A stretch of DNA of 64,000 bases, taken from an uncultured Alphaproteobacteria bacterium. Its GTDB lineage: Bacteria; Pseudomonadota; Alphaproteobacteria; Rhodobacterales; Rhodobacteraceae. Made by a program: the position numbers and the translations under genes. The stretch covers positions 1 to 64,000 of the forward strand of contig CACKFK010000005.1 of the NCBI GenBank assembly GCA_902599445.1, written 5' to 3'. The notes under the pieces are model-generated. The model worked only from the letters and a program-made list of their open reading frames with translations. It was not told the DNA's origin and did no database searches. Positions 1-64,000 of the stretch are shown here, piece after piece; within the stretch, counting starts at the first letter, position 1, and every line of letters starts with the position of its first letter.

Positions 1-1
1 T

Positions 2-1378
2 ACTCTTGTAAAAATTATTTACGGGCTGGTGAAACCAGACAGTGGTCAAATATTATTGAATGATAGGGACTTTCATCCTAAAGGGCCTCAGGATGCACGT
101 TCCAAAGGGGTTGGAATGGTTTTTCAACATTTTTCTTTGTTTGATGCCCTTAATGTATTTGAGAACATAGCCCTTGGAATGGATAAAGCTTTTCAGAAAA
201 ACCATTTGCGAAATCGAATTAATTCAGTTTCTGAAGAATATGGTTTGTCAATCTCTCTTGACAAAATAGTCGGCAATTTATCAGCCGGCGAACGTCAGCG
301 AATTGAAATAGTGAGGTGTTTATTGCAGAGTCCTGAGATTATGATCATGGATGAGCCAACATCTGTTCTTACACCCGGAGAGGTCTCTGATCTTTTTGTT
401 GTTTTAAGAAAGTTAGCTAGTCAAGGTATGTCTATTTTATATATCTCTCATAAGCTGGAGGAAATAAGGAGCCTTTGTTCAAAAGCAACGATAATGCGTC
501 AAGGAAGAGTGGTGGATACATGTGATCCACGCAAGTTAACTGCAGGTAAGATTGCTGAGTCCATGGTAGGAAACTCTTTTTCAAATCCTAAAAAAAGTAA
601 AATAAAAGTGGGAAAGGTATTGTTAGAATTAAATAAGGTTTCACTCGAATCAAAAAAAACATTTGGTGTTCCGATCAAGGAAATTAGCCTAAAATTGCAT
701 GCAGGTGCAATAGTTGGGGTGGGGGGTGTTGCCGGAAATGGTCAGGACGAATTCTTAGGATTGATGAGCGGTGAATTAAGCCCGACGAAAGGTACTTTAT
801 TCATAGATGGTCAGGATGTTACTTACCTTGGTCCAGTTGAACGAAGGAAAAAAGGGCTATTGAGCGCACCAGAAGAAAGATTGGGGCATGCTGCTGCACC
901 TGAAATGACATTAACGGAGAATACACTAATAACGGCTGAACACCGTATGGATTTGTCAAAAAACGGAGTCATCAATTATTCAAAAGCAAGGACCTTGTCT
1001 GAAAAGATCATAAACAGTCTAGATGTTCGAACAAGTGGGGTGGGATCGCTGGCAAAATCTCTATCAGGCGGCAATCTTCAGAAGTTTGTTATTGGTCGTG
1101 AATTAATACAAAATCCTAAAATCTTTGTTGTTAATCAACCGACCTGGGGTGTCGATGCAGCAGCAGCAGCTTCGATACGGCAACGAATTCTTGATTTGGC
1201 AAAAGATGGAGCTGCGATACTCGTCATCAGCCAAGATCTTGATGAATTATTGCAGATTTCGGACGTTTTTTCCGCCCTAGTTGGAGGTCAACTCTCAGAA
1301 CCAGTAGATACCAAGAAACTGAATCCAAAGACTTTGGGATTACTGCTGACAACCTCTGATGCCAGGAAGGTAGTCTAA
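2..1378 (+). CDS. ABC transporter ATP-binding protein, duplicated NBD (nucleoside/BMP type, YufO-like), 5' truncated by window
   Basis: Frame is open to the window edge (TLVKIIYGLVKPDSG), so the GTG at 29 is not the true start; signatures LSAGERQRIEIVR, IMDEPTSVLTP and LSGGNLQKFVIGREL; followed by two permeases and a BMP protein. Confidence 0.93.
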   Translation, partial: TLVKIIYGLVKPDSGQILLNDRDFHPKGPQDARSKGVGMVFQHFSLFDALNVFENIALGMDKAFQKNHLRNRINSVSEEYGLSISLDKIVGNLSAGERQRIEIVRCLLQSPEIMIMDEPTSVLTPGEVSDLFVVLRKLASQGMSILYISHKLEEIRSLCSKATIMRQGRVVDTCDPRKLTAGKIAESMVGNSFSNPKKSKIKVGKVLLELNKVSLESKKTFGVPIKEISLKLHAGAIVGVGGVAGNGQDEFLGLMSGELSPTKGTLFIDGQDVTYLGPVERRKKGLLSAPEERLGHAAAPEMTLTENTLITAEHRMDLSKNGVINYSKARTLSEKIINSLDVRTSGVGSLAKSLSGGNLQKFVIGRELIQNPKIFVVNQPTWGVDAAAAASIRQRILDLAKDGAAILVISQDLDELLQISDVFSALVGGQLSEPVDTKKLNPKTLGLLLTTSDARKVV

Positions 1379-2463
1379 TGTTGAGATTTGAACCTCGTAA
1401 GAATCGTTCGAAATTTTTAGAGATCAGTGCGCCAATTATTGCAGTAATCATGACCATGATATTTGGGGGTTTATTATTCTATTTGATGGGGAAAAATCCT
1501 TTTGAAGCCATCAAGTTAATTTTTTGGGATCCAGTAATGAGTCCAACTTTTTCTGAATATTCAAGACCTCAGCTTGCCGTGAAGGCTGCACCTTTAATTC
1601 TAATCGCTCTTGGTCTTTCTTTTGGTTTCCGGGCAAACATTTGGAATATTGGTGCAGAAGGACAATATATCATGGGTGCGTTAGCCAGCGGGAGCATTGG
1701 GTTGGCTTTATATCCGTTGCAAGCCTGGTACATTTTCCCTTTAATGATAATTGGAGGGATATTGGGTGGTGTGATCTGGGCCATGATCCCAGCTATTTTA
1801 AAGATAAAATTCAATACAAATGAGATTTTAGTGTCACTGATGCTTGTTTATGTTGCTGAACAAATTTTGGCCTTAGCTTCAGTTGGATTTCTTCGTAATC
1901 CCGAAGGATTAGGGTTTCCTGGTTCCAGGGACTTGAGTAAATACTCGTCTGCCGCGAACCCTGAATTGATCTCCGGGACAGGTATTCACTTGGGAGTTAT
2001 TTCTGCATTTTTAGGAGTGATTCTATTAACTTATTTTTTGAGTTATCACCGGACAGGTTTTCATATAAAATTGATAGGGCAGGCACCCAGGGCTGCTAAT
2101 TTTGCTGGTGTAGATTTACGCTATATCATTATTTTTTGTTTAAGCCTTTCTGGTGGTTTGGCTGGAGTAGCAGGGATGTTTGAACTTACAGGTCCAGCAG
2201 GGCTTATCAATATTGATTTCAATGTAGGATACGGTTTTACCGCTATAATTGTTGCATTTTTAGGACGCTTAAATCCTATAGGAATTTTACTTGCAGGTGT
2301 CTTAATGTCCTTAACCTATGTAGGAGGAGAACTAGCCCAATTCATGATGAATATTCCGGCTGCCGCTATCCAGGTTTTTCAAGGTATGCTGTTGTTTTTC
2401 CTGTTATCTACCGATCTATTAGTTACTTATAAGATTTCATTTAAGACATCAATTCGTAAATAG
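1378..2463 (+). CDS. ABC transporter permease (nucleoside/BMP type, YufP-like)
   Basis: Multi-TM protein with GFRANIWNIGAEGQYIMGA motif; directly follows the ATPase. Confidence 0.92.
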   Translation: MLRFEPRKNRSKFLEISAPIIAVIMTMIFGGLLFYLMGKNPFEAIKLIFWDPVMSPTFSEYSRPQLAVKAAPLILIALGLSFGFRANIWNIGAEGQYIMGALASGSIGLALYPLQAWYIFPLMIIGGILGGVIWAMIPAILKIKFNTNEILVSLMLVYVAEQILALASVGFLRNPEGLGFPGSRDLSKYSSAANPELISGTGIHLGVISAFLGVILLTYFLSYHRTGFHIKLIGQAPRAANFAGVDLRYIIIFCLSLSGGLAGVAGMFELTGPAGLINIDFNVGYGFTAIIVAFLGRLNPIGILLAGVLMSLTYVGGELAQFMMNIPAAAIQVFQGMLLFFLLSTDLLVTYKISFKTSIRK

Positions 2464-2512
2464 GCAGTCAAACAAAGATGAGCATATATTTTATAGCAAT
2501 GTGGGATAAGAA

Positions 2513-3442
2513 ATGGACCTAGGTGACATCCAAATATCATTACTCTTGGCTAGCCTTATCGTGGCAGCAACCCCAATTTTATTAGCTGCCTTAGGTGAGT
2601 TAATTGTTGAGAAAACGGGTGTTTTAAACCTAGGTGTTGAAGGAATGATGATATTTGGTGCCATAGCGGGTTTTATCGCCACCATAGAAACTGGATCCCC
2701 TTGGGTCGGGTTTCTTTTTTCTATATTAGGAGGTGCTTCAATAGCTTTCATTTTTGCTCTAGTAACTCAAATATTCAGGGCTAATCAAGTTGCTTCTGGT
2801 TTGGCCTTAACTCTTTTTGGGTTAGGTCTTTCATCTTTGCTTGGGCACTCCTATACGGGGATTAAACCAGCAGCATTTTCTGATCTTCACATACCGATCT
2901 TGTCTGAAATCCCTATTTTAGGAGTAATTCTTTTCCAACATGATCCTATTATTTATTTTTCCATATTGGCAGTGGCAGCAGTTTATTTCTTATTTAGAAA
3001 TTTTCGACTTGGCTTGATATTGAAAGCAGTTGGAGAGAACCACGATAGCGCACATGCTTTAGGCTATAATGTAATTGTGATTCGATTTGGTGCTATACTA
3101 GTTGGAGGGGCTTTTGCTGGGTTGGGTGGAGGCTATCTATCGCTTGTGAGAGTTCCGCAATGGACCGAGGGCATGACAGCAGGAGCCGGGTGGATAGCAC
3201 TTGCACTAGTTGTTTTTGCTAGCTGGCAACCGCTTAGACTACTTATCGGGGCTTATATTTTTGGAGGAGTTACCCTTTTACAGCTAAACTTACAGGCACT
3301 CGGTTTAGAAATTAATGTTGCCCTCTTGTCTATGTCTCCATATTTGGTCACTATAGGGGTATTAGTTTTTATGTCGGCTCGGAGATCAAGGGGTTCTTTA
3401 GAAGCGCCGAGATCTCTCGGAAAAACATTTTTTGGACTATAA
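2513..3442 (+). CDS. ABC transporter permease (nucleoside/BMP type, YufQ-like)
   Basis: Multi-TM protein with EKTGVLNLGVEGMMIFGA motif typical of the family. Confidence 0.92.
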   Translation: MDLGDIQISLLLASLIVAATPILLAALGELIVEKTGVLNLGVEGMMIFGAIAGFIATIETGSPWVGFLFSILGGASIAFIFALVTQIFRANQVASGLALTLFGLGLSSLLGHSYTGIKPAAFSDLHIPILSEIPILGVILFQHDPIIYFSILAVAAVYFLFRNFRLGLILKAVGENHDSAHALGYNVIVIRFGAILVGGAFAGLGGGYLSLVRVPQWTEGMTAGAGWIALALVVFASWQPLRLLIGAYIFGGVTLLQLNLQALGLEINVALLSMSPYLVTIGVLVFMSARRSRGSLEAPRSLGKTFFGL

Positions 3443-3474
3443 GGATGACACAACGTTTATTGGAAGGAGTTAAA

Positions 3475-4545
3475 ATGAAACTATTAAGGGTATCTTTACT
3501 AGTACTATCTAGTTTAATGATTTCATGTTTTGCATTTGCAGCAGACATGAAAGTAGGTTTTATCTATATTGGACCACCAGGTGATCATGGTTGGAATTAT
3601 CAACATGATGTGGGTCGAAAATCTGTAGATGAAGCCTTTGGTGGAAAAGTTGAAACAGTGTTTCAGGAAAACGTACCTGAAAGTGCCGATGCAGAGAGAG
3701 TGATGACCCAGATGGCATTGTCTGGTGCTGACATGATATTCGCGACATCTTTTGGATATATGGATCCTGTTTTAAATGTTGCTAAGAAATTTCCAAATGT
3801 GAAATTTGAACATGCTACAGGTTACAAAACAGCTGATAATGTTTCTACTTATAGTGCTAGGTTTTATGAAGGAAGATCTGTAATTGGCCATGTAGCTGGT
3901 AAAATGACAAAATCAAATACCATTGGTTATGTTGCTTCGTTTCCTATCCCAGAGGTGGTTAGGGGAATAAATTCAGCATATCTAGCTGCAAAGGCAGCAA
4001 ATCCAAATGTTGAATTTAAAATTATATGGATTTTTACTTGGTATGATCCAGCTAAAGAGGCAGATGCAGCAAAAACATTGATTCAACAAGGAGCAGATGT
4101 AATTATGCAGCATGTTGATAGCTCTGCTATCATGACAGTTGCCGAAGAAGCTGGCGTGTATGCTTTTGGTCAAGCTTCAGACATGAGTGCTTTTGGCCCT
4201 AACGCACATCTGACCGCAATCATTAATGGATGGGGTCCCTACTATGTCAAGCGGGTCCAGCAAGCTATGGACGGCACTTGGAAAGGTGGAGAACAGACCT
4301 TTGATGGAATTGAGGCAGGTATGGTCGTGATCGGTGATATGTCAGACAAAATCCCAGATTCTGTAAAGAAAGAAGCTCAAGCCATTGCTGATGGTATAGC
4401 TTCAGGAAAGCTGCATTCTTTCACAGGCCCTGTGAACAAGCAAGATGGAAGTGCTTGGCTGGCTTCAGGAGAAACTGCCGATATTGGTACGCTGTTAGGC
4501 ATGAACTTTTATGTTGAAGGCATCGAAGGCGACATCCCACAGTAA
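3475..4545 (+). CDS. BMP family ABC transporter substrate-binding protein
   Basis: Signal peptide MKLLRVSLLVLSSLMISCFAFAA then DMKVGFIYIGPPGDHGWNYQHD; GGAAGGAG upstream of ATG 3475, preferred over the ORF start at 3445. Confidence 0.93.
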   Translation: MKLLRVSLLVLSSLMISCFAFAADMKVGFIYIGPPGDHGWNYQHDVGRKSVDEAFGGKVETVFQENVPESADAERVMTQMALSGADMIFATSFGYMDPVLNVAKKFPNVKFEHATGYKTADNVSTYSARFYEGRSVIGHVAGKMTKSNTIGYVASFPIPEVVRGINSAYLAAKAANPNVEFKIIWIFTWYDPAKEADAAKTLIQQGADVIMQHVDSSAIMTVAEEAGVYAFGQASDMSAFGPNAHLTAIINGWGPYYVKRVQQAMDGTWKGGEQTFDGIEAGMVVIGDMSDKIPDSVKKEAQAIADGIASGKLHSFTGPVNKQDGSAWLASGETADIGTLLGMNFYVEGIEGDIPQ

Positions 4546-4555
4546 GGTGATATAG

Positions 4556-4580
4556 GGTGAGCCATATTAATTGGCTCACC
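4556..4580 (+). terminator. 9-bp perfect inverted repeat after the BMP gene, possible terminator without a strong T-tract
   Basis: GGTGAGCCA-tattaat-TGGCTCACC just after the stop codon. Confidence 0.45.
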
Positions 4581-4619
4581 TAACTGACCCAATTTTTAAG
4601 CATTGCAAAAACCAGTGGA

Positions 4620-5789
4620 TTGATGATGGAGCATTCAGAAAATTTGTTCCGTTTAGGAACTGAGTCTGCTTTTGAAGTTCTTGCCCGCGCTCAAGCCCTT
4701 TCGTCTAAAGGCAAAAATATAATTAATCTTGGCATTGGGCAACCTGACTTTAAAACAGCAGATCATATTGTTGAGGCAGCTATCAAAGCACTTAAGGATG
4801 GCCATCATGGTTATACTCCAGCGAACGGTATATTACCATTAAGAGAAGCTGTATCAGAAGATTTGTATTTTAGGCACCGAGCAAGAATTTCACCGGACAA
4901 CATAATTATTATGCCTGGTGGGAAACCAACGATGTTTTTTAGTATTTTGATGTTTGGAGGCCCAAACACAGAAATTATGTATCCTAATCCGGGATTTCCC
5001 ATTTATGAATCTGTTATAAATTATAGTGGATCAAAGGCTGTTCCCATAAAACTGGAAGAAGATTTAAATTTTTCATTTAAGGCTGAAAATGTACTCAATA
5101 AAATTTCCGATAAAACAAGATTAATTATAATTAATAGCCCTGGAAATCCAACGGGAGGGGTTATCCCAAGACAAGAAATAGAAATTCTAACGGCAGGTCT
5201 CGAGAATTTTCCAAAGGTAACCATTCTTTCAGATGAGATTTATAGTAGAATGTTATACGATGGAAGAAAGCATATTAGTCTCCTTGAGTTTCCTAACATA
5301 AGGAACAGGTTAATTGTTTTGGATGGTTGGTCTAAAACATATGCGATGACTGGTTGGAGGCTCGGATTTTCGGTATGGCCTGATCAATTGTTAGAATATG
5401 CAACCCGTTTATGTGTAAACAATCATTCTTGTGTTAACGCACCGACCCAATATGCGGGGATTGCAGCACTTAAAGGGCCACAGGATGTTGTTAATAGTAT
5501 GCTCAATGAATTTGAACAGAGAAGGAAATTTATTGTTGATGCATTAAATGAATTACCTGGAGTATATTGTAAGGAACCCGGAGGCGCTTTTTATGTCTTT
5601 CCTAACATTATCAAAACTGGATTGAGTTCCCAAAAGGCCCAGGACGACCTCTTGGAGATGGCAGGTGTAGCTACAATAGCTGGTACTAGTTTTGGAGAAA
5701 TGGGAGAAGGTTTTTTGCGGTTCTCATATGCTAATAGCCTAGAAAACATTGAAGAAGCCATTAACCGTATAAAGAAAATTATTGACTGA
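4620..5789 (+). CDS. Class I/II PLP-dependent aminotransferase
   Basis: NLGIGQPDFKTADHIVEAA, NSPGNPTGGV and WSKTYAMTGWRLGF motifs. Confidence 0.92.
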   Translation: MMMEHSENLFRLGTESAFEVLARAQALSSKGKNIINLGIGQPDFKTADHIVEAAIKALKDGHHGYTPANGILPLREAVSEDLYFRHRARISPDNIIIMPGGKPTMFFSILMFGGPNTEIMYPNPGFPIYESVINYSGSKAVPIKLEEDLNFSFKAENVLNKISDKTRLIIINSPGNPTGGVIPRQEIEILTAGLENFPKVTILSDEIYSRMLYDGRKHISLLEFPNIRNRLIVLDGWSKTYAMTGWRLGFSVWPDQLLEYATRLCVNNHSCVNAPTQYAGIAALKGPQDVVNSMLNEFEQRRKFIVDALNELPGVYCKEPGGAFYVFPNIIKTGLSSQKAQDDLLEMAGVATIAGTSFGEMGEGFLRFSYANSLENIEEAINRIKKIID

Positions 5790-5870
5790 AAACAATTTTT
5801 GGTTAACGCTACTATCTGTTGTGTTTTAAGATTAAAAACGTCTAACTTCAAAAAAAGTTTTTGGTGAAAT

Positions 5871-6839
5871 ATGCCTATGCCTGTGGTGGGGAATAGACCG
5901 CTTCTAAGCATTTTTTGTGCTGTTGGCGCGTGTTTTTTCTTTTCGCTAAACGATGTCATGATGAAGTTATTTACTGGGAAGTATCCTCTTTATGAGCTTA
6001 CATTTTTTCGGTCAATCGTAGCTTTAACTATCTGTTTAGCAATAATCATCCCTTTAGAAGGAGGATACTCTAATTTAAGGACAAAAAAGCCGCTACTCCA
6101 CCTCATTAGAGGTTCCAGCGTTGTAGCGGCTAACATATGTTTTTTTTCTGGAATTGCGGTACTTCCTCTGGCGGAAGTCACAGCTATATTTTTTATTTCT
6201 CCCCTCCTGATCACGTTCTTTGCCGCCGTTTTTTTGAAAGAGGAGGTTGGTTGGTTTCGCTGGTCTGCACTACTACTAGGATTGACTGGGGTTCTTTTCA
6301 TAGTGAAACCCTTCGGCATTAGTTTTCGATGGGAAACTCTTTTACCCTTGATGGCTGCTTTTTCTTACTCCTTACTACAAATCCTCACCAGAAAATTAGG
6401 CCCAACGGAAAAAGCATCTACTATGGCTTTTTATATCCAGGTATCTTTCCTGACTTATATGGGGATATTAGTCTGCATTTTGCACAACGGACGCTTTGAC
6501 ATTATAGACCATCCTTCCTTTCAATTCTTAACAAAAGCTTGGGTTTGGCCTACTGGCATTGACTGGATTTTAATCGCATTTATCGGCATCACTAATGCTT
6601 TTGGCGGCTATCTCATAAGCCAGGCTTATCGCTTGAGTGTGGCTGGATTAGTTTCACCATTTGAATATTCCTCCTTAGTTCTTTCAGTTTTTTGGGGAAT
6701 AATTATTTGGGGAGAGTATTTAAATTTATTGAGTGCTTTAGGTATCATTACCATTTTAGTATCTGGGATAATTATTGCATTGAGAGAGGCTGTTCGCAAC
6801 ATAAATCCATCCATAAAAAAGGCTTCTTACAGGCGCTAA
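5871..6839 (+). CDS. DMT/EamA family transporter
   Basis: About ten hydrophobic segments and duplicated EamA-like pattern (FFSLNDVMMKLFTGKYPLYELTFFRSIVA). Confidence 0.88.
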   Translation: MPMPVVGNRPLLSIFCAVGACFFFSLNDVMMKLFTGKYPLYELTFFRSIVALTICLAIIIPLEGGYSNLRTKKPLLHLIRGSSVVAANICFFSGIAVLPLAEVTAIFFISPLLITFFAAVFLKEEVGWFRWSALLLGLTGVLFIVKPFGISFRWETLLPLMAAFSYSLLQILTRKLGPTEKASTMAFYIQVSFLTYMGILVCILHNGRFDIIDHPSFQFLTKAWVWPTGIDWILIAFIGITNAFGGYLISQAYRLSVAGLVSPFEYSSLVLSVFWGIIIWGEYLNLLSALGIITILVSGIIIALREAVRNINPSIKKASYRR

Positions 6840-6860
6840 TCTAACCTCATCACTTTAAAT

Positions 6861-6888
6861 TTGAACAAAAGCAATACTGCGTTATACT
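6861..6888 (+). promoter_or_regulatory. Putative sigma70 promoter for the ureidoglycine aminohydrolase gene
   Basis: TTGAAC, 16-nt spacer, TATACT; about 30 nt before ATG 6918. Confidence 0.45.
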
Positions 6889-6917
6889 GACGTCTGAATT
6901 AATTTGGAGCGGCATTA

Positions 6918-7736
6918 ATGAAAGCAGATGTACACTATTTTTCTGATTTGGGCGGTATGCCGCAACCAGATACTTTTAAGTCAGATCGAGCTATTTTTAA
7001 AGAGGCTTATATTTTTATTCCTCGAGGTTGCATAAGGGACATCGTGGTCAGTTTCTTCCCTGGTTGGACTAACACCCGTTCTTGGGTGCTTGCTAAGCCT
7101 CTAACAGGATTTACAGAAACTTTTTCATATTATTTGATGGAATTATCCGAGGGTGGAGGCAGTACAAAACCTGATCCGGACCAATCAGTTGAGTCCATAA
7201 TATTTGTGACTGAAGGTGAATTATCTCTAGAGATTGACAGCCAGAGGGAAATCCTGAGGCCAGGGGGGTATGCTTATATTCCACCAGAAAAAAAATGGTC
7301 AATCAAGAATCAAATTAGTTCGCTTACAAAATTTCATTGGATAAGGAAGGTTTATGAAAAGGATGCTAATGTGGTCATCCCAGATGCTTTCATAATAAAC
7401 GAGCAGTCCGTCGTCCCACAAGAAATGCCTAATGACCCTAGATGGAAGACCACTCGCTTTGTGGAACCTTCTGATTTAAGACATGATATGCATGTTAACA
7501 TTGTATCTTTTGAGCCAGGATCATCTATCCCGTTCCCTGAGACACATGTCATGGAACATGCAATTTACATACTTCAAGGGGTAGGAACTTATTATTTAAA
7601 TGGAGAATGGGTAGATGTTGAAGCAGGAGATTTCATGGCTTTAAGAGCTTTTTGTCCTCAAGCATGTAAAGCACTTGGAGATGAGCCTTTCAGATACCTA
7701 CTATACAAAAATGTAAACCGTCACATAAAGCTTTGA
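6918..7736 (+). CDS. (S)-ureidoglycine aminohydrolase, bicupin
   Basis: Two cupin halves (EGGGSTKPDPDQSVESIIFVTEGEL; MEHAIYILQGVGTYYLNGEWVDVEAGDFMALRAFCPQACKALG) typical of YlbA/AllE/UGHY; adjacent to allA and puuE. Confidence 0.88.
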   Translation: MKADVHYFSDLGGMPQPDTFKSDRAIFKEAYIFIPRGCIRDIVVSFFPGWTNTRSWVLAKPLTGFTETFSYYLMELSEGGGSTKPDPDQSVESIIFVTEGELSLEIDSQREILRPGGYAYIPPEKKWSIKNQISSLTKFHWIRKVYEKDANVVIPDAFIINEQSVVPQEMPNDPRWKTTRFVEPSDLRHDMHVNIVSFEPGSSIPFPETHVMEHAIYILQGVGTYYLNGEWVDVEAGDFMALRAFCPQACKALGDEPFRYLLYKNVNRHIKL

Positions 7737-7738
7737 AC

Positions 7739-8224
7739 TTAGGTTTTTTCTATAAAATACCAGTCCTTATAAGTGTTTGTGTCAAGATTCTTTCCTAAAC
7801 CTATCCAGTCTATGACAACAAAGAGCCCGGGGTTCTCTAGGGGCGCAAGAATTCCATGCCAGACATTTTTATGATAATTCACTCCCTGGCCGGGTTTAGT
7901 GATAAAGACTTCTGGCACCCCTGGTTTACCATTATTATCCTGTGCGGCAACAACTATAAATTTACTGCCGAAAACAGGGATGAATGCCTGACTTCCAAGG
8001 GGATGTTTTTCCATAAAGTTAAATTTGTAAGGCAGACTTATTTTTTTTGATTCAAAAAGGCTAATTCCGGCCTGACCATTGGTGAAGTTGAGATTTGCTA
8101 GATCATTGTAGCGAAGGCACCTACCATCATTTATTTCAAATGGAACCTTCTGGCTGGTGTCAATAATATCTCCATATTTCTGGAAATCTTTTTGTTTAAG
8201 AGTTTTAGGGTTTAGAGGTTTCAT
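7739..8224 (-). CDS. allA: Ureidoglycolate lyase
   Basis: AllA-like, with FMEKHPLGSQAFIPV and KPGQGVNYHKNVWHGILAPL motifs. Confidence 0.9.
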   Translation of the reverse strand: MKPLNPKTLKQKDFQKYGDIIDTSQKVPFEINDGRCLRYNDLANLNFTNGQAGISLFESKKISLPYKFNFMEKHPLGSQAFIPVFGSKFIVVAAQDNNGKPGVPEVFITKPGQGVNYHKNVWHGILAPLENPGLFVVIDWIGLGKNLDTNTYKDWYFIEKT

Positions 8225-8227
8225 TTT

Positions 8228-9643
8228 TTAAAAAAGTTCTTTCAAGCGAAAATAAGCTATCTTTTCCACCTCTCTACATGCCGTCACAAATTCATCAGCT
8301 CTACTATTCTCATATCTAATCTTAAACTGACGAAGTATTTGGGATCTTGTTTTTCCTTTTACAGCAATTATGAACGGATGTTTGAATTTCTCTTTGTACT
8401 GATGGTTAAGTTGATTAAATTCTTTTTGCTGGCGGTCACTAAGGGAGGTTAAACCCGCACCCTTCTGTTCAAGGGTGCTGCTTGTTGTTAGTTTTTCAAC
8501 AAGCTTTTTGTTGTCTAATGCGAGATCAGGATGAGACTTCAACACTTTCAATTTTTCCTTGTCACTTGCCATTCGAAATTCAAAGCACAAAAAGCCATGC
8601 GTAGCTTCAGGAGATTTCATAGATGGGTTTAATCCTCTTGAATAGGCTTTTTCTGCTATCCAAGGGCTGTGCTCAAAAATATTACCAAAAGTACCGATAA
8701 ACTGGCCCTTGGTCATCTTATAGGGATTTATCTTTTTCTCAACAGGAGGATAATATTTTTTCCAATGTTCAGCTATGTCTATTCTCTTGGCATACCAGAC
8801 ATCTTTAAAGCTCTTAGTATATTTAATAAATTCTTTTAAGGCCATTAACCGGCCTGGTCTTCCAGATAAACGACAGTGCAGACCAATATTCATCATTTTA
8901 GGCGATCCTTCGGCTCCTTCTTTGTACAAAACATCAAAAGTACCTTTCAAGTAATCGAAAAACTGGCTCCAGGAATTGAATCCTTGCTGGGTAGCGAACC
9001 TCATGTCATTCGCATCGAGGGTATAGGGGATAATCAATTGAGGGGCCTTTTTTGAAGCTATCCAGTAGGGTAAGTCATCATCATAAGAATCAGATATGTA
9101 TTCGAAGGAACCAGTTTCTGAAGCCAAAGCAACAGTATTCTCTGTTCCTCTCCCGAGGTACCAGCCTTTGGGAGCCAATCCAGTAGCGGCAGTGTGGACT
9201 TTAATTGCTTTTTGCAAGAAACTCCTTTCCTTCTTTTTTGAGAAGTTCTTATATTCAATCCATTTTAAGCCATGTGATGCTATCTCCCATTGCGCCAATT
9301 GCATTGCGTTCACTTGTACAGGTGACTTAGCTAAGGCCGTGGCAACCCCAAAAATGGTTACGGGTATACTTTCTGAAGTAAAAAGTCTGTGTAAGCGCCA
9401 AAAGCCACTCCTAGCTCCATAATCATAAATGCTTTCCATATTAAAATGACGTTTCCCAGGCCATGGTTCTGCTCCAACTATTTCAGAAAGAAACGATTCT
9501 GAAGCAGAATCGCCATGTAAAAGACAATTTTCTCCTCCTTCTTCGTAATTTATGACGAACTGAACAGCAATCTTGGCTCTTTTTGGCCAAACTACTTTGG
9601 GAGAGTTTTGTCCATAACCTAGTAAGTCTCTTGGATACTTCAT
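8228..9643 (-). CDS. puuE: Allantoinase PuuE fused to OHCU decarboxylase (UraD)
   Basis: N-terminal polysaccharide-deacetylase-like allantoinase (YPRDLLGYGQNSPKVVWP, VQFVINYEEGGENCLLHGD); C-terminal OHCU decarboxylase (GNIFEHSPWIAEKA, LKSHPDLA, FIIAVKGKTRSQIL). Confidence 0.93.
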   Translation of the reverse strand: MKYPRDLLGYGQNSPKVVWPKRAKIAVQFVINYEEGGENCLLHGDSASESFLSEIVGAEPWPGKRHFNMESIYDYGARSGFWRLHRLFTSESIPVTIFGVATALAKSPVQVNAMQLAQWEIASHGLKWIEYKNFSKKKERSFLQKAIKVHTAATGLAPKGWYLGRGTENTVALASETGSFEYISDSYDDDLPYWIASKKAPQLIIPYTLDANDMRFATQQGFNSWSQFFDYLKGTFDVLYKEGAEGSPKMMNIGLHCRLSGRPGRLMALKEFIKYTKSFKDVWYAKRIDIAEHWKKYYPPVEKKINPYKMTKGQFIGTFGNIFEHSPWIAEKAYSRGLNPSMKSPEATHGFLCFEFRMASDKEKLKVLKSHPDLALDNKKLVEKLTTSSTLEQKGAGLTSLSDRQQKEFNQLNHQYKEKFKHPFIIAVKGKTRSQILRQFKIRYENSRADEFVTACREVEKIAYFRLKELF

Positions 9644-9735
9644 TATCTTTACTCCAGATCAAATAATGCTTTCATTTAGTTGAATAGGAAATATATTGTA
9701 GGTACAAGCATTTATTTTATTCTAGTGAGGGTGTT

Positions 9736-10095
9736 TTGTCAGGCAGACTAACTACACATGTTTTAGATACTGCAATAGGTTTTCCTGCAGAAGGTATCAA
9801 CATAGAACTATATACTATTAAGCAGGGAGCTAGGAAGTTCATCAAACAATTAACTACAAATTCGGATGGAAGAACCGATGAAATCTTACTAAGTAAGGAA
9901 GAATTTTTTCTAGGAGATTTTGAACTTGTTTTTCATGTTGGCAAATATCTAAGGAATAAATCTAAGAAGATCGATGATCTTCAAGGTTTGCTCTATGACT
10001 TAGTCCCAGTGAAGTTTACGATTTTTTCTCATAGAAACTATCATATACCTTTACTCTTGTCGCCCTTCGGCTATTCAACCTATCTTGGAAGTTAA
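9736..10095 (+). CDS. uraH: 5-hydroxyisourate hydrolase
   Basis: LTTHVLDTAIGFPAEG, NSDGRTDE and YHIPLLLSPFGYSTYLGS; TTG start. Confidence 0.9.
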   Translation: MSGRLTTHVLDTAIGFPAEGINIELYTIKQGARKFIKQLTTNSDGRTDEILLSKEEFFLGDFELVFHVGKYLRNKSKKIDDLQGLLYDLVPVKFTIFSHRNYHIPLLLSPFGYSTYLGS

Positions 10096-10125
10096 TCTTA
10101 ACTATTGGAGCCTTGGTGATCTCAC

Positions 10126-11355
10126 ATGATTTCTGTCATCATAATGGACTGGATTGAATTTGCTGTTCGCTGGCTTCATAGTATTACGGCAATAGCATGG
10201 ATTGGAACGTCTTTTTACTTTATTGCCCTCGATTTAGGCTTAAAGAAACACCAAGCTTTGCCTAATGGTGTAACAGGCGAAGAATGGCAGGTTCACGGAG
10301 GTGGTTTTTATCATATTCAAAAATATGGTATAGCTCCACCCAATTTACCGAAGGATTTGATATGGTTTAAATGGGAAAGCTATGCGACCTGGTTGTCAGG
10401 CTTTGCGCTTTTGGCAATAGTTTATTACGGAGGCGCAGATCTTTATCTCGTAGATCATGAAGTTGCTGAAATAACTAATAGTGTAGCAATAGCTTTGTCA
10501 ATTGGCTCACTTGGACTTGGTTGGGTGTTGTATAATCTTCTTTGTAAATCTAAGCTGGGAAACAATAGTACTTTATTATTGTTGATCCTTTTTTGCTGTT
10601 TATTTTTCTTATCCTGGTTTTATACATCAATATTTAGTGGTAGGGCAGCTTTCCTTCATTTAGGAGCTTTTACTGCAACGATAATGACCGCTAATGTCTT
10701 TTTCATTATTATTCCTAATCAGAAAATAGTTGTTGCTGATTTAAAAGGGGGAAAGGTCCCTGATCCAATGTATGGGGTCATTGCAAAGCAGAGATCAACA
10801 CACAACAATTATCTTACACTTCCAGTCATCTTTTTTATGCTCTCCAATCATTACCCTCTTGCATTTGCCGCTGAATTAAATTGGGCAATAGCCCCACTTG
10901 TTTTTTTGCTGGGAGTTTCAATCCGCCATTTTTTTAACACATACCATTCGCAGGGTAGAAAACTTTATTGGACATGGGCTTTGAGTTTTTTAATTTTCTT
11001 AATCATTATTGGCCTTTCTGCTTTCAGATCCCCGAACTTAGATCTGGTAAAGAATGAAGAAGACATTCTTAATATAGAATTTGGCAATGCAGTAGGCTTG
11101 CCCGAAGAAGTGTTTGATGTGGTTTCCGCAAGGTGCTCAATGTGTCACTCAAGAGAGCCTTTGTGGGATGGGTTCATTCATCCGCCAAAGGGGTTTATTG
11201 TTGAAAATGAATATGACATCATTAAACAGGCAAGGGCAATTTATATATATTCAGGCATAAGTAGAGCAATGCCTCCCAATAATATTTCATACATGGAAGA
11301 TGCAGAAAGATTAATGATACAAGCTTGGTTTGAAAATATAGAAAAAGAAAATTAA
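10126..11355 (+). CDS. puuD: Urate hydroxylase PuuD, membrane-bound with C-terminal cytochrome c domain
   Basis: WLHSITAIAWIGTSFYFIALD membrane domain; CSMCH heme motif near C-terminus; ureide neighbourhood. Confidence 0.92.
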   Translation: MISVIIMDWIEFAVRWLHSITAIAWIGTSFYFIALDLGLKKHQALPNGVTGEEWQVHGGGFYHIQKYGIAPPNLPKDLIWFKWESYATWLSGFALLAIVYYGGADLYLVDHEVAEITNSVAIALSIGSLGLGWVLYNLLCKSKLGNNSTLLLLILFCCLFFLSWFYTSIFSGRAAFLHLGAFTATIMTANVFFIIIPNQKIVVADLKGGKVPDPMYGVIAKQRSTHNNYLTLPVIFFMLSNHYPLAFAAELNWAIAPLVFLLGVSIRHFFNTYHSQGRKLYWTWALSFLIFLIIIGLSAFRSPNLDLVKNEEDILNIEFGNAVGLPEEVFDVVSARCSMCHSREPLWDGFIHPPKGFIVENEYDIIKQARAIYIYSGISRAMPPNNISYMEDAERLMIQAWFENIEKEN

Positions 11356-11396
11356 GAGTTTTATCATCTTGTTTGATTTCAAGTAAGGAAATAATA

Positions 11397-12209
11397 TTAC
11401 CTTATAGCATTAGGATAAAAAAGCTGAATCCCATTGACCGTATAATTCTGGATTTCGGATTGGCCATTTTCTGATAGGAGCCAATTGAGGAAAATTTTGG
11501 CTTTCTCAATTTTTGTTTTTGGACATTTTGCAGGATTCACAAGTACTGCTCCATATTGGTTAAATAGGAGAGGGTCCCCCTCAAACAAGATCCTTAGCTC
11601 CCGTTTGTTCTTGAAGGTTAACCATGTGGCTCTATCCGAAATAGTATATGCATCTAGTTCTGCTGCGATATTGAGAGTTGTTCCCATTCCTGAACCTGTT
11701 TCCTTATACCATTTTCCAGAATGTTCTTTCACGGAGACTGCAACCTTCTGCCAAAGCTCCAACTCTTTTTTATGTGTTCCGCTATTATCTCCTCTAGATA
11801 TGAAGGACGGTTGCAGCCTAAAAATGGAAATGAGAGCTTCTGAAATGGTTTTACTCTCACGTATTTGCGCCGGGTCTTCATGTGGCCCAACAACTACAAA
11901 ATCATTGTACATTAAATTATGCCGCTTAATTCCTCCGCCATTTGCAACAAATTTTTCTTCTGCTTTTCTTGCATGGACTATTAGAATATCTGCATCGCAA
12001 TTTTGAGCATTTCGTATTGCTTGACCAGTTCCAACAGCTACAACCTTCACAGAAATTCCGGTGTCATTCTTGAATTTGGGTAGAATATAACTGTAAAATC
12101 CAGAATTATTTGTAGATGTTGTGGACTGTAGCAAGATTTCACCTCCAAAAGTAAGGGAGGGTATCAGAAAACTTAACAAAAAATAAATTGGGTACTTAAA
12201 GTGATGCAT
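11397..12209 (-). CDS. tupA: Tungstate ABC transporter substrate-binding protein
   Basis: LLQSTTSTNNSGFYSYILPKFKNDTGI, RGDNSGTHKKELELW and YTISDRATWLTF; followed by ATPase and permease genes. Confidence 0.9.
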   Translation of the reverse strand: MHHFKYPIYFLLSFLIPSLTFGGEILLQSTTSTNNSGFYSYILPKFKNDTGISVKVVAVGTGQAIRNAQNCDADILIVHARKAEEKFVANGGGIKRHNLMYNDFVVVGPHEDPAQIRESKTISEALISIFRLQPSFISRGDNSGTHKKELELWQKVAVSVKEHSGKWYKETGSGMGTTLNIAAELDAYTISDRATWLTFKNKRELRILFEGDPLLFNQYGAVLVNPAKCPKTKIEKAKIFLNWLLSENGQSEIQNYTVNGIQLFYPNAIR

Positions 12210-12232
12210 GATTTCTTTTTTCCCTAAGGCTA

Positions 12233-12952
12233 TTATAAGGTGATTTCTCCACTCAAGAATTGTTCACTTTCTTTTTTTTCTGGCTTCTTAAAGAATGATT
12301 TTGCATTCTCATGTTCAATTATTTTACCTTTATAGATAAAAATGATGTCCTGGCCAAGGCGTTTGGCTTGTGCGATATCATGAGTTACTAAAATTACCTT
12401 TCTACCTAGAGAAAATTCTTCTGTAAGTATCTTTTCTATCATAAAAGTTGTTTGCGGATCGGCACTCGCTGTTGGTTCATCTAAGAGCAAAATGCTCGGA
12501 TTCTTGCAAATGGCTAAAGCTAGTGCCAATCGCTGCTTTTCGCCTCCAGACAAATTATTAGCGAAGAATTCTCGTTGTTTTGAAAGAGCAAATCGTTCTA
12601 GGACATCTAGAAGATTTTTGTGTGAATATTTGTTTCTAAGCTTTAGTACAAATTTGATATTATTTTCTACGCTTTTTCGTAAAAATTGAGGGTTTTGCAT
12701 CACTAAGGAAATGTCAGAATAAGTAGGTTTGATAGAAATCCGATTGTTAAAGGCTATCGTACCTTCGGTTGGAGAAATAAGCCCTTGTAAGAGATTTAAG
12801 AACAAGCTTTTTCCAGCACCATTAGGTCCTAACACAACAGTAATAGTTGCTTTTAAATTTAATTGCCCAATTTCCAATATAGGTCCTGTCGTGTTAGGCC
12901 CCAACAATTTAAGTTTTTCAATGCTTATGACGTTGTGAGTTTTTTTAGCCAT
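12233..12952 (-). CDS. tupC: Tungstate ABC transporter ATP-binding protein
   Basis: Walker A GPNGAGKS, signature LSGGEKQRLALA, Walker B ILLLDEPTA. Confidence 0.88.
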   Translation of the reverse strand: MAKKTHNVISIEKLKLLGPNTTGPILEIGQLNLKATITVVLGPNGAGKSLFLNLLQGLISPTEGTIAFNNRISIKPTYSDISLVMQNPQFLRKSVENNIKFVLKLRNKYSHKNLLDVLERFALSKQREFFANNLSGGEKQRLALALAICKNPSILLLDEPTASADPQTTFMIEKILTEEFSLGRKVILVTHDIAQAKRLGQDIIFIYKGKIIEHENAKSFFKKPEKKESEQFLSGEITL

Positions 12953-13652
12953 TTACCCCACCTTTGGCAGTCGATTTGATTTTTGTTGCCACAAGATTCA
13001 CAATTAGTGAAAGGCCTAGTAGAATTATTCCTAATGCTAATGCTAGGGATAAGTCTCCTTTAGATGTCTCTAAGGCTATAGTAGTTGTCATTACTCTGGT
13101 TACATGATCAATGTTTCCACCTACAATGATTACAGCCCCAACCTCAGAAATCGCTCTGCCAAATCCAGCTAGAAATATAGTTAAGAGTGCATCCTTGCTA
13201 TCAAAAATATATGTGAAAACAGCTGTTTTCGGGGGAACAGAGAAAATCTTGAATATTTTCTCATATTCTTTGTGAAGCTCCTCTAGTATTTGAGTAGACA
13301 GGGCTACAATAATTGGAAGAATCAAGATAACTTGGGCTATAATCATGGCATAAGGTGTATATAAAATTTCAAGCCAACCAAGAGGACCTGACCTGGAAAC
13401 TATTAAATAAACCACTAAGCCCACTACGACAGGTGGCATCCCCATCATAGAATTAAAAATGGCGATTATTAGAGCTCTACCTCGAAAAGATTTTATGGCT
13501 AACAATGCACCTATAGGAAAGCCAAATACAGAAGCGATTATTAGAGAAGATATACTTACTTTTATAGAAAGCCATACTATTTCTAATAAAGAAGTGTCTA
13601 GTGATACTATCAGCTTAAATGCTGTTGAGAAGGCGTCCAAGAATACTGACAT
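12945..13652 (-). CDS. tupB: Tungstate ABC transporter permease
   Basis: Multi-TM; GFGRAISEVGAVIIVGGNIDHVTRVMTTTIALETSKGD. Confidence 0.9.
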   Translation of the reverse strand: MSVFLDAFSTAFKLIVSLDTSLLEIVWLSIKVSISSLIIASVFGFPIGALLAIKSFRGRALIIAIFNSMMGMPPVVVGLVVYLIVSRSGPLGWLEILYTPYAMIIAQVILILPIIVALSTQILEELHKEYEKIFKIFSVPPKTAVFTYIFDSKDALLTIFLAGFGRAISEVGAVIIVGGNIDHVTRVMTTTIALETSKGDLSLALALGIILLGLSLIVNLVATKIKSTAKGGVNG

Positions 13653-13698
13653 ATTGAAATCAAACCATCTTTACGAATTTATTTAAATTAACGTCTTG

Positions 13699-13932
13699 CT
13701 AACATTTTTTGATATAGAATGTGACCCCAGACTTGTTTTCTTCCTTATATTTTTTCAAGATTTTATGATTTTCTTCAATGCAGAAATGGGGAATATCTAT
13801 TTCAGCTGCAGGGTCATCAGAGAAAATTTTTATGATTAGACCTCTTCCTAAGTATTTCATTTTTTTTCTTAATCGCAGGACGGGTAAGGGACATAACAAC
13901 CCAGAAGCATCTATTTCATCGTCGGTATCCAT
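13699..13932 (-). CDS. TusA-family sulfurtransferase
   Basis: IDASGLLCPLPVLRLRKKMK (CPxP motif), 77 aa. Confidence 0.9.
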   Translation of the reverse strand: MDTDDEIDASGLLCPLPVLRLRKKMKYLGRGLIIKIFSDDPAAEIDIPHFCIEENHKILKKYKEENKSGVTFYIKKC

Positions 13933-13941
13933 TCAGAGACC

Positions 13942-14418
13942 TTACTCCGAAGAGCCATGAACTGCAAAGGCCTCTAATTTTGCATCGGAGGCTTGTATAT
14001 GTCTAAATTTTTCTCGAATACCATTTGAGCTAAACTCACGGCTCACCATTAAGAGTGTATTGGTTTTATGCTCGTCGCAAATTGATGTCATGAAATCGGC
14101 TTCTTCTTTTGCAACTGGGTAGGCCACCTCCAAACTTGGTGCACCATAATCAGCAACAAATTTTTGTGCAAGCAAGTCAACTACTTTCTCAAATTCTCCC
14201 TCAGCCATGGATGTTACACCTACAAAAGTAGCTCGACCAAAACTACTTAATCCAAGCCATCCATTGGAAAAAGCCTGCTTTTTTTTTCCAGTAAGATCAT
14301 TCACAGTCCAATTAGAAAATTCAAAAGTCCCAGATATAGCCCATTCTCCTGGTTGAGCAACATGGTCGAAAATTCTGGAGTCTGACTCATCGAGTGTGAT
14401 TGTGCGTGCAAATTTCAT
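13942..14418 (-). CDS. Conserved protein of the FDH/Moco neighbourhood (DUF6505-like)
   Basis: 158 aa; FARTITLDESDSRIF start and gene context; family recalled, not searched. Confidence 0.6.
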   Translation of the reverse strand: MKFARTITLDESDSRIFDHVAQPGEWAISGTFEFSNWTVNDLTGKKKQAFSNGWLGLSSFGRATFVGVTSMAEGEFEKVVDLLAQKFVADYGAPSLEVAYPVAKEEADFMTSICDEHKTNTLLMVSREFSSNGIREKFRHIQASDAKLEAFAVHGSSE

Positions 14419-15132
14419 TCATACTTCCATATAATGGGAAAGATTTTTTACGAGGGTTTGTTTTGAATTTCTGAGTATCATATTTCCATTCTCATCTAAT
14501 CCCATGAATTTACCAGTTTCCGGCCACTTAATATTTTCCCCCAGATTATCACATTTCTCACACCAGGCCTTGTGGACAGGCGGTAATCCCTCATCTAAGA
14601 AGCGGTTAAGCCAGACCAAAGTATGCCGAGACCAACTTTCTAATAAGGAATGTGGGGTCATGTCTATGCACCCCTCATTAGACAGAACTGTTTCATCTGG
14701 ATTATCGCCAGCCTCCATTCCTTTATCCCACAAAAAAGGTATTTTGAACCCTAAAACTAGCCATTCGGGGATGGTGTTTTCATCTTGTAATGAAGCCTGG
14801 TAAAAGGTTTTCCCACAAAGAGCACCATTCACTTTAATGGTGTTTGGCCAGTTAAAATGCACAGCTAATTCTGGTGGGGCCAATGCACCTAAGCTGTCAG
14901 CTAAACCCATCTGGATGACAAGCACCATCCCGAGCGCTTTTTTTAATGGAATATCAGGGGCTAGAACTATCGATGCTTCCAACAAACCTATATCCTCAGT
15001 GTAGAAAATTAACCCTGGGGCGACATTATTCTTAGCAGCAATAACTGCTTTTAGAAAAGTACTAGCCTGTGCGGGTACGCACTCCCCTCTGAATAAGGGT
15101 GGGAAGCTTGGTTTTTTGCCTAAACTTTCCAT
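14419..15132 (-). CDS. Biotin/lipoate-protein ligase-like protein (DUF4444-like)
   Basis: LPPLFRGE-like N-terminus and GNMILRNSKQT C-terminus; resembles the ligase-like protein of alphaproteobacterial fdh loci. Confidence 0.6.
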   Translation of the reverse strand: MESLGKKPSFPPLFRGECVPAQASTFLKAVIAAKNNVAPGLIFYTEDIGLLEASIVLAPDIPLKKALGMVLVIQMGLADSLGALAPPELAVHFNWPNTIKVNGALCGKTFYQASLQDENTIPEWLVLGFKIPFLWDKGMEAGDNPDETVLSNEGCIDMTPHSLLESWSRHTLVWLNRFLDEGLPPVHKAWCEKCDNLGENIKWPETGKFMGLDENGNMILRNSKQTLVKNLSHYMEV

Positions 15133-15133
15133 A

Positions 15134-16231
15134 CTAAAATTTAAATTCTCCTATTCTCGCTGCTATCTTGGAGAAAGCTAAAGCTGTGGGATTTTCGGGC
15201 TGGCTTGCAACAATGGGAACTCCACTATCTGAGGCTACCCTTGTATCAAGATCTAGGGGTAATTCACCCAAAAATTCAGTCTTTAGTTTCTTGGCTTCTT
15301 CTTCAATTGAACCATTGCTGAATGGATGATGTGTCATCCCACATCCTGAGCAAACAAAAGACGACATATTTTCTATCAAACCTAAGATAGGGATATTTAG
15401 ACGCTTAAACATGTCAATACCTTTCCGAGCATCCAGTAGAGCAACATCTTGCGGCGTTGAAACGATGATGGCACCAGCTAGATTTGTTTTTTGACACAGA
15501 GTTAATTGTACGTCTCCAGTGCCTGGAGGCAAATCGACAAATAGAATATCTTGCTCACCCCATTGCACTTGGTTTAACATCTGTTGTAGAGCCCCCATTA
15601 ACATCGGTCCACGCCACACTATTGACTCATTTTCTGGTATCATTAAACCAAGAGACATTGTCGTAACTCCATGGTTCCTTAAAGGTAAAATAATCTTACC
15701 GTCTGGGCTTGAAGGTCGACCAGAGAGACCCAACATTCGAGGTTGGCTTGGTCCGTAAACATCGGCATCTAGCAAAGCTATCTTTTTTCCTTTTGCCGCC
15801 ATTGCTACAGCTAAATTTGAAGCAACAGTTGATTTGCCCACTCCACCTTTACCAGAAGCAATGGCTATGACATTTTTGACTCCTTCGGGATTAGCCTTCG
15901 CGGGTGCTTCTTTGCTTTTTATTGCAGGATTCTTTAAATTGGGAGGAGGTCCAGAGGTAGATTTAACAGACTTTTCTTCTTTAGAATGAGCAGTCATGAT
16001 GACCTGGACAAGTTTTCCTTCACTGAATTTCTTAATAATTTTTTCAATTTTTGGTTGTAGGGAGCTCATTAACCTATGTTCTGCAGGTTCAATTTCCATA
16101 ATAAAAGTAATCTTATCTTCGGTAATATTCAGTGATTTAATGTCTTTACCATTAACAATATCAATATTGGTTTTAGGATTTATGACACTTTTTAACTCTG
16201 CCATTATAGTTTGATTTAGATGGTCACTCAT
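15134..16231 (-). CDS. Mrp/NBP35 family P-loop iron-sulfur carrier
   Basis: IAIASGKGGVGKSTVASNLA deviant Walker A; FVCSGCGMTHHPF CxxC motif. Confidence 0.95.
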   Translation of the reverse strand: MSDHLNQTIMAELKSVINPKTNIDIVNGKDIKSLNITEDKITFIMEIEPAEHRLMSSLQPKIEKIIKKFSEGKLVQVIMTAHSKEEKSVKSTSGPPPNLKNPAIKSKEAPAKANPEGVKNVIAIASGKGGVGKSTVASNLAVAMAAKGKKIALLDADVYGPSQPRMLGLSGRPSSPDGKIILPLRNHGVTTMSLGLMIPENESIVWRGPMLMGALQQMLNQVQWGEQDILFVDLPPGTGDVQLTLCQKTNLAGAIIVSTPQDVALLDARKGIDMFKRLNIPILGLIENMSSFVCSGCGMTHHPFSNGSIEEEAKKLKTEFLGELPLDLDTRVASDSGVPIVASQPENPTALAFSKIAARIGEFKF

Positions 16232-16446
16232 TACTCTGTCCCTAGAAGGATTTCCCCGTCTATCTGGTGATTTAAGTCCAATTCATCTATTTCTAAAATG
16301 ACTTTAACTTTTACCTCATCTCGTGAAATCAAATTGTTTTTTAATGCTAAGCGCACTGATTCTTCTATTTTTTGTTGTGATGTCACCCCAACTTTCTTAA
16401 GAAATTTTCTCATTGAAATATTGAATTTTTCATGATCTATTTTCAT
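16231..16446 (-). CDS. Small conserved protein (DUF6494-like)
   Basis: 71 aa; stop overlaps the start of the mrp gene; charged protein MKIDHEKFNISMRKFLKKVGVTSQQKIEESVRLAL. Confidence 0.6.
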   Translation of the reverse strand: MKIDHEKFNISMRKFLKKVGVTSQQKIEESVRLALKNNLISRDEVKVKVILEIDELDLNHQIDGEILLGTE

Positions 16447-16511
16447 GTCTACACCCTTAAAGCATGGTTAAAATAATTCACTTACTAAGTTTACATAAGG
16501 AGTAGAAGAAA

Positions 16512-17288
16512 ATGTTTGTCAAGATTTCAAGATGCTTGATGGGGTTATTTTTTGGTTTTTTTTTCATCGTGACCGCTGCCGAAACTAATGACAACAATCA
16601 AATTTCTGTGGAGTTTCCAGAAGAATTATTAATGATTGAGTTTGAAAAATACATTTTACCAAGGTTCAAATTCAAAACCCAAATTAAGGTTTTGGTAAGT
16701 ACAGATAACAAATACTATGACGCAAAGTTAGGTATTTTACCTTCCGGTTTAGAAGTGTTTTCAGATTTGAACGGGTTTGTGTATAGGTTAGAAACTAAAA
16801 CCACTGATCCAGAACAATTAAGCAGATTAGAAAAATTTGCGAACTGGCTTACTAGCGACTCAGGGATAAGGACTATCGAGGATTTTTCAATCCAAGGCAT
16901 CCAGGTATTCAAGGCAGTCGAGTTTTCAGAAGAAAAAGAAGAAGCAGAAATATTTGACGGTGACATGGCTGCTGGCCTCGGTCTATCCCAGAAACACTGT
17001 AAGAGATGTCATGTCGTAGATGATAATGCTTTTGCAGGCATTGATTCCACACCATCGTTTCACGCCATGAGAAGTTTTGATGACTGGCAAGAAAGGTTTA
17101 CTGCTTTTTGGACGGTAAGCCCACATCTGAATGTAATTTCAATAAGTGAGGTCTATCAAGCCGGTTCAAAAACAGTTCCAACCACAATTGCCCCGATTGA
17201 ACTTTCCTTAAATGATATTGATGACATTTTAGCTTATGTCGCTTTCATTGAGCCTAAAGACCTCGGGAAACCTATTAATTCATGGTAG
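16512..17288 (+). CDS. Exported protein with shortened TupA-like domain and C-terminal cytochrome c-like domain
   Basis: Signal peptide; FEKYILPRFKFKTQIKVLV and FANWLTSDSGIRTIEDFSIQGIQVFKA match both ends of TupA; CKRCH heme motif. Confidence 0.75.
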   Translation: MFVKISRCLMGLFFGFFFIVTAAETNDNNQISVEFPEELLMIEFEKYILPRFKFKTQIKVLVSTDNKYYDAKLGILPSGLEVFSDLNGFVYRLETKTTDPEQLSRLEKFANWLTSDSGIRTIEDFSIQGIQVFKAVEFSEEKEEAEIFDGDMAAGLGLSQKHCKRCHVVDDNAFAGIDSTPSFHAMRSFDDWQERFTAFWTVSPHLNVISISEVYQAGSKTVPTTIAPIELSLNDIDDILAYVAFIEPKDLGKPINSW

Positions 17289-17297
17289 CCAAAGTAA

Positions 17298-19283
17298 TTA
17301 ATGATAATCATCTGTTGTACGAATTTTAGGTTTTTCTCCATATTTAAAAGGGGAGTTCTCCTCGTGATATTGAGCGTTTACCCGACAATCATCACACATT
17401 TTAACTAAGTCTAATTTCTTGGAATCTTGATACATCCAATGGTTGTTTTCCAGTTTTGCAACAATTCTTTCTATTGTGGATTTTACGCCAAAAGGCCTTT
17501 TGCAAGAAATGCATTCAAACGGTTCCTCTGAATTTAAAACTTTCTGGCTTAATGCCTCATTATTAAGATTTAGTCGTGGCCTAAGCGTAATTGCCTGCTC
17601 TGGACAGGTGCTTGAACAAATCCCACATTGGATACAGGCTGTCTCTGTGAAATTCAGTTCGGGTCTGTCAGCATTGTCCTCTAGGGCATTGGTAGGACAC
17701 AATGATACACAAGCGAGGCAAAGGGTGCATTTGTCCGTGTTCACTAGAATCTCACCATAGGGAGAGGTTTCAGGTAACTCTATTGCGTTTTTAGATGGAA
17801 TCATTGCCTTGACTGCTGTGCGGGTAATTTCTCTCTTTTCTCCTAGCAACAAGACGGGTTCCACAATCTTCTTACTATGATTTTTTGAATATATTTCGTT
17901 TTCAAATGTTTCTATATCCATCGTTTCAATTAAACGTAAACGGTTTTGGCTTTCTGGCCCACAATGTGCCAGTATACTCATGCAAATATTCATTTGAAGT
18001 TTCAAAGAACTGAAAGTAGGTACTTCTTTTGTAACTATTATAACTTCAGAAAAACCGCTGGCTAATGCAGCCAATATCTCGGCATGACTTATTAGTTCAA
18101 TGTTGGGAATATCAAAAGGTATAAGATCTGCTGGCAACCCTCTACCAAAGCGAGCGGATAGGGTAATTAATTCCATCCCAAAATCTTTATCAACAAAAAG
18201 TATTCTTGGTTCAACTTGGCGATCATATTTCTTAAAAACAGATCTTAAGTTGGTGATCCTTTGCAAATTGAAAGTGAATGGGGGATCGTCATAATTGGCA
18301 GCACCAGAGGGGCAGACAGCAGAACAACTACCGCAGCCAGCACATATATAGGGATCAATAGCCACAGAATCTCCATTAGAACTGATTGCATTTGTTGGAC
18401 ATATATCAAGGCACCTAGAGCAGCCACTTCTGGATGCCCTACTATGAGCGCATTTAGCTTCTTCAAAGCGCACATATACAGGTTTTTCAAATTCCCCCTT
18501 TAGATTTATAGCTTCCAACACAACACTTTCGAGCCCAACTCTATCTTTCGGATCTCGTCTGAGATAGCCATCTCTTTTTTCAGACGAAGGGAAAAGAGGA
18601 TTGTCTCCTCGCAAATCGATGATGATATCACATTCGGAGGAGGCTTCTTTTCTCTTTTCTCCAAAAGAAACGGAGCCTCTTCCATGCAAGTTAAGTTCGC
18701 TGTATTCGGTCACTAATACTTTAAAATTGCCGAGAGAGCCTGTAACAGTTTTAAGCTTTCCGTTACAGATATTAACCTCACCTCTAGGACTTAATTCACC
18801 AATGTCCCTACTCATTAATACTGTTACGGCTAATTCATCTTTGAGTTTTGAGGCAACATCTAGGGTATTTTCGTCGTCACCAAGAATTAGACATACTCCT
18901 TCGGAGGTTATTTCTTTGAAAGGAGTAAGAGGGCCTGTTAGCTTAACTTCAGACAATAATGCCGCTTGTTTAGCATAAGCAGAGATATCATCTGTCCAAC
19001 CTGCTCGATCTCTAATGTCTGTAGTGGTCAGTTTAGGATCAGACTTCCCTTCTACAGCTATTTCATTACACAACTCTTCAAAAAAAGCGGCTTGTTGTTG
19101 GCAAGCAATTATGGTTGGCTTTCCTGAAGAGAGTATTTTTTCAGCTACCTGAACATTTTTTGTACAAAGATAATCTGTCTCTATCACTTGTTCTGCATCT
19201 ACTGACTCCTGCGCCATTTGACTATCCAGTTTCATACTAGAGTCGCATTTGCATAATATCAGAGTTCTTTTCTGGCTGTTCAT
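17298..19283 (-). CDS. Multi-cluster 4Fe-4S protein of the formate dehydrogenase locus
   Basis: Ferredoxin motifs CSRCLDICPTNAI, CAGCGSCSAVCP, CTLCLACVSLCPTNAL and CIQCGICSSTCPEQAI. Confidence 0.87.
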   Translation of the reverse strand: MNSQKRTLILCKCDSSMKLDSQMAQESVDAEQVIETDYLCTKNVQVAEKILSSGKPTIIACQQQAAFFEELCNEIAVEGKSDPKLTTTDIRDRAGWTDDISAYAKQAALLSEVKLTGPLTPFKEITSEGVCLILGDDENTLDVASKLKDELAVTVLMSRDIGELSPRGEVNICNGKLKTVTGSLGNFKVLVTEYSELNLHGRGSVSFGEKRKEASSECDIIIDLRGDNPLFPSSEKRDGYLRRDPKDRVGLESVVLEAINLKGEFEKPVYVRFEEAKCAHSRASRSGCSRCLDICPTNAISSNGDSVAIDPYICAGCGSCSAVCPSGAANYDDPPFTFNLQRITNLRSVFKKYDRQVEPRILFVDKDFGMELITLSARFGRGLPADLIPFDIPNIELISHAEILAALASGFSEVIIVTKEVPTFSSLKLQMNICMSILAHCGPESQNRLRLIETMDIETFENEIYSKNHSKKIVEPVLLLGEKREITRTAVKAMIPSKNAIELPETSPYGEILVNTDKCTLCLACVSLCPTNALEDNADRPELNFTETACIQCGICSSTCPEQAITLRPRLNLNNEALSQKVLNSEEPFECISCKRPFGVKSTIERIVAKLENNHWMYQDSKKLDLVKMCDDCRVNAQYHEENSPFKYGEKPKIRTTDDYH

Positions 19284-19412
19284 GCTGGGAACACTCTGTT
19301 GGTATCATTTCATCATTAAAGACTTTGACTTTTTGGCCAAAGTAAAAGAGTTTTGACATTTTTTCACAAAAATATCAATAATTCATGAAAAGTGTCCTTA
19401 ACAAGGAGCATT

Positions 19413-19979
19413 GTGTTGGAAAAAGAGACTGAAATTTCGGTTGGAGTAATTCTGAGGAAAAGCCCTAGCAAGAGTGCATGGTTGAAATGGATCTGGCAGC
19501 CAGTTGGTCTTATCCCTGGCTCTAAAACTGAGGAGTGGAAATTACTTAGAGAAGACTCAGGAGTATTTGAGTACCATGCTGGTTCCAAAATTATTTTGTT
19601 ACATAGGGCAGAAGTAGAAGCATATAAGGTTTCTTTAAGTATGACGCCAGCGTCCGCTTTTGTTGTAATGGAAAGAGACGAATTAGAAACCGAAGATTGT
19701 GAGTACAAAGTTCACACGGTTACTGCGTCGGCCTATGAAGCCCAAGATTATTGTGACTCTGATGAGTATTTAGTCGAACCTGTTCCTATGCCTCCTAGCT
19801 TACAGGCATGGATAGAGAATTTTGTGGAAAATCACTTTGATGAAAAGCCATTTGTTAAAAGAAAAAGGGACAAAGTAAATATAAACCGAAGTGAGGATGG
19901 TAAGGGAGATTTTAGAATTGCAAAAACTGCAGATGTTTATTCTTCTCCAAGTACTTTAAAATCAAGGAAAGATCACTAG
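19413..19979 (+). CDS. DUF3305-like protein
   Basis: ISVGVILRKSPSKSAWLKWIWQPVGLIPG; AAGGAG precedes GTG 19413; ORF track start at 19392 is less likely. Confidence 0.8.
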   Translation: MLEKETEISVGVILRKSPSKSAWLKWIWQPVGLIPGSKTEEWKLLREDSGVFEYHAGSKIILLHRAEVEAYKVSLSMTPASAFVVMERDELETEDCEYKVHTVTASAYEAQDYCDSDEYLVEPVPMPPSLQAWIENFVENHFDEKPFVKRKRDKVNINRSEDGKGDFRIAKTADVYSSPSTLKSRKDH

Positions 19980-19984
19980 CTGTC

Positions 19985-20779
19985 ATGGTTGAAAAGAAAA
20001 AGTTAGGTTTTCTTCAACGTTGGTCCAATAAAAAAATCTCGGATCAGAAAAGCAATGATAGCTTACCAATTTCTAAGATAGACGAAGCGAGTTTAACTTC
20101 TGAGGAAGAGAGTAAAAGTGATGGTGACAACAATAGGGATCCCCAAAATGAATCTGAAGAGGTGATACAAAGCTCACAAGAATCGCTAGAAGGCCTTTCT
20201 GATGTAGAGGTTCTTAAAAAATTGAAACTTCCAGATCCTGAGACTATGAAGGCTGGAGATGATTTTAAAGCTTTTTTAGCTAAGACCGTTCCTGAACATA
20301 TTAGGAAAAGGGCCTTGAGGAAGCTTTGGGTTAGCAACCCTATTTTAGCAAATTTGGATGGAATGAATGAATACGATGATGATTTTACATTGGCTACATC
20401 AGCATTGGAGCAATTTGCAACTAATTATGTTGTTGGCAAGGGATTTAGGGGACAGTTTAAGGCTGAAGAGCCTGTAGAGGGAAATGATTTAGTTGCTGGT
20501 GACTTGAAATCATCCTCTATCAGGACTTCAGATCGAGCCGAAGTAAAAACCAAAGATCCAAATTTACAACAAGATTTGGACGAAGATCGGGCGAAAGAAA
20601 AGAACTTAGATGATTCAGAAGAAAAACCATCTGAATTTGGCCAGAAAGATTTGGAAATGGAACAAGGCTCAGATCAACTTGTTAACGATGATAATGTAGA
20701 CCCTGATATTTCTAATGAAGAGGAGGGGAAAGCCCTGGATTTACGAATCAAACCAAAGAAAATGGTTTTTAAGGATTAA
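19985..20779 (+). CDS. DUF3306-like protein
   Basis: FLQRWSNKKI N-terminus, acidic linker, PEHIRKRALRKLWVSNPILANLDGMNEYDDDFT core; follows DUF3305. Confidence 0.82.
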   Translation: MVEKKKLGFLQRWSNKKISDQKSNDSLPISKIDEASLTSEEESKSDGDNNRDPQNESEEVIQSSQESLEGLSDVEVLKKLKLPDPETMKAGDDFKAFLAKTVPEHIRKRALRKLWVSNPILANLDGMNEYDDDFTLATSALEQFATNYVVGKGFRGQFKAEEPVEGNDLVAGDLKSSSIRTSDRAEVKTKDPNLQQDLDEDRAKEKNLDDSEEKPSEFGQKDLEMEQGSDQLVNDDNVDPDISNEEEGKALDLRIKPKKMVFKD

Positions 20780-20985
20780 TAATCATTTTTTTTTTTGGTG
20801 GTTTTAATATCCGACAGTATTTGTAAGGATTATTCCAGAGTATTTTAGTTTGGATTACATCCCCGTGGTGCATTTTTTAACTTATTGAAATATAATAATT
20901 ATTTATGATTTTTTAAAAATAATTCTTTCATTCACTCAATATTACATAATGACGTGCTTCACAGCTTAGTGATTAGAAGTTTTTC

Positions 20986-21014
20986 TTGCTGATTGCTGTA
21001 TCTGTTAGTATAAC
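20986..21014 (+). promoter_or_regulatory. Putative sigma70 promoter abutting the torD-like start codon
   Basis: TTGCTG, 17-nt spacer, TATAAC, then 6 nt to ATG 21021. Confidence 0.4.
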
Positions 21015-21020
21015 TAAACC

Positions 21021-21653
21021 ATGATTACGCAGCACGCTCAAAAGCCAGCTACGGAAGCAATGCACGGTGATGGTCTTCTGATTCCAGAAGATCGACACCG
21101 GTCTTCCCTGTATGCGCTACTAAACTTGCTGCTTTCAAAACCTCCAACGAAAAACAACCTTGCTGACATAAGCGCCCTCAACGGGGGTGACAAGGTTTTA
21201 GGCGATGCAATTGAGACTCTTAGTCTTTTAGCAAAGAAAATTGATATTAGAACTATTGAAAGGGAATACCATAATCTCTTCATCGGTGTTGGTAGGGGCG
21301 AGTTGCTGCCTTATGGCAGTTTTTACATGACAGGCTTTCTGAATGAGAAACCATTAGCGAATTTACGGGATGATATGAAAAGAATAGGGATCGCTAGATC
21401 AGATAGCAATTCAGATCCTGAAGATCATATTGCGTCTTTGTGTGAGATGATGAGCGGGATTATTTCAAATCAGTTTTATACACAATTGTCACTTAATCAG
21501 CAGCGTGATTTCTTTAGTACCCACCTCGGCCCATGGGCAAAACATTTTTTTAGAGATTTAGAGGGCGCAGAACACTCTGTGTTTTACGCGCCCGTTGGTA
21601 AACTTGGTTCTGCCTTCATGGAAGTGGAGATGGAAGCATTCAGATTTTTGTAA
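21021..21653 (+). CDS. TorD/DmsD family redox-enzyme maturation chaperone
   Basis: EYHNLFIGVGRGELLPYGSFYMTGFLNEKPLA motif; upstream of fdhA. Confidence 0.87.
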   Translation: MITQHAQKPATEAMHGDGLLIPEDRHRSSLYALLNLLLSKPPTKNNLADISALNGGDKVLGDAIETLSLLAKKIDIRTIEREYHNLFIGVGRGELLPYGSFYMTGFLNEKPLANLRDDMKRIGIARSDSNSDPEDHIASLCEMMSGIISNQFYTQLSLNQQRDFFSTHLGPWAKHFFRDLEGAEHSVFYAPVGKLGSAFMEVEMEAFRFL

Positions 21654-21720
21654 GTTACTTGGAGAAGTAACAATTAATTTTTGGTAATTGAACATATATT
21701 TTTGATGAGGAGTTAAAGAA

Positions 21721-21903
21721 ATGAGCAAGCAAAAAAAATCAAATAGTAGACGTGATTTTTTAAAAATGACCACAGTCGGTGCTCCGGCGGCGGCGGCCGT
21801 AACCTTGGTGGGGCAAAAGGCGTCGGCAGTCGAGCAAAAGCCTAAAGGAGGCCTGAAGAAAGGTGATTACTATTATAAATATTTAGAATTAGCCAAATTT
21901 TAA
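21721..21903 (+). CDS. Small Tat-signal protein of the FDH region
   Basis: SRRDFLKMTTVGAPAAAAVTLVGQKASA twin-arginine signal, then a short tail ending YYKYLELAKF. Confidence 0.8.
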   Translation: MSKQKKSNSRRDFLKMTTVGAPAAAAVTLVGQKASAVEQKPKGGLKKGDYYYKYLELAKF

Positions 21904-21976
21904 TCAAGAGTTCTCATGAGGTTGCGGTTGGCCCTAATGAGATGATTTAAGCAAAAATATAAATTGGAGTATAATT

Positions 21977-24865
21977 ATGTTAAAGAGAAGGACTAAAGAG
22001 ATAGCGAACGGCTCTCGAAGATCGTCTTTATTTGGACAAGTAGGGTCAAAAAAAGTTAACCGGCGTGGTTTTTTGAAAGGTTCGGGGATAGCAGTTGGAG
22101 GTTTAACTGCTTTTACTTTTGCAGGTGGGAGTGTGACACCAGCGGCAGCTTCAGCCGTAGACGCTAACATGTCTGTTATGAAAAGTGTTTGCACCCACTG
22201 TTCGGTGGGCTGTACTGTTCTCGCCGAGGTGAGAAATGGCGTTTGGGTTGGGCAGGAGCCTGGATGGGACAGTCCATTTAACCTTGGTGCTCATTGTGCT
22301 AAAGGGGCTGCAGTTAGAGAGAATGCTCACGGTGAGAGACGGCTCAAGTATCCCATGAAATTAGTTGGTGGTGAGTGGACAAAGGTTTCTTGGGAGACTG
22401 CTATCGATGAAATTGGCGATAAGATGCTCCAAATCCGAGATGAAAGTGGGCCAGACAGTGTGTATTGGCTGGGTTCAGCAAAAACTAACAATGAACAATC
22501 ATATCTGTATAGAAAATTTGCTGCTTATTGGGGCACTAATAATGTCGACCACCAAGCACGTATTTGTCACTCCACGACAGTTGCTGGAGTTGCCAATACT
22601 TGGGGTTACGGCGCTATGACAAATTCTTATAATGATATCCATAAGTCGAATGCGATTTTCTTGATTGGTGGAAATCCGGCAGAGGCTCATCCAGTTTCTC
22701 TTATGCATATTTTAAAAGCCAAGGAACAGAATAATGCACCCTTAATAGTGTGTGATCCAAGATTTACAAGAACGGCCGCACATGCCGATGAATATGTTAG
22801 GTTCCGACCAGGAACAGACGTTGCTTTAATTTGGGGAATTTTATGGCATATCTTTGAAAACGGGTGGGAAGATAAGGAATTTATAAGAACTCGCGTGTGG
22901 GGTATGGATCAAATCAAGGAAGAAGTAGCTAGGTGGAATCCTAAAGAGACAGAGAGAGTGACTGGGGTTCCTGGATCGCAGCTTGAGCGAGTTGCGAGGA
23001 CTATGGCCAATAATAGACCTGGTACTTTTATTTGGTGTATGGGTGGAACCCAACACACAAATGGAAATAATAATACCAGGGCATATTGTGTATTTCAGTT
23101 AGCCCTTGGGAATATGGGTACTACAGGTGGTGGAACAAATATTTTCAGAGGTCACGACAATGTTCAGGGTGCTACAGATCTAGGTGTCCTAGCTAATACA
23201 TTACCAGGTTATTACGGTTTAAAGCCTGGCTCCTGGGCTCATTGGGCTAGAGTATGGGAAGAAGATCTTGATTGGCTAAAAGGCCGTTTTGGAAAGATGA
23301 AGAAAAAAGATGGCAAAGATCGTCTCATGATGAATGAAAAGGGAATTCCCGTGAGCCGGTGGATAGATGGTGTTTTAGAATCAAAAGATCATTTAGTTCA
23401 ACCTGATAACACACGTGCAATGGTCTTTTGGGGACATGCTCCAAATTCTCAAACCAGATTGGTTGAGATGAAGGACGCTATGGAAAAACTCGATCTTCTG
23501 GTGGTTGTGGATCCTTTTCCAACAGTCTCGGCGGTTTTGCATGATAGGAAGGAAGGAGCATATTTGCTTCCGTCTACAACCCAGTTTGAGACATATGGTT
23601 CAATAACGGCTTCCAATAGGTCAATCCAGTGGAGAGAGAAGGTAATGGAGCCTATGTTCGAAAGTAAGCCAGACCACACTATTATGGCACTATTTGCTAA
23701 GAAATTTGGTTTTGCAGATAGATTTTTCCGAAATATAGAGTTGAATGGAGACGAGCCAAAAATAGAAGATATAACTGGGGAAATAAACAGAGGAATGTGG
23801 ACAATTGGTTATACTGGGCAATCTCCAGAGAGATTAAAGCTTCATATGGCTAACCAACATACTTTCGATCGTACGACCTTACAAGCGATTGGCGGTCCTG
23901 CAGATGGAGACTTCTACGGGATGCCTTGGCCCAGCTGGGGTAATCCAGAAATGAACCATCCTGGTACGCCAAATCTGTACGATATGAGCAAACCGGTTTC
24001 TAAAGGAGGACTGACATTTAGAGCAAGATTTGGGGTTGAGCGCGATGGTGATAATCTTCTTGCTGAGGGGGTTTACTCTGCTGGTTCTGAGATTAAGGAT
24101 GGCTATCCAGAATTTACGATGCAGATGTTGATGGATCTTGGTTGGGATAAAGATCTAACGGCAGATGAGCGTAAGGCCATTGATGCGGTAGCCGGACCTA
24201 AGACAAATTGGAAAACTGATTTATCTGGGGGCATACAGAGGGTCGCCATAAAACACGAGTGCGCCCCATTCGGAAATGCGAAGGCTCGGGCAGTGGTTTG
24301 GACTTTCCCAGATCCTATCCCAATCCATAGAGAGCCTTTGTATACGCCAAGAAGAGACCTTGTTGCTGATTATCCAACCTATGCTGATAAGGTTTTCTGG
24401 CGTTTGCCAACAATGTATGCCTCAATTCAGAAAAAAGATTTTTCTAAGGACTACCCGATGATTCTAACGTCAGGCCGGTTGGTCGAGTACGAGGGTGGTG
24501 GCGATGAAACTCGATCCAACCCTTGGTTGGCTGAATTACAGCAGGACATGTTTGTGGAAATTAATCCGAGAGATGCCAATGATCTCGGGATTAGGAACGG
24601 AGCCGACGTCTGGGTGGAAGGGGCCGAAGGTGCAAAGGTTCTGGTGAAGGCAATGATTACCAACAGGGTTGGAACCGGGGTAGCGTTTATGCCATTCCAC
24701 TTTGGAGGTCATTTCCAGGGGAAGGATTTAAGATCAAAATATCCTAAAGGCGCAGATCCAATTGTCTTAGGAGAATCAAGTAATACTGCTCAAACATATG
24801 GCTACGACTCGGTTACCCAAATGCAGGAGACCAAGGCTACGCTATGTAAAATAATGCCAGCTTAA
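21977..24865 (+). CDS. Formate dehydrogenase major subunit, molybdopterin/tungstopterin type, Cys variant
   Basis: Tat signal RRGFLKGSG; CTHCSVGC cluster motif; ARICHSTTV active-site context with Cys codon, no in-frame TGA. Confidence 0.95.
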   Translation: MLKRRTKEIANGSRRSSLFGQVGSKKVNRRGFLKGSGIAVGGLTAFTFAGGSVTPAAASAVDANMSVMKSVCTHCSVGCTVLAEVRNGVWVGQEPGWDSPFNLGAHCAKGAAVRENAHGERRLKYPMKLVGGEWTKVSWETAIDEIGDKMLQIRDESGPDSVYWLGSAKTNNEQSYLYRKFAAYWGTNNVDHQARICHSTTVAGVANTWGYGAMTNSYNDIHKSNAIFLIGGNPAEAHPVSLMHILKAKEQNNAPLIVCDPRFTRTAAHADEYVRFRPGTDVALIWGILWHIFENGWEDKEFIRTRVWGMDQIKEEVARWNPKETERVTGVPGSQLERVARTMANNRPGTFIWCMGGTQHTNGNNNTRAYCVFQLALGNMGTTGGGTNIFRGHDNVQGATDLGVLANTLPGYYGLKPGSWAHWARVWEEDLDWLKGRFGKMKKKDGKDRLMMNEKGIPVSRWIDGVLESKDHLVQPDNTRAMVFWGHAPNSQTRLVEMKDAMEKLDLLVVVDPFPTVSAVLHDRKEGAYLLPSTTQFETYGSITASNRSIQWREKVMEPMFESKPDHTIMALFAKKFGFADRFFRNIELNGDEPKIEDITGEINRGMWTIGYTGQSPERLKLHMANQHTFDRTTLQAIGGPADGDFYGMPWPSWGNPEMNHPGTPNLYDMSKPVSKGGLTFRARFGVERDGDNLLAEGVYSAGSEIKDGYPEFTMQMLMDLGWDKDLTADERKAIDAVAGPKTNWKTDLSGGIQRVAIKHECAPFGNAKARAVVWTFPDPIPIHREPLYTPRRDLVADYPTYADKVFWRLPTMYASIQKKDFSKDYPMILTSGRLVEYEGGGDETRSNPWLAELQQDMFVEINPRDANDLGIRNGADVWVEGAEGAKVLVKAMITNRVGTGVAFMPFHFGGHFQGKDLRSKYPKGADPIVLGESSNTAQTYGYDSVTQMQETKATLCKIMPA

Positions 24866-24881
24866 GAAGGAGGGATAAAAA

Positions 24882-25490
24882 ATGTCACTTGGTGGAAATG
24901 CCCGAGCAAGATTTTTATGTGATGCAGAGCGTTGCATAGAATGTAACGCATGTGTTACGGCATGCAAAAATGAAAATGAAGTACCTTGGGGTATAAATAG
25001 ACGCCGTGTAGTCACAATCAATGATGGATCTCCAGGTGAAAGATCCATATCTGTGGCATGTATGCATTGTTCTGATGCTCCTTGTATGGCTGTGTGCCCT
25101 GTTGATTGCTTCTATCAATCTGCAGATGGGATTGTCCTCCATTCTAAGGATCTTTGCATTGGTTGTGGATATTGTTTCTATGCATGTCCATTTGGAGCCC
25201 CGCAGTTCCCACAAGCTGGTAACTTTGGGTCAAGAGGAAAAATGGATAAATGTACTTTTTGCGCAGGTGGTCCGGAAGATGATATGTCAGAATCTGAGTT
25301 TCAAAAATATGGAAGAAATAGGGTGTCCGAAGGAAAACTTCCAGTGTGTGCAGAAATGTGTGCAACAAAAGCTCTGTTAGCGGGTGATGCTGATGATGTG
25401 TCGGCAGTCTATAGAGAGCGCGTGGTTGCCAGAGGCTTTGGATCAGGTGCTTGGGGCTGGGGTACTGCTTACGATCAGAAAGGAACCTAA
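24882..25490 (+). CDS. Formate dehydrogenase iron-sulfur subunit
   Basis: CIECNACVTACKNENEVPWG, CMHCSDAPCMAVCPVDC, CIGCGYCFYACPFGAPQFP and CTFC. Confidence 0.95.
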   Translation: MSLGGNARARFLCDAERCIECNACVTACKNENEVPWGINRRRVVTINDGSPGERSISVACMHCSDAPCMAVCPVDCFYQSADGIVLHSKDLCIGCGYCFYACPFGAPQFPQAGNFGSRGKMDKCTFCAGGPEDDMSESEFQKYGRNRVSEGKLPVCAEMCATKALLAGDADDVSAVYRERVVARGFGSGAWGWGTAYDQKGT

Positions 25491-25509
25491 GTCCAATTAA
25501 CTTGTTAGG

Positions 25510-25543
25510 TGGCGGGCAGATATGGTTTGCCCGCCATTTTTTT
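25510..25543 (+). terminator. Rho-independent terminator-like hairpin between FDH beta and gamma genes
   Basis: TGGCGGGCA, short loop, TGCCCGCCA, then TTTTTTT. Confidence 0.8.
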
Positions 25544-25583
25544 ATATTAGATTTGTTATCAAATGTGTTAAAATGGAGCAGTT

Positions 25584-26804
25584 ATGATTAGGCTTTTTTA
25601 TGTTGTATCCCTAATGTTCATGCTAGTGGGGGCCGGTTATTCAGAAGACGGAATCGTTATAAATAATAATTCTAGAGCTGAAACTGGTGGGGCCCAAACG
25701 CTTGAAGATATTCTGGCTAGGCAGCGAGGTGAAGAAGTCAATTATAACTTTAGGAAAAACGCTACAGGGCAGCAGGGGGTCGATTCTGACACTATAAGCC
25801 CTCTTGGAAGTATGGGATTAGCTTCTGATTCTGAGATTTTTCGACAGTTAAGGTATAATAAGGCTGATATAAATGTTTCGAGTAAGTCGGCTGCTTCAGA
25901 AATCCTAGTGCAGGATTCTGGAATGAGCTGGTTAAATTTAAGGGAGGGCCCTCTTCAAAAATACGGAGGCCTGAGTCTTATCGGAATGATTGGCTTATTA
26001 GCCTTTTTTTTCCTGGTCAGGGGGAGAATACCTGTTGAGGGTGGATTGTCAGGATTAACTATCGAAAGGTTCAAACCTATTGAGCGATTTGCACATTGGC
26101 TTTTGGCATCTTCATTTATTCTACTCGGTCTCACCGGTTTACTTACTCTTTTTGGACGTAATTATTTGATTCCAGTGCTTGGGCATGAAACTTTCTCCGT
26201 CTTGGCTTTAGGTTCCAAGTGGATTCACAACAATGTTTCCTGGGCCTTTATGGCAAGTCTGGCAGTGATTTTCGTTTTTTGGGTTGTACATAATATCCCC
26301 ACAAGGCTCGACGTGAAATGGATTTTAAAAGGAGGTGGTATGTTTTCTTCCCATTCCCACCCATCTGCGAAAAAGTTTAATGCGGGCCAGAAAATAATTT
26401 TTTGGGTTGTGATATTGCTTGGGACTTCTGTTTCGGCGTCGGGTTTGTCGTTACTATTTCCTTTTGAGTTCCCAATGTTTGCAGCAACTTTCGCAAAATT
26501 GAATTCCTTAGGTATCCCAAGCTTACTGGGAATGGAAAATTTGCCGACAAATCTTTTGCCACATGAAGAAATGCAGTTATCTCAAGTTTGGCATACGATT
26601 GTTGCTTTTATTATGATGGTTGTTATCATCGCTCATATTTATATTGGATCAGTTGGGATGGTTGGGGCTTACGATGCTATGGGTTCAGGGCAGGTGGATG
26701 TTAATTGGGCCAAGCAGCACCATGATCTTTGGGAGGAAGAGATGAGTGAGAAGACGCCAAAAACTGGTAAAAAATCTACTGAGGCAATCACACCTGCTGA
26801 GTGA
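25584..26804 (+). CDS. Formate dehydrogenase cytochrome b subunit (gamma)
   Basis: Signal peptide and TM helices; FKPIERFAHWLLASSFILLGLTG; GTSVSASGLSLLFPF; QVWHTIVAFIMMVVIIAHIYIGSVG. Confidence 0.93.
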   Translation: MIRLFYVVSLMFMLVGAGYSEDGIVINNNSRAETGGAQTLEDILARQRGEEVNYNFRKNATGQQGVDSDTISPLGSMGLASDSEIFRQLRYNKADINVSSKSAASEILVQDSGMSWLNLREGPLQKYGGLSLIGMIGLLAFFFLVRGRIPVEGGLSGLTIERFKPIERFAHWLLASSFILLGLTGLLTLFGRNYLIPVLGHETFSVLALGSKWIHNNVSWAFMASLAVIFVFWVVHNIPTRLDVKWILKGGGMFSSHSHPSAKKFNAGQKIIFWVVILLGTSVSASGLSLLFPFEFPMFAATFAKLNSLGIPSLLGMENLPTNLLPHEEMQLSQVWHTIVAFIMMVVIIAHIYIGSVGMVGAYDAMGSGQVDVNWAKQHHDLWEEEMSEKTPKTGKKSTEAITPAE

Positions 26805-26824
26805 GCAATAGAAAAGGATATCTT

Positions 26825-26950
26825 ATGAAACCATTTTTTGCTGCATTGCTAGTTCTCGTTGTGGTATCATTTGCTGCCTCCGAGTTATTAAAGTCTTCAG
26901 GTTTTTCAACAGCCGAGGTTACTTCCTCAACTTCAGTTAGATTAGATTGA
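26825..26950 (+). CDS. 41-aa membrane/exported peptide of the FDH operon, absent from the ORF track
   Basis: MKPFFAALLVLVVVSFAASELLKSSGFSTAEVTSSTSVRLD*; AAAAGGATATC before the ATG; 20 nt after the gamma subunit. Confidence 0.65.
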   Translation: MKPFFAALLVLVVVSFAASELLKSSGFSTAEVTSSTSVRLD

Positions 26951-26974
26951 GCTAATCATTTCATTTCGTAAAAT

Positions 26975-28360
26975 ATGTTTTTAAAGTCTGTTTTTAGCTT
27001 AACATTTTTGGCAAATTTGAAGAGCTGTAATAAAACAACTTTAGCACTATTTCTTATCTTGAATTTCCAGTTTATGCCAAACTTATGCTATTCTACCCCA
27101 ATAAAGCATGAGGGACACGGAGGACCTGTTATGGGTTTGGCTATCTCCACCGAAAAAAACCTGCTCGTTTCAACTAGCTTTGATTATTCTGTATTAGTGT
27201 GGGAGCTAGATGAAGTTAGAGAAATTAAACAGCTCATGGGACATGAAGCGGCTGTTAATGTGGCAAATTTCTCGAACTCGGGTGAATTACTAGCTACAGC
27301 TGGTGATGATGCAAAAATTTTTCTATGGAATTTTCAAGAAAAAGCACATCTTCCATCAGTTAAATTAATTTTGGATGCTCATACAGCAAAGGTGGTGGAC
27401 ATAGATTTTTCAAGCGACGATCAGTATTTGGCCAGTGCTAGTTGGGATCACAGTATAAAAATTTGGGATGTTGAAACAGGAAAATTAGTTAAAGCAATTT
27501 ATGGTCACGATGGTCCTGTCAATTCAGTTCAATTCTCAGAAGATGGCCAGTATCTTTATTCTGCAGGATATGATGGGACTATCAGGTATTGGCGATTATC
27601 AGATGGCGATGAAGTTCGTACACTGGTTGATAATGGCTGGGGTGTTAATGTTCTGGTGGTTGATGAGGCGGAGAACTTACTACTTTACGGGACGATTGAT
27701 GGCCTAATGACGATAAGAAGTTTAGATATGCAGAAAGTGCTGATAAGGATCCGGGAGGAAGGTGCACCTGTTTCCGCTTTAAACTACTATCCTAATGATA
27801 AGAAAGCCGTTTTTGGAAATATGAAGGGGCGGATAATATTTGTAGATATGGCTAAAATGAGAGTACAAAAAGACTTTTTAGCAGTTGATGGACCTGTTTG
27901 GGACGCAGTTTATAATTCAAAAAATGAGGCTGTCATAATAGGAGGGCTAGATGATAATCTCATTGAGTGGCGATTAAAATCCTTTCATTCAAATTATTTT
28001 CTGCCGAAATCTAATAATAGACGTTTTCAGGAGACGGATGCTTTAAGTAACGGAGCACTTCAGTTTGCACGAAAATGCAGCATATGCCACACGCTCGATA
28101 GTTCAGAGATTGGCAGAAGAGCAGGACCACCTCTGCTTGGAGTTTTTGGTAGAAAAGCAGGATCGATTGCAGATTATCCCTACTCCGATGCTTTACTAAA
28201 ATCTACAATTATATGGACTGAGGAGACCATTAGTTGGCTATTTGAAGCGGGTCCAGAAATTGTAACGCCCGGTACCAAAATGCCCATCCAGAAAATCAAG
28301 AGAAATCAGGACAGACTTGACTTAATAAATTTCTTAAAGGACGCTACCCAAACAAATTAA
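26975..28360 (+). CDS. WD40-repeat protein with C-terminal class I cytochrome c domain
   Basis: Repeats such as ASASWDHSIKIWDVETGKLVKAIYGHDGPVNSVQFSEDGQYLYSAGYDGTIRYW; CSICH with downstream GTKMP axial Met candidate. Confidence 0.88.
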   Translation: MFLKSVFSLTFLANLKSCNKTTLALFLILNFQFMPNLCYSTPIKHEGHGGPVMGLAISTEKNLLVSTSFDYSVLVWELDEVREIKQLMGHEAAVNVANFSNSGELLATAGDDAKIFLWNFQEKAHLPSVKLILDAHTAKVVDIDFSSDDQYLASASWDHSIKIWDVETGKLVKAIYGHDGPVNSVQFSEDGQYLYSAGYDGTIRYWRLSDGDEVRTLVDNGWGVNVLVVDEAENLLLYGTIDGLMTIRSLDMQKVLIRIREEGAPVSALNYYPNDKKAVFGNMKGRIIFVDMAKMRVQKDFLAVDGPVWDAVYNSKNEAVIIGGLDDNLIEWRLKSFHSNYFLPKSNNRRFQETDALSNGALQFARKCSICHTLDSSEIGRRAGPPLLGVFGRKAGSIADYPYSDALLKSTIIWTEETISWLFEAGPEIVTPGTKMPIQKIKRNQDRLDLINFLKDATQTN

Positions 28361-28393
28361 TTAACTTTTATAGCAAGGGATTAATTTTCTCAA

Positions 28394-29791
28394 ATGAGAG
28401 GTTACTTTAAGGCAGTTTATTCAACAGATTCGATCAAAAAGATCGAATCTGAGTTGGCTAATAATGGAGTACAGAGTTTTCTATTAATGATGCGTGCTGC
28501 TCATGCAGCATGTGAATTATTGCTGTCACGTTCTGCTAATGACATTATTGTCTTTTGTGGTAAGGGGAATAATGGCGGTGATGGGTATGGGTTGGCTGCA
28601 CTACTCTTCATGGCTAATTGTAAAGTCAAGGTTCTTCAGGTTGAAATTCCTTTCACCAACGAGGCAAAGTTGGCTAGAACACTTTGCACTGATCTAGGTA
28701 TAAAAATTGAAGAATGGGATGCTAAACCTAAAAAGGGAATCTGGTATGTTGATGCCTTATTGGGTTCAGGGATTTCTAGGCCTCCTGAAGGAAAATATAA
28801 AACTGCAATTAATTTTTTAAACTCGGAAAAGAGTAAAGGGAAAAATGTTTTATCGTTAGATATTCCTAGTGGGCTCAATGGCACGACTGGTCAAGGTTAT
28901 GGGGTGGCTGTGCAGGCATCTGAAACGATAACCTTTTTAGCTATGAAACAAGGTTTGTTGACAGGTGCAGCAGTGGATTGCGTTGGTCAGCTCACCTTTA
29001 CTGATCTCGGAGTGGCAGCATATTCAAAGACAGCAGATGCTCAAATACTTGAAAAAAATGATTGTGATTTTGGAATTCTAAAGCCTTCTGCACATAAAGG
29101 TGACAGAGGAAATGTAATTGTTTTCGGAGGAATGGAGGGAATGGAAGGAGCAGGAATGTTGGCTGGTTTAGCTTCGCTGAAAGCAGGAGCAGGTAAAGTC
29201 TTCTGGATTACAAATACCCAGAGCCTTCAACGTCCTCCTGAACTTATTACTGTCAAGCCAGAAAAAAACATTGTGTTAAACTTGATTAGAAATTGTCGAG
29301 TATGTGTGTTGGGGCCAGGTTTAGGGGCTGGATTTGATAGCTTAATTAAGACAGTTTGGAATTCTAACATACCGATTGTTCTAGATGCGGACGGTATTCG
29401 TTGGTTGGCAAGGGAGCTGCCACGGAAGAGAGAGGGAAAGCTTGTGGTAACACCTCACCCAGGTGAAGCTACTGATTTGGTTAAAGGTAAGGAACTTGAT
29501 CGTTTTAAAACGATTTTACTCTTAAGAGAGCATTTTGGGGGTGATTGGATTCTAAAGGGTGCAGGCACATTAATTTCTGAATCAAAGACATTATGGATTA
29601 ATAAGTTGAATATGCCCCAATTAGGAACAGCAGGTTCTGGGGATGTTTTGGCAGGATTTGTAGCGGGCGTTTGGTCAAGGGGCTCAAAAACTCCTGCTCG
29701 AACAGGAGTTTGGTTGCATAGTTGTTTTGCTAAGGATGCTTTTGAGAAAAAAACGTCCCCTTTTTTAACCGCTAGCGACCTATTAAATTAG
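28394..29791 (+). CDS. nnr: Bifunctional NAD(P)H-hydrate epimerase/dehydratase
   Basis: N-terminal VFCGKGNNGGDGYGLA (YjeF_N); C-terminal VLDADGIRW, VVTPHPGEA and GTAGSGDVLAG. Confidence 0.93.
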   Translation: MRGYFKAVYSTDSIKKIESELANNGVQSFLLMMRAAHAACELLLSRSANDIIVFCGKGNNGGDGYGLAALLFMANCKVKVLQVEIPFTNEAKLARTLCTDLGIKIEEWDAKPKKGIWYVDALLGSGISRPPEGKYKTAINFLNSEKSKGKNVLSLDIPSGLNGTTGQGYGVAVQASETITFLAMKQGLLTGAAVDCVGQLTFTDLGVAAYSKTADAQILEKNDCDFGILKPSAHKGDRGNVIVFGGMEGMEGAGMLAGLASLKAGAGKVFWITNTQSLQRPPELITVKPEKNIVLNLIRNCRVCVLGPGLGAGFDSLIKTVWNSNIPIVLDADGIRWLARELPRKREGKLVVTPHPGEATDLVKGKELDRFKTILLLREHFGGDWILKGAGTLISESKTLWINKLNMPQLGTAGSGDVLAGFVAGVWSRGSKTPARTGVWLHSCFAKDAFEKKTSPFLTASDLLN

Positions 29792-29935
29792 GAGGAAAGT
29801 ATAAAAAAGCGATACTAGTGACAAACTCATTTGATGATTTCTTTTGATACTTGACTCTAGGTTATTGAGTTATTGCCAGCTTATCGATATATGATGGAAT
29901 CTTAAAATCACTAAAATCTAACGGTAGGATTTACT

Positions 29936-31093
29936 TTGAATCTAAATCTTCTTCAAACTTTGAATGACTTTCGACAAAAAGCAAAAAAGAAATTACCTAA
30001 GATGGTTTTTGGCTACATAGACGGGGGAGCTGGAGATGGTCTAGCTGTGGATCGAAACAGGGAATCTTTTAAGAGAATTCTCTTGCAGCCAAGATCACTG
30101 GAGAATGTTTCTCAAAGGAACCAAACTAAAAATCTTTTGGGCAAACAGTGGCAACATGTTTTTGGGATTGCTCCGATGGGGTTATGTAATGTCGCCAATC
30201 CAAAGGCTGATATGATGTTAGCGCATTCAGCTAACAAGTATAACATTCCTTTATGTGTTTCCACGGCAGCATCGACGACCATGGAAAAAATGTATGAGAT
30301 TGCTGGGGATAATATCTGGTTTCAATTGTATATGGGTAATTCAAAAGAGGGAACTTTTAAACTCGTAAAAAGAGCGAACGAATTAGGAATCAAAAATTTG
30401 ATTCTCTCTGTTGATGTACCAGCACCGGGTTATAGACCAAGTGAAATTAGGACTGGGTTCAAAGCTCCATTTAAGTTTGGGCTTCAGCAAATATTAGATT
30501 GTGCGAGCCATCCTTCTTGGTCGATTCCGTATTTATTTAGTGGTATGCCCGACTTTGCTCATAATTATGGTTTATCTGGCAATGGTACCCCATTCTTTGA
30601 TAGATATTCAGGAACAAGGTTAATTGCGGATTTGGACTTTCTCAAGTCTCTTAGAGACCAATGGAAAGGAAATCTTTTTGTCAAAGGGATTACATTTGTT
30701 GAGGATGCCCACGAATCAATCAATTGTGGTTGTAATGGTATTTATGTTTCCAATCATGGGGGGAGGCAGTTGGAAAGTGTTCCTGCAGCTTTAGATCTCT
30801 TAAAGCTGATTAGAGAAGAACTTAGTCCACAAATTCCAATTTTGTTTGATAGCGGTTTGAGATCGGGAGAAGATATCATAAAAGCATTGGCCTTGGGGGC
30901 AGATTTTGTGTTTTTGGGAAGGCCTTTTCTCTTTGCTAGTGCTTTAGGCAGTAGGCAGGCAATCATGCATTTAATTGAAATATTGAACAAACAGATTGAC
31001 TCTGTTATGGCACAATTAGGATGCACTTCTCTAGAAAATTTGAGTAATACCGTAATATATGGTGTGGATAGAAGTAAAAAAATGGTGGGATAA
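29936..31093 (+). CDS. FMN-dependent alpha-hydroxy acid oxidase/dehydrogenase (LldD/GOX family)
   Basis: MVFGYIDGGAGD, APMGLCN and IYVSNHGGRQLESVPAALD motifs; TTG start. Confidence 0.92.
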   Translation: MNLNLLQTLNDFRQKAKKKLPKMVFGYIDGGAGDGLAVDRNRESFKRILLQPRSLENVSQRNQTKNLLGKQWQHVFGIAPMGLCNVANPKADMMLAHSANKYNIPLCVSTAASTTMEKMYEIAGDNIWFQLYMGNSKEGTFKLVKRANELGIKNLILSVDVPAPGYRPSEIRTGFKAPFKFGLQQILDCASHPSWSIPYLFSGMPDFAHNYGLSGNGTPFFDRYSGTRLIADLDFLKSLRDQWKGNLFVKGITFVEDAHESINCGCNGIYVSNHGGRQLESVPAALDLLKLIREELSPQIPILFDSGLRSGEDIIKALALGADFVFLGRPFLFASALGSRQAIMHLIEILNKQIDSVMAQLGCTSLENLSNTVIYGVDRSKKMVG

Positions 31094-31095
31094 GT

Positions 31096-32826
31096 ATGGT
31101 TCGTGGTGGGCACATATTAGCTAAGGCTATTCATGACAAAAACATAAAGCATGTTTTTACTTTAGCAGGAGGGTTTTGTAATCCTGCCCTTGAAGGATTG
31201 AAAAATTGTCAAATTCCAGTGGTTAATTGCCCTCACGAACAAATTGCTGGTCATTTAGCTGACGGTCATACTAGAATTACAAGAGACCCTACTGTTTGCT
31301 TAGTTGGCCCAGAAGGGTTCTCTAATGCTTTACCTGCAATGATGGAAGCATGGGGAGAAAGATCACCTGTAATTTTTATAACAGGTTCCTCAACATTTAA
31401 AAGAAAAGGAGCTGGTGGTTTTAAGGAAATTGATGATGTGGCCATGGCTGCACCCATCACAAAATATAGTTTTTCTGTTACCGATGGTACTAGGATCAGA
31501 GAGTTTGTTGACAGGGCATATAAAATTGCAGTGTCTGGTTATCCCGGTCCAGTACATCTAAGTATTCCCGTTGATATTATGTTCAGTTCATACCCTGATA
31601 ATATCGCTGAAATAGAGCGCCCTTTTCAACAATCATTAGTGTCTATCCCAAGAGCTTGGCCAGATCCGGAGGCAGTAACTAAGATAATTGAAGTTATATC
31701 TAAATCAAAGAGACCAATTTTAATAGCTGGCCACGGAGTTTGGTGGTCCAAGTCAGAAAAAAAATTAGCAACTTGTGCAAAAGAAATGGGAATTCCCATT
31801 TTCAATATACCTTATCATCAAAAACTTTTGAGGCAGAACCATAAGGAAATGATGGGGTTAGCTGATATTCACCAATATCATCCATCTAAATGGGCTTTGA
31901 GTAATTGCGACTGTGTCATAATGGTAGGAGCAAGGCTAGATAACCAGATGAATTTTGGTAACCCACCGTTGTTTCCAAAAACGTTAGAATTAATTTGTGT
32001 GAATGGGTCAGATGAGGAGATTCAAATGAATCGGGCCGCAGATCATCTATTGTTAAGTCATCCTGGAGCTTTCTTTGACGAGTTGTCAAAATTTAAGAAT
32101 AGTCTGAACGCGAATTTTGAATCAAATTGGTTAAATAAGCATTTGGAACTGAGAGAACACTGGGTTGAAGAAACTTTGCGAGATTTAGAAAGAAAGACCT
32201 CAGAGACTTCTTGGAATGGGACAGAAGTGCATCCTTTGCAATTAGCAATCGATGTAATTGAATCAATGGAAAGCGGAAACCATTTAGTTTTTGATGGTGG
32301 GAATACTCATTTTTGGTCAGAAATTGCTGCGAATGTGGTTGCCCAAAAAGGTAAGAATCTAGCCACAATAATGCACCCAGGATCATTTAGTTTATTAGGT
32401 TTGGGGGTGTCATTTGCGGTATCTTTAAAAAGGATCCATCCGAAAGATACCGTTGTTTTGATTAGTGGAGATGGTGCATTTCTATCGGGAGGACTGTCAA
32501 TAGAACTAGCCTTTCAGGAACAGCTACCCATTGTTGTCATTGTTGATAATAATGGTGGGCTGGATTGTATTTCTCAACAACAAGAAAGGATGTTTCAAAG
32601 TGGGTCCCACTTTGCAACCGATTTTAGGGATATCCCATTCCATGAAATGTTCAAGGGTCTTGGAGGATATGGAGAACTTGTGACTGAACGATCAGAGATA
32701 AAATCCGCAGTAGAAAGAGCTATTAATAGCAATAGGACAGCTTGCATAAATGTTAAAACTCGTGGACAGATTAGCCCAATTGTTGCGGCCACTTCTGATA
32801 AGCGGGATAAATCGTCAATTGAGTAA
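31096..32826 (+). CDS. Thiamine diphosphate-dependent enzyme (acetolactate synthase/2-hydroxyacyl-CoA lyase superfamily)
   Basis: Catalytic Glu context CPHEQIAGHLADGHTRI; ThDP motif GDGAFLSGGLSIELAFQEQLPIVVIVDNN. Confidence 0.92.
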   Translation: MVRGGHILAKAIHDKNIKHVFTLAGGFCNPALEGLKNCQIPVVNCPHEQIAGHLADGHTRITRDPTVCLVGPEGFSNALPAMMEAWGERSPVIFITGSSTFKRKGAGGFKEIDDVAMAAPITKYSFSVTDGTRIREFVDRAYKIAVSGYPGPVHLSIPVDIMFSSYPDNIAEIERPFQQSLVSIPRAWPDPEAVTKIIEVISKSKRPILIAGHGVWWSKSEKKLATCAKEMGIPIFNIPYHQKLLRQNHKEMMGLADIHQYHPSKWALSNCDCVIMVGARLDNQMNFGNPPLFPKTLELICVNGSDEEIQMNRAADHLLLSHPGAFFDELSKFKNSLNANFESNWLNKHLELREHWVEETLRDLERKTSETSWNGTEVHPLQLAIDVIESMESGNHLVFDGGNTHFWSEIAANVVAQKGKNLATIMHPGSFSLLGLGVSFAVSLKRIHPKDTVVLISGDGAFLSGGLSIELAFQEQLPIVVIVDNNGGLDCISQQQERMFQSGSHFATDFRDIPFHEMFKGLGGYGELVTERSEIKSAVERAINSNRTACINVKTRGQISPIVAATSDKRDKSSIE

Positions 32827-32829
32827 ATA

Positions 32830-33189
32830 ATGGCAAGGTTCAGTACACATATTTTAAGCTCCCTAGATGGGACTCACTTGTCAGATATAGTGGTTTTACT
32901 GATTGAAATATCAAGAGCAGGTGAAAGACGAACAATAATGCAGGAAAGAACAGATAAAGGCGGGCGTATTAATACTGAATTTAAACCAAATGTGAGTGAA
33001 GGGTTTGAACATGAAGTTATTATTTCAATTCCTGAGTCATTTGGTGGTTTAGATCATTGGCCTAAATTGAGAAAAAATACCGAATTCTCTTCTATTTCTG
33101 TGAAGGTGAAAATTGAAAACAAGGATGGTAGTTATCACATGCCATTCATATTATCGCCCTATGGATTTTCTGGTTGGATCTCTAGGTAA
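32830..33189 (+). CDS. Divergent transthyretin-like/HIUase-like protein
   Basis: FSTHILSSLDGTHLSD, TDKGGRINTEF and YHMPFILSPYGFSGWISR; terminal YRGS motif not conserved. Confidence 0.8.
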   Translation: MARFSTHILSSLDGTHLSDIVVLLIEISRAGERRTIMQERTDKGGRINTEFKPNVSEGFEHEVIISIPESFGGLDHWPKLRKNTEFSSISVKVKIENKDGSYHMPFILSPYGFSGWISR

Positions 33190-33203
33190 CTGAGGAATCT
33201 GGT

Positions 33204-34349
33204 TTGATTGCTGATTTACAAATGTCTAGAAGGATAAGAAGAACCCATTTTACATCGTGTGTGGAAGAATTGGGTGTTTCAGGGTTTACGGTAGTGAATC
33301 ATACTCTACTACCAAAATCCTTTTCAAACAGTGTTGAAGAAGATTTCTATCATTTGAGAAATGATGTTCAAATATGGGATGTAGGTTGCCAAAGACAAGT
33401 GGAAATAGAGGGACCTGATGCTATGTCATTAGTTCAAATGATGACACCTAGAAATATTGCTAATGCTCAAGTGGGACAGTGCTTATATCTAGCTTTGACG
33501 ACGGATAAAGGTAAAATCATCAACGATCCAGTAATGTTGAAGTTGAGTGATGAAAAAATTTGGCTTTCCATTGCTGACTCTGATATATTTTTATGGGCTA
33601 AAGCCTTAGCTATAGGTCTGGGTTTGAAGGTGACAGTTAAAGAACCTGATGTTTCACCCCTGGCTGTTCAGGGGCCGGCGGCAAAAGATTTGATGGTTGA
33701 AATATTTGGTAAACAAGTAGAAGAATTAGGCTTTTTTCGATTTAAATCTCTGGATTTCGAGTCCACTAAACAGATAGTTGCTCGGTCGGGTTATTCTAGT
33801 CAGAATGGCTATGAGATTTATTTAGATAATCGTGACCTGGGAAAAAATTTGTGGGATGCCATCTGGGCTGGAGGGGAAAAGTATAATATAAGACCAGGGG
33901 CCCCCAATTTGATTGACCGAATTGAAGCAGGGTTGATTTCTTTTGGTAATGACATGACTAGCGAAAATACCCCACTTGAATGCGGTATGGAAAAATACTG
34001 TTCATTAACTGATAATATAGATTTTCTAGGTAAAGAATATTTGATTGAAGAAAAAAGGACAGGATCAAGAAGACAAATTCGAGGGGTAATATTTTCTGGT
34101 AAATCACAAGGCCCCTGTACGGTGCCATGGCAATTATATGATGGCAGTACAAATGTTGGCCAGATAACTTCTGGAATTTTTAACCCTAGTTTAGGGGTCA
34201 ATACTGGAATAGCCTTAATTGAGAAGGGACATTGGAATCTTGGGCAAAGAATAAATGTAGTAATTGGGAAAGGTGACATTAGACGAGGGCAAGTTTGTTT
34301 TCTCCCTTTTACTGTTCCAGAGAATCGTGAAATAATGATGAGCTTATAG
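33204..34349 (+). CDS. GcvT-family aminomethyltransferase, DmdA (DMSP demethylase)-like
   Basis: TVVNHTLLPKSF, DVQIWDVGCQRQVEIEGPDA, VSPLAVQGP, FRFKSLDF and LISFGNDMTSENTPLECGM match my recollection of DmdA clades; isofunction unproven. Confidence 0.75.
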   Translation: MIADLQMSRRIRRTHFTSCVEELGVSGFTVVNHTLLPKSFSNSVEEDFYHLRNDVQIWDVGCQRQVEIEGPDAMSLVQMMTPRNIANAQVGQCLYLALTTDKGKIINDPVMLKLSDEKIWLSIADSDIFLWAKALAIGLGLKVTVKEPDVSPLAVQGPAAKDLMVEIFGKQVEELGFFRFKSLDFESTKQIVARSGYSSQNGYEIYLDNRDLGKNLWDAIWAGGEKYNIRPGAPNLIDRIEAGLISFGNDMTSENTPLECGMEKYCSLTDNIDFLGKEYLIEEKRTGSRRQIRGVIFSGKSQGPCTVPWQLYDGSTNVGQITSGIFNPSLGVNTGIALIEKGHWNLGQRINVVIGKGDIRRGQVCFLPFTVPENREIMMSL

Positions 34350-34363
34350 ATTTGATCGGGATA

Positions 34364-35263
34364 ATGGTGATGGTAAAAGAAATAGAGTTGGCTAAAGGTA
34401 AACTCACTGACGATTTATCTGAGCAGTATAAATCAGATGGATATTTATTTCCAGTAGAAGTCTTTTCCAGAAAGCAAGCGGAGACGTTTCGTAAAGAATT
34501 AGAGACAATAGAGGATAGATTTGCATCGGTTAATAAACTACCCAAACCTTTGAACTCATATAAGAGAGGTCCCGCCAATGCTGTAATTCCATTGGTTGCC
34601 GATATTGCCAAGGATAAGAGGGTGCTCGACGTTGTTGAAGGTATATTAGGAAAAAACATTTTAATTTGGGCGGCTGAATTTTTTATTAAGGAAACAAAAA
34701 GTAAACACTTTGTTGGCATGCACCAGGATCTCACTTACTGGGGCATGGGAGAAACATCTGGGCAAGTTACTGCATGGATAGCTCTAAGCCCATCAAGGAA
34801 GAAATCCGGTTGCATGGAGTTTGTGAGAGGATCGCATAAAAACCAAATTTTTCCTCATGAGGACACTTTTTCTGGGGATAGTTTGTTATCTAGAGGACAA
34901 GAAATTAAGGTAGATATCCCTAGAGATAAAAAGATATTTGCTGAATTAGACCCAGGACAAATGTCTCTTCACCATGGTTTAATGATTCATGGTTCTGGTC
35001 CTAATTTCTCTGATGATAGGCGAATTGGTATTGCCATAAGGTACATAAACCCAGATGTAATACAGCAAACATCAGGAAAATCGTATGCCATGCTTGCCCG
35101 CGGAGTTGATAGAAAAGGTAATTTTATCCATTACCCAGCACCTTCAAGATTATTTAGTGAAGAATCTCTGCAGTTGCACAAAGAAATTTGTGAGAGCCAA
35201 CATCAAGTTTTGATGGGAACAGCCAAACAAGAGGGTTCAGTTTGGTCAAAGTCAACAGCATGA
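34364..35263 (+). CDS. Phytanoyl-CoA dioxygenase (PhyH) family Fe(II)/2-oxoglutarate oxygenase
   Basis: HQDLTYWGM (HxD) and LHHGLMIHGSGPNFSDDRRIGIAIRY. Confidence 0.88.
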   Translation: MVMVKEIELAKGKLTDDLSEQYKSDGYLFPVEVFSRKQAETFRKELETIEDRFASVNKLPKPLNSYKRGPANAVIPLVADIAKDKRVLDVVEGILGKNILIWAAEFFIKETKSKHFVGMHQDLTYWGMGETSGQVTAWIALSPSRKKSGCMEFVRGSHKNQIFPHEDTFSGDSLLSRGQEIKVDIPRDKKIFAELDPGQMSLHHGLMIHGSGPNFSDDRRIGIAIRYINPDVIQQTSGKSYAMLARGVDRKGNFIHYPAPSRLFSEESLQLHKEICESQHQVLMGTAKQEGSVWSKSTA

Positions 35264-35482
35264 ACGCAATTCCATAACAGAAATCAGGGTCTTGATTTCT
35301 AGATCTCTCTTTACCTTTCTATGATGGTAAATAATTGAAGGAAGCGCGAGTCCTTAAGGAGTCCCATATTTGGCCAGTAGGTGGTTGAGTTTAGCAAAAT
35401 AAAATCAAAAGGCTGGCATTGAATTTGCTAGGTCAGGATCTAAGTGCATGGGATTTGAAGTCATCTAGGAACAAAAAATTAT

Positions 35483-36208
35483 ATGAATACCGAGAGTGTC
35501 AATGAAAAACTACTTGATAAAGTAAGAGAGCTTTGTAGGGAGTTTAGTGTTGGAGCTGATATTAATAATGAAAGTGTGTTGCAGAAAATTATAAGTTCTG
35601 ATGAACCCTTAATTGTTGATGTTGGAGGGTACAATGGTTCGAGTGTCAGAAAATACACTGAACTATTTCCTAAAAGTATCATCTATTCACTTGAACCTTT
35701 TCCAAGATCCTACTCTCAACTTTGTAAACTGGAATCTAATAGGGTTAAGACATTTAATTTAGGACTCTCATCACATAAGGGTACGGAAACTTTTTACGTA
35801 AACAAACTTAATGAAACTAACTCGTTACTATCATTTAGCAAGGATGTGAAAGACACATGGTGTGGTTTAGAAGGTTTAATAACCGAAGCAAAAATTGAGT
35901 GCAAATTTGTAACTCTTGATGAGTTCATTTCTGCACATGAAATTAAACATGTAGATCTTCTCAAGCTGGATGTACAAGGTGCTGAATTTAAGGTTCTTGA
36001 AGGTTCAAAAAATGCCTTATCCGAGAAGAGGATTTACGCAATACAAATGGAGTTGATTTTGGCTGATACATATATCGGACAAAAATCAATGCGCTACTAT
36101 TTTGATCTTTTCAAGAAATTCGGATACCAACCCTACAGCATGACTGATTTTGCAACCACTAAAAAAGAGTTGCTACAGTGTGATATATTCTTTGTTTCAG
36201 GCAAATGA
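35483..36208 (+). CDS. FkbM family methyltransferase
   Basis: PLIVDVGGYNGSSVRKYTELFPKSIIYSLEPFPRSYSQL; HVDLLKLDVQGAEFKVLEGS. Confidence 0.88.
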   Translation: MNTESVNEKLLDKVRELCREFSVGADINNESVLQKIISSDEPLIVDVGGYNGSSVRKYTELFPKSIIYSLEPFPRSYSQLCKLESNRVKTFNLGLSSHKGTETFYVNKLNETNSLLSFSKDVKDTWCGLEGLITEAKIECKFVTLDEFISAHEIKHVDLLKLDVQGAEFKVLEGSKNALSEKRIYAIQMELILADTYIGQKSMRYYFDLFKKFGYQPYSMTDFATTKKELLQCDIFFVSGK

Positions 36209-36213
36209 TTACA

Positions 36214-36539
36214 CTATCTATTCAGTTTTAAAAGGTTAACCAGTATTCTTGGTATTTTAGAGTCATTATTTGTTGTTTCTGCAAACGGCAACTTATGATC
36301 TGGAATTGAAATTTTTTGGAGTTTATTTTATCAATGTGTTGATTGCCTTCTTGCAATAATAATTACTTTATTTCTTTACCAATTATACCTTCCTTAATTA
36401 TTTTACCTATTTGATAATTTATCATATAATTTAGTACAATATCATCTATAGATTTGTGGGGGAGAAGCATATGATAATGATCCTATAATATAAAATGTAT
36501 AATTAATATACGTAGCCAGTGAGTAAGAACATTTGGCAT
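36214..36539 (-). pseudogene. Decayed ORF downstream of the GT11 gene
   Basis: Minus-strand reading MPNVLTHWLRILIIHFIL*DHYHMLLPHKSIDDIVLNYMINYQIGKIIKEGIIGKEIK*LLLQEGNQHIDKINSKK, then a frame change at an A6 run, then ISIPDHKLPFAETTNNDSKIPRILVNLLKLNR*. Confidence 0.45.
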
Positions 36540-36547
36540 TTCACTCT

Positions 36548-37345
36548 TTATATACAATGCCAATCGTCAGCGATTGTATTTTTTTCTAGCAGATTATTAT
36601 GCCCTTTTCTGTCCCATTTTTTTGGAGCCACAACTTTTTCACTATTAGCTAGCCACGCACCCCACCATGAAAATGTTGAGTTAGCTATTATGTGTGCTGA
36701 ACATAAACTCATGAGACATAAGTCAATTGCATTGCTTTTAGTTTCAGATATTAAAAACCTTTTAGATGAAAAAAATTCTTGTTGCCTGCACCATTCAGGA
36801 TCATCAGAAAAAATAATAACAATTCTATCTTTATCAAAGAGTTTTAATGCTTCTAAATAATAATTAGGATCTAAAACTAGTGCATTTTTATCAGTTTTAT
36901 AATCAGTTCTTCTAACATGTAAAGAAATAGGTTTATCTAATTTACAGATCATTGCCTTAGACAGTTCGCAGATATTAGAATGGAAAGTGAAATCTTCCCT
37001 AATAGAAGCTTTAATTTTTTGAAAATACTTCTCAGAGGGGAAATATCCAAGTAAGCTTACATCATCTGGGCAGTAATTAAAAAAATCTTCATCAAAAATA
37101 TGAAAATTTGTTCTTTGTTTAGCTATTGGGGCATGTCCTTCATCGAGAAGTTTAATATTATGTTCTTTAAGGTTTTTTAGTGTAAAGACTTGAAAAAGCT
37201 GATGTTCAACCCAAACGTTTTCACAAGATGAATAAGGTATGCAAAATTCGTAACCAAGATTTGCAGCAATACCCCTTAGGCTGGCATATTGAAACATTTG
37301 ATTGCCTAATCTACCTATTTTCCCAATATCATTGAAAGCAAGCAT
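36548..37345 (-). CDS. Alpha-1,2-fucosyltransferase-like GT11 glycosyltransferase
   Basis: GRLGNQMFQYASLRGIA, SLHVRRTDY and ANSTFSWWGAWLA motifs. Confidence 0.9.
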   Translation of the reverse strand: MLAFNDIGKIGRLGNQMFQYASLRGIAANLGYEFCIPYSSCENVWVEHQLFQVFTLKNLKEHNIKLLDEGHAPIAKQRTNFHIFDEDFFNYCPDDVSLLGYFPSEKYFQKIKASIREDFTFHSNICELSKAMICKLDKPISLHVRRTDYKTDKNALVLDPNYYLEALKLFDKDRIVIIFSDDPEWCRQQEFFSSKRFLISETKSNAIDLCLMSLCSAHIIANSTFSWWGAWLANSEKVVAPKKWDRKGHNNLLEKNTIADDWHCI

Positions 37346-38147
37346 CAGTTTGCCTCAACTTCAAGTATTCTTGATTTTTATAATATCGATGTAAATTATT
37401 AGAATCTTGTGTTCTTATCCATTGCCATAAATCATTATTTTCTTTCATCTTTTCATATTCTAAATTTTGAGAGTTAACTTTATCATGCTCAAAGTGCCAG
37501 ATGACGCCATCATACCTATTTACCGAATATCCTAAACGATTGAAGCGATAATAAAATTCACGATCGGCTACATTAGAATTAAGGAAATTTTCATTCCACA
37601 TATATCCCTCTATTACTTTTTTTCTGTTATAAAATTGAGACCAATTAATTGTAGACTGATCACATTTGGAATAAGGTTGAATTACATTAAAATTAAACCC
37701 ACTCTTTAGAAAGTTTTCAAACACCACGCCAAAAGAGTTCACCTTGAACTGATAGACACCACACCCATATGGGTAAACAATATCGGAAACTCCATTAATT
37801 ATAGAATAATATGCTGATTGATGATTTTCCAAAGGATAAACAACATCAACATCATGACTAGCTACAACCTCAGTATCGGCTTCTAAGATAAGATCATTTA
37901 GTATTCGAGTTTTATGAAAAAATGCATCAGTACTCTTTTCAAAGATATGGGTAAGATTTTTTACTTCTACTAACGTATTAATTGTTGGAAGCACATTTTG
38001 CTCAAATATTGATTGCTTATCTACCTCCTTAACCAGAATTTTTGCCTCAGGGAAGTTTTTGAGGAGATAAGTTACTGATGTAATTGTATTTCGCAAGCGA
38101 TCATCAGAATCAATTCTAGTGGGTAATATATATGTAATATCTTTCAT
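37329..38147 (-). CDS. Glycosyltransferase (galactosyltransferase-like)
   Basis: ITYILPTRIDSDDRLRNTITSVTYLL; VVASHDVDVVYP; overlaps the GT11 gene by 17 nt. Confidence 0.7.
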   Translation of the reverse strand: MKDITYILPTRIDSDDRLRNTITSVTYLLKNFPEAKILVKEVDKQSIFEQNVLPTINTLVEVKNLTHIFEKSTDAFFHKTRILNDLILEADTEVVASHDVDVVYPLENHQSAYYSIINGVSDIVYPYGCGVYQFKVNSFGVVFENFLKSGFNFNVIQPYSKCDQSTINWSQFYNRKKVIEGYMWNENFLNSNVADREFYYRFNRLGYSVNRYDGVIWHFEHDKVNSQNLEYEKMKENNDLWQWIRTQDSNNLHRYYKNQEYLKLRQTDACFQ

Positions 38148-38320
38148 AACTTGCCGTCTCTTAGGAAGGGATAGAAAAGGACGTTTGTATTATTTGCCTT
38201 AAGATCATTGCCTTTGGGAATAACTTTTTTTACTAATTTTTCTTGGTATCGACTGCTAGAATTCAACACTTCAATCCCCAGATATGCATACATTATAGTT
38301 GCATGTTTTATGCCAGCCAT
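38144..38320 (-). CDS. 58-aa ORF coupled by ATGA overlap to the downstream glycosyltransferase, absent from the ORF track
   Basis: MAGIKHATIMYAYLGIEVLNSSSRYQEKLVKKVIPKGNDLKANNTNVLFYPFLRDGKL*; TGA at 38146-38144 overlaps ATG at 38147-38145. Confidence 0.45.
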   Translation of the reverse strand: MAGIKHATIMYAYLGIEVLNSSSRYQEKLVKKVIPKGNDLKANNTNVLFYPFLRDGKL

Positions 38321-38662
38321 TATCTAGTACTTATAGTCTAAGTGAAAAATCCAATTTACCTATCCCTATAAGCGTGTTCAGAATCACTCGCTCTTTGCTT
38401 GCGTACAGTGCTTTTTTTCATATTGAGCCATGAAATTGAGAAATTTGAAGAGTTATTATAGTATTTGAGTGTCTCCTTAAACCACCTATCAGATAGTGAT
38501 TCTTAGTTGTCTTAATTAATTCTAATAAAAGGACCTCAATAAGATTTTCTGAAGAAAGCTTTAAACCGCAGCACTCCAGTGTTCCGAGAATCAAGAATTA
38601 TTTCCTGGTCTCGAAAACCCAAACGGATCGTTTTAGGGGTGCAAGTAATTTTAATACGTGGT

Positions 38663-38736
38663 TGGAGGCGTGTACGTGAATCGAACACGTGTACACGGAT
38701 TTGCAATCCGCTGCATCACCACTCTGCCAACACGCC
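38663..38736 (-). tRNA. tRNA-Cys(GCA)
   Basis: Cloverleaf GGCGTGT...GGATTGCAAATCC (anticodon GCA)...GTTCGATTC...ACACGCC-T-CCA, CCA encoded. Confidence 0.95.
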
Positions 38737-38910
38737 CTATCCCATATGGGCTCAGTAATAACAGTTAGTGAAACAAATACAAGCTCTGGCATTAATTTTA
38801 ATGCAAAGTTTCATATGAGTAGCAGGAGATTTGTTTTGTTGCTATGACAGATTGATACTAACCCCCAGATATGGCATAACTACCTTATAATTAGTGCTTC
38901 AGGAGATTCG

Positions 38911-39561
38911 ATGAGTGACTTTGCATGCGCCAGAAGGGAAATGATTGATTGCCAAATCAGACCCGCGGATGTAACAAAATACAGCATTTTAAGGGCTCTA
39001 TCACAAGTACCCCGAGAAAAGTTTGTTCCTAAACAGTTCCAGTCAGTCGCATATAGTGGAACAAACCTATGCATAGGCCCTGGAAGGTATTTACTAGAGC
39101 CAAGAATTTTTGCCAAAATGTTAACTTTCCTTAATGTGACTTCTAAAGATTTAGTTTTAGATATTGCTCCAGGCTTTGGTTATTCATCTGCTGTCTTGGC
39201 AGGCCTAGCTGAAGCTGTGATTGGGATTGAGACACCTGATTTCGCTGACCAGGCTCAGGAAATTCTTAGCAATGAATCCATTGATAATGCCGTAGTCTAT
39301 GAAGGTAAGCTAACTGATGGTTTGGATAGCCAGGGTCCTTTTGATGCTCTCATTATTCAGGGAGGAGTAGAAGAACTTCCAACACAACTAGAAAGCCAAG
39401 TTAAGTTAGGAGGAAGAATTGTAGCGTTATTTATTGATGGGGTCAGAGCTGAATGTTGGCGAGGGTTAAGAACCATGCATGGTGTAGACTGGAATTTTTG
39501 TTTTAATGCATCGGTTCCGGTGTTGAAAGATTTTTCAAAGAAACAAGAATTTGTTTTCTAA
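38911..39561 (+). CDS. Protein-L-isoaspartate O-methyltransferase family protein
   Basis: MIDCQIRPADVTKYSILRALSQVPREKFVP; VLDIAPGFGYSSAVLAGLA. Confidence 0.9.
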   Translation: MSDFACARREMIDCQIRPADVTKYSILRALSQVPREKFVPKQFQSVAYSGTNLCIGPGRYLLEPRIFAKMLTFLNVTSKDLVLDIAPGFGYSSAVLAGLAEAVIGIETPDFADQAQEILSNESIDNAVVYEGKLTDGLDSQGPFDALIIQGGVEELPTQLESQVKLGGRIVALFIDGVRAECWRGLRTMHGVDWNFCFNASVPVLKDFSKKQEFVF

Positions 39562-39605
39562 CTACCTGAGAAGATCGATTATTATGTTACGAATGAGAGG
39601 GTTCA

Positions 39606-40973
39606 ATGTATAAATTAATATCACTGTATTTCTCTCTGACTATTTCTTTTTTATTAATTGCATTTCCATTACCAGTTTTCCCAGACTCATTGGATGAGAT
39701 ATTGAGACTTACTTATACTAGTAATAGACAATTGGTCTTAACAAGAGCACATCTTGCTGCCCAGAGGGATGCAATTAAGATAGCTGCCTCAGAGTCAGGC
39801 GTCATGGTTTCTACGGCATTCACAGGTTCTAGAGATTGGAACCTTAATGCAGGATCCCTCAATGATGGGTATTCCGGTTCCTTGGTGGGAAGCTATACTC
39901 TTTCAGATGGAAAGAGGTCAAAAAACAAAATAAGGCTGCAGAAGCATGTTCTCTCTAAGGCTAATCACGAACTTAATGACTTGGAGCAAAGAGTATTGCT
40001 GGCGACTATAAACTCATATTTAAATGTTTTGCGTGATCAAAAATTTGTTGCTTTGAGCAATGGCAACGTGGCAGTGCTTACGCGCCAATTTGAAGAGGTC
40101 AGAGATAGATTTAGCCTTGGTGAAGTTACTAGAACTGACGTAGCTCAAGCAGAGGCAGCGCTTGCGTCTGCCAAAGCAAATTTGACTGCGAAGGAAGGAG
40201 CTCTAGCCATAACGACCGAACTTTTCTTGACTCAGGTAGGAATAGTACCCCGAAATTTGGAGCCAGTAATAACCTCGTTTCAATTGCCTAAAAGTATAGA
40301 AAAAGCGAAAAAAAGGGCTCTAAAAAAGCATCCAAGAATATTATCCGCAAAAGAACAAGAAAAGATCGCAGATGTTGCGATTGACATAGCAGTAGGCGAG
40401 AAAAAACCACTGATTAATCTAAAATCTAGTCTAACAAATGGCTTTAGTCAGTCCGCAGGTAATTATAACTCTGCTTCAATCAAGATAGAAGGATCCTTTC
40501 CTATATTTAATTCCGGGCGGATTGATAATAAAGTCAGTCAAGCTGAGAGCAACCTAAAAGCTGAGCAAACTAATACCAACTTGGTGAGAAGAAGTGTGGC
40601 AGAGGAAATTTCAATTGCTTGGTCTAATCTAAGAGTAGCTGAAGCTACAATTGAAGCTAGGAAGAGACAGGTAGAATCTTCTGAGATAGCCTATGAGGGA
40701 GTTGTCGTTGAAGAGAAACTAGGAACTCGTACAACGCTTAATGTTATTAATTCGGAACAGGCCTTATTAGATGCAAGAACTCAGTTAGCATCTGCAGAGA
40801 GAGATCATCTGTTTGCAAAATTTTCCGTCTTGGCTGCTTCTGGTGACTTAAATGTAAATTTCCTTGGTGTGAAAGTTGCTAAAACGGTTAGTGAAGTACA
40901 ACAAAAAGAAAAAAGCCAGTTGGGGCCATTTGAATCTATTCTAAAACAGATTGGGTTACCAATAATAGAGTAA
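39606..40973 (+). CDS. TolC family outer membrane protein
   Basis: Signal peptide; coiled-coil repeats; FEEVRDRFSLGEVTRTDVAQAEAALASAKANL. Confidence 0.93.
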   Translation: MYKLISLYFSLTISFLLIAFPLPVFPDSLDEILRLTYTSNRQLVLTRAHLAAQRDAIKIAASESGVMVSTAFTGSRDWNLNAGSLNDGYSGSLVGSYTLSDGKRSKNKIRLQKHVLSKANHELNDLEQRVLLATINSYLNVLRDQKFVALSNGNVAVLTRQFEEVRDRFSLGEVTRTDVAQAEAALASAKANLTAKEGALAITTELFLTQVGIVPRNLEPVITSFQLPKSIEKAKKRALKKHPRILSAKEQEKIADVAIDIAVGEKKPLINLKSSLTNGFSQSAGNYNSASIKIEGSFPIFNSGRIDNKVSQAESNLKAEQTNTNLVRRSVAEEISIAWSNLRVAEATIEARKRQVESSEIAYEGVVVEEKLGTRTTLNVINSEQALLDARTQLASAERDHLFAKFSVLAASGDLNVNFLGVKVAKTVSEVQQKEKSQLGPFESILKQIGLPIIE

Positions 40974-40987
40974 TATCTTTAAGAGCT

Positions 40988-41335
40988 GTGAAGAAAAATA
41001 AATCTATGTCTAATATGAAAACAAATAAAGTTGCACCTAGCAAAAAAAGAGCAACCAAAGCCCAAAAGAATTTAAAAACAAATACTAACCAAGAAAAAAG
41101 TATTCCTGATACGCTTAAGGAAGTTGAGGACTTTCTAAAGATTGAAATAGATAAGCAAGATCAAATTGAAGAAACAAACCAAGAGATACTCTATTTGAAA
41201 GAGGACCAGCTAATTTCCTCAAGTAAGAGCGATTTCACGGCTTTGAGTTCAGAAGAGGTTGTTTTACTTAAAATGATGATAAGAGATATTGTTTCACAAG
41301 AGTTGGATAATAGAGGATTAACAAGTAAAATCTGA
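40988..41335 (+). CDS. Short acidic/coiled protein in the position of PopZ (DUF2497)
   Basis: Lies between tolC and valS as popZ does in many alphaproteobacteria; C-terminal LSSEEVVLLKMMIRDIVSQELDNRGL helix; primary similarity weak. Confidence 0.4.
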   Translation: MKKNKSMSNMKTNKVAPSKKRATKAQKNLKTNTNQEKSIPDTLKEVEDFLKIEIDKQDQIEETNQEILYLKEDQLISSSKSDFTALSSEEVVLLKMMIRDIVSQELDNRGLTSKI

Positions 41336-41616
41336 AGTCAATTTTAACCAAGGTTTTGTTTGTTAACAAGATTTGGACGAGTTCTAAGAAAAGGATAATC
41401 CAGGAAGAAAGAAAAAAGATTTTAGAATTTTGATATTAGCACTAGCTATGATTTGTGGTGCTTGGGTAGAAGTCTGAATTTTGTTAGAGTCTTGTATAAA
41501 TAAAGGCACTTATTTTACTAAAAGGGCTACAATTTTCTAAATTTAGATGTTTAAAAACTTTGTAAGTAAAGGTAAGAACCATTGGAAATATAGCAGGTAT
41601 TAAGAATATTAATGAT

Positions 41617-44319
41617 ATGGAAAAAACCTTTGACCCCCATGAAGTTGAGAATCGCCTTATAAAGCTTTGGCAGGATACTGGAGCTTTTGCTGCGGGGGTG
41701 AACGCAAAACCTGGCATGGAAACGTTTTGTATAATGATCCCTCCACCCAATGTAACGGGAAATTTGCACATGGGACATGCATTTAACAATACTATTCAGG
41801 ATATCTTGGTAAGGTGGCACAGAATGCGAGGTTTTGACACTTTATGGCAACCAGGGCAAGACCATGCAGGAATTGCCACCCAAATGGTCGTGGAAAGGGA
41901 GCTTGAGAAGAACGAGAATGTAACCAGAGAGAAATTAGGAAGGGGCCCCTTTCTCGAAAAGGTATGGGAATGGAAAGAGAAGAGCGGAGGGACTATAATT
42001 GATCAATTAAAAAGGATAGGAGCTTCCTGTGATTGGAATAGAAATCGTTTCACTATGGACACAAATTTTCAAAAGTCAGTGTTAGCGGCTTTCGTGAAAA
42101 TGTATTCAGACGGGTACATATATAGAGGAGAAAGGCTAGTCAATTGGGACCCTCATTTCAAGACGGCCATTTCCGATTTAGAAGTTGAAAATATGGAGAT
42201 CGATGGTGAGTTCTGGCATATAAAGTATCCACTCAAGAACGGAGAGAAGTATGAATATATAGAGCGTGATGCAGATGGCCAGGAAACTTTTAGAGAAACT
42301 CGTGATTATATTTCGATTGCTACCACCAGACCGGAAACAATGCTAGGTGATGGCGCTGTTGCAGTTCACCCAGATGATGAACGCTATAGGGACATAATCG
42401 GAAAAGAGGTGGTTTTACCTTTAACCAATCGTGATATCCCAATAATTGAAGATGAATATCCAGATCCAAATTTTGGATCTGGTGCGGTTAAAATCACTGG
42501 AGCACATGATTTCAATGACTATGAAGTTGCCAAGAGACATGGCCTTGAATTTTTTAATCTAATGGATGAGAAAGCTTGCTTGTTAGACGTCAGTTATATT
42601 CCTAGGCCGTATCGAAGATTGGATAGGTATGAAGCACGTAAAAGTATTGTTCAAGATTTAGACAATGAGGGTTACCTTATAAAGGTGGAGAAAAAGAAGA
42701 TTGTTCAGCCTTTTGGAGATAGATCCAAAGTAGTGGTGGAACCATACTTGACGAAACAATGGTTCGTAGATGCTAAAGCAATAGTTCAATCTGCTATAGA
42801 CGCCGTCAAAGATGGGCGGACCCAGATATTTCCAGAAAGGGACACAAAAACTTATTTCGCCTGGTTGGAGAATATAGAGCCATGGTGTATAAGCCGTCAG
42901 TTGTGGTGGGGGCATCAAATTCCTGTTTGGTATGATGAAGATGGAAATCAATACTGTGCAGTTTCGGAAGAAGAGGCTAAGAAAGCTGCTGGAAATAAGA
43001 ATTTGATAAGAGATTCGGATGTATTAGACACGTGGTTTTCTTCAGGTTTATGGCCAATTGGGACATTAGGTTGGCCTGACAATACTGAGGAATTACAAAA
43101 ATATTTTCCAACCAGTATTTTAGTTACAGGTTTTGACATTCTATTTTTTTGGGTTGCAAGGATGATGATGATGCAACTCGCATTGGTAAATCAAGTGCCA
43201 TTTCAGAAGGTCTATGTTCATGCCCTCGTTAGGGATGAGAAAGGGAAAAAAATGTCTAAGTCCCTGGGTAATGTTATAGATCCTTTGGATCTAATAAATG
43301 AATATGGGGCAGATGCAGTTAGGTTCACTCTTACTTCGATGGCTGCAATTGGTCGGGATCTTAAGTTATCTACCGATCGAGTCTTGGGGTACAGAAACTT
43401 TGGAACAAAGATTTGGAATGCTGCAAGATATGGAACAATGAATGAATGTAAGAGTAGTGACAAATTTGATCCCATTAGCGCTCAAAATACTTTGAATAAG
43501 TGGATAATTGGAGAAACGGTAGCTGTCAAAGCTGAAGTAGATAAATGCCTTGAAAAATTCCGTTTTAATGAAGTTGCAAATTTACTTTATGCACATGTTT
43601 GGGGGAAATTTTGCGATTGGTACTTAGAGTTTTCTAAACCATTACTGTTGGGGGATGACAGAGATGTCAAGACGGAAACCCAAAGGACTTTTGCCTGGGC
43701 CTTAGATCAGTGCCTAATAATGCTGCATCCCATAATGCCATTCATCACGGAAGAGATTTGGAGTAAGACTGGGATCCGTGAAAACCTTATCATGCATCAG
43801 GACTGGCCTGAATATAATCTAAAGGCGTTATGGAACCAAGAGGCTCATAATGAGATAAATTGGATTATAAGTCTTGTTGAGGAGATTCGTTCTGTAAGGG
43901 CGGAAATGAATGTCCCAGCTGGGACAAAGATAAGCTTGCAAGCTTTCAAGGTAAATCCTAGGGAGAAAAAATTCTTACAGGCAAATGATATTTTTATAAA
44001 GCAACTCGGTCGTATAGAAAGAATTGATTTCTCTGAGGAAATGCAAGATGGTTCAATAAGCATTTCAGTTCCTGGGGCTGAATTTATATTTCCACTTGCA
44101 AATGTAATCGATGTTCCAAAGGAAAAATTGCGACTGGAGAAAACCCTTCAAAAGCTCCGATCTGAAAGTGAAATGTTGGATAAGAAACTTCAAAATAAAA
44201 AATTCTTGGCTAATGCCCCTATCGCCATTGTAGAGGACATTAAAATTAGGTTTTCTACATTATTCTCTGAAATTGAAAAGAAAGAGGGAGCACTTTCCCG
44301 CTTATCGCAACTAAAATAA
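41617..44319 (+). CDS. valS: Valyl-tRNA synthetase
   Basis: PPPNVTGNLHMGHAFNNTIQDILVRWHRM (HIGH-type) and KMSKS motifs. Confidence 0.97.
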   Translation: MEKTFDPHEVENRLIKLWQDTGAFAAGVNAKPGMETFCIMIPPPNVTGNLHMGHAFNNTIQDILVRWHRMRGFDTLWQPGQDHAGIATQMVVERELEKNENVTREKLGRGPFLEKVWEWKEKSGGTIIDQLKRIGASCDWNRNRFTMDTNFQKSVLAAFVKMYSDGYIYRGERLVNWDPHFKTAISDLEVENMEIDGEFWHIKYPLKNGEKYEYIERDADGQETFRETRDYISIATTRPETMLGDGAVAVHPDDERYRDIIGKEVVLPLTNRDIPIIEDEYPDPNFGSGAVKITGAHDFNDYEVAKRHGLEFFNLMDEKACLLDVSYIPRPYRRLDRYEARKSIVQDLDNEGYLIKVEKKKIVQPFGDRSKVVVEPYLTKQWFVDAKAIVQSAIDAVKDGRTQIFPERDTKTYFAWLENIEPWCISRQLWWGHQIPVWYDEDGNQYCAVSEEEAKKAAGNKNLIRDSDVLDTWFSSGLWPIGTLGWPDNTEELQKYFPTSILVTGFDILFFWVARMMMMQLALVNQVPFQKVYVHALVRDEKGKKMSKSLGNVIDPLDLINEYGADAVRFTLTSMAAIGRDLKLSTDRVLGYRNFGTKIWNAARYGTMNECKSSDKFDPISAQNTLNKWIIGETVAVKAEVDKCLEKFRFNEVANLLYAHVWGKFCDWYLEFSKPLLLGDDRDVKTETQRTFAWALDQCLIMLHPIMPFITEEIWSKTGIRENLIMHQDWPEYNLKALWNQEAHNEINWIISLVEEIRSVRAEMNVPAGTKISLQAFKVNPREKKFLQANDIFIKQLGRIERIDFSEEMQDGSISISVPGAEFIFPLANVIDVPKEKLRLEKTLQKLRSESEMLDKKLQNKKFLANAPIAIVEDIKIRFSTLFSEIEKKEGALSRLSQLK

Positions 44320-44323
44320 AGCA

Positions 44324-45424
44324 ATGAAACTCTATACAAATCTAATAAATAGTTTGTCGGCGGAAGTTCCGTTCGTTGGACCAGAAGCTCAAGAAAGATC
44401 CTCGGGGATGGTTTTTAAAGCACGTTTGGGTGCAAATGAGAGTATTTTTGGACCTTCTGAGAAGTCTATTATCGCAATGCAAAAGGCTGCTGCTTTTGAT
44501 GTATGGAAATATGGTGACCCAGAAAATTATGAAATTAGGGAAGCTATAGCAAAAAAGATGAATGTAAACCGAGTAAATATTGTGATTGGGGAAGGTATTG
44601 ACGCATTATTGGGTTACTTGGTTAGACTCCTTGTTGAACCTGGGGTCAAAGTTATAACTTCGCTTGGGGCATATCCAACCTTTAATTATCACGTCAAGGG
44701 CTATGGCGGTGAATTGATTTTTATTCCATACCAAAAGGATCATGAAGACTTAGAAGCCTTAGTAGATGCGGCTGCCAAACATCGTGCAAGATTAATTTAT
44801 TTCGCAAATCCTGACAACCCAATGGGTACAGCTAATTCAGCAAAGAGAATTGAGGAGATAATAAAAAGAATTCCAGAAGATTGTATCTTATGTCTCGATG
44901 AAGCTTATGCAGATTTTGCTCCTAAGCATATGGTTCCTGAAATAAATGTTGAAAACCCACAGGTCCTGCGCTTTAGGACTTTTTCTAAAGCATATGGATT
45001 GGCTGGAGCAAGAATTGGCTTTGCTATTGGTGCCAGCGATGTAATTAAAAATTTTGATAAAATCAGGAATCACTTTGGAGTAAATAGAATTGCGCAAACT
45101 GGGGCTTTGGCAGCTCTAAATGATGAAGAGTACTTAAATATTGTCAAATACAGAGTCAACGAAGCAAAAGGCGAAATTGAAAAAATAGCAACGGAGAATA
45201 ATCTATCCACTATTGAATCATTCACAAACTTTGTTGCAGTTGATTGTGGTAGGGAGGGGCAGTATGCTAGCAAGATCTTGCAAAACTTAATTAAGCGTGA
45301 CGTCTTTGTACGAATGCCTTCTGTTGCCCCACTAAACAGATGCATACGTATTACAGTAGGAGAAGTTACAGATATGACTTATTTGGCAGATCAATTACCT
45401 AAAGTATTAAAGGAAACCATTTAG
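44324..45424 (+). CDS. PLP-dependent aminotransferase (HisC-like)
   Basis: ARLGANESIFGPS, FANPDNPMGT, DEAYADF and RTFSKAYGLAGARIGF. Confidence 0.9.
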   Translation: MKLYTNLINSLSAEVPFVGPEAQERSSGMVFKARLGANESIFGPSEKSIIAMQKAAAFDVWKYGDPENYEIREAIAKKMNVNRVNIVIGEGIDALLGYLVRLLVEPGVKVITSLGAYPTFNYHVKGYGGELIFIPYQKDHEDLEALVDAAAKHRARLIYFANPDNPMGTANSAKRIEEIIKRIPEDCILCLDEAYADFAPKHMVPEINVENPQVLRFRTFSKAYGLAGARIGFAIGASDVIKNFDKIRNHFGVNRIAQTGALAALNDEEYLNIVKYRVNEAKGEIEKIATENNLSTIESFTNFVAVDCGREGQYASKILQNLIKRDVFVRMPSVAPLNRCIRITVGEVTDMTYLADQLPKVLKETI

Positions 45425-46668
45425 TCTCTTTGAGACCGTAGTTTTTTTACCATGAATTCAGTAGCAGCGGTTATACCTCCCGGGGTAAAGGGGATATTCT
45501 CTTTCTTCAAACCAGCTTCCAATAGACTTAAAACGCCAAGGATCATATGTGGATTCAAATAGCCCATATGCCCTATCCTGAAAACTGATCGACCTTCTAA
45601 AAACTCTTTAGAAGAAAATCCGATTCCGATTCCCAAATCAACACCACCCTGCCTAGATATCCATTCCCTCACTCTACTAAAATCAAATTGCCGTGAGAAA
45701 ATAGTTGTGACTGCGTTTGATCTGAGACTTTTATCTCTAATATTTAAGGAAAGAGCCCCTCCTTTTGATCCTAAATGCTCAATACATTCCCAGACCATTC
45801 CAGAAAGTATTTCATGCCTAAGAAAAACATTTTCTCTTCCCTCCTCATTCAGCATATTAAGGGCTTCCAGTTGTCCAAACAATAGATTGGTAGGAGCCGT
45901 CCCTGAAAAGATGTCATAGAATCTAGCCGGGTTTAAACGTGGTTGCCAGTCCCAATACGGACTGACGATTTGGTCTTTGTTGTTCAGTTTTTTTGCATAA
46001 TTCTCAGCACGTTCATTTACAATGCAGTAAGCAAGCCCAGGAGGTGTCATCAAGCCTTTTTGCGAAGCCGTAATAAGAACATCAATGCCCCAAGGATCCA
46101 TTTCTATTCTTTCACAGCCAAAAGAAGCTATTGCATCTACGACTAAAATAGCAGGATGCTTAGCAGCACTAATTGCTTCTTTGAAATCCTGTATTCTATT
46201 CCTACTAGAGCTTGATGTGTCAGTATGAACTGCAAGAATTCCTTTTATTTTTCGAGCTCTATCATCCTTTAATATTTCTTCGATCCGAGTGGGATCAATT
46301 ATGGTATTGAACCCTACGTCGATATGAATAATATTCAGTCCTAATCTTTTAGCAATTATTCCCCATTTATGCCCAAAATGACCAGTTGAGCAAAGTAAAA
46401 CTGAGTCATTAGGTCTGAATAAATTAACTAATGAAGCTTCCCAAACACCATGTCCATTAGATACATAAATGACTGTTTTACCATTTGTGTTAGCAAACTT
46501 GGCAATGCCTTCTCTCACCCCTTCTGTAACAAGTTCTATTTCCTTGCCATATATGTTTGGGGCAGGTCTGTTCATGGCTTGGAGAACTCGCTGCGGAATA
46601 TTTGATGGTCCAGGTATTGCTAAATGTTCCCTGCCGTATGTCAACTTGATATTAGAAGACTTACTCAT
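45421..46668 (-). CDS. Alanine-glyoxylate/serine-glyoxylate aminotransferase family protein
   Basis: HLAIPGPSNIPQRVLQAMNRPAPN, DAIASFGCERIEMDPWGIDVLITASQKGLMTPPGLA; start at MSKSSNIK preferred over ORF start 46737. Confidence 0.9.
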   Translation of the reverse strand: MSKSSNIKLTYGREHLAIPGPSNIPQRVLQAMNRPAPNIYGKEIELVTEGVREGIAKFANTNGKTVIYVSNGHGVWEASLVNLFRPNDSVLLCSTGHFGHKWGIIAKRLGLNIIHIDVGFNTIIDPTRIEEILKDDRARKIKGILAVHTDTSSSSRNRIQDFKEAISAAKHPAILVVDAIASFGCERIEMDPWGIDVLITASQKGLMTPPGLAYCIVNERAENYAKKLNNKDQIVSPYWDWQPRLNPARFYDIFSGTAPTNLLFGQLEALNMLNEEGRENVFLRHEILSGMVWECIEHLGSKGGALSLNIRDKSLRSNAVTTIFSRQFDFSRVREWISRQGGVDLGIGIGFSSKEFLEGRSVFRIGHMGYLNPHMILGVLSLLEAGLKKENIPFTPGGITAATEFMVKKLRSQRD

Positions 46669-46784
46669 CTGTGAAGTATTCCTTGCTACTGGTTTATTTG
46701 ATGCTTTTAGCACAAAGGTTGCCAATTTTTGTTCCAAGGGCTACTTATACCAAAATAGTTGTAATTTGCTAGACTGGATTTAAT

Positions 46785-47456
46785 TTGTTTAACAAACTAA
46801 AGAAGCGGTTTGAAGAATTCGATTTGAATTGGCGGAAATCTCTCGAACCATGGGAAGGGAGTGATACTCAGTTAAACTCAGCCAAAAAACATGCTTTCTG
46901 GATAGATCACGAGTTCTTAAGATATTTCTACCATAATACGGCAGAAGTTGCACCCGGTGTATATCGAGCTAATCAACCATCTCCGGATAGAATTATTAAA
47001 TGGGCTGAGTTTGGGATAAAAACCATCATCAACCTACGAGGTGCTAGCAACCAAGGATCTTATTTTTTAGAATCCCAGAAGTGCAATGATTTAGGAATTA
47101 AGCTCATTAACCATCCTCTCTATGCCACTAGATTAGCAAAACCGGAGGAATTACTATCTCTGGCAAATGTCTTTAAAAGCATAGAGTATCCCATTCTATT
47201 ACATTGTAAGTCTGGAGCGGATAGAGCCGGTTTGGCTTCAGTTCTTTACCATCTATTGATATTGGATACACCATTTTCAATAGCTAGGAGCCAATTATCT
47301 TTTCGCTATTTACACATAAAATTGGCAAGATCTGGAATATTGGATTTTATGCTTGATATGTATGAAAAAGATAACAAAAAAACAGGAATAAGTTTTAGAT
47401 CGTGGTTAGAGACGTGCTATAACCCTAACAAATTAACAATGAAATTCCGTGGCTAA
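46785..47456 (+). CDS. Dual-specificity/tyrosine phosphatase-like protein
   Basis: YRANQPSPDRIIKWAEFGIKTIINLRG; HCKSGADRAGLAS (CX5R); TTG start. Confidence 0.83.
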   Translation: MFNKLKKRFEEFDLNWRKSLEPWEGSDTQLNSAKKHAFWIDHEFLRYFYHNTAEVAPGVYRANQPSPDRIIKWAEFGIKTIINLRGASNQGSYFLESQKCNDLGIKLINHPLYATRLAKPEELLSLANVFKSIEYPILLHCKSGADRAGLASVLYHLLILDTPFSIARSQLSFRYLHIKLARSGILDFMLDMYEKDNKKTGISFRSWLETCYNPNKLTMKFRG

Positions 47457-47492
47457 ATCAGTGTGGCCGACTAGATAGGATAGTGATCTGAT

Positions 47493-49286
47493 TTGATGAA
47501 TAATTCAAGAAATGATCTGGTAAATTCCAAAATTTCAAGGATAATTGATTCCAACATCTTGACTAGTTGGTTTTGGGAAAAGTATTTCCGAAAATACGCG
47601 GCCATCTTAATAGTAGGCATAGTCTTTATGACATTAGAAGGTGGAATGTTAGGGTTACTCTCGTACTCAATTAAAGCCATGTTTGATGATGTTTTCGTTC
47701 CTAGTAATAAAGCTGCATTATTGTCTGTAGGGCTCATAATTTTTGCTATTTTCTTGCTACGCGCACTTTCTGGATTAATTCAAAGATTAATTGTTACATG
47801 GGTTAGTCAGAAGGTTGAAAAAGCATTACAAGAGAGTTTGTTGGAAAAGTTAATCAACTTGGATATGGATTTCTTTAATAAAGTCTCTCCAGGAGTATTA
47901 ATAGAAAGAATGCGTGTTGATACCAGGGCTGTGACAGGTACAGCCGGCACCATATTTATCACCTTGGTTAGAGATGGGGTCTCACTTTTGTCACTTGTCG
48001 CGGTTGCCTTGTATGTTGATTGGACGTGGACAGTCATTGCGTTTATAGGTGCCCCACTACTCATTGTCCCTGTGTTCTTCCTCCAAAGTTGGATTAGGAA
48101 AACCTCCAGCGAGAATAGGACTATAGAAGGAAATTTAAGTTTGTCCTTAGATGAAATTTTCCATGGCATTGCCATTATCAAACTTTATTCTATCGAAGCT
48201 TATCGCTTAGGATTGTTCAAGGTTCTCTTAGAAAAAGTACGAAAGATTAAGCTTAAAATAGAGGGTGGGATAGCTACTACTCCAGCTTTAATAGACTTTA
48301 TCGCCGGGGTTGGGTTTCTTGGAGTCATGATTTTTGGCGGAGGCCAGATAGTTGCTGGAGAGAAAACTATCGGGGATTTTATGGCTTTCTTCACTGCAAT
48401 GGCATTAATTTTCGAACCAATGAGAAGGTTAAGTAATGTAGCAGGAAATTTTCAAGTTATGCTCGCCAGCGCTGAAAAGGTGTTTAGGTTTTTTCATGTA
48501 AATAATTCGATAAATCGCCAAAAACTGGAGCTTGGGGATAGCCATGTCATAAATTTTTCAGGAGAAATTCTTTTCGAAAAGGTATCTTTTGAGGTAGATG
48601 ACAAATTAATTCTCGACAAGGTGAACTTTTCTGTTTCCCCTGGAGAACTTGTAGCTTTTGTTGGTAAGTCCGGTGCTGGTAAGACTACAATACTAAGACT
48701 GCTTGCTGGGCTGATAGCCCCCACAAGTGGAAGAATTCTCATAGATGGTAAAGATATTTCTACCATACCCGTAAATAGGTTAAGAGCTAATATGTCAATT
48801 GTAATACAGGAAAACCAACTGTTTGATGAGTCAATTTATGAAAATGTGCGAATAGGAAAATTAGGGGCTAGTGAGTCTGAAATTGAACATGCGTGTTTGT
48901 CAGCTTTTGTAAATGAGTTTGCAGATGATTTACCAGAAAAGTTATTTACCAAAGTTGGCCCCCGGGGGAACAAACTCTCTGGAGGGCAAAGACAAAGAAT
49001 AAATATCGCTAGAGCATTTATTAGAAATACGCCTATTTTCCTGCTTGATGAACCTACTGCTGCATTGGATGCTAAATCGGAGAAACTGGTGCAAAAAGCA
49101 TTTAATGAAAGCATTATCGGTAGAACTACTTTAATGATCTCCCATAGAATAGCTAATATTATTAATGCGCAAAAGGTTATTGTCATGGATAATGGAGTGA
49201 TTGTTGAGCAGGGTACGCACGCTGAATTAATGGAAAAGAAAGGCCTTTATGCGGATTTATCGAAACTTCAGATGTTGGGAGGATAA
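47493..49286 (+). CDS. ABC transporter with fused permease and ATPase (MsbA-like exporter)
   Basis: N-terminal TM domain; GKSGAGKTTILRLLAG, LSGGQRQRINIARAF and IFLLDEPTAALD. Confidence 0.94.
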   Translation: MMNNSRNDLVNSKISRIIDSNILTSWFWEKYFRKYAAILIVGIVFMTLEGGMLGLLSYSIKAMFDDVFVPSNKAALLSVGLIIFAIFLLRALSGLIQRLIVTWVSQKVEKALQESLLEKLINLDMDFFNKVSPGVLIERMRVDTRAVTGTAGTIFITLVRDGVSLLSLVAVALYVDWTWTVIAFIGAPLLIVPVFFLQSWIRKTSSENRTIEGNLSLSLDEIFHGIAIIKLYSIEAYRLGLFKVLLEKVRKIKLKIEGGIATTPALIDFIAGVGFLGVMIFGGGQIVAGEKTIGDFMAFFTAMALIFEPMRRLSNVAGNFQVMLASAEKVFRFFHVNNSINRQKLELGDSHVINFSGEILFEKVSFEVDDKLILDKVNFSVSPGELVAFVGKSGAGKTTILRLLAGLIAPTSGRILIDGKDISTIPVNRLRANMSIVIQENQLFDESIYENVRIGKLGASESEIEHACLSAFVNEFADDLPEKLFTKVGPRGNKLSGGQRQRINIARAFIRNTPIFLLDEPTAALDAKSEKLVQKAFNESIIGRTTLMISHRIANIINAQKVIVMDNGVIVEQGTHAELMEKKGLYADLSKLQMLGG

Positions 49287-49291
49287 CTCAA

Positions 49292-50104
49292 TTGGATACG
49301 GAATTTAGGCAGTTCATAGACGAATCGAGGAGGTTAATTCGTGTGCGTGGCAAGGATGCAAAGAAGCTTCTGCAAGGGATTCTAACTAATGATATTGATG
49401 AGGTAACTGACTCCATTATTTATTCGGGGATCCTTACTCCTCAGGGAAAATATCTATATGATTTTTTTGTCTGGGGTTTAGGTGCGGAAAATTTTGTAAT
49501 AGACATTGATAAAGAAAGAGTTGAGGACCTTAAAAAGACCCTGAACCTTTATCGGCTACGATCAGATGTTGTAATATCTGATATAAATCAAAAGATTTTA
49601 CTAGGGGTGGGGATGCTCTCCCCGTCTGGTTTTTCGGACCCCAGAAATCCAGAGTTGGGTTGGAGAGAGTTAGTAGAAGAAACTTTTGAAGATAAAAGTA
49701 GCATTAGAAATAGGGATTTGGTAAAGGAGTTTGAAGAGCGTCGAATTGGACTTGCCATTCCGAAGTATGGGCATGAGTTAATCCCAAATGAAACTTTTAT
49801 TTTGGAGATGGGGTTCGATAAATTGAATGGAGTTAGCTTCAGTAAAGGATGTTTTGTGGGTCAAGAGGTCACTGCCAGAATGAAACATAAAGCAACCCTA
49901 AAAAATGGTCTCTTTAGGTTTAAAAATGCTCCAGACTGTTCTTCTTCAAGGAAAATTATTTACAATGCAAAAGGACAGAAGGCAGGAGTTATGTCATCTT
50001 CTGCCAATGGTATTGGGCTAGGGTTAGTGAAGTTCTTATATAATAAAGGGAAATTGATCTGTGATGGGAATGAGCTCGACGTCATAGTAGAAACAAATAT
50101 TTAG
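49292..50104 (+). CDS. ygfZ: Folate-binding YgfZ/IbaG-type Fe-S assembly protein
   Basis: KGCFVGQEVTARMKHK signature; GcvT-like N-terminus. Confidence 0.92.
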   Translation: MDTEFRQFIDESRRLIRVRGKDAKKLLQGILTNDIDEVTDSIIYSGILTPQGKYLYDFFVWGLGAENFVIDIDKERVEDLKKTLNLYRLRSDVVISDINQKILLGVGMLSPSGFSDPRNPELGWRELVEETFEDKSSIRNRDLVKEFEERRIGLAIPKYGHELIPNETFILEMGFDKLNGVSFSKGCFVGQEVTARMKHKATLKNGLFRFKNAPDCSSSRKIIYNAKGQKAGVMSSSANGIGLGLVKFLYNKGKLICDGNELDVIVETNI

Positions 50105-50895
50105 CCTGATCGTAAGATAATATCTGACAATTCATTAAATATCTTGTTACTTGCTGCTATTATTGATCCATTTGAAATGGGATCCATGTCTCTTTCCAAT
50201 GATTCTACTAATCCACCGGATTCTCTCACAATTAATATACCAGCAGCAATATCCCAGCTGTTTAAACCTCTTTCCCAATAGCCATCTAGTCTTCCAGCTG
50301 CAACATAGGCTAAATCAAGGGCAGCGGCACCATTTCTGCGTAAACCCGAGCATTTTGGCATAAGGTGGTTTATTTCTTGGAGCGTAGAAGATAAGCCAGC
50401 TTTGTTTGCAAAAGGTATTCCAGTAGCAAAAAGCATTTCTAACATATTTTCCCGGCCTGAAACCCTTAGACGCTTTTCATTGAGCCAAGCACCATTACCT
50501 TTTTCTGCCACATAGCATTCATTTTTTATAGGGTCATAAATAACCCCTATAACGACCTCTTTCTTGTGTTCTAGGGCTATTGAAATAGCCCAATGGGGGA
50601 TCCCGTGCAAGAAATTACTTGTACCGTCCAATGGATCAACAATCCAACGCCTTGTTGGGTCTTTACCAATTACCTCTTCACTTTCTTCTCCGACCCATCC
50701 ATAATATGGACGAGCTTGCTCAAGCTCCGCTCTAATGATTTTTTCTGCCCTTAAATCAGCCTTTGAGACAAAATCTCCTGGTGATTTAGTCGCTGCTTGT
50801 AAATGCTCTACTTCGCCAAAGTCCTTCAGAAGGCTTCTTGCCGCTTTCCGAGCTGCCTTTATCATCACGTTTAATGTTGCACTATAATTGGGCAC
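50101..50895 (-). CDS. Inositol monophosphatase family protein
   Basis: WVGEESE, WIVDPLDGTSNFLHGIPHWAISIAL and SWDIAAGILIVRESGG. Confidence 0.94.
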   Translation of the reverse strand: MPNYSATLNVMIKAARKAARSLLKDFGEVEHLQAATKSPGDFVSKADLRAEKIIRAELEQARPYYGWVGEESEEVIGKDPTRRWIVDPLDGTSNFLHGIPHWAISIALEHKKEVVIGVIYDPIKNECYVAEKGNGAWLNEKRLRVSGRENMLEMLFATGIPFANKAGLSSTLQEINHLMPKCSGLRRNGAAALDLAYVAAGRLDGYWERGLNSWDIAAGILIVRESGGLVESLERDMDPISNGSIIAASNKIFNELSDIILRSG

Positions 50896-50931
50896 TATTT
50901 GTTTCCAAATGAGGTTTTGTTGATTAGCAGT

Positions 50932-51495
50932 TCATGCTCTTTCTATGTATTCAGATGTTTCTGTTGAAACAACAATTTCCTCATCTTGTTGGATAAAGGG
51001 AGGCACCGATATTCTGACACCATTTTGTAAAATTGCTGGCTTAAAACTATTTGATGCAGTTTGTCCTTTCACTGAGGGTTCAGTTTCTATGACTTTACAG
51101 ATTACCTTCTCAGGCAGAGTTACATTAAGTGCTTCATCTTCATAGTATTCAATCTGTACAGTCATTCCTTCATCCAAAAAGGCTATTCTATCCGAAATTA
51201 AGTCAGCAGGAAGTTCTATTTGTTCAAAGGTTGTTTTATCCATAAAAAATAGGGTTTTATCACTCTCATACAAAAACTGTTGCTCTTTTTGTTCCAGTCG
51301 TGCCTTTTCAACTTTATCTGCTGACCTGAATCTCTCATTTAATTTCGAACCATTTCGTAGATTTTTCATCTCGACTTGGGCAAATGCACCACCTTTACCA
51401 GGTTTAACATGTGAAACTTTAACAGCCACCCATAGGCCGTCATTGTGTTCAAGCACATTCCCAGGTCTTATCTCATTACCATTAATCTTGACCAT
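50932..51495 (-). CDS. efp: Elongation factor P
   Basis: [51 protein letters not shown]; start corrected from ORF start 51546. Confidence 0.96.
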
Positions 51496-51662
51496 AGTTG
51501 TTCCCCTATGCTGGCATGTTGTAGTAAAATTTTTGTGATGTAGCAAGGCATAGTTGCACTAAAAAAATTACATCTTCAAATTTTGAGAATGTCGGTTAGT
51601 TGTTGAATGGTTAAAAATAGCCTAATAGGTTGTATCGCAAAGGTGAGTGTAGGAAAAATATT

Positions 51663-54566
51663 ATGCGAAAAATTCTAAATGCGGGTATTTTCAAACGAGA
51701 TTTGTCTTTCCCTATTCATTTTCAAGGGCAAATAATTCCGGCAAGTCCAGGGGATACCCTGGCTTCTGCCATTCTGGCTAATAATAGGGAGCACACTATT
51801 AATTCATCTGTTTACAATTGCAGTGAGTCTCTAATTTCAACCTGCTCCAGTTCAGGTCACTTCTTGAATTTGGGAGAAAGTAAATTGGCATATTTAGACT
51901 GTTGGTTAGGTCAAGAAGTGTATCCAGGATTTACATTTAATAATCAAAAAAATAGGCATGACAGTGAAGACTGCCATCCTAGTGTAGGTAAACCAAATGC
52001 TAACCTTTTCCATAAAAGCCTAAAGGAGGCGAAAAAATTCTCAAAGGACCAACTTTTTAAACTCACTCCATGGTTGTCAAGGAATGAATTAGTAGATCCT
52101 GGTGTTAGAGAAAAAGAAGAAGGAATGACCTTTGCTGATGTAGAGCATGTATCCGTTGAGCTGCTAGTTGTAGGATCTGGAGTTGCAGGCTTGGTGGCTA
52201 GTTTGGCTTCTTCAAAGGCCGGTGTAAGGCTAATGCTTTTGGAAAGCGATTTCATATTGGGAGGAAGACTAAATAGCGAGGGCCAAAGCAATAATACATG
52301 GCTAAGGAATACTGTATTAGATTTAGAAAGCCATGAGCATGTCCGCATTTGCAATCGAACACAATTTTTAAAAAGGGATTCAGATGGAACTTTTTTGGCA
52401 ATAGAAAAGTGTTTCAAACTAGACGATACAAATAGTGCGCATCCAATCTTCAAACTTTTAAGGATTAAAGCAGAGCATGCGTTTATAGCTTGCGGTGCAA
52501 CAGAGAGAATACCAATATCTTTAAATAAAACAATACCAGGGATTATGTCAGCAGGTTTTTTTAATACTTGCCTAAATCGATTTGGCCTTGGTCCCAATGA
52601 CGGGGTCTCAATATATACGAACAATGATGCGGGTTGGAATACGGTTAAATATCTAATGAGTTTAGGATTAAAAATAGATGCTATCATTGATACAAGACTG
52701 AATTCCACTATGGTCGCTGATTATCCAGTTTTTCGTGGTGCTAGGATCATCAAAGTACTGGGAAAGTCTCACCTAAGAGGCATAATAATAAGAAATTCCC
52801 AAGGTCGTCGTACTAAAATTAAGACAAGCCTTTTGGCAGTTTCAGGAGGGTACAACGCAGATTTTGGTATAGTGGACAACAGTATTCAAAAGCTAGAATG
52901 GTGTCCTCGTTTGTCTTCTTTCAAAGCTCACCTTAACTCTCCTGACCTTACATTAGTAGGAGGTGCAAATGGAGTGTTTTGTCCTAACCATTCAATAGAG
53001 ACTACTTACTACTCGGCTTGTCAACTAATCAAAAATAAAGGTCTAAAGGTCATGGAGTGTGACTTGCCACATCTGGATAAGGAAAATTATGAATGCCAGA
53101 TTGTAGACAGGGATGAGGGGAGATTTCGTCAAAATTGGTTTAGGAAGTCATTAGAAAAGAATATCACCTATTTTGTTGAATCTTATAAGGAGAAAAAAAT
53201 TCACTATAAAAAAAACACCAATAAAATTGAAGAAATGAAATCGAATGCTTTGAGCATTTTTTCAAATGATGATGACGTTACAAACATAATAAAGAGTCAG
53301 ACGAGGGGTCCTGATATAGCTATAAGAGTCGCTAAGACAACTTTTGACATAACAAAACTATTCTCCATCGATAATGAAGGAAAAAGAATATTACAACCGT
53401 TCCGTGCTTTACCAGGTCATTTTGAGTATGAGAAACAGGGGGCACATTTGCAAAGGGATGGGGACTGGTTGATTCCGAGATGTTTCTTAAGGGAAAATTC
53501 CTTTTGTAAGGAGACAGACCTTATAAATCTCGAAATAGAAACCACTTGCAAGCATGTAGGTATCTCCGACATGTCAGATCTAATGAAAATAGAGATCACT
53601 GGGAAAAATGCGACAAACTTCATTCAAAAGAGTCTGGGCCTCAAAAAGGTCGACATACGAGTAGAAGAGTGTCAGGAAGGTTTTTTGATTGACAGAGATG
53701 GTAGCATTTTAGACCAAATGGCGATATTAAGGACGGGTCACAATAACTACATACTGACGGCAAGTAATTGCAATGAAACTACTTTGTACAATTATTTGAT
53801 TGATGTGTTGTTTAGTAGATGCGCCTATACTGGAGTTAACGTAAATTTAGTTACTGAATTTCATCAAGCGTATTCTGTGTGGGGGCCTCGCGCTGGAGAG
53901 TTGTTGGCAGGCATTTTAGGTTTGGAATCAACTGTATTAGATTTATTACCAATGAAGCCTAAAAAAATTAATTTCCAAAACTGCAAATGTGTTATCTATC
54001 GTAATGAAGAAAGGTCCATTCCGAGCTTTAGGCTTTTGATTTCGCCAAGTGATTCCTTGCAATTTCTTATGCAAATTAAAAAAAATCTTTCATCCTGTAA
54101 TGGATTGCTGATTGGTCGCTTTGCTGCTGAAACAATAGAATTAGAAAACTGGCGCATATCTTCCAAGAAATTACAGAAATTTTACAAAACTGGGAAACGG
54201 AAGGAAAGTTTTGAGACGCCTATTACTAGAAAAGATAAAAGGTTATTTGATCAGTTCTTAAGGTTTGAATCTCTTAAAGAAGAAAAATCTTATTATAGGA
54301 TAGCGGTTTTGCACTCTATAGGACCGACCAAGAATATTGTGGAAGGATCCGAGGTGCATAGCATTGATACGGGAGGAAAAAATTCACTCTTGGGCCAAGT
54401 TCTTGCTAGTTATTTTTCAAGAGTAAAAGGAACTTTTGTAGGATATGTTTACCTTGAGCAGGCAGAAAAAGTGCGAAAGAAACCTGTGGTCGTTTTAAAT
54501 CTTGGTAAACAGTATCAGACTGAATGTGAATTGAGTAGTTTTGATATGCTTAGTGGCAGTAGTTAG
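51663..54566 (+). CDS. Divergent sarcosine oxidase alpha subunit-like protein
   Basis: N-terminal PGDTLASAILANN, FAD motif LLVVGSGVAGLVASLASSKAGVRLMLLE, C-terminal GcvT-like region; ATG 51663. Confidence 0.8.
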   Translation: MRKILNAGIFKRDLSFPIHFQGQIIPASPGDTLASAILANNREHTINSSVYNCSESLISTCSSSGHFLNLGESKLAYLDCWLGQEVYPGFTFNNQKNRHDSEDCHPSVGKPNANLFHKSLKEAKKFSKDQLFKLTPWLSRNELVDPGVREKEEGMTFADVEHVSVELLVVGSGVAGLVASLASSKAGVRLMLLESDFILGGRLNSEGQSNNTWLRNTVLDLESHEHVRICNRTQFLKRDSDGTFLAIEKCFKLDDTNSAHPIFKLLRIKAEHAFIACGATERIPISLNKTIPGIMSAGFFNTCLNRFGLGPNDGVSIYTNNDAGWNTVKYLMSLGLKIDAIIDTRLNSTMVADYPVFRGARIIKVLGKSHLRGIIIRNSQGRRTKIKTSLLAVSGGYNADFGIVDNSIQKLEWCPRLSSFKAHLNSPDLTLVGGANGVFCPNHSIETTYYSACQLIKNKGLKVMECDLPHLDKENYECQIVDRDEGRFRQNWFRKSLEKNITYFVESYKEKKIHYKKNTNKIEEMKSNALSIFSNDDDVTNIIKSQTRGPDIAIRVAKTTFDITKLFSIDNEGKRILQPFRALPGHFEYEKQGAHLQRDGDWLIPRCFLRENSFCKETDLINLEIETTCKHVGISDMSDLMKIEITGKNATNFIQKSLGLKKVDIRVEECQEGFLIDRDGSILDQMAILRTGHNNYILTASNCNETTLYNYLIDVLFSRCAYTGVNVNLVTEFHQAYSVWGPRAGELLAGILGLESTVLDLLPMKPKKINFQNCKCVIYRNEERSIPSFRLLISPSDSLQFLMQIKKNLSSCNGLLIGRFAAETIELENWRISSKKLQKFYKTGKRKESFETPITRKDKRLFDQFLRFESLKEEKSYYRIAVLHSIGPTKNIVEGSEVHSIDTGGKNSLLGQVLASYFSRVKGTFVGYVYLEQAEKVRKKPVVVLNLGKQYQTECELSSFDMLSGSS

Positions 54567-54567
54567 C

Positions 54568-55176
54568 ATGCAATTACGTGCTAATAGGGCAAAAGAGCTT
54601 AAGAAGGGTTCAAATAAAATCAGCAAATTGTCAGTTTATTCTGAGATATTGGCTCCAAAGAAAATATTATTTTTTCATTGCCATGCAAATAATGTCAAAG
54701 GGTTTATATCTTATTTGTCTAAGACATTTCACCTTTCCGTGCCTAAAGTAGGATCTTTGACAGAAGTTAAGGGAAAACAATTAATCCATGCGACTGATTC
54801 TTTATACATATTTATAATTATGGGGGATGGTCTGAATAAAAAAGCCATGAAGGATTTATCTGGATTTGGGAAGCTTCAGGACCGTTCAGCAGGGTTAGTT
54901 ATGTTGAGAATTGATGGAATAGAATCATGTCAACTAGTTAATAGGTTGGTCGGAATTGATGCCGAAGCGATGGAAAATAGTCAAAATCATGCGGTGGCAC
55001 TATCCTCCCACATAGGTTATCTTAGTAAGATAAATACCACGGTTTTTGAATTAATAATTCCATGTAGTTATTTGGCTTATTTCACGTCGGGCATTGATGC
55101 CATTTCATTTAGGTTAGATAGCATGAAGGAATCAGAAATTAAGCTAGATGACTTGTTTTCAAAATTAAGAAGCTAA
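54568..55176 (+). CDS. Sarcosine oxidase gamma subunit-like protein
   Basis: One nt after the SoxA-like stop; GKLQDRSAGLVMLRIDGIESCQLVNRLVGIDA-type pattern. Confidence 0.6.
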   Translation: MQLRANRAKELKKGSNKISKLSVYSEILAPKKILFFHCHANNVKGFISYLSKTFHLSVPKVGSLTEVKGKQLIHATDSLYIFIIMGDGLNKKAMKDLSGFGKLQDRSAGLVMLRIDGIESCQLVNRLVGIDAEAMENSQNHAVALSSHIGYLSKINTTVFELIIPCSYLAYFTSGIDAISFRLDSMKESEIKLDDLFSKLRS

Positions 55177-56568
55177 GAGCCCTTTTTGTTTAAGTTCTTT
55201 TTGGGATTTGTCTAAGCATGTCCAGACTATGTTGGTTAATTCATCAATTTCAGAAGCTTTGATGATCAAAGGCGGTGATATAATCATTTTATCCTCAACA
55301 GCACGCATTATTAAACCATGATTGAGACAGATATTTCGGGTAATTATCCCTGCGTGGCCTGAATCTGTAAATGGGGATTTGGATGACTTATCTGGTGTAA
55401 GCTCAAGAGCCCCCATTAAGCCATTAACCCTAGCTTCTCCCACAAGTGGATGCTCGCCCAGTGCATGCCATTTTTTAGCCATGTACTTAGCAGTATGTGA
55501 ATTGACTTTTTCGATTATGTTCTCTTCTTCAAGAATTCTGAGATTCTCTAGTGAAACGGCAGCAGAAACTGGATGGGCTGAATAGGTATACCCGTGGTTA
55601 AATTCGCCTCCTTTTTGTTCAAGGGTGGCAGCTATTTTAGTTGATACTATTGATCCTCCAATTGGTTGATAACCGGATGACATGCCTTTAGCTATAGTGA
55701 TTATATCTGGCTTTACCCCATACTGTTGACATCCAAACCATGACCCCAATCTACCAAAACCACAGATCACTTCATCTACAATAAGAAGGATATCACTTTC
55801 TCGGCAGATTCTTTCTATCTCAGGCCAATAAGTGTCAGGCGGAATTATCACTCCTCCTGCTCCCTGTATTGGTTCTCCTATGAATGCCCCAATCCTTTCT
55901 CGACCATATTTTTCTATTACATCTTTTAGCTCTCGTGCTTTCATCAAACCAAATTCATCAGGAGTTACGTCTTTGCCTTCACCATACCAATAAGGTTGAT
56001 TAATATGAATTATGTCCGGTATTGGTAAGCCACCTTGCGCGTGCATTGTGTGCATGCCACCTAAGCTAGCAGCCCCCATCGATGAACCGTGATAAGAATT
56101 TTTTCTTGAAACAATAACTGACTTTTCTGGCATACCAAGACTAGTCCAATAATGTCTAACTAATCTAATATTCGTCTCATTGGCTTCTGATCCGGAGCCA
56201 CTAAAAAAAACATGATCAAGACCTTCAGGTGCCAATAACGCTAGTTTAGTTGCGAGTTCTATAGCTGGCGGATGACTAGTTTGGAAAAAGGTGTTATAGT
56301 AAGGGAGTTCCTCCATCTGCTTTTTTGCTGCTATGGCTAATTCACTTCTTCCATATCCAATATTCACACACCACAATCCTGCCATACCATCTAAATATTT
56401 TTTACCGTCATTGTCATATATGTAAATACCTTCACCTCTGACAATTATTCGGGGCTTTTGAGACCGCAATTCTTTCTGATCTGTAAAGGGATGAAGGTGG
56501 TGAGTTAGGTCAAGCTCTTGTAGAATTTTCGTGGGTTTTTGATTAGTCATTGGAGGTGGATTTACCAT
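55165..56568 (-). CDS. Class III (omega) aminotransferase
   Basis: GEGIYIYDNDGKKYLDGMAGLWCVNIGYGR, FFSGSGSEANE, DEVICGFGRLGSWFG and ITIAKGMSSGYQPIGG. Confidence 0.94.
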   Translation of the reverse strand: MVNPPPMTNQKPTKILQELDLTHHLHPFTDQKELRSQKPRIIVRGEGIYIYDNDGKKYLDGMAGLWCVNIGYGRSELAIAAKKQMEELPYYNTFFQTSHPPAIELATKLALLAPEGLDHVFFSGSGSEANETNIRLVRHYWTSLGMPEKSVIVSRKNSYHGSSMGAASLGGMHTMHAQGGLPIPDIIHINQPYWYGEGKDVTPDEFGLMKARELKDVIEKYGRERIGAFIGEPIQGAGGVIIPPDTYWPEIERICRESDILLIVDEVICGFGRLGSWFGCQQYGVKPDIITIAKGMSSGYQPIGGSIVSTKIAATLEQKGGEFNHGYTYSAHPVSAAVSLENLRILEEENIIEKVNSHTAKYMAKKWHALGEHPLVGEARVNGLMGALELTPDKSSKSPFTDSGHAGIITRNICLNHGLIMRAVEDKMIISPPLIIKASEIDELTNIVWTCLDKSQKELKQKGLLAS

Positions 56569-56647
56569 TTTAGTTGTCCGTTTCTACTTACTAATCTTTT
56601 CTAACTTTGTAATGATAATAGAATAAATAAACCTAGTTCAAAAAATC

Positions 56648-56722
56648 TGGTACCGAGGGTAGGGATTGAACCTACGACCAATTGGTCCACAACCAACTGC
56701 TCTACCACTGAGCTACCTCGGC
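56648..56722 (-). tRNA. tRNA-His(GTG), A73, no encoded G-1
   Basis: GCCGAGG-TA-GCTC...GAGC-A-GTTGG-TTGTGGA-CCAAT...GTAGG-TTCAATC-CCTAC-CCTCGGT-A-CCA; base before G1 is T. Confidence 0.95.
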
Positions 56723-56998
56723 ACATGTTCTCTGAATTACCTTAAAAATAGGTTCCTTTCAAGAGATAAACATTAAGGAGAAATCTCAATAATTTATAGT
56801 TACTTTCATTATGGGTAGGGCTTGGATTTCGAGAAAACACTATCTTCTTGAGATAATTCTTTTTGAATTTTTTTATATTAACCTGGGGTTGCATCCGCAA
56901 TGCAGGTTTGGAGTTAGTTAGTTGTTCTCCAGTTTTAAAATACTAAGGAAGTGTTTTTCATTCTTTCACAATAGGATCTTTTTTGTTATTCATTCACA

Positions 56999-57155
56999 TG
57001 TGAGTTCTGGCCTCTCCGTTAAGAATTATCCTAGTGGCCTTACATTCTCGAAAGGGAACTGGCTCTGTTTAGGATTCTGGTCCTTTATATACCGGTGCCC
57101 ACCTGGTTAAACAGGCTCTCGAGGGTTATGACTTAACGTTTGTGCTGGTCTCACA
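56999..57155 (+). ncRNA. ssrS: Probable 6S RNA
   Basis: About 157 nt directly upstream of ygfA; closing stems TGTGAG/CTCACA and CGTTAAG/CTTAACG, inner CTGTTTA/TAAACAG; GGTGCCCACCTGGTT resembles the alphaproteobacterial 6S segment I recall. Confidence 0.55.
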
Positions 57156-57201
57156 CACGAGGTTTTTTACCTGAAATTCAGTAATTAGGAAATTAATAGC
57201 A

Positions 57202-57786
57202 GTGTCTGTCCCACAAGATAAGCAAGCCTTAAGGCAGATTAGTAAAAGTTTAAGAAAAAAAGCTTTTGATGCATATGGATTGGATGTAGCAATCTTGATA
57301 TCCAAGCATTTTGAGGATTGGTTCAAAAAGAAAAAAGATTTTAAAACTATCGCTTTTTATTACCCAATAAAAACAGAAGTAGATCCCTTTCCAACAATTA
57401 ATGCGCTTAAAGGAATTCCTGTGAGGTTTTGTTTGCCAGTCGTCACTGGACCTAAATCACCTCTTACATTTAGGGAATGGTTTGAGGATTCTGAACTTAT
57501 GATTTCAAGCTATGGTGCAAAAATTCCTAGAGAGGGTCAATCACTTATACCAGATCTAGTTATTACCCCATTACTTGCCTTTGATCAGGCTGGATCACGG
57601 TTAGGCTATGGAGGAGGGTTCTATGATAGAACTATCGAGGTCTTGAGGGGTAAAAAAGATATTTTGGTATTAGGATTAGCTTTTGAATGTCAGAGAACAG
57701 ATGCTTTGATGCCAACAGAGCCAAATGATCAGAAGATTGATTCAGTGCTTACAGAGAAAGGTTTTTATTTCTTTAGGAATACTTAG
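57202..57786 (+). CDS. ygfA: 5-formyltetrahydrofolate cyclo-ligase
   Basis: DLVITPLLAFDQAGSRLGYGGGFYDRTIE signature; GTG start. Confidence 0.94.
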   Translation: MSVPQDKQALRQISKSLRKKAFDAYGLDVAILISKHFEDWFKKKKDFKTIAFYYPIKTEVDPFPTINALKGIPVRFCLPVVTGPKSPLTFREWFEDSELMISSYGAKIPREGQSLIPDLVITPLLAFDQAGSRLGYGGGFYDRTIEVLRGKKDILVLGLAFECQRTDALMPTEPNDQKIDSVLTEKGFYFFRNT

Positions 57787-57829
57787 CCTAAATTATTGAA
57801 TTCAGTAGCTAGAAGCTATATAGTTTGGT

Positions 57830-58642
57830 ATGCGAATATTGTTCCTTGGAGATATAGTTGGTAGGACAGGCCGAGAAGCGATTTCAAATAACATTGAAAA
57901 AGTTCGCAATAGACTAAAAATTGACTTCATTATCGTTAACGCAGAAAATGCCACCTCTGGAGCGGGCCTTTCAGCAAACCATGCAGTTGAATTGCTCAAG
58001 GCTGGTGTGAATTGTATAACTTTAGGAGACCATGCTTTTGATCAGCAAGAAATGGTGAATTTTGCTGAAAAGGAAATAAGGGTAGTAAGACCCTTGAACT
58101 ATGCCAAGTCAGCCCCAGGTCGTGGTGCGAGGCTCTTAGAATTGCACAATGGTAAGAAAATCTTGGTTGTGCAGGTTTTAGGTCAAGTATTCATGAAAAG
58201 ACCGTTCTCAGATCCTTTTGAAGCTTTAGAATCTGAACTTAAAAAATACAACCTCAATGGAAATGTAGATGCTATCTTTGTTGATATTCACGCAGAAGCT
58301 ACTTCTGAAAAAAACGCGTTAGGGCAACATTTTGATGGTAGAGTTTCTATGATAGCGGGCACCCATACTCATGTCCCAACATCGGATACTAGAATACTTC
58401 CCAAAGGAACCGCATATCAAACTGATGCGGGCATGTGTGGAGATTACCAGAGCGTCATCGGAATGGACAAAAGTGAACCAATTAGAAGATTTAGAACCGG
58501 AATGTCCCTGGAAAGATTCAAACCTGCTTGTGGCGAAGCCACTTTATCTGGATTAATAGTTGACGTAGGATCAGATGGGTTGGCAGAGAAAGTGATACCT
58601 TTTAGTTATAAAGGGTTATTAAATCAACACGGTATGGATTGA
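57830..58642 (+). CDS. YmdB-like metallophosphoesterase (TIGR00282 type)
   Basis: MRILFLGDIVGRTGREAI, VNAENATSGAGLS, GDHAFDQQE and GTHTHVPTSD. Confidence 0.93.
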   Translation: MRILFLGDIVGRTGREAISNNIEKVRNRLKIDFIIVNAENATSGAGLSANHAVELLKAGVNCITLGDHAFDQQEMVNFAEKEIRVVRPLNYAKSAPGRGARLLELHNGKKILVVQVLGQVFMKRPFSDPFEALESELKKYNLNGNVDAIFVDIHAEATSEKNALGQHFDGRVSMIAGTHTHVPTSDTRILPKGTAYQTDAGMCGDYQSVIGMDKSEPIRRFRTGMSLERFKPACGEATLSGLIVDVGSDGLAEKVIPFSYKGLLNQHGMD

Positions 58643-58651
58643 GATAACCAT

Positions 58652-60418
58652 ATGTTGTTGATGGAATATTATGATATTACAATATCCGTTATTTTACTTG
58701 CCCTGATGTTTCTAGGGTTTCTCATAGAACCCATTCCAGTTGAGGTGACAGCCCTTACAACGGCTGTTTTTATGATAATGCTTGGCGTTTTACCAGCTCA
58801 GGAATTCCTGTCAATTCTGTCAAATCCCGCTCCCTGGACTATTATGGCAATGTTTGTTCTTTCAGGAGCATTAGTACGAACTGGACTGCTAAACAAAATG
58901 GGAGAATTTATATCTAATAACTCAAAAACTAGACCCACTGTGGTTGTGGTTTTGCTAGCTATAATAACAATCTTAGCTTCTGCATTTATAAACAATACTC
59001 CAGTAGTAGTTGTACTTATTCCAATTGTGATAAAATTGGCCTCAGAAATGAATACATCAGCTTCTAAGTTTCTAATTCCATTATCTTATCTTGCGATAAT
59101 GGGGGGAATGTTGACCTTGATAGGAACCTCTACGAATCTTTTAATTGATGGCGTGGCTCAGACATATAATCTACGACCTTTTGGTATGTTTGAAATTACC
59201 CCAGTAGCTGCAGTCTTAGCCTTATTCGGTATTGTTTATTTATGGTTATTTTCACCATTACTTTTGCCCCATCGAAATTCGATGACTGAAATACTGTCAG
59301 AGCGCAATAGAATGAGTTTTTTGACAGAAGTTGTCATACCGAGAGGGTCACAATTGATTGACCAAATATCGATCGGAGCAAGTATTTTTAATAGAGATGG
59401 GATGAGAGTTGTTGATATAATAAGAAATGACGAGTCTTTAGGTGCTGCCTCTGACACTTTGTTATTTAAGGCTGGAGACAAGGTGGTTTTAAGAACTCAA
59501 ATGGGGGAGTTAATGGGTTTGAAGGAAAGTACTGACCTTAGTATGATTGATCCCTTAACATCAAAACAGACAATTACAGTGGAAGCTTTAATACCTCCTG
59601 GTTGCCGTTTGGTGGGACGAACTCTTGGACAGTTAAGATTAAGAAGGCGATTTGGTGTTTATATTCTAGCAATACATAGAAGAAACAAGAACATAGATAA
59701 GCAACTTGAAAATATTGTAGTACGTGTGGGTGATACATTATTGATTGAGGGGTCAATAGACGATATCCAAAAGTTAGCGTTGGACGCAGATCTTGCCCTA
59801 TTAGCAGAACCAAATGTTAGAGCTTATAGGAGAAAACATGCCCCATTAGTAATTATTGCCTTAGTTGGGTTAGTACTGGTTAGTTCACTTGGATTAGCTT
59901 CTTTGTTTATCTTAGCCCTTGCAGGAGTAGTTTTTGTTCTTTGTACCAAATGTATAGATATAGAAGAAGCATATGAGTTCATCGATGGCAAGATATTAGT
60001 GCTAGTCTTCTCGATGTTGGCAATAGGTCGGTCTTTAGAGTTGACTGGAGTAATTAGCAGTTTTACTGAACTTATTCAGCCCTATATTCATTTATTTCCA
60101 TTACCTATAATATTATGGCTCTTGTATCTCTTTACATCGGTTTTGACAGAGCTCGTCTCAAACAATGCAGTAGCAGTCGTGATAACTCCAATTGCCATTT
60201 CTTTAGCATCAAGTTTAGGACTGGATCCAAGAGCATTTGTTATGGTGATCATGATAGCTGCTTCGGCAAGTTTTGCTACCCCAATTGGTTATCAAACAAA
60301 CACTATGGTATACGGACCTGGGGGGTACAAATTTACAGATTTTTTAAGGGCTGGTTTGCCTCTAAATCTTCTTTTTGGTATATTGACAGCTATGCTTATT
60401 TTCTTTTTTTATATATGA
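58652..60418 (+). CDS. SLC13-family permease with TrkA-C domains
   Basis: Repeated TM blocks flanking two TrkA-C-like regions (VEALIPPGCRLVGRTLGQLRLRRRFGVYILAIHR); SNNAVAVVITPIAISLA. Confidence 0.9.
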   Translation: MLLMEYYDITISVILLALMFLGFLIEPIPVEVTALTTAVFMIMLGVLPAQEFLSILSNPAPWTIMAMFVLSGALVRTGLLNKMGEFISNNSKTRPTVVVVLLAIITILASAFINNTPVVVVLIPIVIKLASEMNTSASKFLIPLSYLAIMGGMLTLIGTSTNLLIDGVAQTYNLRPFGMFEITPVAAVLALFGIVYLWLFSPLLLPHRNSMTEILSERNRMSFLTEVVIPRGSQLIDQISIGASIFNRDGMRVVDIIRNDESLGAASDTLLFKAGDKVVLRTQMGELMGLKESTDLSMIDPLTSKQTITVEALIPPGCRLVGRTLGQLRLRRRFGVYILAIHRRNKNIDKQLENIVVRVGDTLLIEGSIDDIQKLALDADLALLAEPNVRAYRRKHAPLVIIALVGLVLVSSLGLASLFILALAGVVFVLCTKCIDIEEAYEFIDGKILVLVFSMLAIGRSLELTGVISSFTELIQPYIHLFPLPIILWLLYLFTSVLTELVSNNAVAVVITPIAISLASSLGLDPRAFVMVIMIAASASFATPIGYQTNTMVYGPGGYKFTDFLRAGLPLNLLFGILTAMLIFFFYI

Positions 60419-60483
60419 GGAAAATTACATGATTTTTTTTATGAGGAGATTTTTTTTTGCGGATCGGGAGGAAGGAATAACTC

Positions 60484-61206
60484 ATGGCAGGACATTCAAA
60501 ATGGGCCAATATACAGCACCGCAAAGGTAGACAGGATGCTGTTCGCTCAAAATTGTTCTCAAAAATTTCTAAAGAAATCACCGTAGCAGCAAAGCTTGGT
60601 GATCCTGACGTTGATAAAAATCCAAGACTTCGTTTGGCGGTAAAAGAAGCTCGAGCTAACTCAGTTCCTAAAGATGTTATAGAAAGAGCGATAAAAAAAT
60701 CTCAAGCTGCGGAAAATACAAATTATGAGGAGATACGATATGAAGGCTATGGACCAGGGGGCATAGCCATTATGGTAGAAGCTTTAACGGATAACCGCAA
60801 TAGAACGGCTTCAAACATTCGATCTATTTTTGTAAAATATGGTGGGAACCTTGGGGAAACAGGTTCAGTAGCTTTCATGTTTGACCGATTGGGGTTCATA
60901 GCTTATCCACGGTCTTCTGGTACTGAAGAAAAGATGATGGAACTAGCCATTGACTGTGGGGCTATAGACATGGAGTCAGAAGATGATGCCTATTTGTTTT
61001 ACTGTGAAAGTGCAGAGCTGTCATCTATGGCCGAACAGCTTGAAGATCAGTTGGGCGATAGTTTGACGACTAAATTAATATGGAAGCCACAGAATTCGGT
61101 CGATGTCAATGATGAACAAATCCAAACAATTACAAAATTGATGGATGCTCTAGAAAGTGATGACGATGTACAAAGTGTTCATTCAAATTCAACATTTCAC
61201 GATTAA
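60484..61206 (+). CDS. yebC: YebC/PmpR family protein
   Basis: [32 protein letters not shown] signature. Confidence 0.97.
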
Positions 61207-61442
61207 ACTATAATGCACTTAAGGCTTTCTTAGATCGCTTTTTAAGTTAATACCTTTGACAGCTAAATCGACCCCAAGCCAACGGATCGGAATTTATAAA
61301 ATAGCATAAAAGTTTTGGGTTCCCGTATAAATTTAATAAACTGCATTATAGATAAATTAAGACTTAAATCACAGATAGACTGATCTTCGCCGTTGTATTT
61401 TTCTTTTAACAAGTTAATCTGATGCACCAAAGGTGCAGTAAT

Positions 61443-62975
61443 ATGAATAAGATTTTAGATGAACTAGAAAACAGAAGACGGGAAGCTAGACAGGGTGGTG
61501 GAAAGACTCGGGTAGCAGCACAACACAAAAAGGGTAAACTTACCGCAAGAGAACGTATAGAAGTTTTAGTTGATCCGGGATCTTTTGAAGAATTTGATAT
61601 GTTTGTTAAGCATCGCTGCAAGGATTTCGGGCTTGATGGAGATTCTTACCCAGGTGATGGTGTCATTACTGGGTGGGCCACTATAAACGGACAAATCATC
61701 TACCTTTTTAGTCAAGATTTTACAGTATTTGGAGGGTCATTATCTGAAACTAATGCTCAAAAAATATGTAAAGTCATGGATATGGCGGTCCGGAATGGTG
61801 CTCCAATAATCGGTTTAAATGACAGTGGTGGGGCAAGAATTCAGGAGGGTGTATCATCTTTGGGAGGTTACGCTGAAGTATTTAAGAGGAACATACTTGC
61901 TTCTGGGGTCGTTCCACAAATTAGTGTCATAATGGGACCGTGTGCTGGGGGTGCAGTTTATTCACCTGCCATGACCGATTTCATATTTATGGTTAGGGGT
62001 AGTTCTTATATGTTTGTAACAGGGCCTGATGTAGTCAAAACGGTTACTAACGAGAGTGTAACCGCAGAGGACTTAGGAGGTGCCACAACACATACGACAA
62101 GATCCTCTGTAGCAGATATAGCGTTTGATAACGATGTTTTGGCTCTCAGGGAAGTTAGAAGGCTCTTGGAATATCTTCCAGCAAGTAATAGGGGAGTTGC
62201 GCTTCCCAAAAAAGTTCAAGATGATCCGGAAAGGATTGAACCAAGTTTGGATAATCTAATTCCAACAGATGCAGGTGTAGCTTATGATATAAAAGAATTA
62301 ATAATCAAAATCGCTGATGAAAATGATTTTCTTGAAATTCAACCAGATTTCGCACGAAATATTGTCATTGGATTTCTCAGGCTAGGTGAGACTAGTATTG
62401 GCGTAGTAGCAAATCAACCAAAAGTACTGGCGGGGTGTCTTGATGTAGATAGTTCCCGAAAGGCTGCTCGCTTTGTGAGGTTTTGCGATGCATTCAATAT
62501 TCCAATATTAACTTTGGTTGATGTTCCCGGTTTCTTACCGGGTATCCAACAAGAATATGGCGGTATTATAAAGCATGGTGCAAAATTACTTTTTGCATAT
62601 GGAGAAGCGACAGTTCCTAAAGTAACCGTAATCACCCGTAAGGCGTATGGGGGAGCATATGATGTGATGTCTTCCAAACATTTAAGAGGGGACATAAATT
62701 ATGCATGGCCAACTGCAGAAATTGCTGTCATGGGAGCCAAGGGTGCTGTTGAGATTATCTATAAATCTGATTTAAGTGACGAAATGAAAATAAAAAAGAA
62801 AACAAAAGAATATGAAGAAAGATTTTCTAACCCTTTCGTTGCTGCTGAAAAGGGGTATATCGATGACGTTATTATGCCAAGAAGCACCAGGAAAAGGTTG
62901 GTGAGGGCTTTCAAGGGTTTAGAAGGGAAAAAACAGATTAATCCTTGGAAAAAACACGATAACATTCCGCTTTAA
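61443..62975 (+). CDS. pccB: Acyl-CoA (propionyl-CoA) carboxylase beta subunit
   Basis: [39 protein letters not shown] and [25 protein letters not shown]; start at MNKILDELE. Confidence 0.95.
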
Positions 62976-62984
62976 AGGTTCCAC

Positions 62985-63323
62985 ATGATTAAACACAAGG
63001 GATTTCCGTCGAGGATGCCAGGAACAGATTTTCAATTTACAGTAAGACATAAGAAGAAAAATCCTCCTGCTATAATTTCTCGTAAAAGGAGGTTTGATGC
63101 CCCTGTTATATATCGGCGCGTGGATTCGATGTTTCTCAAATGTTTGATCACCTATTTTGGTAAAAACCCATTTGTGAGAGGTAATCTTGATTCTGGTCGT
63201 TTAGGGTGGCTTTGGGAAAGAGAAATTGTTCGAGGAGATGACGAGTTCAACCCATCCGATTATGATGCAAAGTTAAAGATTAATTTTGAGTCGGTTAAGG
63301 AAAACTATCCGGAACTAATTTAG
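62985..63323 (+). CDS. Uncharacterised 112-aa basic protein between pccB and pccA
   Basis: 10 nt after pccB and 37 nt before pccA, same strand; no recognised domain. Confidence 0.7.
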   Translation: MIKHKGFPSRMPGTDFQFTVRHKKKNPPAIISRKRRFDAPVIYRRVDSMFLKCLITYFGKNPFVRGNLDSGRLGWLWEREIVRGDDEFNPSDYDAKLKINFESVKENYPELI

Positions 63324-63360
63324 TAAAGCCATTGGTAGTTGAAAAGTGAGAAATGAGACA

Positions 63361-64000
63361 ATGATAGAAAGAATATTGATTGCTAACCGAGGCGAAATTG
63401 CCTGTAGGATTATGAATACTGCAGCTAAAATGGGTATTGAAACCTCAGTAGTATATTCAAAAGAAGATCAAGGTTCATTGGCAGTAAACAAGGCTGATAA
63501 GGCATTTTTTCTTTCAGATGTTAATAATAAGAACCAAGAATACCTCGATATTGAACAAATTATTAGTATAGCTAAGAAAAATAAAATTGATGCTATTCAT
63601 CCTGGGTACGGATTTCTTTCTGAAAATGCGCTTTTTGCCAAAGCGGTTGAGAAAAATGACATGAAATTCATTGGTCCTCCAGCTGAAGCAATCAAGATCA
63701 TGGGAGACAAAATTGTTTCTAAGCTTCAAGCCAAAAACTGTGGGGTATCTACTATTCCAGGAGTGGACAGTGAGATTGTCAATTTTTCAGAGGCAAAAAG
63801 CATAGCTAAGAAGATTGGGTTCCCAATTATGGTAAAGGCTTCTGCCGGCGGTGGTGGTAAGGGCATGAGGGTCGTTTATAATGAAAAAGATCTGGCGGAC
63901 AACTTTCAGTCAGCAAAAAATGAAGCTAAATCAAGCTTTGGCGACGAAAGAATATTTATTGAGAAGTTTATAGAGAACCCACACCATATTGAAATACAAA
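63361..64000 (+). CDS. pccA: Biotin carboxylase/alpha subunit of acyl-CoA carboxylase, 3' truncated by window
   Basis: MIERILIANRGEIACRIMNTAAKMGIET, HPGYGFLSEN and VKASAGGGGKGMRVV; open to window edge, absent from the ORF track. Confidence 0.95.
   Translation, partial: MIERILIANRGEIACRIMNTAAKMGIETSVVYSKEDQGSLAVNKADKAFFLSDVNNKNQEYLDIEQIISIAKKNKIDAIHPGYGFLSENALFAKAVEKNDMKFIGPPAEAIKIMGDKIVSKLQAKNCGVSTIPGVDSEIVNFSEAKSIAKKIGFPIMVKASAGGGGKGMRVVYNEKDLADNFQSAKNEAKSSFGDERIFIEKFIENPHHIEIQ

Follow-up and report, generated by a model that had tools for sequence, protein, structure and literature searches.

A conserved four-gene bacterial module around a ThDP enzyme that probably demethylates and degrades a small compound

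The window, a 64,000-nucleotide stretch of a contig (CACKFK010000005.1) from an uncultured bacterium of the Rhodobacteraceae, carries five same-strand genes at positions 29936-35263 (+), all with intact open reading frames in the ORF calls (Table 1). Their tight packing, reported in the original prediction, was borne out (intergenic gaps of 2, 3, 14, and 2 nt), and profile scores agree with its five family assignments (FMN_dh, TPP enzyme, Transthyretin/HIUase, GCV_T/DmdA, and PhyH). No terminator-like sites lie between the five genes; the sole match falls inside the DmdA-like gene. Because dN is 0.09 to 0.25 and dS is 1.1 to 1.8 in comparisons of the window with a sister locus (L015), all five genes are under purifying selection. 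Formate dehydrogenase (FDH) genes are located upstream on the same strand, as they are in the sister species, and FDH is a possible end of a C1 branch.

Table 1. Genes of the predicted five-gene operon and the FDH genes 5′ of it in the window
Feature	Positions	Strand	Length and matches
HAO, FMN-dependent 2-hydroxyacid oxidase/dehydrogenase (mandelate/lactate dehydrogenase-like)	29936..31093	+	385 aa; PF01070
ThDP enzyme, acetolactate synthase/HACL superfamily; predicted C-C cleavage or decarboxylation	31096..32826	+	576 aa; TPP enzyme N/M/C
TTL, HIUase-like hydrolase paralogue without C-terminal YRGS	32830..33189	+	119 aa; PF00576
Putative folate-dependent methyltransferase (demethylase) of a DmdA-like clade that is sister to DMSP demethylase	33204..34349	+	381 aa; GCV_T, PRK12486
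PhyH Fe(II)/2-oxoglutarate oxygenase, accessory	34352..35263	+	303 aa; PF05721
Formate dehydrogenase alpha, beta, and gamma genes, 5′ of operon	21977..26804	+	NCBIfam matches

We retrieved 80 loci with the ThDP gene alone, and neighboring genes had no part in the selection; the ThDP proteins of these loci show 64 to 85% identity. The TTL gene is directly downstream of the ThDP gene in all 78 testable loci, usually after 2 to 4 nt. The DmdA-like gene adjoins the ThDP-TTL pair in 76 of the 77 loci where this could be tested, and HAO is upstream of the ThDP gene in 59/77 and missing in 18/77. Because the search used the ThDP gene alone, yet its partners recur at these frequencies, the neighborhood is more than chance and not a local accident. 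PhyH, however, is near only 9 loci, all in the window genus and SAR116, and the widely conserved unit is therefore four genes (HAO, ThDP, TTL, and DmdA-like) and not five. Thus, the five-family neighborhood of the original prediction is widespread as a four-gene core but not with PhyH. That prediction also survives its own refutation test, an adjacency confined to this genome, because the same neighborhood is found far outside it. Core gene order is kept across SAR11, SAR116, other marine alphaproteobacteria, and some freshwater-type bacteria. Carriers also include Rhodobacteraceae, Hyphomicrobiales, the Pelagibius sp. Alg239-R121 lineage (L032), and metagenome-assembled genomes (MAGs) binned as Burkholderiales; within one marine order, 66 of the 162 genomes have the module. 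The marine setting originally proposed is too narrow, given that pond, lake, and other nonmarine MAGs also carry the core. We found no plasmid-borne named relatives and, in the open-licence literature searched, no paper on this gene set.

Judged by their sequences, the core members each belong to an orthologous family of their own, separate from the enzymes whose names they carry. Within the acetolactate synthase/HACL superfamily, the ThDP enzyme forms a new orthologous group: it scores 223.8 bits against the HACL model NF058623 (cut-off, 600) and 225.8 bits against the acetolactate synthase model TIGR00118 (cut-off, 538), and it also misses the OXC cut-off. Because its Glu48 is present (invariant in 80/80) and glyoxylate carboligase is known to lack the ThDP Glu, the latter identity was rejected. 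Lys110, likewise invariant in 80/80, is aligned to a Gln of the HACL/OXC-type enzyme 8vzc; enzymes of the HACL/OXC/acetolactate synthase group have an active-site Gln, and the Lys110 position presumably corresponds to that of AcHACL, Q128 (PMC8760513).

These scores bear on the parallel with alpha-oxidation drawn originally, in which PhyH 2-hydroxylates an acyl-CoA, the ThDP enzyme acts as 2-hydroxyacyl-CoA lyase, and HAO oxidizes hydroxyacids. Superfamily matches are in line with it, as is the finding that, in the PDB, the ThDP protein matches HACL/OXC-type enzymes best (174 bits). Nonetheless, the low HACL score (224 versus 600 bits), the Lys in place of Gln, the absence of PhyH from most loci, and a core without a CoA ligase or other CoA-activating gene make this reading highly improbable. 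The constant ThDP partners are, moreover, TTL and the DmdA-like protein and not PhyH, although the original prediction had set just these two, the ring-hydrolase-like and the demethylase-like protein, apart from the pathway. PhyH itself (PF05721, 94 bits) belongs to its superfamily by the HxD...H iron triad (H124, D126, and H213, invariant in 7 sequences); its closest solved relative is 6zyk, and its structure prediction, made from few sequences, has a pLDDT of 39. In the window genus, it probably installs a hydroxyl that admits a further substrate.

TTL matches PF00576 (46.5 bits) and has the HIUase fold but scores 52.4 bits against the HIUase model TIGR02962 (cut-off, 87.45). Its H7, R46, and H103, the HIUase catalytic His/Arg/His, are invariant in 69/69 sequences, as is H16, and W-x-S-type tails take the place of the C-terminal YRGS. 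We rejected a role in purine degradation because a true HIUase coexists with TTL in 12/12 carrier genomes tested and because 20 kb separate the operon from the urate pathway of the window. TmuH of caffeine degradation is, beside HIUase, a candidate parallel to TTL.

The retained HIUase residues would also suit degradation of an N-methylated nitrogen heterocycle (imidazole-, imidazolone-, or hydantoin-like), with TTL opening the ring at a lactam in the manner of HIUase and HutF or an agmatinase-family enzyme handling the formimino or amidino product and releasing formate. HutF (over its cut-off) is found 20 to 100 nt downstream of PhyH in four sister species (G002, G003, G005, and G006), and HutI is missing from two of them (G002 and G006). 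Three loci (L037, L210, and L211) have agmatinase-family genes next to the core, and in the window FDH genes lie upstream of it. However, most loci have neither HutF nor agmatinase genes, the HutF of the window is unlinked to the operon, that of G005 may serve histidine (HutU, HutH, HutI, and HutG are elsewhere in its genome), and the core has no ring-oxidizing step. We regard this explanation as unlikely, while a cyclic substrate as such is possible.

The DmdA-like protein scores 491 bits against the NCBIfam DmdA model PRK12486 (cut-off, 410) and keeps the NDP and ADSD motifs. Nevertheless, the core proteins form a separate clade (support, 98/94), sister to the clade that holds Pelagibacter 3TFH. 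The Trp that contacts DMSP is W171 (PMC7487153), which we took as Trp197 of 3TFH, a mapping made in this analysis; in the core clade, this position is Tyr in 75, Phe in 2, and Trp in none of 77 sequences. Because a neighboring sox-linked clade has a mixture of Tyr and Trp there, the residue alone is a weak discriminator. The sister relationship would fit a sulfonium route, in which a DMSP relative such as 4-dimethylsulfonio-2-hydroxybutyrate is demethylated by the DmdA-like enzyme, oxidized by HAO to the 2-oxoacid, and decarboxylated by the ThDP enzyme (or converted by IlvE to methionine). A 2-hydroxyacid suits HAO and the ThDP enzyme, and IlvE adjoins the core in many SAR11 loci. Yet this route leaves TTL without a role, the conserved neighborhood has no sulfur genes, some carriers are of freshwater type, and quaternary-amine genes recur as neighbors; we consider it distinctly unlikely.

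HAO belongs to the FMN-dependent 2-hydroxyacid oxidase/dehydrogenase family, as indicated by its match to FMN_dh (PF01070, 368 bits) and by catalytic His, Arg, Tyr, Asp, and Lys residues that are invariant in 61/61 sequences. Its best ordinary PDB match is (S)-mandelate dehydrogenase (6bfg), and it falls below the curated subfamily cut-offs (lactate dehydrogenase/oxidase and MftD). Other 2-hydroxyacid/2-oxoacid dehydrogenases (Ldh_2 and PanE) recur near the core.

Folate C1/formate genes also recur around the core: besides FDH, these are FolD, formate-THF-ligase-like, PurU, and homocysteine methyltransferase genes at other loci, where the homocysteine methyltransferase and formate-THF ligase clusters, like those of TRAP and CocE, were named by eye and partly profile-checked. 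One neighbor cluster (c48), for which MetF was considered, has no Pfam match. The proposal that the operon serves catabolism of a methylated compound fits these neighbors. Carnitine 3-dehydrogenase (730 bits; cut-off, 592) and BKACE are encoded downstream of the core in 14 loci, MttB is near it in 9 loci, and a GbcA-like Rieske gene is near it in 3 SAR116 loci; these quaternary-amine genes are lineage-specific neighbors in unrelated carriers, and none is in all loci. An opine/glutathione-type ABC transporter (SBP5) and an S51 hydrolase, the latter without a PDB match by sequence, recur beside the core as well; the linked SBP5 binding protein is encoded at L034:2474-3961 in SAR11 and has a homologue in L132. 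The transporter and the hydrolase would suit amino-acid conjugates and are in keeping with a carbocyclic substrate that bears an activated enol methyl ether (mycosporine/gadusol type). Its degradation would take O-demethylation, opening of the ring by the ThDP enzyme in the manner of inositol-type dione hydrolases, and then hydrolysis. GcvT-family O-demethylases exist (the LigM and DesA models score the DmdA-like protein weakly) and the hosts are aquatic; the remaining support is chemical reasoning only. Against this, there are no iol-type or aromatic ring genes, cyclohexanedione hydrolase is not close to the ThDP enzyme in the PDB list, and the carnitine and MttB neighbors would go unexplained, making this substrate very unlikely.

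On the evidence of conserved residues, the core retains what is needed for FMN-dependent 2-hydroxyacid oxidation, ThDP catalysis, and HIUase-type hydrolysis, and it probably demethylates and then degrades a small compound. We tentatively favor, at somewhat less than an even chance, a module by which the cell would catabolize a small methylated metabolite that it imports, likeliest a quaternary-ammonium (or sulfonium) compound bearing a 2-hydroxyacid. Tetrahydrofolate would accept a single activated methyl group in the reaction of the DmdA-like enzyme, and oxidation of this C1 unit by the folate pathway would yield formate and CO2. HAO (perhaps another dehydrogenase in some clades) would then convert the 2-hydroxyacid to a 2-oxoacid, as in mandelate dehydrogenase, the ThDP enzyme would cleave or decarboxylate beside the new carbonyl, and TTL would hydrolyze the resulting product at an amide, lactam, or lactone bond; both this order and the substrate are inferred.

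We favor this module because linkage and gene order are conserved across lineages, and the recurrent SBP5 transporter and S51 hydrolase back it too. Folate-linked demethylation is suggested by the sister relationship to a proven THF-dependent demethylase and by the recurrent C1 genes; 2-hydroxyacid oxidation, by the invariant, mandelate-dehydrogenase-like HAO residues and by Ldh_2 and PanE; hydrolysis, by the His/Arg/His of TTL; and an onium substrate, by the carnitine 3-dehydrogenase/BKACE, MttB, and GbcA-like genes in unrelated carriers. Counting against this explanation are the 18 loci without HAO, the lineage-specific occurrence of the quaternary-amine neighbors, and the HIUase-type hydrolase, for which the known betaine pathways offer no evident use.

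We see about an even chance that these genes encode an undescribed catabolic pathway, built on an obligate ThDP/HIUase-like pair and a non-DMSP DmdA paralogue, that allows abundant plankton, SAR11 and SAR116 among them, to feed on a common methylated metabolite. Some carriers rank among the most abundant bacteria of the ocean, and with such a substrate the module would channel organic carbon, nitrogen, and C1 units in a flux that has gone unrecorded; the linked binding protein would give a direct route to the identity of the substrate. Because the NCBIfam DmdA model admits this separate-clade paralogue, dmdA surveys could overcount DMSP demethylation, and the module genes likewise risk being counted as HIUase or acetolactate synthase.

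Compared with DMSP demethylation by DmdA (3TFH), the module shares the GcvT/DmdA family, the NDP and ADSD motifs, and nearby C1 folate genes, but it differs in the separate clade, the Tyr/Phe for Trp, and partner genes unrelated to DmdBCD. TTL has the fold and His/Arg/His of HIUase in common but has the extra His16, lacks YRGS, and is unlinked to urate genes. As in the MdlB-MdlC pair of the mandelate pathway, a gene for an FMN 2-hydroxyacid dehydrogenase is adjacent to that for a ThDP enzyme; here, however, the latter is of the acetolactate synthase/HACL type and not a benzoylformate decarboxylase (absent among its listed PDB matches), and TTL and the DmdA-like protein have no counterpart there. 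No quaternary-amine pathway, in the literature searched or otherwise, is known to include ThDP, HIUase-like, and DmdA-like enzymes together, but several lineages have genes of aerobic quaternary-amine catabolism (carnitine dehydrogenase/BKACE and MttB- and GbcA-type demethylation) as recurrent neighbors of the module.

The five genes of the operon are intact open reading frames on the + strand, separated by gaps of 2, 3, 14, and 2 nt, and a scan of the operon found no terminator-like site between them. Pfam and NCBIfam identify the products as an FMN 2-hydroxyacid dehydrogenase (HAO), a three-domain ThDP enzyme, a member of the HIUase/transthyretin family (TTL), a GcvT/DmdA family protein (DmdA-like), and PhyH. 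All five genes are under purifying selection, as dN is 0.09-0.25 and dS 1.1-1.8 in comparison with the sister locus L015. The five-gene cluster of the original prediction is confirmed, and the case for it is stronger than a reader of the sequence alone could know.

Features of the window and of compared loci (L, GTDB contigs)
Feature	Coordinates	Remarks
HAO	29936-31093	+
ThDP enzyme	31096-32826	+
TTL	32830-33189	+
DmdA-like	33204-34349	+
PhyH	34352-35263	+
Urate-to-glyoxylate cluster	6918-11355	cupin protein, ureidoglycolate lyase, HIUase, membrane-type urate oxidase
Fusion gene of urate cluster	within 6918-11355	OHCU decarboxylase + polysaccharide-deacetylase-type (allantoinase-like) domain
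True HIUase	9748-10089	ends YLGS
HutF-family genes	L139:4765-6126, L140:6712-8076	sister species
Divergent MttB-superfamily genes	L132:4683-6227, L211:3892-5220	
DmdA-family paralogues	L142:9394-10506, L143:6647-7759	end sox-like cluster
GcvT/TMAO-demethylase-like gene	L034:4113-5348	SAR11

With only the ThDP protein as query, a search of GTDB contigs retrieved 528 relatives. Among the best 80 of them, the TTL gene lies directly 3′ of the ThDP gene in 78 of 78 testable loci (mostly with a gap of 2-4 nt), the DmdA-like gene follows in 76 of 77, and HAO is located 5′ in 59 of 77. These orthologous genes form a linked core. The constant ThDP-TTL adjacency argues that the two enzymes act in consecutive steps. 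PhyH, which has its iron-binding residues, is restricted to window-genus and SAR116 loci among those compared. Directly 3′ of PhyH, sister species carry a HutF-family gene that shares just 46% identity with the genus's own hut-linked HutF; the window instead has there an FkbM methyltransferase gene, together with a glycan-type segment of low GC (0.31, at 36-38 kb).

By assembly label, carriers belong to Rhodobacteraceae/Paracoccaceae, Pelagibacteraceae (SAR11), SAR116, Hyphomicrobiales, and Pelagibius, and two (G610 and G764) have single-contig, 100% complete genomes. The labels Methylocystis, Rhodoferax, Comamonadaceae, Granulosicoccaceae, and Flavobacteriales come from metagenome bins, and the Flavobacteriales contig (L020) is probably misbinned, given its close likeness to window-genus locus L017. 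The ThDP orthologue (E ≤ 1e−150) is rare overall, being found in 2/398 sampled genomes of the phylum, 6/385 of the class, and 13/298 of the family, and common in certain plankton (66/162 genomes of the order of carrier G562). None was found in plasmid records. Occurrence within the window genus is patchy: of 12 genomes, mostly incomplete, 6 gave TTL matches with strong E-values.

Folate C1 and formate genes recur around the core, among them a PurU-like formyl transferase, FDH (window and sister species), and, in MED-G56-type loci, FolD, a 558-aa formate-THF-ligase-like protein, and an FDH-sized gene, these three identified by eye and length. Homocysteine methyltransferases (identified by eye), Ldh_2 and PanE-type dehydrogenases, and FAH-type hydrolases are also recurrent, and an S51 hydrolase occurs in 38 loci. 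An SBP5-type ABC transporter is present in about half of the loci; its nearest matches by sequence are YliB (GsiB) and other proteins that bind heme, peptides, or opines. Quaternary-amine genes recur independently beside the core: carnitine 3-dehydrogenase (730 versus a cut-off of 592) occurs with BKACE 3′ of the core in 14 loci, from one Rhodobacteraceae type and L021/L037; nine loci spread over several lineages have MttB; and three SAR116 loci have a GbcA-like Rieske protein. Genomes G012, G610, and G764 (2.6-4.4 Mb) each encode 4-7 MttB genes, one of them ≤10 kb from the core; because G610 and G764 share one family, the linkage counts as two independent cases, besides those in Pelagibius and Rhizobiaceae. 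Separately, two divergent MttB-superfamily genes near the module score ~390 bits, versus ≥700 for most other MttB of the same genomes, and no corrinoid protein was recognised beside them.

We tentatively propose that the module serves an imported onium metabolite through folate-linked demethylation and 2-hydroxyacid oxidation and cleavage; a route for an N-methyl heterocycle is unlikely. PhyH may be the entry hydroxylase, the substrate's methyl group would pass to THF, HAO would give a 2-oxoacid, the ThDP enzyme would cleave next to the carbonyl, and TTL would hydrolyse the product. We found no paper on this gene set in the open-licence literature, where absence is not proof.

HAO residues His274, Arg277, Tyr132, Asp160, and Lys250 are invariant, and among ordinary PDB entries the protein matches (S)-mandelate dehydrogenase best. 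The ThDP enzyme retains an invariant Glu48 and scores ~224-226 bits, below the acetolactate synthase and 2-hydroxyacyl-CoA lyase cut-offs (538-600); the predicted parallel to alpha-oxidation was not borne out and is extremely improbable. All 80 ThDP orthologues have Lys110 (motif FKE), where the aligned HACL/OXC-type structure 8vzc has Gln; a Gln at the equivalent position is catalytic in acetohydroxyacid synthase.

H7, R46, and H103 of TTL match the HIUase catalytic residues and are kept in 69/69 sequences, as is an extra His16, and a W-x-S-type tail replaces the C-terminal YRGS. HIUase folds were the best matches to its AF2 model (pLDDT 89). We consider an enol-ether ring route highly improbable for the pathway. 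A second, true HIUase is present in 12 of 12 carrier genomes tested; that of the window lies in the urate cluster.

The DmdA-like protein passes the NCBIfam DmdA cut-off (491 versus 410), and its core clade is separate (support 98/94), with the clade that holds the Pelagibacter enzyme as its sister. The Trp named for DMSP contact in DMSP demethylase (PMC7487153), by our own mapping from residue spacing Trp197 of the Pelagibacter structure 3TFH, is Tyr or Phe in 77/77 core proteins; because Tyr and Trp both occur in the neighbouring sox-linked clade and the mapping is by spacing, this change alone is weak evidence. A separate DmdA sharing 68% identity with 3TFH is encoded in G562, and further DmdA homologues occur in the window genome. 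We consider a sulfonium route quite improbable. In two window-genus genomes, a different DmdA-family paralogue ends a sox-like (thiosulfate oxidation) cluster, its sox genes identified by eye, and in most SAR11 copies another GcvT/TMAO-demethylase-like gene lies 5′ of the core, a divergent one with ~29% identity to the core DmdA-like gene. The ThDP, TTL, and DmdA-like proteins of the operon all differ from their namesakes.
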